64,000 bases of DNA from Patiria pectinifera (lineage: Eukaryota > Echinodermata > Asteroidea > Valvatida > Asterinidae). The DNA lies in assembly GCA_029964075.1 (NCBI GenBank), contig CM057133.1, forward strand, positions 10,316,699-10,380,698. Direction: 5' to 3'. Shown here in pieces: positions 1 to 64,000 of this stretch. The notes beneath the pieces are model-generated. The model was given only the letters and a program-made list of their open reading frames with translations. It searched no databases and was not told the DNA's origin. Position 1 is the first letter of the stretch. Every line of letters starts with the position of its first letter. Both the position numbers and the translations under genes were made by a program.

Positions 1-2432
1 CCCCTCACACTCACCGCTCGCACGTGGGAGCACGCCGAAGTGATAAAAGAACAAGCTATTTAATCCCACCTATGCAAAAAGGAGAGATTCCCTGTGATTT
101 CCATTTTGTGTGTGCTCGCACTCTTCAAGAAAGGCGATTTTTTTTCTTCTCTCGTTCAAGACAAGATTTCAATTTGTAGGTTTTGTTTTAACGAAAATGC
201 GCAAAATATGTGTGACCGGAATTTAATCGGGTCACAAAATCAAAAATGTGTAGGCCTAAAGTAATAATGATTCGATAACTACACCTTGGCAGATTTTGTT
301 TCTTGACTCGATGTCTCATTCAGAAATGAATGACTTTTGTATTGCCAGAAAATAAAAACAGCAATTGTAAAAGATTTACTCAATCGTGCCATTTGAAGTT
401 TTATTCCGAAATGACTTTTATTTTTCTTCAAAGTAATCACCAGCATTAATATATTAATATTCCAATAACTAACGGCCCGTAGACTGGTTAGGTTAGTAGA
501 CATTTTTCGGCAAAAGGGATAAGAAATCATATTGATTTGCAATGAAGGCGGCTTACTCGTCATTCGCCACTTGTTTACCCCAGTTTTTTCGCGTAACCAA
601 AACCAAAGATGGGAAAAAAAAAGACATTGTCAACGGGCGACTTTAATCATCAAGCGCAACCTTTGGATTCTCCGTCGAGAGTTGTCACCAGAAGCGACTT
701 GTATTGATCATGCAGGAGTGCATTAAATAGCGCGGATACGCCCGAAGCGTACCACTTTGCCGCACTGGCGTAATCCGCACAATGACCCCTAGCCCATGAC
801 ACACCAAAAGAGGGCGCCCCGGTTCCCATCAACAACTTTCACAAAAATTATCAACTCACAAAATAATACTGTAATTAGAATCCGCAAGCATCTGCTTACG
901 GATTTTGACTCCAAAAAAAATTGGCCCGAACACCATTGCCCATAAGTTCATTTAGAGTTGTGGAGATTTGTTTAAGTCAATGTCCGCGCATACGCCTGCT
1001 ATACCTGCGCAATAACTATCCAATTTTCAACTGGAGCACAGTTCAAGTAGAATACTAATTTGCGCAATGAGATGATATTGATATTGCCATTGGCCATCTC
1101 TGTAGTTAATCGCCAATAGAGTTACAATCACCGTGTCTTGGTGCCACCGACGCGCCTGCTGGGAAGGAAGCCGACCACCCCTAATATTCCCCGTAAGCCT
1201 GCATGATGAATCGGCGGTGAAGCACTTTCGTTGGAGTCCCCAGGAGATATTGCGGGGGATTATATTTTACTCTGAAGGGAGCAATGTTTGTTGTGATTAT
1301 GCAGCGGGCGCGGAGGGATTTTCTTAACCGAGAGCAGTGGGCACCGGTAGTATTGCAGGATTATAGGGAAGACGGTGATGCGTAGTTTGACGGTTAGTTC
1401 AATAGTTGAGCTTTTTCCCATTACAGATTGGAAGAGATTCGGTTTTAATAAACCAATTCGACATTTCGCGTGAGCAATGAATGAACAATGCAATTTTGGA
1501 TCAACAAACCCACGTGATAAGCTTGTTATCTATTGGTCGAGGACCGCGTGACGTGTTTGTCAGTTCAATGGTTGAAGTTGCACATTATAAATTATGCGCG
1601 ACGGCGAAAAGTTGGCTTATTGAAGCCGCCGAGAGAGGGCGTGAACATCGCCGGGAATCTGAAGTAACTAAAACTCAGTGGTGTATCCGGGGGAGGGGGA
1701 GGGGGCACTTTTCCCCCTGGCGGATTTTTGTGGCAATTTTTTTTGTCAGCAATGATTTAAATAAATGTTTATAGAGTTCTTCTGACATCAATCACACCAA
1801 AGAAAACCCGCTCAACAACCATTACAATGCGCCGTGAAAATGTCCATATAATATGTATGCATAATAATAGTCAGTTTTGAAAAGCGCCCCCCTTTGGAAG
1901 ATGGATACCAGCCCCCTCCCCCAACTCCTTTACTGACATAAAAACAATTCGACAGAACACAGATCAACACTAAAAAAAGTAATAAACTTTTCTAATGATA
2001 CGACCTCCTCAGTACCACACGCGTGAAAAATTACCATCTCCACCCCCGCCAAAAAAAACCCCGCGAAAATATCAGTTTCGGTGAGCGCCATTTTTTTCTC
2101 TTGAAAAATTTCAAATGCAACACTTTCGACTTCATTGTAACATTCCCCTTCACAAATTCTAATATGTAGCAAATTAGAACTTAAAGCACAACTGTACCAA
2201 ACAAATGGGAAATTAACCGTGTCGTGTCTCATCAGTCAATAACGGCTCCCCAATGATGTGCTGTGCGAGACTTGCCTTCGCCTATGTGTATGTGGTATAG
2301 TGAAAGATCAAGAGCAATACCTTGCTTTAAGAAGAAGAAGAATTCCGCCCTCTTTTGGTTAAAATCTAATCATCATTATGGCCAAGAGAGGGCGGTATTT
2401 TCCGAATTTTGCTCAACTCAGAAAAAGAAAAC
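1..2432. other. 5' intergenic region, no gene recognised
   Basis: No open frame here shows a recognisable domain, and all are under about 100 residues. A G/C-run pair lies around 1677-1935: a segment opening CAGTGGTGTATCCGGGGGAG and ending in a C-rich stretch, which resembles the ends of a degraded hAT-type element. The last few hundred bases before 2433 should hold the GLRX3 promoter and 5' UTR, but I see no clear TATA box. Confidence 0.5.
1676..1935. mobile_element. Possible degraded hAT-like nonautonomous element
   Basis: The left edge starts CAGTGGTGTATCCGGGGGAG. Read on the opposite strand, the right edge starts CAGTAAAGGAGTTGGGGGAG. Both begin CAGT and carry the same G-rich block, as in decayed terminal inverted repeats. 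The flanking 8 bases are only loosely similar, so the target-site duplication is not convincing. It could simply be two G/C-rich tracts. Confidence 0.3.
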
Positions 2433-5400
2433 ATGACGAACTTCGTGGACGTGACTTCTGTCGCCGATTTTGATACACTTGCCGAGGCCACAGGAAGGTA
2501 GATGTCTCGTTATTTAGTTGAATAACTTTAAGAACAAGAAACGCGCATTGGTGGCAGGGGTTCAAGATATTTTTAAACCATATTCCGGCAAGGTTTCCCT
2601 GACCATGCTGACGTGCTTTTCACAATCACAATCACGTCATGCATGTCCATGATGTCCGAAGGTTCATATTGAACTTAGAGAGATGTGAATCAGACCTACT
2701 ACCATGACTACTTTCGGACTTTACTTCCCCTATTAAAAATCCTCCAGAGCCACAGATAAGAAAAAGGAAAGAATGTTGCAACCTGACGCTGCTTTTTTCT
2801 TTATTTCTATATCATCTCAATGAAGGTCAGTCATTGCAAAAATGACATGAATGATGATAAGATTAAGACTTGAATTATTAAGAATGTGGGACTGAGTCTG
2901 AGAGTGAGAAACATTTCCAATTCTTTTAGGAAGTACTTAGAAAATTTCTTGACTCTCCATATAGACCTTGTACATATACACAGCCGCTGAAGTGACGCAG
3001 GTTGCAACATTCTTTCCAGTTCTTTGCAATTAAATCTAGGATTCGATTCAAAACAATAAAAAGAGACAATTATTTTTCGGGGGGACACAAATAATAAAGT
3101 TAAAAAATATCTGTGAGACTGGGACTCGAACTCAAGCAGTGTTGCTTGCGAGGCGGGCACACTGTCCACTAGGCCACGCGTTCGATCGACGAGATATAGT
3201 AAATTAATATCTTATATGTTGTAGCCTAATTGTATACATGTGCTGGAGGGCGCTATACATGTGCGATGTGCCGGTTTAAATACTGAAGAAATGAGAGACA
3301 GGTTCACGGTTAAATAAATAATTTGTTGTTTTTGGGGTATTTTTTTTCTACAGTGGCCTCCTAGTGGTGCACTTCTGGGCAAGTTGGGCGCCTCAGTGTG
3401 TCTCCATGAACGATGTTATGCAAGAAGTGGCCAAGCAGTTTCTGAATGTCCAATTTGTCAAGGTAAGAAACGCACAACTATCCACTCAATGAAAATGATA
3501 ATTTTGTAGCCACGTCCTTCGCAATTCAGCTTCTCAGCTGCGAGTAAGGATAATTAGCCTCCAAAATTATTATATTATTATTTGTAAAATGCGTAGTCGG
3601 TAATTTCTTCCTTTTTATTGTCTTCAACCATTAATACGCTATGTTTTTCCAAGATGGTTAGACTTCACCCTGAAACCAAAACAACTATGGCATAACTCAA
3701 GGGGGATATGTGTCTTGCTTGTTAGCCTCATTTTTTGTGTTAAAACACAATTTTTATATTCATTTCAGGTTGAGGCTGAATCAGTGCCGGAAATATCACT
3801 CAAGTATGACATTTCATCAGTACCGACATTTGTCTTTCTAAAGGTAGGCCTTTCCATAGTTTCTGAAAAAGAAATCTCTCCGTGATTTTTGAAAGAGCTC
3901 CACTTTGTTTGTGACAGAAGATCCTTATCTGTGTTCTTAAAAGAGTGTCCTTTGTGTTCTTTAAAGAGCACACTCTGTGTTCTTGAAGGAGTAACCTCTT
4001 GAAATTCTTGCAAGAAAATAGACTAATCCGCCAAACAATTTAGAAGAATTTTTTGAGATGGCACCATGTTCTTAAAAACAAGACGTGCATGTTTTATTAA
4101 CCCTATTGGTCCAAGGAGCCGTTGCATGACCCTTGTGCCTCCTCAGAAATTACTGACACTGAATTAATCCATACACTCTGTCTTCCTTAAAGAGCGCCCT
4201 CCGTATTCTCAAAATAGTGACCTCTTTTCTTGAAAGAGCGCTCCCTTTTTCTTGAACAAGCCTTGACATTCATGACCTTCTGATGAGAAAAGTGTATCTA
4301 TGTACTGTTTATCAAGATTGTTGTAGTGACAGACAGTAATGGCTTGTAAAAGTAAGCAATTGTGACACCTTTTATATGTGATTGTTTATAGAACAAGAAA
4401 GTTGTGGATACACTTCACGGAGCAAATGGTCCGGAGTTTAACAAGAAAGTTGAGCAGCATTCCAAAGCCTCATCTGGCCAAGCCCCACCTCCGAACGCCC
4501 CACCATCCAAGACAGCGGAAACTCCAGACTCTAAGCCAGAAGCTTCATCAAAAGAGGCAAGTGACAGACAGTGTTGAATCTGGAGTCTCGACAACTCATC
4601 TTCACAATATAAGTTTAAGTCTCAAGAATCGAAGCTGTAGGGCCCTTGAAACAGTTCACTTTACTGAGAGGTAAATATTGTCGCCATACCACAGTATAGT
4701 CAAGCATAATTTAACCCTGCGTCATTGCTTGGAAGTTTTCAAAACCCACCAAAAACCCTCCTTCTCCACAGTAATTATAATGGCACAATATTCGTTCCTT
4801 AACAAAATGGGACAAATGCAAAATGACAACGATATTTCTGCAAAATAGATGTCGTTTTTTAAAAGAATTTTGAAGCTATCACATTATGTGTTGTTGGTCT
4901 CTCAACATGTCATTTATTTGATTAATTTTGGCCTTGACAGGATCTGAACTCCAGACTCAAGAAGCTGATCAACACTGCTCCATGTATGCTGTTCATGAAA
5001 GGAAACCCAGAGGAACCACGATGCGGCTTCAGTCGGACAACAGTTGGCATCCTGAACGATAAGAACATTGAATACAAGACGTTTGACATCTTAGGAGACA
5101 ACGAAGTTAGACAAGGTATGGGTTAAAAAAAAATAGCCAAGTTTAAAAAAAAAATTCATTCCAGCTAGAGGATTGATCAATTGTTTAATTGTTACTTCTT
5201 GACTACTGTTTTTCTTCTTGTTGTGTTCCTCTTTCTTGAAGGTTTGAAGACGTATTCCAACTGGCCCACCTTCCCACAGCTGTACCTCAACGGGGAGCTG
5301 GTCGGTGGCTTAGATATCATCAAAGAAATGAACGAGAATGGCGACCTAGATGAAGATTTCCCTAAAAAGGTAAACTATTTACGAACACTTGTATGATTGG

Positions 5401-6416
5401 AGGGAAGTATTTTGAAAGTTCTAGTCCCGAGGTAGCAGCAAATTATCATTAAATCCTGACATGATGGGGAGTGAGGTAGTCTAACTCAGCCATCGCCAAG
5501 GAACCCTTATTTCACATTACTTCCTCTTGCAGTATTTCTTTGCACAATAGTGTCATGGAAGTACAAATTTGACCCAAAGACTAGCTCAGAGAAGTAAAAA
5601 AAATTAAGGGTCCTTTGGTTTTGGCTCATTTGACCTCAAATCGACTAACGCCCCGCTGCATCAAACAATGCTGCATCTCTATTTGACACATTTGAAAAGC
5701 AAACAGTGTAAGAAGTCTGTTGGCTTGTAATCAATAATTTTAGTCAAGAAGCAAAGGTCATTGTTTTCATGTTGTATTTTATTTTGTATTTTTTTTTAAA
5801 TAGGATTTGAACGGCAGGCTCAAGAAGCTGATCAACACGGCTCCCTGTATGCTGTTCATGAAAGGAAACCCAGAGGAACCACGATGCGGCTTCAGTCGGA
5901 CAACAATTGGAATACTGAACGATAAGAACATTGACTACAAGACGTTTGACATCTTAGGAGACAACGAAGTCAGACAAGGTACAGTACACTCAAACTAGAA
6001 CAAAAAGCAGAACCCGTGGATGCTTTTAAAGTTGTCCGAGTTATGTTCTTGCACACACATTTATAAATATTCGTGAGTTATGGCAGTCACATACATTGTG
6101 CATGTAATTAGTGAAAAGTGTCTTGCCTAAGAACACACACTCCATTAACCCCAGGCTGGACTCGAACCCACAGTGTGTAGAATTAACCCCAAGATCTCGA
6201 ATTTGATGAACAAGACCACGACGCCCAGCACTCCGTTATTAAGATAACAAATTCTTCAATTTCTTCGTTTTTCTCATATAAGGTTTGAAGACATACTCGA
6301 ATTGGCCGACCTTTCCCCAGCTTTATCTGAACGGGGATCTGGTTGGTGGATTGGACATTATCAAGGAGATGTTGGAGAATGGAGACCTCGACGAGGGATT
6401 TCCCACCAAGAGCTGA
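2433..6416 (+). CDS. GLRX3: Glutaredoxin-3 (PICOT), monothiol multidomain glutaredoxin
   Basis: Coding exons: 2433-2497, 3354-3462, 3769-3843, 4392-4556, 4941-5115, 5242-5369, 5804-5978, 6283-6416. They total 1026 nt and 341 aa with all phases matching (human about 335 aa). Residues about 20-105 are a thioredoxin-like domain with WASWAPQC, so the CxxC site is absent, as is usual in this family. A Pro/Ser/Ala-rich linker follows. Two monothiol glutaredoxin domains cover 139-239 and 240-341, each with CGFS (166-169 and 267-270) and GGLDIIKEM. Family role: cytosolic/nuclear [2Fe-2S] binding and transfer with BolA-like partners, iron homeostasis. The start ATG at 2433 gives the expected N-terminus. 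Oddities: exon 4 uses a GC donor (4557-4558), and exons 5 and 7 are nearly identical at DNA level. The identification is secure; exon 1 is the least certain exon. Confidence 0.96.
3108..3190 (-). mobile_element. tRNA-derived SINE fragment (family A)
   Basis: On the minus strand this reads like a tRNA: an A-box-like GTGGCCTAGTGGACAGTG, an anticodon-arm-like stretch, and a B box GAGTTCGAGTCCC. It lies in GLRX3 intron 1, opposite to the gene. A related, more decayed copy is at 31425-31560. It lacks a clean acceptor stem, so I call it a SINE head rather than a tRNA gene. Confidence 0.65.
3860..4275 (+). repeat. Degenerate tandem repeat in GLRX3 intron 3
   Basis: A diverged unit of about 30-36 bp is repeated, with a core like TGTGTTCTTGAAAGAG followed by a short variable part (for example near 3885, 3930, 3958, 3980, 4180 and 4232). 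A less repetitive stretch interrupts the array at 4010-4160. It is noncoding and looks like an old minisatellite. Confidence 0.55.
6090..6245 (-). mobile_element. tRNA-derived SINE copy (family B)
   Basis: On the minus strand a B box GGTTCGAGTCC follows an A-box-like region and is followed by a conserved tail containing the motif GGCAAGACAC. The same tail motif appears in the copy at 48100-48240. It sits in the last GLRX3 intron, just upstream of exon 8. Confidence 0.6.
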
Positions 6417-6592
6417 AAGATGGTGCAACTCGGATATTAATAACTGTCAAAAGTTTGTGTACAAATAATCATCGGTACAAAAGGAGACCTATGCTATGTT
6501 AAGTCTTTTCGGGAGCACAACTGAGCAAGGGACTGGATTGAACTGGATGTGAACCCCAGACCTTTGCAGCCCCATTCCAGATAGAGTTGCAT

Positions 6593-6598
6593 AATAAA
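6593..6598 (+). promoter_or_regulatory. Poly(A) signal of GLRX3
   Basis: AATAAA about 177 nt after the GLRX3 stop codon, followed by T-rich sequence. Position and context fit a cleavage signal; not verified by transcripts. Confidence 0.55.
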
Positions 6599-9500
6599 AC
6601 TCTTTTATTTAACCATACTTATCAAAAGTATCATTGCTCAAAAATACATGTAATAAGAGTTTTGAAATGCTGCGTGGTGGAAATCTTCGCTCACGATCGC
6701 TGCCCTGTTGGTCCAAATACCACAAACGAAAAAAATACTTAATTTTGAAGCTTATCTTTATTCTATTGAAATATACATAAAAATGGATTTCTAACAATAT
6801 TCGACAGTTCATCTGCAACTGATAAATTAATTAAATCATTTGTGCGAGTGTGTCCGACCACCACAGCGTTTAGAGCCGGTTTCTACCACAGCAACAAAAC
6901 TAGATGAATAAGTTCTTTTTTAAATCATTGTAGTAACTCACCAATACATTTTATCAGAATTAAAATCAACTTCGTGATTGTAACTGTAATTATGAACTGT
7001 TGTATTGTCCAAAATGAACGTACGACACTGTGGAACTGCCAAAGTTTTGTGTAGTCGGTTACCTTAGGTAAAAAAAACCCCTACAAATGTTCACCCTTCT
7101 AAGGAAACAATTCTGTTGAGATTGCTTTTTCTTAAGAGACCACAACCTTAAAACAACAGGGTTTTTTGTAAAACAGATATTTGATGAAGCAATGAATAGG
7201 GGATTTTTACAAAGGAATGGGGTACATGTAGATAAGCAAATAGGCCTCAAAATGTTGTTTTACTCATATGGACAAAACCACACTGCAGAAAAACCAAGGA
7301 ATCACAGATCCATTATGGTGTCTTTATTTGTATTGCACAAATTTCATTTTTGTTATCAATTTTGGCGAAGTCAAACACACAATCTTAAAAAAAAAAATTT
7401 GAAGCGGAATAGAGGATTCAATAGATAACCGACATGGGAGGTCTGCTGCAGTACCAACTGAGCCCAATTCCATGGAGATGCTGAAGGGAAAATGTCGCCT
7501 ATAAAAATCCTTGTGCTAAGCAAATAATTTCCGTGCTCAGTGAATTTCTATTTGTAGCAAAAATAAAAAAGTAATGTATAGCCATTTATACTATCTCTTG
7601 GCAATTGGCATGGCAAGCAAGCAAGCAAGCTCAAAAATAATACAATGTTCTATATCTTTGGTACTCCACTGAAAATACACCGTAGAAGTATGAGGTCAAG
7701 AGGGGTCATCTCCAATAGTGATGTGTCCAAACAATGTCTCGTCCGCCATTTTTACCGTATGATCTGAACAAGCAATTAAGATGAACAATTTTTAATCAAA
7801 ATTTCTCAGACATTCAAAGTATTTAAGTCTGCAAAATGGGACATTGCTTTGTAGCTGACTGTAGACATCACTCATGAAGCCGTTATTTTTCTTTCAAATG
7901 GATGAAAAATTGATAACAAAGAGGACACAATACAATGAATATATTGCTACATTAGGCCATGTTTGTTTGGACACGTCACCTGGGCAACGCTTGACCTCAG
8001 CACCATACAATGCATGACATAACCACTCCTACGGCGTACAATTTATATGTCCCAAACTTCATAGGCAGTGCTAAAACTAAAGAAACACCTGTTTTACTGT
8101 AATGGCCTCAGCGGCCAAAAATTTGGCCATGTATACAGTACATGAATCAGAAGATGAAAGTTACATGTAGCCGTGTATTACAAAACATATACATGTAATA
8201 AACAAAGATGTTTTAAACATAATTCAGTCTCAATAAACTTGAAGAAACAACAAAATAGAAGTTGACTGGAATAATTTGTTTGTCCTTTTCGTGGTTAAAG
8301 TCAACTTGTTTCCTTTTTAGTTAGAATTACAACACATTTTTAGCAGCCAACTGTTCAATACAAGTACATGTTTTACATGCATGCTAGTGGTGGGATAATT
8401 TGGAGATTTAAACATTCAGTTATCCTAATTTTTTTTCAAATAGTTATCTTATTTCACCAGAAGTTCCCATTTAGCACAGAGTCGTGCTAACAAATATCAC
8501 AAAAAGTGGCAAGTAAGGTGCCGCATGCAATGCCCTCCACGATAATTGGGTGTAGTTTGTGGCATTCAATAACCACTGGGCCTTTACAAAAACACTCCAG
8601 AGATGTAATGTCAAAAGCATGGATGGAAATGGGCAAGCTTTGAACCAAGAATTATGGGGGATGTTAAAAGTAATTTTCTTTATCTTGTGTCACAAAAAAT
8701 GAAAGGCCTGGTTTTTTTTAAAGTTGGTTTTGAATTACTAGTTTCCAAAATCCAAACCAAAATAGTGAAATGCACACTTTTTTTTAAAATCTGGATTTTA
8801 ATCCCAGCACTAATGTATACTTAGGTAGACAGACATTTCAATGGAGCAGCTTTCAATAGCAAAACTAAATCTTATTCTAAGCAACAAAGCAACACTTGAA
8901 GCAGTATTTTTTACATACACCTCACCATGGTTCATCCAAACTTGAAGTTACTACATTTTGATAGTCCAAACTTTCAGTCAGTGTTACACACTGAACCACC
9001 CCCCCCCCTTATGTATGTTTTTTGTCCAAAATAAAAAGGCAACACTATTTTGTCAATCTGTACACATTTTCAGAAATGTACTTCCAATCACCTTAGTTTG
9101 TTCACACATGCACATCATGCACACTGTACGGGAATGGTTAATCACTTTGCTTCAATTTCATAAATATACGATGTACGTGAACGTATATATGTATGACACC
9201 GTACTAAATGAAGACGGACAAAATCATTCTTTGAAAATTGACAAAATCACATTATCTGCCCAACACTCATCATGTTTGGAATCATTCGGACAAGAATACT
9301 GTCATTCCTCCATCCATTTTTGTGTAAAATTTCAACGAATCAAGACAAGACTCATGATTTTGTCTTGGATGATTGCAGGAACACAAATGCATAAAACAAC
9401 AAGTTGAAGTCATCTTCTTTGCATTAAAACTTTCTTTTTAAATTTCACTAAAACTTAAAGAATAATATTCGTAATCACTGATTGTTTTTTGCACACATCA

Positions 9501-9655
9501 ATCACTACCCGATTTTTTGCACTGGTCATTAATTTATTCTTTAAATATAAAATGGTTGAACATAAAGTATCTAAGTATTTGATTTGGCAATGAGAGTTGC
9601 TTGATTAAAATCCGTGAAAGAAAAATCAATGGCTTTTAAAAAAAAAAAATCTGAA
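6599..9655. other. Intergenic region between convergent GLRX3 and RNF145
   Basis: AT-rich DNA with no recognisable coding exon. The longest open stretch (8958-9407, 149 codons) has no identifiable domain and biased composition. The right part is probably the RNF145 3' UTR, read on the minus strand. Confidence 0.55.
9533..9538 (-). promoter_or_regulatory. Candidate poly(A) signal of RNF145
   Basis: AATAAA on the minus strand about 118 nt beyond the RNF145 stop codon. The position suits a short 3' UTR. Other A/T-rich hexamers occur nearby. Confidence 0.4.
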
Positions 9656-12088
9656 CTAAAGTGCCATCATGCCATCTCCTTGCCCAAGATCTGGATGCGG
9701 TTGCCGTGGTAACTCATCTCTTGGCTCTTCAGTCCCTTGAGGAGGCTGGGGCATTTCTGGCAAGATGCTCTTGTGACAAAGCGGGCATTTGTCCTGCACA
9801 TACAGCCACCGGCGCAGACAGACGCTGTGGAAATAGTGTTTGCAAGGAGTAACTTTAGCAAACGTCATCTCCTCGAAGCAGATGACACAGACGTCGCGGA
9901 GGGAGGAGAGCTCTCCCTTGGTTGCCGAAGGAAGCGAGTTGATCTTACGGACCGCATCCCTGCGAGTGAGGAAGCTCTGCCATCCTGCCTGAGCTCGCTG
10001 GAAGACATTGAAGTAGCAATGGATGAGTATGATGGCTGCACCAAGAAGGTTGTAGTCACTGTGGAATGATTCCATCCCACCATAAAACAGGACCGAGAGC
10101 GCTATGCCAAATTCCATGACATGGCACATAGCATGGATGCCGTACACCAAGTCATCCAAACTCTCCCACGGTGTAGCGCGACGGTGATCGGCCATGAAGA
10201 GCAGGTAGATCGTCAGGGAACCTAGGGTCTGGATTGTGGTCAACAAGCAGCTAGATACGATAATCATCAGCCACAGTTGGGCTTCAAACACCACGAACAG
10301 CATGTAGCTCAGGTACAGAGGGGCGGCCATCAACGCTACGCACATGCTGAGTGCTCGGAAATGTTTCCAGGGACTTGGGTTGTTGGACGCAGCAAGAGCA
10401 AGAAGTACTGGGTCCAGTATTTCATATACTGATTGGATTGTTGAGGACAGGGCGATGTACATGAGCACACTCAGGAGGAGGATTCTCTCCAACTTCTTCA
10501 GCTCTAGCAGGCCCGTTTCCATGGCCAGCAGCATCACTGTGATGCCTTCTGTCCAACCACGATGTAGGAAAGTCTCTCCTCCAAGGCTGCTGAAACCCTT
10601 GAGATACAGCTTGCAGAGAAACAAGACAAGGAACGCCGTGTAAGACACTGTGTAGCACAGACCAACTAAGCTCCACGGACTCTCGCAGCAATCAGCGATG
10701 GCAGCGAATATCACCAACACCCAGTGCTCTCCGACAATGCGAAGGTCCTTTGTGGAGTAGTACACGTACAGCCGATGGACAAACAGCACCAGCCAGAAAA
10801 TCAGATACAGCATTGGCACAAAGAAACGATTGTACAACGCAAAGATGACGCTGACGATGCCGTAGAGTTCAACATACTCTTGGAGAGTGTTGTAGCCAAT
10901 CAGAGCCAGGCGGAACGGCACGAGAATATGTCTGAGCGTGAAGAGTGTCACCTCAGTCAGGGTCAAGACCTGGGCAACTTCATGCGCTGATTCTTGCACA
11001 TCAAGAGGCAGACCACTCAGTTTCGCAATCTGGGGTAGTGTGTATGCTGCGAAGGCCCATACATGCTTGGTCCCTATTAGACGCGCACAAGTCAGGCTGA
11101 TGACCACTTCTGCAAGGGTGAACGTCACCGCTGATACGAGAGAACTCTGGGGGACTGTGGTTTCACGAGACAGTGAGTAGTCCGATAGGAGATGAGCAGC
11201 CAGGAGCAGAAGACCAACAACGATGAATTTGTAGAGCTTGATCAACATTCTCAGCGGTAAGGCATGCAAGAGGAAAACCACAAAGTAACCTGAAATAAAA
11301 AATATAAAATAATACAACGTAAATAAACAACATGTAGGCTAATTATAAATAAACCACAATGTAACAACTACACAAAACATTCTACACAGAGTTGCAAATG
11401 TTGTAAGTAGGGGTTCTTTTCAACTTATTTTTTTTTTTTTTAAGATTCCCATATCTGGCCATCACTTGTCACCCTGTGCACAAACCATATGGATTACGAG
11501 ACAGGTCTGAAAATTTCTAAGCATTTTCTCAGTAAATACTTCAATATTTTCCCTGTTAAAAACTGACTTTTTAGGACATATTATTAACACTTTCTGATGG
11601 CTCATAGGTCAATGAAGAGAAAAATTAGTGATGGCCAGATACAGTAATCTTTCCCTTTTTGTATTTAATACGAATTTTAGAAAAAAATGTATTATTTAAT
11701 AATATTATAATAATATATAAATACTATTTTATTGAGCTGTTTTTCAGTTAAAAAACAAAAACACGAATCAACAAAAGTGAACCCAACGATTTTGAGCAAA
11801 AAACAATGAATAATAATTAATATATCCACCATTATTTTATTTAGCTGTTTTTCAATAAAAAAAACCCAACAAAATCAACAATAGTGAACCGAACCGACCG
11901 AGATACTGAGATCCTATCGTCACGGTGTGAGGCTCCAGCCCCCAGCCACTGGCCAAACTCTCCACCGTGCCGCGTATCTTGCGCCCCCGTCTCAAATTGT
12001 GGATGGCTTCCAGAATGAAGACGCTCGGTAGGCGAAGGATCACATTGGAAAACCGCCAAATGTGGAGTTGGCGACTGCTGATTTCCAT
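9656..12088 (-). CDS. RNF145: RNF145-like polytopic membrane RING E3 ubiquitin ligase
   Basis: Two coding exons: 12088-11899 and 11289-9656 (1824 nt, 607 aa), joined in phase 1. The N-terminus resembles the family's amphipathic start. Many hydrophobic segments follow, including FWLVLF followed by YYSTKD, which resembles human RNF145 (FWLVLF, YFSTRD). A RING-H2 at 531-569 has CVIC, CKHYFH, C and CPLC. A Pro/Gly-rich tail follows. Known family role: ER-membrane E3 ligase with a sterol-sensing-like region, linked to regulated degradation of HMG-CoA reductase and SCAP control. It lies head-to-head with the RNF139 paralogue about 1.25 kb away and shares its intron position and phase. The donor (GTCGGT) is weak; a second GT nine bases downstream would add three residues. 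The vertebrate YLYF motif is not conserved (LYKF here). Confidence 0.9.
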
Positions 12089-13341
12089 TTTTCGACGGTA
12101 TGAGACCCCTTCTGTGTGTTCGTGGGTCTTGTTTTTTTCTGAATAACACTTGAAATGGTAAATTTGAGCTCTTCAGTGCTCCGCCAAACGTCGTCGTTGT
12201 TTATGATCGACGTCAATTAAAAAGTTCATTGACCTGTTTTATTGCACGTACGTACAAGTCCCGATTTATTTTTAAGTAATCATGTCGCATTGATTTTTAA
12301 CTAGGAAAAAAGTGACATAAAAGTCAACACCCAAGTGTTTAGATGTATAGCAGTAATTAATATGTCCTATCCCCTAACTGCCTCGCTGTTGATCTTTTCA
12401 TATTTTCCATTTTCCGTCAATGATTTAGATAATTTTGATTTGGAGGAATAAAAACACAACACGCAGAGTCGCAGACGTCATGGGACTGACTCGTCTGGCT
12501 CCCTACAGGTATCCTTGAGACGATTCAATACAGGTATCAGGGTTACCAGACCACGAAACCGTAGTAAAAAAAGGCAATGGGGATTTACTGCATATGGTAC
12601 AGTGCACTGCAGTATATGCTTTCCAAGGTTCGTATCAATTTTTACCGAGTTTTATACGTTAATTATTATGACTGCATGCTGCATTATCAATATTTTGGAA
12701 AGGAAACAAGAAGCTTTAAAGTACAGAGTTTCAGTAATAATAAATTTCCTGAAAGTTGTGTTTCTTAAACATGTTAAAAAATGTGCTTTTAAAACTGTTT
12801 TGTCTGTTTTTATTGTCACTTGAATTTGATTATTTCCGCACATGATCATGATATGTTGATACAGAATACTGTAGGTCATAGTCTCATAGACCGAACGTCA
12901 TGAACGTGCGCAGTACCTTAGTGTTTAAATTTAAGGTAGAGTATAATATCATAATAATAACATTTGATAAGCGTATTAACAACACTAATGCAGATACAGT
13001 AAGGAATTTCCCTTTTTTTTGCTGTACCTAATTTTATTATTATTATTATTATTTATTCATGCCAATTCTTTTTCATCACATACAAGATGGGCATAGGAGA
13101 GGCAACAGCGATAACAATCACTGTGGCCAAAGACCTGCCACTCCTCATCAAGTTGTGTACAGAGTAAATAAATATAAATAAAAATACTAATATAAAAAGT
13201 ATTTGAAGCCAAAAGTAAAGTAAAGTATTATAAAGCATTACTTAGCCTGATTTTTTTTCTTACTTTTTTTGTCAGTTTCTTTTTGGAGTTATCCGTTCCT
13301 AAATTTGGAATGGACGTGGCCATCCTTGTCCCTGCCTAGTT
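12089..13341. promoter_or_regulatory. Shared divergent promoter region of RNF145 and RNF139
   Basis: About 1.25 kb separates the start codons of two divergently transcribed paralogues, so both promoters and 5' UTRs must lie here. I see an ATT microsatellite around 13035 and mostly AT-rich DNA, but no clear TATA or sterol-response element that I would stand behind. Confidence 0.5.
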
Positions 13342-15844
13342 ATGCTGCACCAGATCTTCTACTATCTGCTCCAATATCACTACGACAAGATGATGTTTAA
13401 GCTGGGGCGAAAGGTTCAAGCTGTCCTGGGCGTGGCCCTGCGCATACCCTCGTTGTTCCTCATCGACGCCATCCTGAACCTACGCATCGACACGGGCCAG
13501 TTTGGGGTGGACCACCCAGTGTGGTGTGCAGCTGTTCTGGTTATAAGTAAGGACATTTTGTGGTTGTGAACCTGTCACTGGTATTCAAGACCGGTACATA
13601 CTTCACGTGAATGCAAATTCCAAGCAAATAGCAAATTTGAACCGTGCATTCACTACGAAATTTGCCAGTGCTGAAATGTGTTTATTAAACTTGTGTGAAT
13701 TCGCAGTGTTAAAAATTCACACTCGCGCTCGCCGCCTTTCGTGCCGAGTATGAACCAGTCTTTAGACCCCTTGACCCCTTGCCCTTGGAACGTTGCGTTG
13801 AAGTAGCATCATGTCCAGTCTTTGGCTGTAACACGAGGGGTGTGTCAATTCACAACTTCTGTGTGTCAAACAGTAAACAGGGTGTATCAAAGGAGCCTAA
13901 TAATAATAATATAGATAAAATAGTTTTCATCAAGCGCATATCACTGTAATGACAAAGCACACTGTACACAGTTTAGATTATAACCAATTTTGGTGTCATG
14001 GGATGATGTATTCAAGGGAAGGTTATTTTTACTCGTGCACTATCTTGTGTCTTTCAACAGGTCTTTTTGTTGCCATGGTGATGTTCTGTCTCGCTACTAA
14101 GACGCTTTTCAAGATCTACGTCCTGCTTCTTTGCCTCGGTACTTTGGCTAGTGCTGTGTGGTGGAACCATGTCATGCTTCTCAAGGTTGATCAGGACAAG
14201 AATTTATCTGACTGGGATGTCTTGGTGTCTATGACGAGTCAAGATCCGTCCTTCAGTGCAACAGTTACACCAGTTCAGATTCTGCTCAGCGTGGAGTTCA
14301 TTCTCTACATCATGGTGCAGATGTTCTACGCCTTCACTTACGTGGCTTGTATTACATTACTGCCGGAGCGTTTCACGCTGACCATTTGGCTGGCGATGTG
14401 CACCTATTTCATCTCACCAATGATGATCCGTCTGAGCCTGATGTATTACAGTCCAGACAACCTACCCTTCACTACCCTTGCCACCTTGCAAGCTTTGTCC
14501 GTTCTGGTCCCTTCCCTTGAAATGGCAGCGATATGCGTGTCCAATATCATGTATGGCGTTTTGCACGTGCCGCTTTGGTACACAACCTACCGGTTCATGC
14601 TACGCAATCTTGGCTTGAATTCCTTGCTTGAGAATGCGTGGGTCGAATTTCAAGTACCCAATGTTTTGCGGAGCTTTTGGCTCTTGCGGTTTGCAATACA
14701 TGTCCTGCAAATTCTTTTTGCATTTGTGTCTGACGTGACGCTGCCTGGGGTTATGGCAAGCAATATGGTGTTCTCAAATGGAAGTCACGTCATTGGCATG
14801 AATCCGAATAATAATTTTGCCTGGATGGCGTTGCTGGAGTTGGCAACCCATGGTTGCGATTCCACTCTAGCCGTCCTAGGGTTGACTGCCATCGTGTCAT
14901 ATCTGTCCTACTATCTTGGCAAATGGGCGGATAGACTTATGGGTGGGGATTCCGACGAAGTTGCCCACATTGGCACCGTCACAGCCATTCTGTTCTTCAT
15001 CCTTTCGCTCCAAACAGGCCTGCCAGGGCTAGAACCCATGAAACGCTTTGTTCGCCTCTTCCGCAATTTCATTCTCCTCATCACAGCTTTGTTGCATTTC
15101 ATCCACAACATGCTAAACCACGTGATGATGGCATTGAGTACATCTCATAACGCATCCGTATGGAAACACGCCCGAGCATTAAGCATGTCACTTCTACTCA
15201 TTCTTATCCCCGCCACCGTCATCACATACCTGTGGTCCTCCATCACCATGGGAACGTGGTTGCTAGCGGTGACCGCCTTCTGCTTGGAACTCATCATCAA
15301 AGTGACTGTCACCCTCATCATCTACACGCTGTTTCTCATCGACACGTACAGCGACAAGTTCTGGGAAAATCTTGACGACTACGTGTACTACATCAAAGCC
15401 ACGGGAAGCACCATAGAGTTCGTCTTTGGCATTTTCCTCTTTGGAAACGGTGTGTGGATCCTGTTCTTCGAGTCCGGTGGCATCATCCGCGCCATCATGA
15501 TTTGCATCCACGCCTACTTCAACATCTTCCAGCTCGGCAAGAATGGCTGGAAGAAGTTCCAGAATCGTCGCATGGCCGTGCATAAGATCAATGGCCTTCC
15601 CATGGCCACGGAGTACCAGTTAAGGCAGCACAATGACGTCTGTGCCATTTGCTACCAGGATCTCAACACAGCAAGAGTCACACCATGCCAGCACCTATTC
15701 CATGCACTGTGTCTTCGGAAGTGGCTGTACGTTCAAGACACTTGCCCATTGTGCCACAAGGAAATCATGCAGTATGTCAATAGCAACTCTGAAACAGAGA
15801 CAGAGGAACTAAATGGGGAAGATGGACTACTACATCAGCACTAG
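13342..15844 (+). CDS. RNF139: RNF139/TRC8-like polytopic membrane RING E3 ubiquitin ligase
   Basis: Two coding exons: 13342-13546 and 14061-15844 (1989 nt, 662 aa; human about 664), joined in phase 1. VALRIPSLFLIDAILN near the start matches the family N-terminus. About a dozen hydrophobic segments follow, with family landmarks GCDSTL, LFFILSLQTGL, ENLDDYVYYI and AYFNIF. The RING-H2 is at 596-634 (CAIC, CQHLFH, C, CPLC), with an acidic tail. Family role: ER-resident E3 ligase (TRC8) that binds sterol-regulatory partners and takes part in ER-associated degradation. An alternative start is the Met-Met pair 17-18 residues in. It lies head-to-head with RNF145; the single intron at the homologous position shows the two arose by inverted tandem duplication. 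Confidence 0.95.
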
Positions 15845-18474
15845 AATCCTATGTCAATGACACAAATGAAAACTGTTTGTACGTAATTTATATTTATTTC
15901 AGTGCCTACAAAATGTAAATCACCAGTTTGAAATCGGGTACCTAGTTTCGTCCAGTCAGGAGGATTTTTGGGAGAAATTGCAAAATTACTAAACTTCATA
16001 CTTCTAAAGAGAGATACAAATTTTTTGATGTTCATGTAGAGACATGTTCAAAATCATGTGTTTACTCTAATATTTCAAACTGGCACATTTAACATTTTCA
16101 ATTTTGAAAAGGGTACCGTATCTGGCCACCAACGCATTTGCGCACTGCAAACACTTCCTGACTCTATGGCTGCATACACGATTGGATATCCAAATGATAT
16201 ACATGTATGTGACCAAAATATGGCCGAAACAACGTGTCCTCATATGATTTCATCTTTCTCAATCTTAATGGATTTGTCTTCAATGAAAATACAAGGTACG
16301 TTTGGCCAGGTAATATAAGGAACTCTTCGCACAATTTTTCCTGAGTGTCAGTAGCTTTGTTTCTCCAGCAAAGCAGCCATAATCTTAATATATATAAACA
16401 AAAATAATGGAGCAACTGGATTAAGGCTTGTATATGCGCGCTGACATTTTACCCCAAAAAAGAGGAATTTGGAGATACTGGTATGTAAATGAGCAACCTT
16501 AACAGAGTACACAAAATGAACAAACAAGTGTTTAATTCATGTAAGTTTTATTTCTATATTTCAGAGGAAATGTTATCAGTGGTAGCGAGACCATTTTTTT
16601 TTACAAATTCTGTCTTTCTGGAAATGTAAGGCAAAACTAATAATTCTAATCCAGAAAATGGCCTGGGATTTATTCACACAATGCTTCTTAATAAGTTTGA
16701 CGTTTGATTACAAAGGCTTTAAAACTGATACATGTATTTACACGATTCATTTCATCAAAATTCCTTGTATATTGATATGGTGCTAACAGCTTCCACAAGG
16801 GTTATTTGGGGTCCAATTTCTTTTCTTCATGCCCCTGTTACATTTGATATATGGGTGTAAGATATTGTAAAATCAGGACACCTTTATTACCTTCTGAATC
16901 CAAGAGTGATTATGTGAAGTGTACCTGCCAAACAAATACAAAAATAGTTTGTCAATTTTATTGAAACTTGTACATGTATGGCAAAAAACAGTTCAGGTGT
17001 AACAGGGACAAGAAAAAGTAACACTTTTGACCACATTTTTGTGAGGCTTTCTGGCAAAATGGGAAAGAACTGAGCAGAGGTCAAAATGAGGATTTTTGGG
17101 TATTCGGAAAGAGGATTAAATTCTCCTTACAATACTGTTTGTTGCACTTTAAATTATCGGACATTCTGTTGACAAGTTCATGGCTGTTTTACCTTTTCAT
17201 TTACATGTACAACCGTTCAACGTCAAAAAAGTAAAATACTGAGAAAAATGCCTATATATAAATTTTGAGTTTTGTATGCGTAAAAATATTTACATTTGTT
17301 TAAAATATGCAGAAGACATACATTGTATCAAAGATAACACATATCAATAAATCTGAGAATCGAAGGACAAATCACTTTTTCTTTTCATTTTTCTGCCTCA
17401 TTTGCCAGAAAGCCTCACATTTATGGACTTACATGTAGTGTACCCACATACTCGGACCCGTGTGAAATATAACCCAGGATATTCTACATGTATGCAGCTG
17501 TTTCAAAACTGGACTTGAATCCATTCTTCAAAATCACAAAGTTTGGTAGTGCAGTGGAATGCCATAAATGGGCATAAAAAATATCTATAAACTGCAATTT
17601 CAATTTAGTTTGAATAATATCAATTTCTGGTTTTGTCTAGTCATGCTAGTAGGCCAATAAAGCGACGTACTTAACTGACCCTAATCACTGCAACATGATG
17701 ATACCATGATTTAGTTCTACATGTATGAATTTTCATGTTCTTTGAACAAGCCTACTGAGATTAAACCAACAACTCTGTGAAGCGTTTATTCCCTTGATAG
17801 ATTGAACCCACAAAAGTCAAAAGCAAATTCCCTTGATCTGCTTCACAAAGTGTATGGCAATTCTAACTTTTCACTACATCAGCCTTCAGAGTTAACTATT
17901 CAGTATTTTCTTTGCTATACAAAAGTTTAAAAAGTAAAGCAGTTTGCTAGATCAAACTTCTTGTTTTTTCTTCCTTTTTCAAAATTGCTGACTGATTGTA
18001 TGCTTCAATAACGTTTTGGATATCGGGGGAAATAAATATCAAATGCATTATAATAAGTGTACAGAATTGTAACTTTTTGTAAAAAAAAATTATGTTAATC
18101 ATTAACTTGCAATAAGTAATTTAACTGTTGAAATTTGAGTTTTAAATTTTGTGTTCTTTTAACACAGACCCTTTGCATTCTTGGCCATCTTTAAGATGCT
18201 TTTATTCTTTAAAACAAAAGAAAATGTACAAGAAATCTCCTAGCTCGCCTCATGTGTATACATTGTGCATCCTCAAATGCATGCACCTCAAAGATGGCTG
18301 CCGTGCAAAGAATCTATTGTCTCCTTGTTCAAGGTACAAAATGTATCACAAAGTTGAGTATAATCAATGGAAATAAAGTGTGGTTTATTGAAGGAGATGT
18401 GCAACAGCATTTAATAAAACTCCAGCAGCTGTACAACATGTATTACACCAATCCTTCATGTCCTAGAAATGCCA

Positions 18475-18540
18475 TGTACACAATGTATACATGTACATTG
18501 TACATGATGTACATGTACATAGTATGTACCATCAAACTCA
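18475..18540. repeat. TACATGTA-rich palindromic simple sequence
   Basis: Overlapping copies of TACATGTA and TGTACATG, each self-complementary, form a low-complexity stretch. It creates spurious open frames on both strands. Confidence 0.6.
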
Positions 18541-18753
18541 ATACACATTGTATCATAAATGGAGAGTTGGAGACAGGGCTCTTCTGTCCAGACTGCCATT
18601 TTTTAAGGTCATATACATTTGCGAACATCAAAAAACAAATCTGTGTGCCTATATTGTAATTGACTGTAAGTGAATAATAGTCTCAAGCATCCTGTGAAAT
18701 CATGGCACCTGGTGTGCTGTAATTTTTTAAAAATGGAATATTTGTATCAATTT

Positions 18754-18781
18754 CCAACGATGGTCGGCTGACCATCGTTGG
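18754..18781. repeat. Perfect 12-bp inverted repeat (hairpin)
   Basis: CCAACGATGGTC, a 4-base GGCT loop, then the exact reverse complement. It has no obvious ORF neighbour and lies in the AT-rich region after RNF139. It may be a remnant of a transposon end or a structured 3' UTR element. Confidence 0.6.
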
Positions 18782-20843
18782 GGAAAAATTACTTTTTTCA
18801 ATTACTACCCCTAACTTACCAAATTTAGTTGGTCCACATTTTGTTTGCAATCAGTAACAATTCCGTGAACAGGCACATGCCACCTACATGTTGTCTGGTT
18901 CCCTGACCTCTATAAATTGCTCCGTTTCGCCTAAAGTACAGTCAGGGACCCAGACTACAACAGCATTTTTTTTCCTTGGTTTTTCCAAGCATCTATGAAC
19001 ACAATACTTTAAACAGGTCAGTATTACAGTATTTGCTATAAAATACCGACCCCCAAATCCATCCATTTCTGAAAATTAAAGCAAAAACCTTCCAGGCATT
19101 CTTGTAAACTTTATTCAGGAAAAAACTCCTGTCTTTTTAAATCACACTGCAATCATCAGCCAATATTTACTTGCAGCACGCTCAACAAAAATAGAATCTA
19201 CATTAAAATACTATACATCAGAATTTAGATTTGTATATTTACAATGATGTTATTAAAAAAAAACAGAAGAAAAAATGTTTGAAAATTTGAAGCTTGTTAC
19301 ATGTGTATGTCATGCTCACTGGAGCAGTCGCCATATTCTACACTTTTGTTTACAGTTCAAGGAATTTCTGTATAGATTATGACTTTTGATGTTATTTTGT
19401 AGCACTTTGTAAATAAAGTTGACACATTGCCATAGTTACCAAAGACAAAAGTGACCACAGCAAAGCTGATAATGATAATGAAGCTTCTCCGATGACATCG
19501 ATGACATCAAAGTTTTGCTCATGAATGTTAAAATTTCAGTTGGAAAGGCAAGATGACATGGTTTAAATTCGACAAAGTAGCAATTAAAGAATTCATTGGC
19601 TGTTCATGGTAGAATTTAATTTTTTTAATCAAAAGGCAAGACAGAGAAAAATAATGGCGAAAGAAGTAAAGATATGTTTGTACTTACAATTTCCAATTTG
19701 TTGCACACAACACTAGTATCACAACACAACAAACCCACAGATACCAAACCTAAACTATCAGAACTCAAAAGTTACTTTAAGTACTCAACAAAATTTGGCA
19801 ATAGTGAATAAGATCCAAGTTTTCTAGACCAATCCTGTACACTGCCATCAGCTCACGGGCTCCCGGTGCACCGTGCTGGCTACTAGGCAAAATAATTTCA
19901 ACGTTTTGCAAAAACGTGTCTGCCTTAGTCTTGTGATCTGTCAAAAGTCAGGAGAATATACATTGGCAACACAATATTAACGTGTTGACTTGCTGTACAC
20001 AATGCCAAATGTGTGATTTTGGCATTCTGTGCAACGTGAAGAAAAAAAGGAAAAACCCTCTTTTTCTCACGCATGCAGTATGTAAAAGGTTGATAATAAA
20101 TTTTTCTTAATAGACGTCACCCGATCCAATGTTTTTAGTGACTTGAGAAAATTATCTCATTAAAGTTTAATATTTTTGTGCATTTTTAAAAAGGCTCTGT
20201 GTATTCTGAATTTATCAAATGCCTACTTAAACTTTTTTGTACGCACTCAAGAAGGGAACATGAACTTTACAATGCGTATTACTATACGAGTTAAGCAAAA
20301 CTGTTTCATAACCTCTATGCCATTAGTGGGGGCCATCATGACACTATTACTGTGTCCACATTGCTAAAAAAAAAAGAGACAATCCATCATTTGTATTAAT
20401 TACAATTTCATTACAGTAACGCTTTTGTACAAACTCACGATTTTGTTGAACAACTTTACCTCGCATTTTGTGAAACACCACGTACTCTGCCCACGTCTAT
20501 GGTATGTGCCTCGCGCGCGTAGTGCTTTAACACAGTGGTGCAGGAATTAAGTGTTCAAAGCCAGCCGTTGTAGGCAGTTTAAATCCACCCACATGACCGG
20601 CTCTCAACCAATAGGAATAGTAAACTGTCTCAGGTGTTTATGAATACAAGTGTAATTCAAAAATATTAACACAGAAAGTTGATGAGATACAGGTACAAAG
20701 TATGGTACAATCTTATATGGTTCATATTTCTCTTTCTGTGGCCCTCTAAAAAGCTGCAAAAAAAATAATTTACCAAAAAAACTTCCATCCTCTGGCTACA
20801 ACAGGGATGATGGCATCACGTCTTTGTGACACTTTTTCTTCAT

Positions 20844-23800
20844 CTACTTGATGCCTTTTGCCTCCAGCTCCTTTCTTACCCTCTGAAGATACGTTGGATC
20901 TGGATAGCCATGCCTGAAAAAAAATTACAAACACAAATTTGATCAATAAATGCAATTCAAAAGTTTCTACGAGCATTTAAACACGATCAATGTTTATTTT
21001 CAAGGTTTGCTGGCATAGTGACTTTGGGCCTGATCCCTGGCCACATGGAATATGGTTTATGGCTTCTGACTAGCACCGGATGAACAAAAACACATTGGGA
21101 AATCACTAAGAATGAGGAAACTTCTGATTCTGCTTGTTTTTGACTCCAACTTTTCTGTCCTATTTTGGGGAAAGTCTACAAAATCTGCCTGGCCCACCAT
21201 CCTTCTTGTCTTGTGCTGTAAAAACAATTGATCACTATACCCATCTTGTGCGGTATGTTGTTCCTAAAATCTCCCAAATCACAATACACATGTACATGTA
21301 TATCCAATGATCTGTTGCTACTAGTCACGTTTTGTCTGTTGGCAAATATGTTGTTAAGAAAAGCGCCAACTATTGGCCGTTATTAGCAACCAACATTGAC
21401 TGTTTTGAATAGTGCCCTCATTATACAAATGTGTCAACCACCCCCCTCCCCTTCCCCCATCCAAATACAAATTGGTCTGGTAATGGCTGTGAAACAAGTC
21501 AACGTTAACATTTTTGAGGCATTTTTTTAAGAAGTCGGGGACAATGGAAGTCCGTCCCAAGCCTGTTAATTCCCTCTCTCTTAACTTACATTTCTGACCC
21601 GCCCGTTTGGCTCGTCTTGTGATGCACGTCGTTCCACACGACCGTGTTATCTGCGCCAGTTGTGACTGATCGACCAATGGTGAACAAAAGTCGGGCATCG
21701 AAGGCCGTCTTCAATAGCTTGAGTACCTCTTGGCCTTGCCTGTTGTTTGGTAGGTAGGCCTGGCGTTGGGTTCCTCGGTACTGCATTCCTGGGTTAGGGT
21801 GTTCATCCTGAGAAGAATTAGAACAAATAAAGTCACAAACTGATTTGCGAGTCTACAACACGTCAAATAACATGTCAAATAACATGTCAAATAACATGGC
21901 CAAAAACAAGTCAAATCAAAAGTCTATTAGTCAAATCACAAGTTCACAGCACATCAAATCACAAGTAATCACAAGTAATCACAAGTCCATATAAATGAAA
22001 ATCAAGTCAACCACAAGTGAGGTCTCAAGCAGGAGTAGGACAATTTTTGCTACAGTTCATTTGAACACTAAACCTGTGACTTTTGAACTCATGACTGAAG
22101 GACATGTGACTGACATGTGACTGACATGTGACTGATTTGTATGACAACAACTTTTGAGCATTAATGACGGTTCCTAGCAAAAATGCCTTGGAGGCGACAT
22201 AGATTGCACGTACAGTTTGGATTCCGTTCAGAAATGTGTAAGTAATGATAATAGTTCCACAGCCTGGGTATCCGGGGAGATCTGAGGAAACTGTAGTGTA
22301 GTTCATGCTACCGTCTGGCTGGTCACCGTGTAACTTGCCATAACTCACACCACAGATGGGACAAATTGGCTTGAACTGCAAGAAACAAGGCAAAAATGAG
22401 CCTTTCCTTTGTGGCACCCCAGACAAATAAAAATACAAGCAATACAACATGTTTGGCCATTCAAAGAATGAGGTGCATACAGTTAACATTCTGAATAATT
22501 AATTATTAGACTGAACATGCTAAAAGACAATTACAATGATCACAGACTGCTAGTAACATTCATAATTTAAAACTAGTACAGAAGATAATACAAATTCAGC
22601 TATTTTGTGATATCCCTTGAACATGGGAGTAAAAGTAATTGTTAAGTGGAAAGTTCCAGATACATGTAATAGAAATGTGAAACAAGAAGTATGATAATAT
22701 CCTTTGAATATCAAGAAAAGTTGTGGTAGAAAATTACAGTACAGCACAGGGCTTACCTGGAATGCCTTTTCAATGCAAGAGGAACAGAATGTATGTTTAC
22801 ACTGAAGAGACTTTGGGTCCTTGATCTTGTCCATGCAGATGGCACACATTGGCTCCTGTGGTCTCAAAACAGGAGGTGAGCTTTGACCGATGACTTGAAG
22901 CTCATCCGTTTTACTTGCCTGCTTCCTTGAATGTCTGCGTACAGTCCTTGAGCTGTCGGTGACGGATGATCGACTGGTGACCGTTGCTGTATCCTTTGGG
23001 AAGATCTGCCGTTTTGTTTCCTGCTCTCTTGAGAGACGTCTTAGGATCTCCTCATGAGGAGCTTCCTCGGCCACCAATTCCTTGGAGAATGCCGAGTTCC
23101 TGGGGTACGTCGAGTTGGAGATGGACATTCCATTTACTCCACCAGCCCTGGCATAACCTTGTGTGACGACATCCACTGATTGGGTGCAGCCTAACATGGG
23201 TTTTCTCCGTGTGCTTGTTGAGTCTTTAACAACACTTGTCTTGATGCGGTAGTCGTTTTTGGTGTCAATACGAGAGGCTCGAGCTCCGACGATCGGCTGC
23301 CTGACTTTAGGTGGCTTCTTCTCAGCATGCCCATCAGGCGTAGAGTGCATATGTTTCATGCAGTTCTGGCAGATGTCCAGTCCTTTCCCTATGCACTTTA
23401 CACAAAGGGGATTCTCGCAATCCCTGCAGGTCAGGAGCAAGTGTTTGGTGGAGCAGAGACACACATCACATCTTTTCTCTGGCTCCTTCCTGGTTTTTGC
23501 CTTGCTGCATTCTCTGCACCTGCCAACATCCAAGCGCGCGTCCTTGCAAATCTCACAGATAAGGTGCTCACAAGACTTTCTTTTGGACAGATTTCTTGGT
23601 GAGGAGCAGACAAAGCACTTCTGACGTGGACGTGACCTGTCTAGGCTCTGGGTGCGTCTTACAGGCCTCTGTAGCTGCTTCTGCCTGGCCCCTTTATCTT
23701 GTTCCGACAACAAGCGATTGAGCTCACCCTCAGTTTTTCTTGATAGTTCAGGGGAGGGTGTGGCTCTTGAGAAGGCATCAAGAAGCTCTCTGACTTGCTT

Positions 23801-26800
23801 CTCCTGTCTGGTTTCCTTAGGTGAAGCATTTGGGATATTTCTGGCACTGGGTGCTTGCTCTTGACCTCTCTCTCCAGTCAGATGTGGTTTCCTCCCACGT
23901 AATGGATACTCTTTCAGCTCCCTACCTGGTGATGTATACAAGCCCGATGTTCTGTAAGCCCAGCGACCCTCTCCTGCATCATCCATATCATCCCTAGGCA
24001 GGTAAGGTAGTGATGTACTACGAACCATGGGTGGCCGACTGGAAGGAAGGCTATAGTCATCCATCCTTCTATACTTTAGGTTTCCATGAGGTAGGTCTTC
24101 GTCGGAGGAAAGGCTCTCTCTCTGCTGCGACCTTGACAGTCTTGCAGAAGCCTCCCGTTGCCTATGGCTTCTCCCCCTCCTACTCACCCCATCTTCATTT
24201 GCCGCTGGAATAGTTCGGTTCCTTTCATAATCTCCTTCTACGTTATTCCCGGGCTCCAACAAAGTCTCTCTCATGTCTGTATCATCTTGTCCTTGAACAG
24301 CCTCAGAGTTGGCACTTGCTTCCTGACAAAGTGTTTGAATCATGATGTCCTGCGCCTGCCTAACAGTCCCGCTGTCTAAGTCTACAATGTCCACTTTTTG
24401 AAGGATACCATGAGGGGAAGTCAGTCGCTTTCGGTTAACATCCAGCAAAGCCTTGCAGATCTCTTCAACGCACACTTCCAAAGGCACTCCAAAAATACCT
24501 GCAAAGAAACAAGCAATCAAACTAAAACTGGTTATAGGTTTCTTTTAAGAACCACTTGATTTTAATACAAAAGTATAAATGAAGAAAAAGAAATGATAAA
24601 CTACACAACAGAGTCCACAAACCTGAGCTGATGAACGGCATGGCTAAGGATGACACTTGAAGCTTCTCGTCTGCAGTCCGAAGACACTTCACAATTGTGG
24701 CTTTCAGGGTTTGACGGACCTGCAGCTTGTTTGGGTAGTCTCCCCACTTTGGCCCCACGGCATGCAGCACAAAGGTGCACGGCAAGTTCCCTGAGCCTGT
24801 GTGAACAACTTTGGCTGGGTACAGCAGGCCATGATGGGCAACGTACCTGTTGCATTCTGCTTGCATGCCTTCTCCGGCAGCATCACGTATGGCCCCAGCG
24901 ACGCCGGCTATATTTGACAAGGTCTCATTTGCAGCATTCACAATTACATCAACTTGCATCTCTGTGATATCCCCACAGAAGAGCCGGACACAGATGCCAG
25001 AATTAAGATCAAGAATCAAACAGCCATCTTGGAACTTGTAAGTGACGTCTCCGAGGGTTCCCTTCCAAACTTCAGCATCTCTCGTTTGGGTAGGATCATC
25101 ATTTTGGATACGATGCTTTGCATCTGGTCTTGTCCTGACTCTCGCAGACTGGATATCACTGGGATCTTCTAATAACCTGCTGTATCCATTCAGCATCTTT
25201 AACTGTTCATTCCTTTCTGCGTGTTGCTGTTCACCCACAGAAGGTAAGGGATTCTGGGAGGGCAGATGGCCAAGAACATTCTCTTCACTAAGCAAGTGAT
25301 CCTGGCTATTTGGATCTCCTCTTTCTGCATCAGGTAGCCCATTCACATCCAGAGTATCTGTATTCTGTGTCAGGGCCATTTTTTGTCCAGCTCTGGGAGA
25401 TACAGGACTGAGAGAGCTGAATCTCAGGTGATAGAGTCGATTCACCATGCTGTCACTACTTAGACTTTCGAGGTCTACATCATCATCAACAAACTGTGAC
25501 ATCGACTCAGGCCGAGAGAGGCTTCCACGCAGCCGCCTACGAATCAAATCTTTGGCAGAGTTGACATTGTGACGACCCTGGCCATAAATCAACACTCTGG
25601 AGCCCACAACTCTGAACAAGAGGTCACTGAAAGAGTGCTCCATTTCCTGGATGATATCTGCCAGAGTGTTACTTGTTACATTTTCGAACTCTGCAAAGCT
25701 TACAACACGATGCTCTAGACCGCTAAACACCTCCTGGTAGAAATTTGCAAATGCATCTTTTCCCTGCTGAGCAGCCGTCTCGGAGACAGCTCCCACTGAT
25801 TCCACTTCAACCATGTACACGTCGCTGTCCAGATTCCCTCTTACATTAAACTTGATGCTGTAGTTTTGCTCGATGTCGCAAAGAATAGTGTGCTTCTGTC
25901 TCTGAATAAAAGCGAAAACGCCTGGATCTACAGGTATTACATTTGCCATATTGCTTGCGTCTTCCACAAGATTTCGCCTGTCTGACTCTGTGACTTCGTC
26001 GGCTACCCCTGTGACCTCAGCGCCAGCTTCTCTCCCAGAAGGTGATGCTGCAGGCTCAGCTTCTGAAGCAGTGCTAGGATTGAGAATTCGTCTGGGGCCT
26101 CCAATGTGTTGGTAATCCACTGCTTCGTCTTCGGATCGTGCAGTTGGTCCAGTGAGTCTACCCTCCAGTTGGGTCTGTGGAGTACCGTCTACTTCAAGAT
26201 CTGAAGGATCTGAATGAAGCCGATCTGTAAGAGGAAACACTGGCTCATTTCCAGAGGTGGGAAGCTGTGTCTGAGGAGTACCGTCAACTTCATTGGAACC
26301 ATTATGCTCGCCTCCGAGTTGAGAATACTCTCCTGGTCTATCTACCTCAGTGGTGTTCTCATCTTGCCTGACTTCCGGAACTGGCTGAGCAGATGGTGAT
26401 TCAACCCTCCCACTAGCAAAAGACTGCTCTGTATTCTGTCTGCTAACTCCGGACTGACCCTGCAGACCAGATGAATCCACTGCAGACCCGATACCTCTAC
26501 TGGTGTGCAGACCTGACGAATCCACTGGGGTCTTCTTCAATGAATCAAGTACCAACATTTTTGCTAGACGAACATCACTCTCATTTGATCCGTAAATGAG
26601 AACTTTCTCCTTTGTCACAGTGAGTAAAACAGTTTGGTAAAGCTCGTGGATCATGTCAACTGTTTTCCTAAGGGATTCTGGATTGAATGTCATATCTGTT
26701 GTTGTGATGGCCCGGTGGTTCAGTGTAGAGAATATCTCAGAGTAGAAGTCCACGAACTCATCATGGGCCTGCGCGATCTCAGCAGTTTCTCTGGTTGGTG

Positions 26801-29539
26801 TTATCTTCAGCAGGGCACTTTCAACATCAGTGTCGTCACTATCTCTGGTTGAATGCATGGAGAACTTGACTCCAAACTTCTCCTCAATTTCACGGATGGG
26901 GTCGCTCTGTTTAAGTAAGATGTAACTGAAGACTCCGGGGTCAACTGGCAGGGATCCCATACCTTCCACAAACTCTTCATTATCACCATCAATGGCTCTA
27001 TCATCAGTGATGGTAGCACCTGATTGAGGAGACGTGGTAGACTCCCTCTCCAAATCATCCCTATGTGACAAGGTGTCATTGTCATCATGGACTGAGCTCC
27101 TGTCTGAGTCTGCTTCAAATTGTTCCCGTCCACCATTCTCCGAGTCCACGCTTGCCAATGGGGTTTGTGGGACCTTAACATGCCTCATGTAATCAAGACT
27201 GGAGCCAACAGAAAGCCTATCCTCACTTCTCTCAGAGGACATAGTTGAAAAAGCTCTCCCAGAAATGTCTTCTGGTGTCCGAGAGTCTCCGTCTGATGGA
27301 GGAGGTGTGCTCATCACATCAGCATTTCTGTGCAGTGTTGGGTCAGTTGAGATTTCTTGACTGGCTGGGAGACGCATGAAGTCATCTTCTCTACTCTGAA
27401 CCTCTTCTGTGATTTGAGTCGTAGGGTTAGGAGATTCAGAAGGCTCTAGGTGATGCACAGAGCCTACAGACGCAGAGTTGTCCTGAGGTGTCACATCTAT
27501 TGAGGAGTTTGGGTGGTGATGACTTAATGATGCAACACTTTCACCATCAACTCCCAGATTGACCCTATTTGATGGTCCTTCAAATGAAGCTGCAACTTTT
27601 ACATTCCTTCCTTCAAATTTGGTTTTGGTGCCATCTTTAGGGGCTTTTCTTGCACCACGTCTCCCACCTCTGCCACTCTCCACAGATTCACCAGCTACTG
27701 GGGCAGTGGGATCGCCTTCTAAGTTGTGTCTGGGGACAGTGTCTTCTGTAAGCCTTAGTCTCTCAGAATCGTTGCCTTCATTAGTGAGGCCTCTTGTTTC
27801 TTCATGTGGACTCCCTTGGGATCCATTAACAGCTGATGGGGAAGTAACGTCCACTGTTCTCTGGTCTTTGTCTCTCAGACGTTCCTCATTAAGCCGTGGC
27901 CTGTTGGTTTCATCAACCATCCATTCTTGCAAGAACTTGCGGGCGTTCTGTAACTGGTACCAGGTCCCAGTGAGCACATACAACTGTTCCGGCTGTCCTC
28001 CATATCTGTCTCGCTCGTCCACTGTACCACACTCCACTCCAGACTGCTTCTCAAGGAGTCGGGAGAAGTCTTGGGAGTTGAAGGGAAAGAGTTCCGTGAC
28101 ATCTGGATTGATGACGGCCTTCATGGATGTGAAAACCTGTAGTTGAGATAATTGATTGAAAATATATTACATGTGTACCTCACAAAAGGCATGACATAGC
28201 TATGACACTCTTTGCAGTCTGTCGTGGTTATTTGGACACCACATGTACCAGCTCCAGTACTTAACTCTTAAGAAACTACTTGATGTACTTACTTGAGACA
28301 GGAATGGTTGCATTGTCAGGTGCTGTCCTTCAAAAAGAAGTCTCTTCCGCATCAAGGTAACCATGGCTGGGTTAAGAGAAAAGGGATTAATAAAAACGAG
28401 AAACACAACTGAAAAAAAAAGATAAAAAAGGAAAGGATCTGATTCAAACATTATATTAAAAAAATAAGATTGGTGGAAGTTGTAGTAAAGATGTGCATAA
28501 TGTCTACTTCAAACTGTTAAACTTAATATATTAGTTGCAAATACTTACTACAAGGTTTTTTATTTAAAAAGAAACTTCCTGAATCCACCAAAATCTAACA
28601 AAATCATACATTGTTTACAGTACGGATAAAACCAGGAAACAAGCCCATATAAAGCAATAGCGACCAGGCTAAAGAAAACAAAACCGACCAAACGTTGATG
28701 ATGAGGCCCCTGAGAAATGTGTCCCACCTTTTTCATCTTGGAACGTTGCCAGTGCCTGTCGTGGTTTTGAGGAACTCACTGGGTAGATGACTTTCAGGAG
28801 GTGGCCTCTGTCGTGCCCACTTGACTCAAGCTCTGAAGGAATAGTCAAGGAAGAGATAAGATTTACCAAAGACATTGACTGGAGTGGGATTCCAACCTGC
28901 AACCTCCAGAATGCTGTATTTGCATTTCGATGTGTTTAAAGCTGTGTTTGCCACGCTCGTCAACATATTTGATTATTACTATTAATACAAACTGTCCTGA
29001 ATCCTGCAGTTTTACTACAATTTTTTTTTTCACACACCTTACAAAGTTAGTTAATAAATTTGCCACTTGTACGTTTTATTTCAACCCAAAATAACCCCTT
29101 TTGCCTTTTTCGGATATCTGCAACACTCTGAAAAAAAATTGACTTTGTTTTGGGCACTGTAATAAACAGATCCACTTTGCGAGCAGACTTGCTCTGATCC
29201 CTACATTATCGGTACCAACTGTGGAGCGGGAACTAAGGTAATAATTCAATAACTAAACATGTGCCGACATTTTGGCCGATATTTTTGGTCGATATCTCAT
29301 TCAAAAGTGAATATCTTTGTACTGCTAGAAAATACTAATTTAAAAAAGGAATCTAGTTTCTAAAAAAAACACACACATTTATTCAGAATTAATTTTAACA
29401 TTGCTTTTCCACAAAAAAAATCATTTAAATAGCCCTTCAATGACCAACCTTGCTGAAGAAATCCTTCCAGTGTTTCTACCGAAGACGCCGGTGGAATGTT
29501 GGAGATGAAGACACTCCGTCGCTTAGCAACGGCTGCCAT
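20844..29539 (-). CDS. DTX3L-like E3 ligase fused to a macrodomain (RRM/KH/macro/zinc/RING/DTC)
   Basis: Coding exons, in order: 29539-29449, 28832-28728, 28366-28293, 28136-24623, 24498-22757, 22375-22214, 21807-21590, 20913-20844. They total 5976 nt and 1991 aa with all phases matching. Residues about 8-90: RRM-like start ([12 protein letters not shown]). About 484-624 and 822-959: two related KH-like repeats, each opening PVDPGVF. About 1137-1320: macrodomain with [28 protein letters not shown] and PFISSGIFGVP, split by an intron. 1556-1642: two Cys-rich zinc modules. 1813-1850: RING (CAIC, CKHTFC, CSSC, CPIC). About 1850-1991: Deltex C-terminal domain ending in GYPDP. Ser/Asp-rich disordered stretches lie between. 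Inferred role: ubiquitin ligase acting on or reading ADP-ribosylated targets in DNA damage or antiviral-type responses, as DTX3L-PARP9 does. No PARP catalytic domain is visible. The family assignment is secure; a 1:1 orthologue name is not. Confidence 0.93.
21835..22135. repeat. Degenerate short tandem repeats in intron 6 of the DTX3L-like gene
   Basis: Units such as CATGTCAAATAA (three copies near 21860-21895), TCACAAGTAA and GACATGTGACT (three copies near 22100-22135) are repeated. These are noncoding and explain open frames seen here. Confidence 0.55.
28865..28965 (-). mobile_element. tRNA-derived SINE fragment (family C)
   Basis: On the minus strand it reads CAGCATTCTGGAGGTTGCAG followed by a B-box-like GGTTGGAATCCC. 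The same CAGCATTCT...AATCCC arrangement occurs at 29655-29735. It lies in intron 1 of the DTX3L-like gene. Confidence 0.5.
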
Positions 29540-29649
29540 GTTGGATCACATAGCTTACAGAGCCAGCAAGTGCAAAAGCCTTGTTGTTGTTAATACCAAG
29601 CTGGCAGCTAATCACTGAAAACACAAAGCAAGTTAACACATTTAATTTC

Positions 29650-29738
29650 AAATAAGCAACAAAGAAATTAGCTGGGATTTTAACTTTGCACCGTTAGAAT
29701 GCTGTTCCAGTGCTCTACCAATGCATTTTCTTCCAAAA
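29650..29738 (-). mobile_element. tRNA-derived SINE fragment (family C)
   Basis: On the minus strand an A-box-like TGGTAGAGCACTGG is followed by CAGCATTCT and a decayed B box ending AAATCCCAGC. It is the same family as 28865-28965 but keeps the A box. It lies just upstream of the DTX3L-like start codon. Confidence 0.5.
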
Positions 29739-31424
29739 GTTGTCCTACATCACTGACAATTCAGTGCTTACACAGTGCTGCAGAATAGCAAACTCAATCG
29801 CAATATTTACATCTCCCATTGAGCATGAAGTGCTTGAAACACTTGTCAAAAGAGTTGAGGGATCGTCAAAATTGCTGAGTTCACTGCTCCGGGGATTGGT
29901 AAGGAACTGAAACCTACACAAATTAAATATGCAGAAAATTAAAATGTGAATTAATCCTGAAGGCTGAAGAGTATCTGTATACATTTCCATATGTAAATGT
30001 GCATTTAAAATTTAATTAACTCAAAATGTGCATTTAAATTTTAATTAACTCAGGGACTTAAATGTGCAAGTTTAATTACAATGTATAATGGAAGAAAATG
30101 TCTGTGGGGGGAAAAAGGTAGATTTGACATTCAATCAACAATGGGCATGTATAATTTGTACATACGTACTGTGCACTAAACCCAACACAAATTTGAAATG
30201 ACGCTGTTTTTATGCTCTTTGGGTAAACAACTCTCAAGACCTTTGGATCAGTGCCAAACTATGCAACAATGGGCGAGCAATCAATGAGGTCAAACACGTC
30301 CGTGAGTCGGTAAAAATGCCATGGCGCTTTGTCGGTGAAATAAACACTTGGTTCTAGATGAGAAATATGACCCCTCGCAGTCGAGTCTCTGGGGTTTTGT
30401 TGACACTGTCAATAACATTAATATTTACAGATCTATGCAAAGTAACCTTTGTATGGTGTGCGCTTGTTTCCATGGTTACAATAAACTGGCAACACGTCCC
30501 ATGAGGCTGAGTGGTTTAGGGGCCAACCAAATGAAGAACTTGGCCATTTCGTACTTCCTTTTGCCATTCACGATAAAGATTCTTAAAGAAAATCCATGTG
30601 CTTGAAACTTTGTAGGTTGCAAGGTAGCTTTATGTGAATACTAGATTGCAATTGATGTGAAACCAAGGGGTGATGGTAACAAAGTTTATCATCAATCAAA
30701 TTTCAATCCTCAATCCTTATTGGTCAATCCATGGCAACAATATTTTTTTTTTTTTGGTTAATGTAAGAGAATTTTAGAAATGATAATGATCTTAAGCTCT
30801 GCTTTTGTGGTATAACATTGTTATCTAGAAATAGGGAAGGTGCCCACAGAAAGCCATTTGACCCATTGACTATACCCACCCAGGTAAACCTCTGAATTTC
30901 AGTTCTGGCTGTCTTTTAAAAAAAAACAACCAAAAAACCCCTTTTTTTTATATAAGGCAGTGTATAATTTTGTGAACCAGTCCCCAATTGTTTTTGCTCT
31001 TTTACCAGCACAGCAATGACTGTTTTTTTAGGTCGGAGGTGTCTTTTTGGCCATGACGCATCTTCATCTGGTTCCACGCTTACATCGTTGTTGTGGGAAT
31101 CAGACCCATGTGAATGGGTTTTTTTTCAGGGGACTCGTACTCGACAAGCTTTGCTTTTTTGTGGGTCCCCAGCATATTTTGGTATTAATACTAACTCATT
31201 GTTTGATCTTTAAAACATACTGAAAGTATTTAAAACAATTCTTTGTATAATTATGAATTACATGTAGGTCTACAATGAAATGAAATATAAAAAAACAATG
31301 CAATTTTGATTTTTTTTTATTTAAAACAATATTACAGAAGACAACTCTTACATTTGTGTACATACAATATAAAGTTTCTGAACACAACGACAAAAATGAT
31401 TTATTAAATCATTTTCAAACTTTA

Positions 31425-31565
31425 GCTGCGTGCTTGTGCAGTTGTGAGGTAGGCGCGCTTTCCACTAGACCACGCATTCACTCGACATAATTTGGCAATA
31501 AATGTCATACACGTGCATGCATGACCAAGAGGGCGCCATACGATCTGCCACTGCCAATCTTAAAC
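31425..31565 (-). mobile_element. Decayed SINE copy (family A)
   Basis: On the minus strand GCGTGGTCTAGTGGAAAGCG matches the A-box region of the copy at 3108-3190, and the flank shares an AGGGCGC-type motif. The B box is lost. Support comes only from similarity to the other copy. Confidence 0.4.
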
Positions 31566-32078
31566 ATGTTTAATAAAGCCAACGGAAAAAATGTGAGACC
31601 ACAAGACTATTTAAAGTAACACTTTGTTAGATAAATGGAAAATGAATTGGAAATAATGTTGCAAACTGACATCCCTTCCACAATTTTGTACAAAGTCTAT
31701 AGACATGATATTGATACTGAGTGATAGAGCCTTACTAAAGCCTTTTTAGAGGGTAAAAAAAATCATTAGAAATAATTTATAGAAATGTTTCTAATTCTAT
31801 GCCAATTGTCATGTATGTCTCAGAAAGTGGCCCAGATTCATGTCTGTTCATGATTTTTGCAATGTTGCAATGAATGACCTCTACTGGGATAATATCTGAA
31901 GAACAAAGTGGCATCAGGTTGCAACATTTTTTTCCTACGGCCTGCTAGTACGGCTACTGCTAGTGAGTTTTACTAGGCCTATTGTCCGGAAATTGGACAA
32001 TCCTTACCATGGTGTTTATGTAGACCTACACGTACAATACAATTTACCGTCATGACCGTGTTTGCAATTTTTTAGGCG

Positions 32079-32444
32079 ATGTCACAAAATTCTGCAGCAG
32101 ACTCACTGTTGAATATTGATGACACAGATGTAATCTGCCACATAGCTCGCACTTACCTCAGAAAGAACCCTTCCTTTATAGCGGGCGCAAATCATGAGAA
32201 AACTTTCAAACTTTTACGAAAAATTTACCGTAAATATTTCTCGACAGAGACGCCATTGAGGAATGGCTCGGGGATGCCCCTAATGTCATGCCTTTCAAAT
32301 CGTGCAGATGAGACTGTAAATAAGCCGATTCGCTTGCACGCACATTTTTGTGAACACGAAATACTCGTTGCGAGTTTGCAAGACCACAGGGGGAGCGCTC
32401 GCGCCCGCGAAGTGATAATTATTCACAACCCTCAATTTGCATAA
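32079..32444 (+). CDS. Hypothetical open frame, 121 aa, unknown
   Basis: An uninterrupted 121-codon frame starts MSQNSAADSLLN and is preceded by a T-rich AG that could be a splice acceptor. Composition is protein-like (mixed charge, His- and Arg-rich C-terminal half), which is unusual for this AT-rich stretch. I recognise no domain. It may be a single-exon small gene, an exon of an unseen gene, or chance. Confidence 0.22.
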   Translation: MSQNSAADSLLNIDDTDVICHIARTYLRKNPSFIAGANHEKTFKLLRKIYRKYFSTETPLRNGSGMPLMSCLSNRADETVNKPIRLHAHFCEHEILVASLQDHRGSARAREVIIIHNPQFA

Positions 32445-34557
32445 GTTCAAAACTTCCTTCAAAAGTTTGTTTTCCCTTGTAATTTTCTTAAACTTTTCAT
32501 TCCTTTTGTGTTACCTGTAACCAGTTTTACTAACCTCAAGTCGGTTAAAAACGCATGTTCTCTCTTTATTCAGGTCAAAACTATTTGAAAAATTTGTATG
32601 TGCCACCAGTCGTTTGATTAGTTTAATGATCTTCCCTCCACAACTATTTTTTTTGTCTCAAACGTATTTATATCTTAGCTTATAAAATATTAGTAATATA
32701 AATGTGCAAATGTGCAATTTCGTTCTGCTATATTTTACCATCCAAAATTTCATGTAATATTCTCTTAAAAAAGTTTAAAAGAACACTATAAAAGCACAAA
32801 CATCAATGTGTCTTTCATTTTATTGAAACCTTTCAAAAAGTCAAACACATTTTTTTTCATTTTCCTTATCCATAACATTTTTAAACCAGCAAACAAAAAC
32901 AATTTTTGTAACAAATATAACTTCTTGAAACAAATATATCTTCTGTAGAAAAAAATATATGCATTATTGCAACTCTTGGTTCATGCAAAGTATAATACCC
33001 GAACAAAATATGGCAAATAGAAAACAAACACATATTTTGTTTTCATCTCTTTGGCACTTTGTTAAATCAAAAACCTAATTACGGTTGCATCTGCAACTTC
33101 TTATATTAAACCAACAAAACATAGTATACCTATCAAGACAATTCCATTACTACAAACTCAAGTGTACATAAAAATAAAATATCACATTAGCCAGACTTTT
33201 AGAGGAATATTCCTTTGGAGAATTTGCAGCTCTGTTACTTAAGTCTTTGGTGGAAGAAAAGTATTTGAAAAAAAACCTGACTGAATCAAAACTGATGAAA
33301 CTTCAAACTCAAACATGTGTGCATTAAATTCTACCCTTTAGCTAAACTCACAAAACTATCTACTGCAAAAATATAATACTGGGAATAAATATATGGAAAT
33401 AGAAACAAATAATGCAAACATGGCAGTTCAACTAGGTTTGATTAAAGGAAAGATATAAATGGCAAGAAATATCAGATTTAACGTAGTACATGTAATGCAC
33501 GATTAAGAAATCATTTTTCGAACTCTTGAAGTATTCCAATTTTTTAAATATTTATTCTAACTAAAAATCAACTCTTTTGTCATCTTTAAAATATATTCAT
33601 TAAGACATCAGATTTACTAAAATATTCCCACTGTAAAAGGAAACAGCTTGGCTTGTTGCCAAAAATAGCAGATATTCTCTCGTTGGCAATTAAAAAAAAG
33701 TAACAACTTTTCATTTTCTTGTCACTGCATAAAACTTGCAGTAATAATATGTAAAGCATAATGAAGCATAATTTTTCCCCCCACATTTGGAAAAACATAT
33801 GATAGTCTACGCTCAAACGTTAAACATCTCAAGCACTATCTTCGCACTCAACAAAAACATACACTTCTTCGTTACTTGTCTTTGTTTTTTATGCTGTTTA
33901 AATCTAAAAAAAATATCGGTATATAAACCACCAAATCTTTATTTGTTAAAAAAAGGTCAAAATGGAAATACTTTGTTAATTAAGTACTGGCATATATGTA
34001 AATAACATAAGTGTACTACTATGAAGAGTTTGGTGAATCAAAGTACAAAAATACTTTATCAAAACGACTTCCTTTTTGCAATTTCTTTTTACCATAATGT
34101 AGATAAAAAATTTCAAACAATTATTCCGCCCAACTTAAATGTGGCCAGAATAGAAGAAAAAACTCAAACAAAAAAGTCCTAGGGTTTTTTACCCCCCAGA
34201 AATATATGGGCAATATCAGCAATTACGAAAAGATATTCCAATTCCTTTATATAATCTCTCCTTTTCAGCTTAGTGAACTCTTAAAATAACTAGTGTCTAA
34301 TTGTATGACTCTGCACACTCTAAACAAGTGATCTCTGCTTTCTACCAAGACAAAGTCTTTTACAGAGTAGCAAGAAGTTGTGCTTAGCTAATGAAGCTGT
34401 GCTGATGTGGTAAGCACCGAATTTTGTCCATTATAAGCAGAATCAAGAACTTATGCTCTGACTTTGCTTTAAATAGAAAACTGTTTTGCAGCATATGTTG
34501 TATCAGGAACAGGCTCCTTTCAAGTGACGATAATCCCAAAAAAAATGTAAGTGCCTT

Positions 34558-34563
34558 TTTATT
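34558..34563 (-). promoter_or_regulatory. Candidate poly(A) signal of the CCCH gene
   Basis: AATAAA on the minus strand about 90 nt beyond the stop codon at 34651. It could give a short 3' UTR. Confidence 0.4.
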
Positions 34564-34650
34564 TTACCCTGGCAAAGCATCCTTGCTTGTTGTGTTTCAC
34601 GTTTTAACGGGATGTATTTTGGATGGAATTCTGCGATTTTTGAGATACGA

Positions 34651-37600
34651 TTAGTGAGGTTGCACTGGTGCACGCTCACGTGGGTACGCATCAAAAGCCG
34701 AATCGGCACTGTGACGTACTGGAAAGAGGCGCACGATCCCCGGGTTACCAGCCACATGGCAATATGGCTGACTGATGGGAGCACAGTTGTAGGTGGGGCC
34801 AAAGTACCAGTCATGCTGGCGACTGGTCGGCCACTCATTCTGAGGATCCTGTGAGGGTATCCCTGCATGGGAAGGGCCACGGGCATAGCAGGCCGGCTGG
34901 TGGCTGGAGCGATTTGAAGTATCAGCCGATTGGGGCCGACGGGGACGCCCTTCATACAGTGAGCACCACAAATCTCTTGTCACGCGCCGCTGATTCTCAT
35001 AATCAGCTGATCTAGGCCGCGGGGGGCAATCAGCGTCGGGCTTATTCTCAGGTAAAAGCTGTCGCAAATCATGCAACAGGGGCCCGTGTAGCATGTTGCC
35101 ATTTTCCAACTGTGCAATCCTGCTTGTACTGCTGCTGTGAGTGTTGCTGGTTCTGCTTGGCATGATGTTCTCCAGGTGGTGTTTCAGCACCAGCTGCAGC
35201 AACATGCAGAGACTGCCTAGGAGCCGTTCACGTTCCTCCATCCTGTCCTGCGCTTGGCTGATCTGTCCGTACATCTGCTTTGTCTGATCCAGCTGGGCTT
35301 GATGCTGCTGTTGCTGATGGTGAAGCTGTCCTTGCATCTGCTCAAACACCTGTGGTGTGATAACAATGGAACTGAGAATCACTGGGGAGGGGGCAGAAAT
35401 AAGTATGCGGACATTTCAAAAGTACCCATTTCGGCGATCTTAAACACAACCACATGAGAGCGCAGAGCTAACCTGATCAGCTTGTTGGGTGGCATGATGT
35501 TTCAGGCCTATCTCAACCTGCTGCATGTTGTGCGTCAGCGACTGCAGGTCTGTCTTCTGTTGCTGCGTTTTCATCTGCAGCTCCTGCACTTGCTGCTGCA
35601 GTTTGTGCAGATGGTGTGGGGATGCTGAGTGGTCCATAACGACATCACCATTCTGCGGTGAATGCAATCACGGCACAAGTGAGACAGGTTTATTCACTTT
35701 TAAATCTCCGTCAATTTATCTCCGCCTTTGTCTGAGAAATTTACTAAGTAGTTTACAAAGTCGGTTACAGGTACCCGCTCCTATAATCTGGAACCGGTTC
35801 CTGACATCAGGTACCAGGTTCCGATGTACACCCCTAGGAAATCAATGTTGTAAACCATTATGTTAGGTAAATGTCACTCACCCTAACTTTTTCACGTCTG
35901 TTGTGGACTGTACCATTTTCCATGGTCAGTGGGTTCAGGTGGAGAAATGGGCAGAACGGACGGAAGCAGTTGCCGTTTTTGCTGAAGTTGAAGCACAGTC
36001 TCTGCAAGTCACGGTCACTCTAGTCCCAGAACACCCCCCCCCCCAAAAAAAGGGTAAAAAATGCGTTAGTAGAGTCTTAACTGAGTCAATCACAGGTCCA
36101 AACATTGTTCAGATCACAACATGAATGAACAATTTGCAAAACTTGTGACTTTACTTGTCTGTATGACTTGTGATGACTCATGCAACGTTTTTTGTTTTGC
36201 GGCATTACGTTTCACTTTGGAAAGTCACTTGCAAAAAAAATGGACAATTCTACCTTGTAATATTGGTTGTATGTGTAAGTTAAAACTGAGGAAGGGCTCT
36301 CTCAACATGAAAAAGGGCCTTTCTTGAGGAAATTTTAGTCACTGCCAGGGGAAAGGGGCCCCTCCTTACCCCCTGCATCCCCCACTATATACCTGGTGAC
36401 GTTCGGATCTTCCAAGGCGACTGTGCACTGAGCTAGCTCGAGATCTCCCACTGTTTTTTGAAAGGAAAACTTTGTTAATGTGAACAAAAGGAGGGCAAAT
36501 TCATCTAAAATTCCTACGAAATCTGGACTCTTTTACCTTATATGGACTGTAACCCTCATACTTGACATCTTCACAACCAAGTCTGGATTTTTTTAGAGTC
36601 CAATTTTCACACCACACTGGACACTTTTATCCAAGTTGATCTACGCCGGAATGAAGTTTGTCCTTTGAACTGAAATTGCTCAAGTCAATAAAACACATTT
36701 CTAACTCAGAGTCTATGTTGATAGTAAATTTTCAAAAGGAAGTTAATGGGACACTGTGTCCTGGAAAGCACCCAATTGGGCTACAAAACAGTTTTGAACA
36801 AAATTATATTAATTGGAAGGAACGTTTGAAAGTGGAATATAAACCTCCACACAACCATCCTTTAGAAATGTGTTGTTTTTGTGTTATTCTTGAGTAAATT
36901 TTGAGTACATTCCAGTTGGTACATGTTTCTAGGCCCTCTTGCTGTCAGAGGGACTTGGCAATAAGCAAAAGCTTTAAAACAAAAGAAAATGCATCCTGTT
37001 CCTGTATGTACCTCTTTTTAAATTGTTGCAGGAGAACACTTTGATGAGTACGAGTACTTGGCCATGCATATGGGAATGAATACAGGCAATATGTTCTGGC
37101 CAGTACGAGAATCCCTGTGAGCACCTTCTCATGCGTATTTAGGGTAGGACAAAATTAACTTGAGTCACAGTATGAGTATAATGAGTACGAGTATATAATG
37201 TAGGAGTTTGAGTTGTACAAGACTGCTTTATGTACCTTTCTGGAGGAGTCTTGGACAAAGAGCGACTTCTTTTGATGTTTGCAGGGCTTGAGATGCTTGG
37301 GGAATCTTGTTTCCGCTTACTACCGAATCTGGATTCAGAGCTCCAGTCTCTACACATTAACAAGAAAAAAAACTCTTTTATATTTAATAATAATAATAAT
37401 AATAATAAAATTGCATTTATTATGCGCATATACCATAAAATGTTCAAATGCGCATTACAAAATTTGAACAGTAGCTAAAATATTAAAAAATACGAATTTG
37501 AATTAAACATTAATCTTAAATGTAAGAAAAAACAAAAAACAAAAAAAAACCAATTCACCGAATTCTGAAATTTATTATTTCAGAACATAGCAGCGTGAAG

Positions 37601-38706
37601 CATTTAACCAAGTTTCCCAACTCTGCCCAATGTCTTATATAAAAACTTCAGGCATCTTTTGGACAGCCTAGCTGTAGGCCATTACAACACCTCATATTTA
37701 AAAGCAAATTACACAAATGCGTCAAATTTGACCCTGCTTTTGTTTGTACCTCTTTGTTTCAACTGTGTCATCTCCAAAGATGTCACTGTCGTCATTGTCA
37801 TCACACATTATGGACAGAATGTCATCGTCTTTCTCTGCTGACACCTCATCCAGGGCTTTGTCCCCTCTGATAACAAGGCTGCTCAAAGCTGTCATCTGGA
37901 CTGCCGTCTTTTGGACGTAATGACCATCACCTGCTTCTCAAAAAAAGAGCATTTCATGACAGCAATTTGCAGTTGATGATAAGGCCAAAAAAGAAGCAAT
38001 AATGTGTCCGATAACCCAACATACCCTAAAGTTTTGGGTATTCAAAGGGACAGCAGTTGAGGTTTATTTACATTCGTTTGTAACAGGTTGATAATGTTTT
38101 TTGAAATGTTATTCATACAGATGCTTGTCTACTGGGAGAGAAATGACCAGGAGCGGAGCGGATCTAAAAAAAAAAAATTCCTTAGTTAAATATATTCATT
38201 AAAAATAACACTACCCCACCCCCACTAGCTTTGACACCCGAAAACAATTCTACTGGTTATAATTAGTATTACGCATGTGCACAAACAACAGACAAAGTCA
38301 GCCAGGTTACGGGATATTTGCACACTTTTCGGTAATATAGTGTGAACAATTGTCGGATTTGAATAGCGTCCAATTTAAAGTATGGTAGTAACGAGCCCCC
38401 CCCCCCCCGCCACGCCCATGCTTGGCTACCTTCTTTATCTAACTTCAAGTCTTGGAGTTGGGTCTTGTCTTTTTTAGCTAGAGAAGGTGGATGCGGTCGG
38501 GGACCGAGTCTCAAGAAGTCAAAATCTGCTTTGTGTTGCCAGGGTCCGCGGCTGTCCGAGTCGGATGGACCGCAGGCGTGCAGGCTCGGGTTGGTTGACC
38601 CGCCAAACACGGCAGGCCTGCGCCTGCCATCATCACCACTGCTGTCACTCTCAGTTGTCGGTGCAGCGTTCCTTTCCAGTTTTACACGTTCTCCGCCCAG
38701 GGACAT
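34651..38706 (-). CDS. CCCH zinc-finger protein with Gln-rich coiled coil, function unknown
   Basis: Seven coding exons: 38706-38430, 37930-37750, 37349-37236, 36450-36393, 36019-35882, 35652-35473, 35349-34651. They total 1647 nt and 548 aa with all phases consistent. The N-terminal 150 residues are acidic and Ser-rich, with an Asp-rich run near 130-147. Basic, NLS-like patches (GSKRKQDS, NIKRSRS) lie near 160-185. A single CCCH finger occupies 219-237 (C-x8-C-x4-C-x3-H, CPFLH). A Gln/His-rich coiled coil spans about 265-375 over two exons. The C-terminal 170 residues are Pro/Arg/Ser/Tyr-rich and probably disordered. CCCH fingers usually bind RNA, so a nuclear RNA-associated role is an inference. 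I do not recognise a named orthologue. It is head-to-head with EARS2. Exon 4 (58 nt) is the least certain. Confidence 0.8.
35755..35850 (+). repeat. Interspersed repeat, copy 1
   Basis: Contains TATAATCTGGAACCGGTTCC, then CAGGTTCCGATGTACACCCC. A clearly related copy in the same orientation is at 52215-52320. It lies in an intron of the CCCH gene. Confidence 0.6.
37385..37470. repeat. AAT microsatellite with adjoining interspersed repeat
   Basis: About eight AAT units are followed by a stretch containing ATTATGCGCATATACCAT and AATGCGCATTAC. It resembles the trinucleotide tail of an interspersed element; a similar AAT tract followed by a GCGCATAT motif is at 13900-13945. Confidence 0.5.
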
Positions 38707-46074
<7,368 letters not shown>

Positions 46075-47833
46075 CAGCACTGAACGAGATCCAACGACTT
46101 ACTGGCGCTTCGACGAATCAGATTCCATGTTTGGAAATGCACACGACAAAATCCACTGCAGTTGAATCAAGTTGAAACTTCAGAGCATCCATACTTGCCG
46201 AGGCTGATTGAAGCTTACCAGATTTTCAAAACTTTTATTTTAAAGACACTTAGGAACATTTGCAATTACCCTGAAAGGGACGTACTGATGGAATGAGAAC
46301 ATCCTTACTCAAAGTGCAGATAGGACTGGTACCAAATCCCCCGTGAAATTATTCCGCCTGAAATGGTATCATTCGGAAGAAAACAATCATTGAAGACGGT
46401 TTAAGAAAATGTGCCCACAGGCAGACTTATTTATGTGCGTTGCAACAGAATCCAGGGACCCCAAAAATCGCGCATAGTTTTCACTGTTTTCTCAAACTGT
46501 AGAGTGTCCACCGAGCTGAAACATCAACAAGTTCGTTGTTTTGAGCAATTTTGCTGCTTCAAATTAAAAAAAAACCACAAAAGGAAAATGTTCCCATTAC
46601 CTTGAAAAACTATTCCCATTTTTTTCTTAAACAAGAAAATACACTGGATTCTTTAGGTCTTTTCATCATGCATTTATTTACAATGAAATGAGTTATACGT
46701 ACACATTTATTTATAAAGTGAAGTATGTCAAATGTAGTACACAGTACCAAAAATAAACTCGGGTAGTGCTGGTTTGTAAATATATGTCAATTGCATTTAA
46801 ATTATTGAGTCTGAATCACCAGTTTCATGTTTGACAAGTAATTTTGAAGACATACATTCCTCTGGAGATTTCAAATTTCTTGGTCTCAAGAAATGCACAT
46901 CGTAAACGTTGAAAAACCCTGTTTGTTTACATTTGTCGCGTGAGCTGGTTTTTGAGGACCAAACTTTTGTACCTAAACATCTCTTCACGCAGTAATTCTT
47001 GCGTGAGATTTTTCAAACTTTTTTGGCTGAAATCAGACCTGTTGAATCTGTGAGATTGGCATGAGAAACGTATCTTTCCAACCTTTCATTTCTTCAGACT
47101 GTTTAAAACTGACCATCTCATCCTTGATTATTTACATAGGTGTGAGAATGTTTATATTCTACTTTTTATCAATTTTCCCAACTGTTATTGTTTCCTCGGA
47201 AACATGATTTCGAGCCAAAAAGGTTGCATTCTGTTAAAAAACTGCTCCTTTAACCAAGGAGGATGGTACAGCCACCCAATCAGAATGGTCGGATGGAACG
47301 TGCATCTGCAGTCTGCAGATGCACCGGTAAACGTAAAACAAAAAATTCTTACATTTTGCAATAGGCCAATTAAATATACATGTACTTGGTACTTTCATTG
47401 ATTGTTAACCAGAAGAGGATGAGCGATACAATTTTTTTTATATGTGTGTCTATTTGTAGACATTTTTGGAGACATTTTGTAATGAATTTCCATTTCACAC
47501 ATTCAAAGCAGCTTGATCCTGGGCATAAATCAATATAAAATGTCAATAATGTTTTTATGTTTTTTTATTTTTTTTTAGCAATCGTTGTAATGCGATTATA
47601 GAATTACCGTTGAACTCATATCCTTAGAATAGTCAATTTTTTTTTTGAAACCTGAAACCCCTTCCCCCTGTTGCCTGTTAACTAAGTCATTTAAAAAAAA
47701 AAAGATGCATGTTAGATTTTCCTGGAAAGTTGTAACCTAAAACTGCAAACCATTTCCAACCAATGGCAGTGACATTCAAGACTGCTGCCGAGAATTACAT
47801 CCTACAACAGCATATCTTGTAGCAGTTTCGTGG
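46075..47833. other. Convergent 3' region between EARS2 and COX15
   Basis: Holds the 3' UTRs of both genes. No coding exon is recognised; the rest is AT-rich. Confidence 0.6.
46752..46757 (+). promoter_or_regulatory. Candidate poly(A) signal of EARS2
   Basis: AATAAA about 680 nt beyond the EARS2 stop and the first clear consensus hexamer I found downstream. Confidence 0.4.
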
Positions 47834-50800
47834 TTATTTAGGAACCTTTCTGATCTCGTGAGCAAACCATATCGCCAGGGACAATAGAGTGAGTGAGCCG
47901 GACTGATGGGCCGCTGCCAACTCGGTGGGTACAAAGTACAGCAGGGTGCAGATACCAAGGGTTATCTGGGGAAAACAAAAACAAAATATAAGAAAAGTTG
48001 GCACGCCTAACGTTACCATCCAACATTTTTGTCCGGGTGGCATAAACCACTGATTCAAACGACCAACTCTGCCCTCACAGCTTCCCACTTACTCCTAGGT
48101 GGTGGAAGTGATTATAAATACATGTTAAGTGTCTTGCCCAAGGACACAAACACTGAACTCTACACGTTGGATTCAAACCTACAATCTGAAGATCTACTAA
48201 CAAGATCTTAAGTTTGATGCACAGTACTCTACGGCTAACTTGTTTGAGTCAATTATTTGGTTTTCGTCTTACCTGTGCAGCACTCATGGCGAGCATGCAA
48301 TTCACCGCTAGGTTGGCTCTCGCTGGTAACGGTACTTTACGAGCAAGTAGCCACATCCCAACAACTGCAGAGGCTGTAGTCGTTCCCTGACAAAAAGAAA
48401 AACAAATATTGCGATTTTGTTTCTTTTCAGTATTTGTTGCCTGTTTCTGGAGGATGAAAATATTATTTTGCTTTGACACACTTATAAAAATCCGTCATTG
48501 TCACTAATTGCAGTATTTAGTACTACTTCGGCTTTGAATTAGCCAGCCGACCCTTGAAAAGCTCACGAGGTTTAGTGGGTAAGACATCTTCACTTGTAAG
48601 GAGGTTTTGGGTTCGAGTCCAGCCCAAGCAAGCTTGTAATTTGTATCTCACCAATTCTCAGAAAGGAGGGGGAGTATAACTAGCTTCTACGTTGAGGCAT
48701 CCCTTTTGTATTCTTTGGTTCTCGTTCCCCGCCGAATCCTATTTTAGGCTCCAGACCCGAGGAAAAACACCTTTTTTATTATCATTGACCCTGTTTCAAA
48801 CCCCTCATTAAAAAAATTATATAAAAAATGAAGTACAAAAAGAATACCGGTACCAAATGCATGTAATCAGTCTTTGTGTTATTTGAAAAGATATAGAAGA
48901 TAAGTATTTGATTTTACGCACAGCACAGCGTATAGCAACCCATGCAATCCCAGAAGATGCGTGGGAGTTGCCTCTCATCATATAAACGGTCTATGAACGG
49001 TCTATTAACTCTTAAAGAGTCAATAAAAAATAACGCTTGACCAAAACATTTTTTTGAATCCTATTTTGTTCACTACAAATGATGCTGTGACACATACACG
49101 GAGAACTGTGTAAGATTTTTAAAAATCCTCTTGCAGCATCACTCACCAGAATGCGATGGTCAAACTGTACCGTGGTTGGGTTCTCAAAAACATTCTTGTA
49201 TTTGGGTTGGATGGCCATGATGTCATCAGGCACCCACTTGTCGGCCATCTTGGGGAAAGAGTTATAGACCAAACCAGCATCTAGCCCAGCCACAAAGGCA
49301 CCTGAAATGCAAACCAATCAAATGACATCATTACTGCTTTCAAAAATTGAGACGACTAAATAGGCAAGAATAAATGTGACTTGTCATAGTGCACACAGTT
49401 GCAAATTGTCATTTGTAGTGTTGTCGGACAAATTCACAATTAGAATATACCCAAAGGATCCAACAAGAATGTTTCTGACAAATATTTTGCCATGTTCTGT
49501 CAGTTTGAATGTCTATGATCACGATATTTTGAAAGCTCGGCTATGTCTGCAGCTTCACCTACAGAAGATTTTTAGACTTGGGGGACTCCAGCTGGATGCA
49601 GTACCATGTTATCATTATAACATGAGGCTGGAGTGAGAAGCCACAGCCTGAATTGAAGCCGAGGTTTCAAAACTATGATTTCTCCAAATACACCAAATTA
49701 AGTACCTGATAGTGCTGTGACAAACACTAAGGCCATGGTGCCATGGGCGCACTTCCTCAGTAACGGCAGATATCTGCTGTCCGCTATCTGTAAGAAACAA
49801 CATCACAAAATTAGTGGTTGGAGAAATCGAAGCTTTCAAAATCAGGTTATCCTCATTTTTTTTCAAACCAAATACAGTGGAACTCTGATAAGATGAGCAC
49901 TATTAATACAAGGTACTGCTGATAACAAGCAAAAGTTTAGGTCCCAAGTCTGTTTTTCTTTGTTTTCCGTAACTGTTAATGCAAGGAACCTGTTATAACA
50001 AGGTAATTTGAAAGACCTTGTTATAAAGGTCTTCAACTGTAATGATTATTTGATTTCACCGGAACCTTCAATCCAGCTCACATCACTGTCATGACAACAA
50101 AAGTGACAAGTGAAGTGCCTCATGAAATGCACTCCCAATGACTGGGTATAATATATAGAATATTGACACTTCCCATAGAATCATGTGTAATTCCAAGCCG
50201 TAGCCTAGTGATCGGGACACGGCTGTACTTGTTATTTGACTTTATTTGCCAATACTGACTTACTGGTTTGTACTGCAGGACATGTGATAAGCCACTCCAC
50301 AGCATGAGTGCATAGAGAGCAAAAGCAGATCCTAGATGACTAGCTAGTCTGTACTGACTGACACGAGGCATGTCAGTAGGCTGTGGTTCCTGTAAACCAC
50401 TCTTGACCATGTACCAACCGAGCAGACCCTGTGTAGCAAAGCACAATTAGATATATCAGCCTAAGCAGGCAAACAAAACATTGCTTTACAAGACTTGCAG
50501 ATGATAATTGAGCACACAAACTATTACTTAGGGAATACATGTATTTATTTGCTCAGCCAGTTTCAAACAATTACACGTTTAAAACCGGCTAGGGAGCCTG
50601 GACGCAGATACTGGCCCTAGCTGAAAGCCTATTTCCAGTTCATAAAGTCAAAACAAGAAAAATTCACACATTTCCAAGAATTTTGTTGAACAATTTTACT
50701 TCAAGTTTTGTGAAATAACCCTCTGGCCATGGCTATGGTAGTGCCTTACACGTGTTGTGCTAAAATTCTACTTATATGGAAAATAGTGGTATAAGCCTCA

Positions 50801-53800
50801 TATGAGACTCATTGATCCGTGGTTACCAGTTAAACAAAATCTGAGAGTGAGAGTCTATCCAGTCCAAGCACAAAGATAGACCAAAACCTTTGGCTGGGGT
50901 AGTGGGTACCAGTTAAGTTCTCACCTGGAATAGCAGTAAAGATCCGTAGATGAGCACCCTGGGTTTCATGGCTTTCGTCAGCCATCCCTTCCTCCAGAAA
51001 TACGCAGCGGGGAGGAGGAATACCAGGCCGATAGTGCGCCCCCACATACGATGGCCGTACTCCATGCGCCAAATCCACTTGAACTCGTCCAATGTGATGT
51101 CACGGTGCACACTGAGAAAATCAAAGCAAAGAGAAAGCCAAAGCTGGTTATCGAGCCCAGTTTTGTAAAATGGAAAGGGTTTGTTTGGTGTCAAAGCCCT
51201 AGACGAGATTTGAACATAGACGTTTTGAGTTTTTTTGGCTTGAGAATTTTTTTAAGGAGTGTATGCTTGGGCTTTCTGAAAAGAAACTTTATTTTTTCAC
51301 TAAATGGTTGCTGATGAATATAGAACCCAAACAAATTGCTGAATAACCTAATAATCGTTGCAGGCCTAGGCCATCATTTTTTTTGTTAAAAGTATTGATT
51401 TGAAAATATGAACTTACTACTTGTATTCTGGGAATTGCTTGTATCTGTCGAACTCAGCCTGCCATTCCTCCTGGGTTCGTGGGGGTTTCATTCCCTTGAT
51501 CAGGTGCCAGTCAGTCATCGACAAACCAGATTCTGTCAACCTGAAAAAAATCAACCGTGCAGAGGTAAAAAAAAGACATGTAGGGGGGCCTATACATCAC
51601 TCAGACGAAGAGATTTGGCACAATCACTATTGAGCTATCACGTGCAGTACGTCGTATTCCTTCTTGAACTCAGATGCACAGACAGTCGTGTTTTACAATA
51701 CTCCAAAGGACAATGCTTTGTGTTTCCCTTTATCTCTGTAATATAACACTCTCCCACAGACTAAGCACATAACTGTACGTTAGAGGACCGTTTTCAACAA
51801 AAGACCCAACGCCCATGGACTTAAAGTATCTCTTGTTCTCCTTTTGTGTGTCGGTCCTCGGGGATTACGTAGAACACATACATATATGCATGGTTCACCT
51901 TTGGACTGGGCATATCTGTTTTAGTTCAAACAAATTTGGAGAGCAGTTGGAAATCATCCAATGAGGCCTATGACTAGTGCCAGTGTACATTTAGGAGTAG
52001 CACGGGGCACCCTCGAAGTACCCGTAAAAGAAACACAACTCAGGCTTGCAATTCAGGGTTTATTAGCTTTATGGTGTAAACTGCAACTTTCACAAGCGTC
52101 ATCTGTTGCGTGGTTAAAATGCATGAAATCTGTTTGGGCTTTCCATGAGGCCTGGTTTTCATTTTGAAACTTCCCCACAAATGGCAGTTCAAAACTTTTC
52201 TTTTGTCTAAGAAGTAATTTTTTAAGTTGGTTATGGGTACCCAATCCCATAATCTGGAACCGGTTCCTGACGATAGCGGTCGGGTACTCAGGTACCCGGT
52301 TCCGATACACACCCCTAACCACAAGTCTACCTTTCATTAGAGTGTGTTTTGAAGAGGTTGACAGTAAGTTGATGGTCGCTGATCAGTATGACCGCCCTTA
52401 ACAGGAAATGTTTTTCTGCAAAAGAACCTTTCTTTTTACCTTGTTACTCCGCCCAGCACTACAGCACCCACCACCATACCACAGCAGCCCAGCAACCACC
52501 AGCCAACTATCTTCTGTGCGTGTGCTGGGATAGCTGCGATCGGCTGTGCCTCTGCCACTCCGTTGCTCTGAAAACGCCGTCCGGCATGCTGAAATATCTG
52601 CTGACTCTGAATACAAATACAAACTAGAGGTATGCGTTTGTGGACAAACGCAAGCTGTTTCGGCTGTGAGGTGTGTTGATGACATGACGACATCACCTCA
52701 AATTTCATAGATATTTGATACGTACATTAGTTACATGCATTTGGAATCTCTAGTTATACAAATACCGTACAATATAGGCCCTGACAATTATCCCTTTAAT
52801 GACGGCACATGACGTGATAATGTTTGAAGCAAATCCAAGTTCGAAGCCAATGGAACTAGCACTTTCAGAGATAAATGTTCTGAAATATAATAAATACTAT
52901 AACTTAAATGTTTGGTCACATGGTATGCGATGACGTCATGAAAACGTCATCATGGTGTGATCATGACGTATAATGTGGTTTTGTACTCATAACACACCCT
53001 GGAATACTTGCGTACCAGCTTTGAACCCAATCGCACTGGTACGTCCTAGAGATAGAGACTCTTGAATACTATAGCCGTCAGGTGATATTGTACAATGGTA
53101 CGTACGTCATGGTGACGGAAATTGTTTTTGAGCCATCAGTGTGTGGTATTGTAAAATCTGATGTCGATCAGCTTTAGCAAATTGCCAAAATATAATTATT
53201 AGCTGAAGAAAACATGTAATCCTGTTTGTATCTAGCCCCCTAAAAGCCATGGCTAACCTCCAACACGGAGTGGCCTGTCATGAAATTTGGCCTGCGTGTC
53301 ATTTTGCTTGTGTCGATCTGTGATTTTGGCCTTACATGTATTGTCCTGGCTATGGCCATGAGTGCCGGACCAATACAGTTGCACGTCACGCATTTTTGCG
53401 TTTCATCACAGGAAACACTAGAGGGCAGCAATCAACTTGAACAGGAACATGATTTTTGTTGGGAGTCAAAAAACCAATATTACTGAGCAGACGGGGAGGG
53501 AATTAACTTTAATGACGGCTTGGAAAAAATTCCATATACGGACTCCAGTTATTTTCCTAGATATGACTTGAAAAGCACCAAAAGTTGTAAATCTGAAGAA
53601 ACGGAAATTTAGGAGGAGAAAAAAAATCAAGATTTTCTTTAAAAATACTTTGACGTTTCCTGTCACGGCCCATAGAGGTGGAGGCTTAAATGGAATTCTT
53701 TCCAGTGTTCCTAACGTGGCGCACTTGAACAAATCCCCAAAAATCCCACATTAACATTGAAGAAATTCTTTAAAGTTGTTAACTTCTGATAAATCATGAT

Positions 53801-56044
53801 TATCCCAACTCACAATCCCAACTCACATACCCAACTACAAGTTTGTCACATTACGTAAGCTGCATGAATCTGTGGCATCATGACTGTACCGCGTAGAGTG
53901 CGCGGGACCTGGCCAGCTGTAAGGCGGCAAGGCATGCACACGCACGCTGTCAAAATGTCAAGTTGGATAACGGTCGAGTTGTCCGACCCCATGGGTACAA
54001 AGCCTATGGAGAAAACAACGTGCACAATGTCTATGGAGAAAAGAACGTGTACAAACCCTATGGAGAAAAGAACGTGTACAAACCCTATGGAGAAAAGAAC
54101 GTGTACAAACCCTATGGAGAAAAGAACGTGTACAAAACCTATGGAGAAAAGAACGTGTACAAACCCTATGGCGCAAAGAACGTGTACAAACCCTATGGGG
54201 CAAAATGCATCTTTGATGTGACTCTTGATGACGTCACGATCACGAATTTCGTCTAGGACCATCTGTGGGTGGTGGTCCAAGTATGAATTAAGTTTAAAGT
54301 CGATCGGATTTACGAAGATGCCAAACTGGAGTGTTTTAAAACGTGTACAAAACATATGGGCAAAAATACATCTTTAATGTGACGTAACCTGACACCTGAT
54401 GACGTCACGATCACAAATTTCTTCTAGGACCATCTGTGGGTGGTGGTCTAAGTATGTACCAAGTCTGAAATCAATCGGATTTAAAAAAGTGGCAAAGTGG
54501 ATTGGTGGAAGAAACGTGTGTTAAACCTATGGAGAAAAAGTCTGAAAAAGGAGAAGAAAAAAGAAAAAAAAAAATCTTAACGAAAACAAGAGCTGTTTCG
54601 GTGTGTCACCGAAACAGCTAAAAAGTCTGAAAAGTTGATGAAATCTGAAAGATACTTTTCTTTCGACACTGGTGTCTTTTTCTAGGATTCAAGATTTCAG
54701 GTAACCGTGTCACGCCCCAACTATCGCATCGGTCCCAACTATAGTTGGGCCTGTCCCAACTATAGTTGTCCTGTCCCAACTGTAGTTCCATTGTTGGGCC
54801 GGCCCATCTATAGTTGGGCCACTCCGATCTTTTTATTTTGCGGTGTCCCAACTATAGTTAACATTAATGTACAACCATAAAACGTTCCCTACAGCTCTGA
54901 TACACGTCTGACTTAACTGGGGACCACTGAAATTAGCTATTGATGGGGCGAATCTATAGTTGGGCCACCCCAATCTTTTTATTTTGCGGTCCCAACTATA
55001 GTGTACATTGTTGTACGATTATAAAACATTCCCTACAACTCTAATAATACACATCTGACTTTACTGGGGGCCAATGAAATGATCTATGGGTGGGGACCAT
55101 CTGTAGTTGGGCCACCGCAATATTTTTATTTGGCAGTCCCAACTATAGTTTACATTGATGTACGACTATAAAACATTCTCTACAGCTCTGCTTACATGTC
55201 CGACTTGGGACCTTGACATTAGCTATGGGTGGGGCCCATCTATAGTTGGCCGGCCATGGCAATCTTTGAATTTTGCAAAATGTTGCTGGATAATAAAACC
55301 CAGCAACTGGACAACTCATCCAACTAGGCAGTACCACGTGACCGGCCAGCCTTGCGGCATGCATGCACGACGAATACACGGTGCCAGCACCGCGGAACAT
55401 TTAATCCAACAAGATCTATCAAGCATGAAGCATCCGGCACAACTCCAGTCCTAACTATAGTTGGGCCGACCCAACTGCCGCACTATAGTTGGGACAGTCC
55501 CAACTATAGTTGGGACCGATGCGATAGTTAGGGCGTGACAACCGCAAGTGCGTCACGGAGGGTTAGTGTCCAGAGAGATTATGTCTTAACTTACCCTTGG
55601 GTAACGAGAGTACAATCTGGACAGTTGCGGTAACTTGAAGAATTGTCCTAGTCTCTTGGTACAGCTTAGTGCCGATGATGTAGTGTGTCGGACCTTTTAT
55701 TGAGGAAAAAAAAGTCTGATCATAATAAAGTAAACCACACCCCCCTCCCAAATAAAAAGAGGAAATTCAAAAGCCCAACATTTGCATGTGGCAACTCAAA
55801 ATAGAACTATCACTGACTATTTATGATGACCTGCTGGTGCTACTATTTACTAGGCTAGTACAGCACAAAGAAGAAATATTCAACTGTTAACACTACTCAC
55901 ATTCATGGCATTTTGATGGATAACATCCAGGACATGACGAGGTTTTCGACTACAGAACCGGCTCGCAGAGGAAAACCCCTGAATCAAACACTGCTGATTA
56001 CAGTGAGAATTCAAAGAGCTTCTCCAAGCATTTCGCAGAGCCAT
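47834..56044 (-). CDS. COX15: COX15, haem A synthase for cytochrome c oxidase assembly
   Basis: Nine coding exons: 56044-55901, 52606-52440, 51540-51418, 51111-50925, 50428-50264, 49787-49706, 49301-49147, 48386-48273, 47965-47834. They total 1269 nt and 422 aa (human 410), all phases consistent. Exon 1 encodes a basic, Ser-rich mitochondrial presequence with few acidic residues; it is inferred from composition, Met start, GTGAGT donor and matching phase, across a 3.3-kb intron. The core has several membrane segments and family motifs: [29 protein letters not shown] (H165), ASHLGS (H238), CAHGT (H277), [27 protein letters not shown] (H338) and AAHQSGSL (H399). These conserved His include the haem ligands. 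Role: converts haem O to haem A in the inner mitochondrial membrane. The exon 3 donor was chosen as GTAAGT because it preserves alignment length. Confidence 0.95.
48100..48242 (-). mobile_element. tRNA-derived SINE copy (family B)
   Basis: Shares with the copy at 6090-6245 a tail motif (minus-strand TGTCCTTGGGCAAGACACTT) and a degenerate B box (GGTTTGAATCC). It lies in the last COX15 intron. Confidence 0.6.
48555..48715 (+). mobile_element. tRNA-derived SINE copy (family D)
   Basis: An A-box-like TTTAGTGGGTAAGACA, B box GGTTCGAGTCC and downstream AAGCAAGCTTGTAA match the copy at 44960-45095. It lies antisense in COX15 intron 7. Confidence 0.7.
52215..52322 (+). repeat. Interspersed repeat, copy 2
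   Basis: Contains CATAATCTGGAACCGGTTCC, then ACCCGGTTCCGATACACACC. It matches 35755-35850 in order and orientation with an extra ~12-base segment in the middle. It lies in COX15 intron 2. Confidence 0.6.
53990..54212. repeat. 27-bp minisatellite in COX15 intron 1
   Basis: CTATGG starts at 54004, 54031, 54058, 54085, 54112, 54139, 54166 and 54193, exactly 27 bases apart. The core unit reads CTATGGAGAAAAGAACGTGT then ACAAACC. Central copies are nearly identical and edge copies diverge. Because 27 is a multiple of three and the unit lacks stops, several frames on both strands stay open; I do not regard these as genes. Confidence 0.9.
54181..54520. repeat. Roughly 165-bp direct duplication adjoining the minisatellite
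   Basis: Two successive copies run from CGTGTACAAA...CAT through GATGACGTCACGATCAC and CCATCTGTGGGTGGTGG to a CGGATTT stretch, offset by 161-171 bases. Each begins with a partial minisatellite unit, so array and duplication belong to one repetitive element. Confidence 0.7.
54591..54619. repeat. Perfect 13-bp hairpin flanked by direct repeats
   Basis: AGCTGTTTCGGTG, a TGT loop, then the exact reverse complement. AAAAAGTCTGAAAA occurs on both sides (about 54534 and 54620), so the purine-rich segment and hairpin may be one inserted unit with target-site duplications. Confidence 0.6.
54708..55540. mobile_element. Nonautonomous TIR DNA element (MITE-like), 833 bp
   Basis: The two ends are inverted copies: about 58 bp starting TGTCACGCC with roughly two mismatches. 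ACCG flanks both sides (AACCG if the final A is counted in the duplication). The interior has three tandem units of about 146 bp (54812-55243). CCCAACTATAGTTGGG, a perfect 16-bp palindrome, occurs in the TIRs and half-copies recur inside. No transposase is present. It lies in COX15 intron 1. Confidence 0.85.
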
Positions 56045-59000
56045 TTCAATTTGAGTTATGAGATTGTGTGGAACAGATTTCCTTCAACCAAATTGCGGTA
56101 AATATCGATACTGTATCAACGCAAAGAAAACGAAGAATAGGCTTAATTCAGGCGGCTACATTCATGACATTTGCAAAACAACCCACAATTACAGTGCGTG
56201 TGTGTACTGTGTGCGTATGCATTGTGATGTAACGTTTATTTTTGGCTGTTCACCTTTAAAGGTATACACAGTTTTACCGTTGAACGAGTCCAGGTTCTAG
56301 ATATACTAAACACCCTTTTTTAAACTTCGACGTCGTCACCAGCTTCGGCGTTATTTCGGGGGGGGAAGGAACTGCTTTAAAGATTTTTAATACAAAACAT
56401 AATGCTTTGAATTTATATATCGCCTCAAAGTTGACAATCCTTGTCACGATGCTCTTTGTTGATGAACTGCTGAAACGTTATAATTTCAAAAGCGATGCGA
56501 AGGTTCACTGGACCATATGGAGGTAGAATTAGACTGGACCATGCAATTTCACCAGTAACACGACAACATTGAAAGGTAATATTTGCAGTCATAAGTTCGC
56601 CCGCCTCCGTCGCTCATGCTCTGGCCATAAATCGTCTGGCCTCGGGAGCCCAGCCTCGGGATCGCGGAACACCTGGTCCAGACGTTGTACAGTCATTTTC
56701 CTAGTTCCAGATTTTTCATAGTTCTGGATAGCTTCAAATGAAAACCTACCTCTTTAGAATTGGTCCGTTCACTATTTTTTTCTGACGAAGTGTATTTTGA
56801 AAAGAAAAATTTAAACCTAAATTTATTTTGTAATTATAGTGTTAACGATGGTGGAATTTTAACAGCGCCCTCATTGAAAACATGGCACAAGACACCCCCC
56901 CCCCCTGCACCTATTGATTTTACGGAGGCCAACTTGCCAAGTGAACTGTCTACATTTCAGCATTGATTCGCTGATGAAACCCACCCCACCCCCCGCAAAA
57001 AAAACAAACATGGATCCGCCCCTGGAACTGCATTTAAAAAAAATTTCACGACCGTACGGGCCACCCGTTAATTGTTTAACCACAGTGACATTATTTCGTG
57101 AATAAGCAAAACTATACACTTATAGGCTCTCTAACGGTAATGTTTGCGCGGAACCAGCCTTTTGCAATATGGCAATAGACCACAAAATATTAATTTATGA
57201 GTGTTGTGTCTCTGGCAACTACTAATAAAGAGAGGGACATTACTTTTCAGAATTTAAATGCAGTTAACTGTTTGAAATTTGCATTCATGGAGACACTGGC
57301 AATTTTGCTTACTTTGTTGTGGTAAGACTAGAGACAGTTTTTTGATAACCATTGTGTTCAAGTAGTCGTCCATGCACAAATTTGAATAGTGATTTTTTAG
57401 GGGCGGGAACTAGTCTAAGGTTTGGTAAGAATGACATGATGTGCCAATATCAATGCGCGTACGTGCCATATACGCATGACGCACTATAAAACTTAGTGCA
57501 ATTTAGATATTTTTTTTAATTTATAGTAATATAACAAACGTACAAAATCAATAAATAGAACCAGCCGTATTGAACTCCCATATGAATTTGAGTACATTAT
57601 TCATAACGAAATCAATTGGATTTAGAGCTTTTTAAAGGTAATGGATACCTTTGCAAACATTCAAAAATGAAACTGTTTATCGTAGGTCAATAATAGGATC
57701 ATGCATGCTATGAAATTACTGCGCCTATGGAAATTATGCAGTTTGCTGATGTTTTTTTTTTTTGGGGGGGGGGGAGGAACAGGGTGCGAAAAAAATGAAG
57801 GTGTAATTTTCTCAAAAAGTATATCTATTGAATTGAAACTTTGTCGTACTATTTTTGTTTGACAAACTTCAGATTTATCGTATTGTTCCTTCAATCAACA
57901 AAACAATATTTGTGCAAATGTTGCCCTACCTACTCACTAAACCAACAGACACACCTTAGAAAATCTAGTTCCGTCAATCTTCAGGTGACTTTGCTATAGT
58001 TTCCATCGCGTCATCCTTCACGCAGTAGCCGGCGCCGAAGTCACAACTAACCAGCTATATTCGCCCAAACCAATGAAAAAAACATTTGTGTCTGTATGTG
58101 TACCCATGGAGGAATGAATGCCTATAGCCTTGGTATAGCCAGCTAGCCTGATAGTGTACACTCTACAAATCGCCTTCAAACATCAATGTTGGTCGGATTT
58201 GGCGCCAGTAGACGTATTTGTGTAGCATCGCAGCGTAAGAATACGGACACGTAAGGTCAAAGGTAGGAACAGTTTTAGTTTATTTGAGGTGAAATGCGAT
58301 TCAAACATCTTTTTTTTATTTTCAAAAGAATGATTAGGCCTACCATTAGGATATACAGGGAGTAAAAAAAAACGAAACCTAAAATGGCGGGACCATTGTT
58401 TTAGTAAAGTTCTACATGTTGCACTTTCAAAATCTAGGATATGAAAGCCCAATTTATAAGCTCTCTTTTAGTACTTTTCAAGTTACGGAGTTTTAAACAC
58501 AACCACCCGTTTCAAAGTTCTGTCCACCGATCACAAAAAAAGGATGCGTAATTCTTTCAGCAAAACAAAAACAATTCACACAAGTCCCTTACCTTTTTGT
58601 GATCCGTGGACAGAACTTTAAAACGGTGGTTGTGTTTAAAATTCCGTAACTTAAAAATACGGTGATTTGAATGATTTTTGTACTAAAAGAAATCTTAGGA
58701 ATTGGGCTTTTATATCCTAGATTTTGAGGGTGCTAAATGCAGAACTTCACTAAAACAACGGTCCCGACATTTGGTTAACTGTCAGTATAAAGGGAAGGAA
58801 AGGAATCAAATTCTTGATAATATTAATAATCGACCAAATTTTGACTGTCGTTTATTTTCCGTGTTTGTTTCCTTCATGGAACATTTAATATTCTGTATTA
58901 CTCTTGAACTTTTCCATATTTGACAACGGTTATAACTATGCCAATATCTGACCTTACTGTTTGTGCGAACCGTGGGGCACTTCTATGCCTACATTGTATG

Positions 59001-59120
59001 TAAGCGTAGGTGTGCGAACGTGTGTATGTTACTTGTTGTAAAGATGAGATTTAGGCAACAGGAATCTTTTGGTGACGTCAATTACGATCATTGATGCTTC
59101 TTACGGCACATGGCGCACAG
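56045..59120. other. Intergenic region upstream of COX15
   Basis: Contains the COX15 promoter on its left edge. No coding exon is recognised. Poly-C/poly-G tracts near 56345, 56895 and 57765 and a sequence ending ATGGATCCGCCCCTG near 57025 look like decayed hAT-type element ends. A large inverted repeat is at 58386-58772. Confidence 0.5.
58386..58772. repeat. Long inverted repeat (foldback element), arms about 160-180 bp
   Basis: The left arm (about 58386-58544) and right arm (about 58591-58772) are imperfect reverse complements: for example AAATCTAGGATAT left against ATATCCTAGATTTT right, and ACAACCACC left against GGTGGTTGTG right. A roughly 46-base spacer separates them. No coding capacity. 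Confidence 0.8.
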
Positions 59121-59124
59121 GGCC

Positions 59125-59570
59125 TGCTGTATATGGCCGGACTACTTTGATATTGCATTCAATGGACTTACACCAGTGTCAACAACACTTAGCAGACAAG
59201 TTTAGCTTTAATCAAATTCATTAACATATAATGGAAGTAGGGACCCGAGACCAGTCCTGCTTCATGCTAACCTACTTGTGGTTAATCATTCACAACAGTT
59301 CGACCTGTAAGATAACCTCAGCAGCTATAATGCATACAATGGGCTACAGATGCACGTTAAGTGGGCACACAAACTGTAGGCCAACGCGACGAAAACTATT
59401 ATCAGCCGTGACGACTCCCCCCACCCGTCACACTTCAGGAACGAGTCTGCAAAAAATAAACACTACGTCTGTTAAGTCACAACTAATGTAATTTCCTTAT
59501 ATGGAATTAACAAACTCTAAAACCTGGAAGAAAGCATCATAGGCCACCCACCCGTGTCCTAAAATCTGAA
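59125..59570. repeat. Copy 1 of a segmental tandem duplication (leading part)
   Basis: Matches 60900-61300 in order: TATGGCCGGAC, CAGTGTCAACAACAC, ATAATGGAAGTAGGGA, TGTGGTTAAT, TATGGAATTAACAAACTCTAA and a following CCACCC stretch. The copies are diverged but collinear. Confidence 0.7.
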
Positions 59571-59930
59571 ACACGCCCCTGAAGTCATTGCTCCTAACCC
59601 GTGCCATATACCGACACAAGAGCGTCATCATTTATGGATCTGACGTCACACACTAAAGTCTAAGGTACCTAGGTCGCAATGTGGGCGGGGTTTTCAGTTG
59701 TTTTCCAGTTGTTGTTTTTATTTTTATTTTTCATTTAAAATACTGCACTCAAAATTCTGATCCATGTCCCTCCTTACAAGGGACATGATGAAGTTGCCGA
59801 AGAATGTGAAAGGACCATAAACATGACGCAACATTCGTGCCCCGATACCCACTTCGGGTATCGGAATGACATAGCGAGGTTAAACTACAGAAACTGGTGC
59901 GCCTGTTGTTGTTTGAGTTTGGCTCTGACG

Positions 59931-60074
59931 CAGTGGCGTAGCCACGGGTAACCCCCCCCCCCCCCATGAAACCTTGTCGCCCCCAGTCGCCCCCACTGAG
60001 ATTTTGAGTTTCTAAAAAAATTATCATTGATCCACATGACGCCCCCCACTGAAAAATTCCTGGCTACGCCATTG
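59931..60074. mobile_element. hAT-type MITE, 144 bp
   Basis: The left end is CAGTGGCGTAGCCACGG; the right end, read in reverse, is CAATGGCGTAGCCAGG. Flanks are CTCTGACG and TTCTGACG, an 8-bp target-site duplication with one mismatch, as expected for hAT elements. The interior is C-rich without coding capacity. It interrupts copy 1 of the duplicated segment. Confidence 0.85.
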
Positions 60075-60189
60075 TTCTGACGAAATGGCTGATATGCTAG
60101 ATCGTCCAACTCGGGCGGGTTGTGATAGTCAGGAGGATCAATTCACTATTACTTGCAGTTTCTCAGTCAGCAACTTGTACAACTTGTTG

Positions 60190-60890
60190 ACTTAACCCAA
60201 ACGCCAAAACATCTGGAGTTACATCAAGGGAGGAGGTCGGCACTCAGCCTGCTGATGATGCTGGTACTTCCACCAGGCCGTCTACAAGTCAGATCCCCCA
60301 AACATCTGGAGTTACATCAAGGGAGGAGGTCGGCACTCAGCCTGCTGATGATGCTGGTATTTCCACCAGGAATTGCACCAGGAAGTCTTCAAGTCAGATC
60401 CCCCAAACATCTGGAGTTTCATCAAGGGAGGAGGTCGGTACTCAGCCTGCTGATGATGCTGGTACTTCCACCAGGCCGTCTAGAAGTCAGATCCTCCTAA
60501 CATCTGGAGTTACATCAAGGGAGGAAGTTTTGGCACTCAGCCTGCTGACGATGCTGGTACTTCCACCAGGCCGTCTACAAGTCAGATCATCCAAACATGG
60601 AGGTTGGCACTCAGACTGCTGATGATGCTGGTACTTCCACCAAGCCGTCTACAAGTCAGATCCCCCTAACATCTGGAGTAACATCAAGGGAGGATGTTGG
60701 CACTCAACCTGCTGATGATGCTGGTACTTCCACCAGGCCGTCTACAAGTCAGATCCCCGGAACATCTAGAGTTACACCAAGGGAGGATGTTGACACTCGG
60801 CCTGCTGATGATGCTGGTACTTCCACCAGGCCGTCTACAAGTCAGATCCCTCTAACATCAAAACTAGTGATTATTGATCTGTTTTCGTAA
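60190..60890 (+). pseudogene. Degenerate 93-bp repeat array, copy 1 of the death-domain gene linker
   Basis: About seven units correspond to the 31-residue repeat of the gene at 62195. The homologous reading frame is broken: a 2-base insertion near 60530 and a 19-base deletion near 60590 change frame, a 12-base duplication lies near 60375, and the last unit runs into a stop at about 60888. No death-domain exon follows before the second copy begins. It could be a decayed paralogue or remnant exon. Confidence 0.7.
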
Positions 60891-60899
60891 TACACTACA

Positions 60900-62194
60900 C
60901 ATATGGCCGGACCCATTTAATGTTGGATCAAGTGGACTTTCATACCAGCGTCAACAACACCTAGCAGAAAAACTTAACCTTTGATTCAACTAATTGACAT
61001 AATGGAGGTAGGGATCCGAGACCTGCTTCGTATTAACCAACCTGTGGTTAATAATTGGCAGGTTTGAAATGTAAGATTACCTCCGCAGCTTTGCATGCAA
61101 TATTTTTGTACACTGATATGGACGCAGGTTGCAGGAACACGTCTATTCTTGTAAGGCTAAAGAACTATATGCTTGTAAAGAGTCTATATAAACATCACGT
61201 CATAAGTAATGAAAATATTATTTATGGAATTAGCAAACGCTAAAAAGTTTGAAAAGTTTGGAACTTAGGGAAGCATAAAAGGCCATCGCACTCCACCCGA
61301 CAAAAAAAAATAGAGTTCTAGCTGATACATGCTCCCCCTGACCTTGCGAAACAAACCAATGATACACTACATTTAGCGAATGATTTCTAACCACCGTGGA
61401 ATGAAACAAAAGCACTTAACCATCGATAAAGGCGTGTCCTTATGGGTGCAGACCAGTAAATCGGTCCGAAATTGCCTACGCCGGCCAAATCACGATTTGC
61501 ATGCCCTCAAAATCTTCAGTATTTGAGCATGCTGTGGGCCATGAACTTGAGGGTTTGTAAAAAATATGGGTGGAAGCCGTGCTCAGGACTGAGAGCTTGC
61601 AGTTCTGTGTAATTTGGATGTAATTTGGACCCTAAAAGCGCTCTATTTTTCAATGGAGTGTAGGCATCGTTTTTCAAAATGGCGATGGGCTTCAGGACTG
61701 TTTTCAGGGGTAATCATCTTTAGATGGAAATTTCTCCTAAATGTCATCAGTTGACCCCCAAAAAATTGAAAAGAAAATGAAAGATGATGAAATAAGCTTT
61801 AATTTGATGTGTGTCTCGAACACCTTGGAGAGTAGTGAGTATTTTTCCCGAATTTCTGAAGTGGGAGCATTTACCATTGGGGTCTATGGACGTTTACTTA
61901 TATATCTGCTACCTTATCCGTCCGGATGGGGATTGGGGAGGCTTTCAATTTTCCCGATCCTTCCCGGATCGTGCCTGACCAATCACAAACGTGACAGAAT
62001 GAGGTGGAGGCAAGAGTTTTCAGAAAGTTTAGAATTCACAAAAAACAGCGTCGGCCAAGCCTATACTGCCACAATGTAATTTACGTTCACAGACAGCTCA
62101 AAGACGCTGCAAATTATTTTTTGTTTCATAGATGATATCCGTCAAGTTGGGTCCCACATTTATGAAGAGGGGACTGTCAAACTGACTTCACAAA
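60900..62194. other. Copy 2 leading part and region upstream of the death-domain gene
   Basis: 60900-61300 repeats 59125-59570. From 61300 to 62194 I see no recognisable exon; an open frame at 61741-62079 (112 codons) has no domain I know. An in-frame stop lies four codons before the ATG at 62195. Confidence 0.5.
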
Positions 62195-64000
62195 ATGAAG
62201 CGAACGTCTGCACATCAACAAGATTCTGACAGGACCATAAAAACACCACGACAGGCCGTTGGCAATCAGCCTACAGATGATGCTGGTACTTCCACCAGGC
62301 CGTCTACAAGTCAGATCCCCCAAACATCTGGAGTTACATCAAGGGAGGAGGTTGGCACTCAGCCTGCTGATGATGCTGGTACTTCCACCAGGCGATCTAC
62401 AAGTCAGATCCCCCAAACATCTGGAGTTACATCAAGGGAGGAGGTTGGCACTCAGACTGCTGACGATGCTGGCACTTCCACCAGGCCGTCTACAAGTCAG
62501 ATCCCCCAAACATCTGGAGTTACATCAAGGGAGGAGGTTGGCACTCAGACTGCTGATGATGCTGGTACTTCCACCAGGCGATCTACAAGTCAGATCCCCC
62601 AAACATCTGGAGTTACATCAAGGGAGGAGGTTGGCACTCAGACTGCTGACGATGCTGGCACTTCCACCAGGCCGTCTACAAGTCAGATCCCCCAAACATC
62701 TGGAGTTACATCAAGGGAGGAGGTTGGCACTCAGACTGCTGATGATGCTGGTACTTCCAACAGGCCGTCTACAAGTCAGATACCCCAAACATCTGGAGTT
62801 ACATCAAGGGAGGAGGTTGGCACTCAGACTGCTGATGCTCCTGGTACTTCCATCAGGCAGTCTACAAGTCAGATCCCCCAAACATCTGGAGTTACATCAA
62901 GGGAGGAGGTTGGCACTCAGACTGCTGATGATGCTGGTACTTCCACCAGGCCGTCTACAAGCTACGCCGTTGGAGTGTCAGAAGACGCATCAAGTTGTAC
63001 GTACCAAACTTAATTATTCGCTCTTCTAATAAAGGCAAATTATTTGTCATCTTTGTTTTCACACTCTAAAAACTTCGTGATCAAACTGACCCGTAATCCG
63101 GGTCGAAATTGGCCTAACCGGGTGCCAAAAATGACTACTGTCCACCTTGTTTTAACACAGAAAAGTATATATTTTGACCCAGAAAAGTGTATTTTTTTGA
63201 CCCCAAAAAGGGTAAGCAAATTTGGACAAGTCAATCTGACCAGAGAACCGTGCATCGAGTTTCTCTTCCCACGCAGTGTCGAATACATTTTGAAGTCATA
63301 AATCTTTTTTTTTTTGATATTGTAGCGGAAATATCACTGCCGACTCTCTCAGATGTCGCTCGGAAGCTTGGTCACGATTGGAAGGATCTTGCAATACAAC
63401 TTGGCTTCGAATCCGCAGACATCTCGACCTTCGAGGCCAACGACCCAGGTAATGTCAACTATCAGAAATTCCAGATGCTCGTAGCATGGAGACAACGGCA
63501 GCCCGCCATTGGAAGTCAGATGGACGTGTTGTGTGCAGCATTGGCCAGGATCAACAGAAATGACATCGTCACGTGCCTGCAAGGTAAGTCCAGTTAATTG
63601 TTATTTTTGTATCTGCCCATGCATGATCGTAATACGGGTCTGGTGTCAGTCGGCAAATTTGCTTGAAACCCAAAGAAAACGCCCCTGTTGCTATATTTAT
63701 TACTCTTAAGCTGGCTGCAACCAGTGTGACCCTGCGAGAACTGTAGTCGGGCCGCAAACAACTCGAAATTTTTCACGTACTGAATTAATCCATTACAAAA
63801 CCTAGGCCGACTTTTGGTTCGATTTTTCGTTCAAGTTAAAATGTTTTGTTTTAGTAGCCCGTACCAATTACAAAGAAATAAAATGGTTTCGGAAAAATCT
63901 TAAAGGAGTTAGTGCATAATTGAGAAATTTGGCCTCTTATTCCGAACTCATTACATTTTTTCAGCTCATTCTGATTCGTTTCAGGGCCTACTTGTGGATT
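62195..64000 (+). CDS. Death-domain protein with eight 31-residue Ser/Thr-rich repeats (3' end beyond window)
   Basis: Exon 62195-62996 (phase 1 end) joins exon 63326-63583 (phase 1 both sides); the gene continues past 64000. The first 25 residues are basic and polar (MKRTSAHQQ). Eight repeats of 31 residues follow, each with ADDAGTSTRPSTSQIPQTSG and SREEVGTQ. The second exon encodes a death-domain-like helical bundle: SDVARKLGHDWKDLAIQLGF, then WRQRQPAIGSQ and LARINRNDI. Death domains mediate homotypic assembly in apoptosis and innate immune signalling; the repeats are probably a flexible, modifiable linker. ATG 62195 is the first in-frame ATG after a stop, but an upstream exon is possible. 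No homologue can be named. The repeat exon may itself be under-assembled or length-variable. Confidence 0.78.
62270..62960 (+). repeat. 93-bp coding tandem repeat, eight units
   Basis: Units start at GATGATGCTGG-type positions 93 bases apart and are nearly identical. Two variants alternate (GATGATGCTGGTACT with CAGGCGATCT, GACGATGCTGGCACT with CAGGCCGTCT), which shows a higher-order 186-bp period in part of the array. The unit is a multiple of three and keeps the death-domain frame open. Confidence 0.92.

Follow-up and report, generated by a model that had tools for sequence, protein, structure and literature searches.

A single gene on the minus strand occupies positions 20844 to 29539 of the window, i.e. 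of the whole 64,000-nucleotide stretch of DNA that was analysed. The rebuilt splice model joins eight exons (29539-29449, 28832-28728, 28366-28293, 28136-24623, 24498-22757, 22375-22214, 21807-21590 and 20913-20844, with entry phases of 0, 1, 1, 0, 1, 0, 0 and 2 in this order) across seven introns, all of them GT-AG, and encodes 1991 amino acids with the sole stop at the end, in agreement with an earlier reading made from the sequence alone (the sequence-only reading), which had described one frame through eight phase-matched exons. The two main open reading frames, of 1214 and 664 codons, are far beyond chance. Exons 1-3 (28293..29539, minus strand) encode an RRM-like N-terminal domain (aa 1-90) and are the least secure stretch of the model. 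Exon 4 (24623..28136, minus strand; aa 91-1261 plus one base) carries the KH-like units together with the first portion of a macrodomain, and exon 5 (22757..24498, minus strand) encodes the macrodomain end, a linker, a Cys-rich module and most of a RING finger. Four joins, from the macrodomain through the C-terminal end, aligned with relatives. The start of exon 4, VFT directly after AG, is common to all five macro-bearing paralogous loci and provides the sole independent support for the join between exons 3 and 4, i.e. from RRM to KH.

A domain search, which the sequence-only reading had proposed, identified KH_DTX3L, Macro, RING and DTC domains by Pfam; the RRM remained below cut-off, and the Cys-rich module matched no Pfam model. 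The RRM-like stretch (aa 8-90) corresponds to RRM_PARP14_3, with an E-value of 0.0077 for the whole protein and 1.4e-4 for the N-terminal piece, and its score of 22.3 bits lies under the Pfam cut-off of 24. When the N-terminal exons were compared with the paralogs L010 and L011 by tblastn, E-values of 0.02-0.09 were obtained, a level equalled by an unrelated row in L025 (0.05-0.06).

KH_DTX3L was detected in two stretches of the spliced protein, the best at aa 488-608 (E 3e-10). Unit 1 (26487..26969, minus strand; aa 480-640) scored 31.9 bits in Pfam, over the cut-off of 27.4, and unit 2 (25482..25964, minus strand; aa 815-975) scored 20.6 bits alone, under that cut-off; the two units are 34% identical in alignment. 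AF2 modeling with both copies aligned (pLDDT 75.4, pTM 0.62) gave the topology beta-alpha-alpha-beta-beta-alpha followed by beta-alpha-beta-beta-alpha, and on this model unit 1 is predicted to be a tandem pair of KH-like folds. The stretch that joins helices one and two in the model has no GXXG motif. VIA-align rows for both KH halves include KH proteins, with Z mostly 7-8, a level that unrelated proteins also reach, and sequence comparison of the unit with solved structures yielded two rows, at E 0.14 and 0.36. Among the five paralog frames, KH_DTX3L was detected at E 0.01 in one (L011), at 21.2 bits and under the cut-off.

The macrodomain (24350..25004, minus strand; aa 1135-1311) matched Pfam Macro at aa 1156-1273 (E 1.1e-25). 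It is split by a phase-1 intron of 124 bases (24622-24499), and its second part lies in the exon that holds most of the RING, as the sequence-only reading had stated. Against solved structures, the highest bit scores were for PARP14 MD1 (3q6z, 104) and PARP9 (9qyd, 84.2), followed by 70.6 for the next structure. Identities to PARP14 MD1 and PARP9 were nearly equal (35.0 and 35.5%), and the highest identity was to a bacterial macrodomain, TTHA0132 (36.4% over 129 columns). In a 19-row macrodomain tree the row of the window was unplaced, with mixed identities to its relatives. The macrodomains of PARP9 and PARP14 are described as lying within a split KH in the available part of one report (PMC10450202). 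No sign of such a placement was seen around the macrodomain of the window, whose flanks are linker-like by composition only, a crude index that also labels the exon 4 start and the Cys-rich module as disordered.

Residues associated with hydrolase activity in macrodomains, according to the accessible text of Delgado-Rodriguez 2023 (PMC10221186), are Asn/Ser and Gly in loop 1 and a hydrophobic residue followed by an aromatic one in loop 2. The macrodomain of the window has both features, with NAAN in loop 1 (NAANE) and Ile-Phe in loop 2 (SGIFG), and therefore its 'reading' of ADP-ribose may be 'erasing'. The best-scoring relative, PARP14 MD1, was reported as weakly active on a Glu-ADPr-Ub peptide in the available part of PMC13061329, an observation that counts against the mechanism proposed below, and as active on ADPr-Ub RNA in that of PMC10810221.

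The Cys-rich module (23354..23617, minus strand; aa 1556-1643) has its Cys residues between 1556 and 1641, with a RING-like C3HC4 spacing that fits the first half and is followed by more Cys pairs. Its best row among solved structures was BRE1 (E 0.12), and AF2 modeling (pLDDT 48.7) was too poor for use. Visual inspection of the five paralog frames showed no such module.

The RING finger (22352..22849, minus strand; aa 1812-1850; Pfam zf-C3HC4_2, E 1.1e-9) contains the intron 22756-22376, and the join across it aligned with the paralogs without gaps. It is followed directly by a full Deltex C-terminal domain (20850..22327, minus strand; aa 1859-1990, exons 6-8; Pfam DTC, E 1.3e-60), in the order found in Deltex E3 ligases. 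Among the best 60 of 154 rows, the DTC scored highest with DTX3L (181.7 bits), followed by DTX2 (153.7) and DTX1 (141.8), DTX3 and DTX4 not being among the matches listed. Alignment placed the catalytic positions at His1958 and Glu1984, without an Ala-Arg insertion. His582 and Glu608 of DTX2 were located on the chain by counting from what we take to be its length. These two residues in DTX2, and H707 and E733 in DTX3L, are described as required for ADPr ubiquitylation in the available parts of PMC7615817 and PMC11467253.

The comparison of neighbouring domains covered the nine strong DTC matches on the contig; the DTC search also gave 22 weaker matches. Six of the nine, counting the gene in the window, have a macrodomain on the same strand within 3.1 kb upstream, and three have none nearby. 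In all five paralogous loci where a strong DTC match is preceded by a macrodomain at a distance of 2 kb or less, a single uninterrupted frame of 795-880 codons spans the macrodomain, the RING and the beginning of the DTC. In four of these five paralogs (six pairs), dN/dS was 0.30-0.46 for the macrodomain and 0.26-0.42 for the RING and DTC start, versus 0.62-0.96 for the linker; thus both ends are kept as protein. In all five, the loop-1 Asn of the macrodomain is replaced by Asp or Thr and loop 2 is without an aromatic residue, so that these macrodomains look inactive and catalysis would not be a family-wide trait.

The sequence-only reading had named a mis-joined model as the first explanation to exclude. 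This explanation, in which neighbouring genes for a macrodomain protein and for DTX3L would have been run together, was rejected and is given almost no weight, since introns interrupt each of the three domains (macrodomain, RING and DTC), relatives can be aligned across the joins, and the intron-free paralogs have macrodomain and RING in one frame. For the same reasons, the linkage of macrodomain, RING and DTC in one chain is safe.

The single chain combines a macrodomain with a DTX3L-type ligase; in human the activities reside in separate partners, PARP9 and DTX3L, and DTX3L binds PARP9 through its KH domains. The protein resembles DTX3L in its KH_DTX3L units, its RING, its catalytic His and Glu, its DTC, which belongs to the class that lacks the Ala-Arg insertion, and, weakly, in its RRM-like start. 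It differs in two elements that lie between the KH units and the RING, namely a macrodomain and a Cys-rich module, and in its long linkers. It resembles PARP14 in that KH modules, and a weak RRM-like stretch, precede a macrodomain whose best score is with PARP14 MD1; however, the Pfam scan detected neither the second and third macrodomains nor the WWE and ART domains of PARP14, and the C-terminus is RING-DTC. Dictyostelium clade-3 PARPs with a U-box, as described in the available part of Perina 2014, likewise combine a ubiquitylation domain with clade-3 PARP modules in a single chain, but have an N-terminal U-box and a PARP domain, and a Deltex C-terminal domain is not mentioned in that part. 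A fusion of a macrodomain with RING-DTC was not described among the literature matches listed, which covered titles and abstract openings, with subscription journals mostly outside the scope.

Judged from its residues and domains, the most likely product of the gene is a ligase in one chain that attaches ubiquitin to ADP-ribose and, in cis, is able to bind the mark or take it off. Beyond the observed fused coding sequence, paralogs and catalytic residues, we infer activities, partners and an order of steps. The KH pairs, possibly together with the RRM, would mediate self-assembly of the protein or its assembly with nucleic acid or PARP14-type mono-ADP-ribosyltransferases whose genes share the contig. 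The RING and DTC would then place ubiquitin on the 3' hydroxyl of target-borne ADP-ribose, and the tethered macrodomain would bind the ADP-ribose mark in cis and, in the window copy, could remove it, so that a single chain would both write and trim the ADPr-ubiquitin mark. The paralogs with the same fusion, lacking the hydrolase residues, would be reader-ligases. A DTX3L-type RING-DTC ubiquitin ligase with a built-in macrodomain that by bit score comes closest to macrodomain 1 of macro-PARPs, encoded by one gene and acting in this way, is the reading that we consider probable.

Alternatively, the macrodomain might be a reader only, which holds the ligase on mono-ADP-ribosylated targets without removing the mark, as proposed for PARP9-DTX3L. 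The absence of hydrolase residues from the paralog macrodomains, which nevertheless have low dN/dS in the four compared, and the description of PARP9-DTX3L, in the part of the literature available, as a reader of the ADP-ribosylated androgen receptor are consistent with this alternative, to which we give somewhat less than an even chance. The NAAN and Ile-Phe residues of the window copy, noted above, speak against it. For the human proteins, DTX3L makes ADPr-ubiquitin and PARP9 MD1 removes Ub-ADPr, the removal being described in PMC10810221 and PMC13061329, and Zhu 2023 (PMC10810221) terms this coupling paradoxical. As both modules lie in one chain and relatives without hydrolase residues exist, the reader, eraser and writer roles are separable by simple constructs, and the single-chain protein offers a simpler system for the combined ADP-ribose/ubiquitin mark.

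The sequence-only reading had regarded the gene as a 'Rosetta stone' for the PARP9-DTX3L complex. The part of this idea that holds is the presence of a DTX3L-type ligase and a candidate MD1-type macrodomain in a single gene, a combination shared with the complex. The part that lacks support is the fusion of the PARP9-DTX3L pair: the window protein is one chain with one macrodomain, in contrast to the two of PARP9, and the whole-protein Pfam scan gave no match to an ART domain. Furthermore, PARP9 is confined to vertebrates in published surveys, and is present in jawed vertebrates and not in lamprey or non-vertebrate metazoans, according to the available part of Delgado-Rodriguez 2023 (PMC10221186). 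With the host taken as a non-vertebrate, the gene therefore cannot be a fusion of the PARP9 and DTX3L genes, and a literal fusion was rejected. Similarly, of the proposal that ADP-ribose reading and ubiquitylation were already coupled, the occurrence of both modules in one chain was borne out, with the qualification that reading may be erasing and that one genome gives no direction of change.

The macrodomain and the ligase may originally have been joined and only later become two chains, or the macrodomain may have been gained in the present lineage. In the second case, a PARP14-like macrodomain would have recombined into a DTX3L-type gene, which would be uninformative about the ancestor of vertebrate DTX3L-PARP9. 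This comes close to an even chance, given that PARP14-like macro exons are interspersed among the DTX3L-type paralogs on the contig, that the three other strong DTC places lack a nearby macrodomain, and that the macrodomain lies, by composition, between linkers and not in a split KH. However, the intron of the window macrodomain is placed differently from the exon break in the PARP14-like macro-1 genes (breaks read by eye), and the window and paralog macrodomains are only 26-28% identical, which argues against a recent event. In the first case, which we regard as the less likely one, the single chain would be the older state, an ancestral DTX3L with a catalytically competent macrodomain as a self-editing enzyme, adding ubiquitin to ADP-ribose and able to strip off the entire ADPr-ubiquitin mark; in jawed vertebrates DTX3L would have lost that macrodomain, and PARP9, a new duplicate of PARP14, would have taken over in trans. 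If so, the 'paradoxical coupling' by which human PARP9-DTX3L both makes and removes ADPr-Ub would be an ancient design rather than a by-product of two proteins coming together. With the single-chain protein at hand, how the vertebrate complex arose becomes testable via cross-animal comparison.

The contig that holds the gene in the window also carries PARP14-type exons for macro, WWE and ART domains; the first ART exons of the PARP14-like genes L026 and L028 scored 15.9 and 16.8 bits, under the PARP cut-off of 26.7. The five further copies of the fusion among PARP14-type macro exons hint at an expanded, perhaps immune, ADP-ribose/ubiquitin module, the immune role being a guess by analogy with vertebrate proteins.

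The gene at 20844..29539 (minus strand), rebuilt from its eight exons, had GT-AG borders, matching phases and 1991 codons with a sole, terminal stop, which bears out the single frame through eight phase-matched exons proposed in the sequence-only reading. Pfam analysis of the spliced protein identified Macro (aa 1156-1273, E 1.1e-25), a C3HC4 RING (aa 1812-1850, E 1.1e-9), DTC (aa 1859-1990, E 1.3e-60) and two stretches of KH_DTX3L (3e-10), the second of which, taken alone, scored 20.6 bits, under the cut-off of 27.4. These four modules of that reading were thus recovered; of its other two, the RRM match was below threshold (22.3 bits vs cut-off 24) and the Cys-rich module had no match in the Pfam scan.

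The window gene is a single gene from KH to DTC on four lines of support, and a mis-joined model, named at the outset as the first thing to exclude, is excluded over this span. The macrodomain lies mostly in exon 4, together with the KH units, and finishes in exon 5, which also encodes the Cys-rich module and the larger part of the RING; exon 6 completes the RING and begins DTC. The introns thus cut through domains, and the second half of the macrodomain does lie in the RING-bearing exon, as had been claimed. The joins FISS/GIFG, KAFQ/FKP, GIQT/DEH and GGSEM/HGY aligned without gaps to human PARP14, paralogs or human DTX3L. Among paralogs the link needs no splicing, because Macro, RING and the first 39-40 DTC positions share one open frame in five DTX3L-type paralogs of the same assembly, L009 (851 codons), L010 (834), L011 (795), L014 (831) and L016 (880), whose BLAST pieces were 28-34% identical to the window gene in the macrodomain, 36-44% in RING and DTC start, and 58-65% in the next DTC exon. 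Exon borders are also common: in all five paralogs the exon-4 equivalent starts with VFT directly after AG, and an intron separates G(T/I)Q(S/T) from the HP motif. In the six pairs among L009, L010, L014 and L016 (L011 was excluded as too distant), the linker that joins macrodomain and RING had a dN/dS of 0.62-0.96, compared with 0.30-0.46 in the macrodomain and 0.26-0.42 in RING and DTC start. The exon 3-exon 4 join (RRM to KH) lies outside these supports and is not secured by them. A KH_DTX3L match was present in one of the five paralog frames (L011, E 2.7e-4, 21.2 bits, below cut-off).

The two KH_DTX3L units of the window protein are 34% identical, and AF2 on a two-row alignment of them predicted two serial KH-type folds (pLDDT 75.4, pTM 0.62); KH proteins appeared in the VIA-align list for both halves, with Z mostly 7-8, a level at which unrelated proteins also appeared. 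The modeled folds fit the DTX3L architecture of an RRM and five KH domains described in portions of two reports (PMC11080071, PMC13224862), one of which assigns PARP14 contact to KH2-3 and PARP9 contact to KH4-5 (PMC13224862), and the other both contacts to KHL4 (PMC11080071).

Among the solved structures listed as matches, the window DTC scored highest with DTX3L (181.7 bits), followed by DTX2 (153.7) and DTX1 (141.8). The DTX2 chain was numbered by counting from a length that we take to be 622; because the window protein contains each histidine of the HH pair, the catalytic-position result is independent of this numbering. His1958 and Glu1984 aligned with His582 and Glu608 of DTX2 (PMC7615817) and with their DTX3L counterparts H707 and E733 (PMC11467253). 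The Ala-Arg insertion by which the WWE class differs from DTX3 and DTX3L (EMBO Rep 2024, PMC11467253) is absent from the window DTC.

For the macrodomain, the best-scoring solved structures were human PARP14 MD1 (3q6z, 104 bits) and PARP9 (9qyd, 84.2 bits, taken for PARP9 MD1 from its NAANEDL loop), with the next at 70.6. Identity was highest to bacterial TTHA0132 (36.4% over 129 columns), followed by PARP9 (35.5%) and PARP14 MD1 (35.0%), and was 31-32% to the genome's own macro-1 exons and 27-34% to macro-2 exons. By loop criteria for hydrolase competence from part of Delgado-Rodriguez 2023 (PMC10221186), the window macrodomain, with its NAANE and SGIFG loops, looks hydrolase-competent; in the five paralogs the loop-1 Asn is replaced by Asp or Thr and loop 2 has no aromatic residue. 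A 19-row macrodomain tree firmly joined the five paralogs and the L020 frame (100/99) and left the window row unplaced, so a single origin of the macro-ligase fusion is likely from gene structure, not demonstrated by the tree.

The 613 Mb assembly contained 33 DTC matches, many of them single exons. Sorting by nearby macrodomain covered the 11 strong ones (E 1.1e-23 or better), nine on C5, the contig of the window gene, and two on contig C19. At six of the nine, the window gene included, a same-strand macro match begins 1.3-3.0 kb upstream; at the other three the nearest is 8-33 kb away. Neither C19 place had a macro match upstream, and the one examined of the two is DTX2-like (62% to DTX2 and 36% to DTX3L over 77 columns). 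Assembly-wide, 51 of 55 macro and 8 of 35 PARP ART matches were on C5, where DTX3L-type and PARP14-type genes are co-located; exons of the latter were assigned as macro 1, 2 and 3 by order and loops, with a WWE exon behind them. The assembly-wide macro and ART lists held no match within the window apart from the window gene, and hence no counterpart of the vertebrate PARP9 adjacency was seen at this locus.

The proposal of a 'Rosetta stone' for the PARP9-DTX3L complex is partly supported, in that both modules occur in one chain. A literal fusion of DTX3L with PARP9 is ruled out, since PARP9 is reported, in the available parts of the sources, from vertebrates only, as a PARP14 duplicate (Perina 2014, PMC4245714; Delgado-Rodriguez 2023, PMC10221186), and the host is taken as a non-vertebrate. 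On the evidence of one genome, either DTX3L formerly had its own macrodomain and vertebrates shifted the task to PARP9, or the macrodomain was gained in the starfish lineage, perhaps from the PARP14-like genes of the same contig. The resemblance of PARP9 and DTX3L together to PARP14, stated in a section of Kar 2026 (PMC13224862), suits an old relation between these genes. No description of a macro plus RING-DTC architecture was found among the literature matches listed; protein databases may well already contain predictions with this architecture, and the window gene is filed as a variant of the DTX3L type.

According to sections of one study, the DTX3L RING-DTC attaches ubiquitin to ADP-ribose carried by peptides and nucleic acids, and PARP9 MD1 and PARP14 MD1 remove Ub-ADPr from RNA, a coupling that its authors termed paradoxical (PMC10810221). 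When the substrate was a Glu-ADPr-Ub peptide, PARP9 MD1 acted efficiently and PARP14 MD1 weakly (part of PMC13061329). Compared with PARP9-DTX3L, the window protein carries the ligase module and a macro module in a single chain. Judging from its sequence, it would most likely hold its ligase at ADP-ribosylated targets, write ubiquitin on their ADP-ribose and trim or proofread the ADP-ribose-ubiquitin mark; the paralogs would be reader-ligases.

The region C5:19.08-20.36 Mb (L009-L016, L020) is a cluster of DTX3L-type and PARP14-type genes whose halves mirror one another, as a result of either duplication in the assembly or a true inverted duplication. L012 and L013 are 87-95% identical across aligned DNA pieces; L011/L016 and other mirrored pairs show only ~80% identity in short pieces. 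Divergence between L009 and L010 is mosaic (dS 0.12 in the N-terminal part vs 0.77-0.95 from macro to RING), and this unevenness suggests gene conversion or exchange between the copies. L012, L013 and L015 have RING-DTC exons without a nearby macrodomain, and their upstream exons were not found. L020:5767-7083 (+) is a 439-codon frame with a paralog-type macrodomain and, in the DTC match list, no plus-strand DTC downstream on C5; it is either a broken copy or a relative that has just the macrodomain. On contig C14, L022:3412-6693 (-) is a frame of 1094 codons that contains repeated segments and has a macrodomain (E 2.6e-14) at its C terminus.

Elsewhere in the window, two TRC8_N plus RING ubiquitin-ligase-like genes, each one long frame, are arranged head-to-head at 9656-11338 (-) and 13919-15844 (+). 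A short tandem repeat at 53846-54373 translates into FSIGFVHVL units in one frame and into NPMEKRTCT in a second. At 60129-63597 (+), TSGVTSREEVGTQTADDAGTSTRPSTSQIPQ-type repeats precede a frame with a Death domain (E 3.3e-13).
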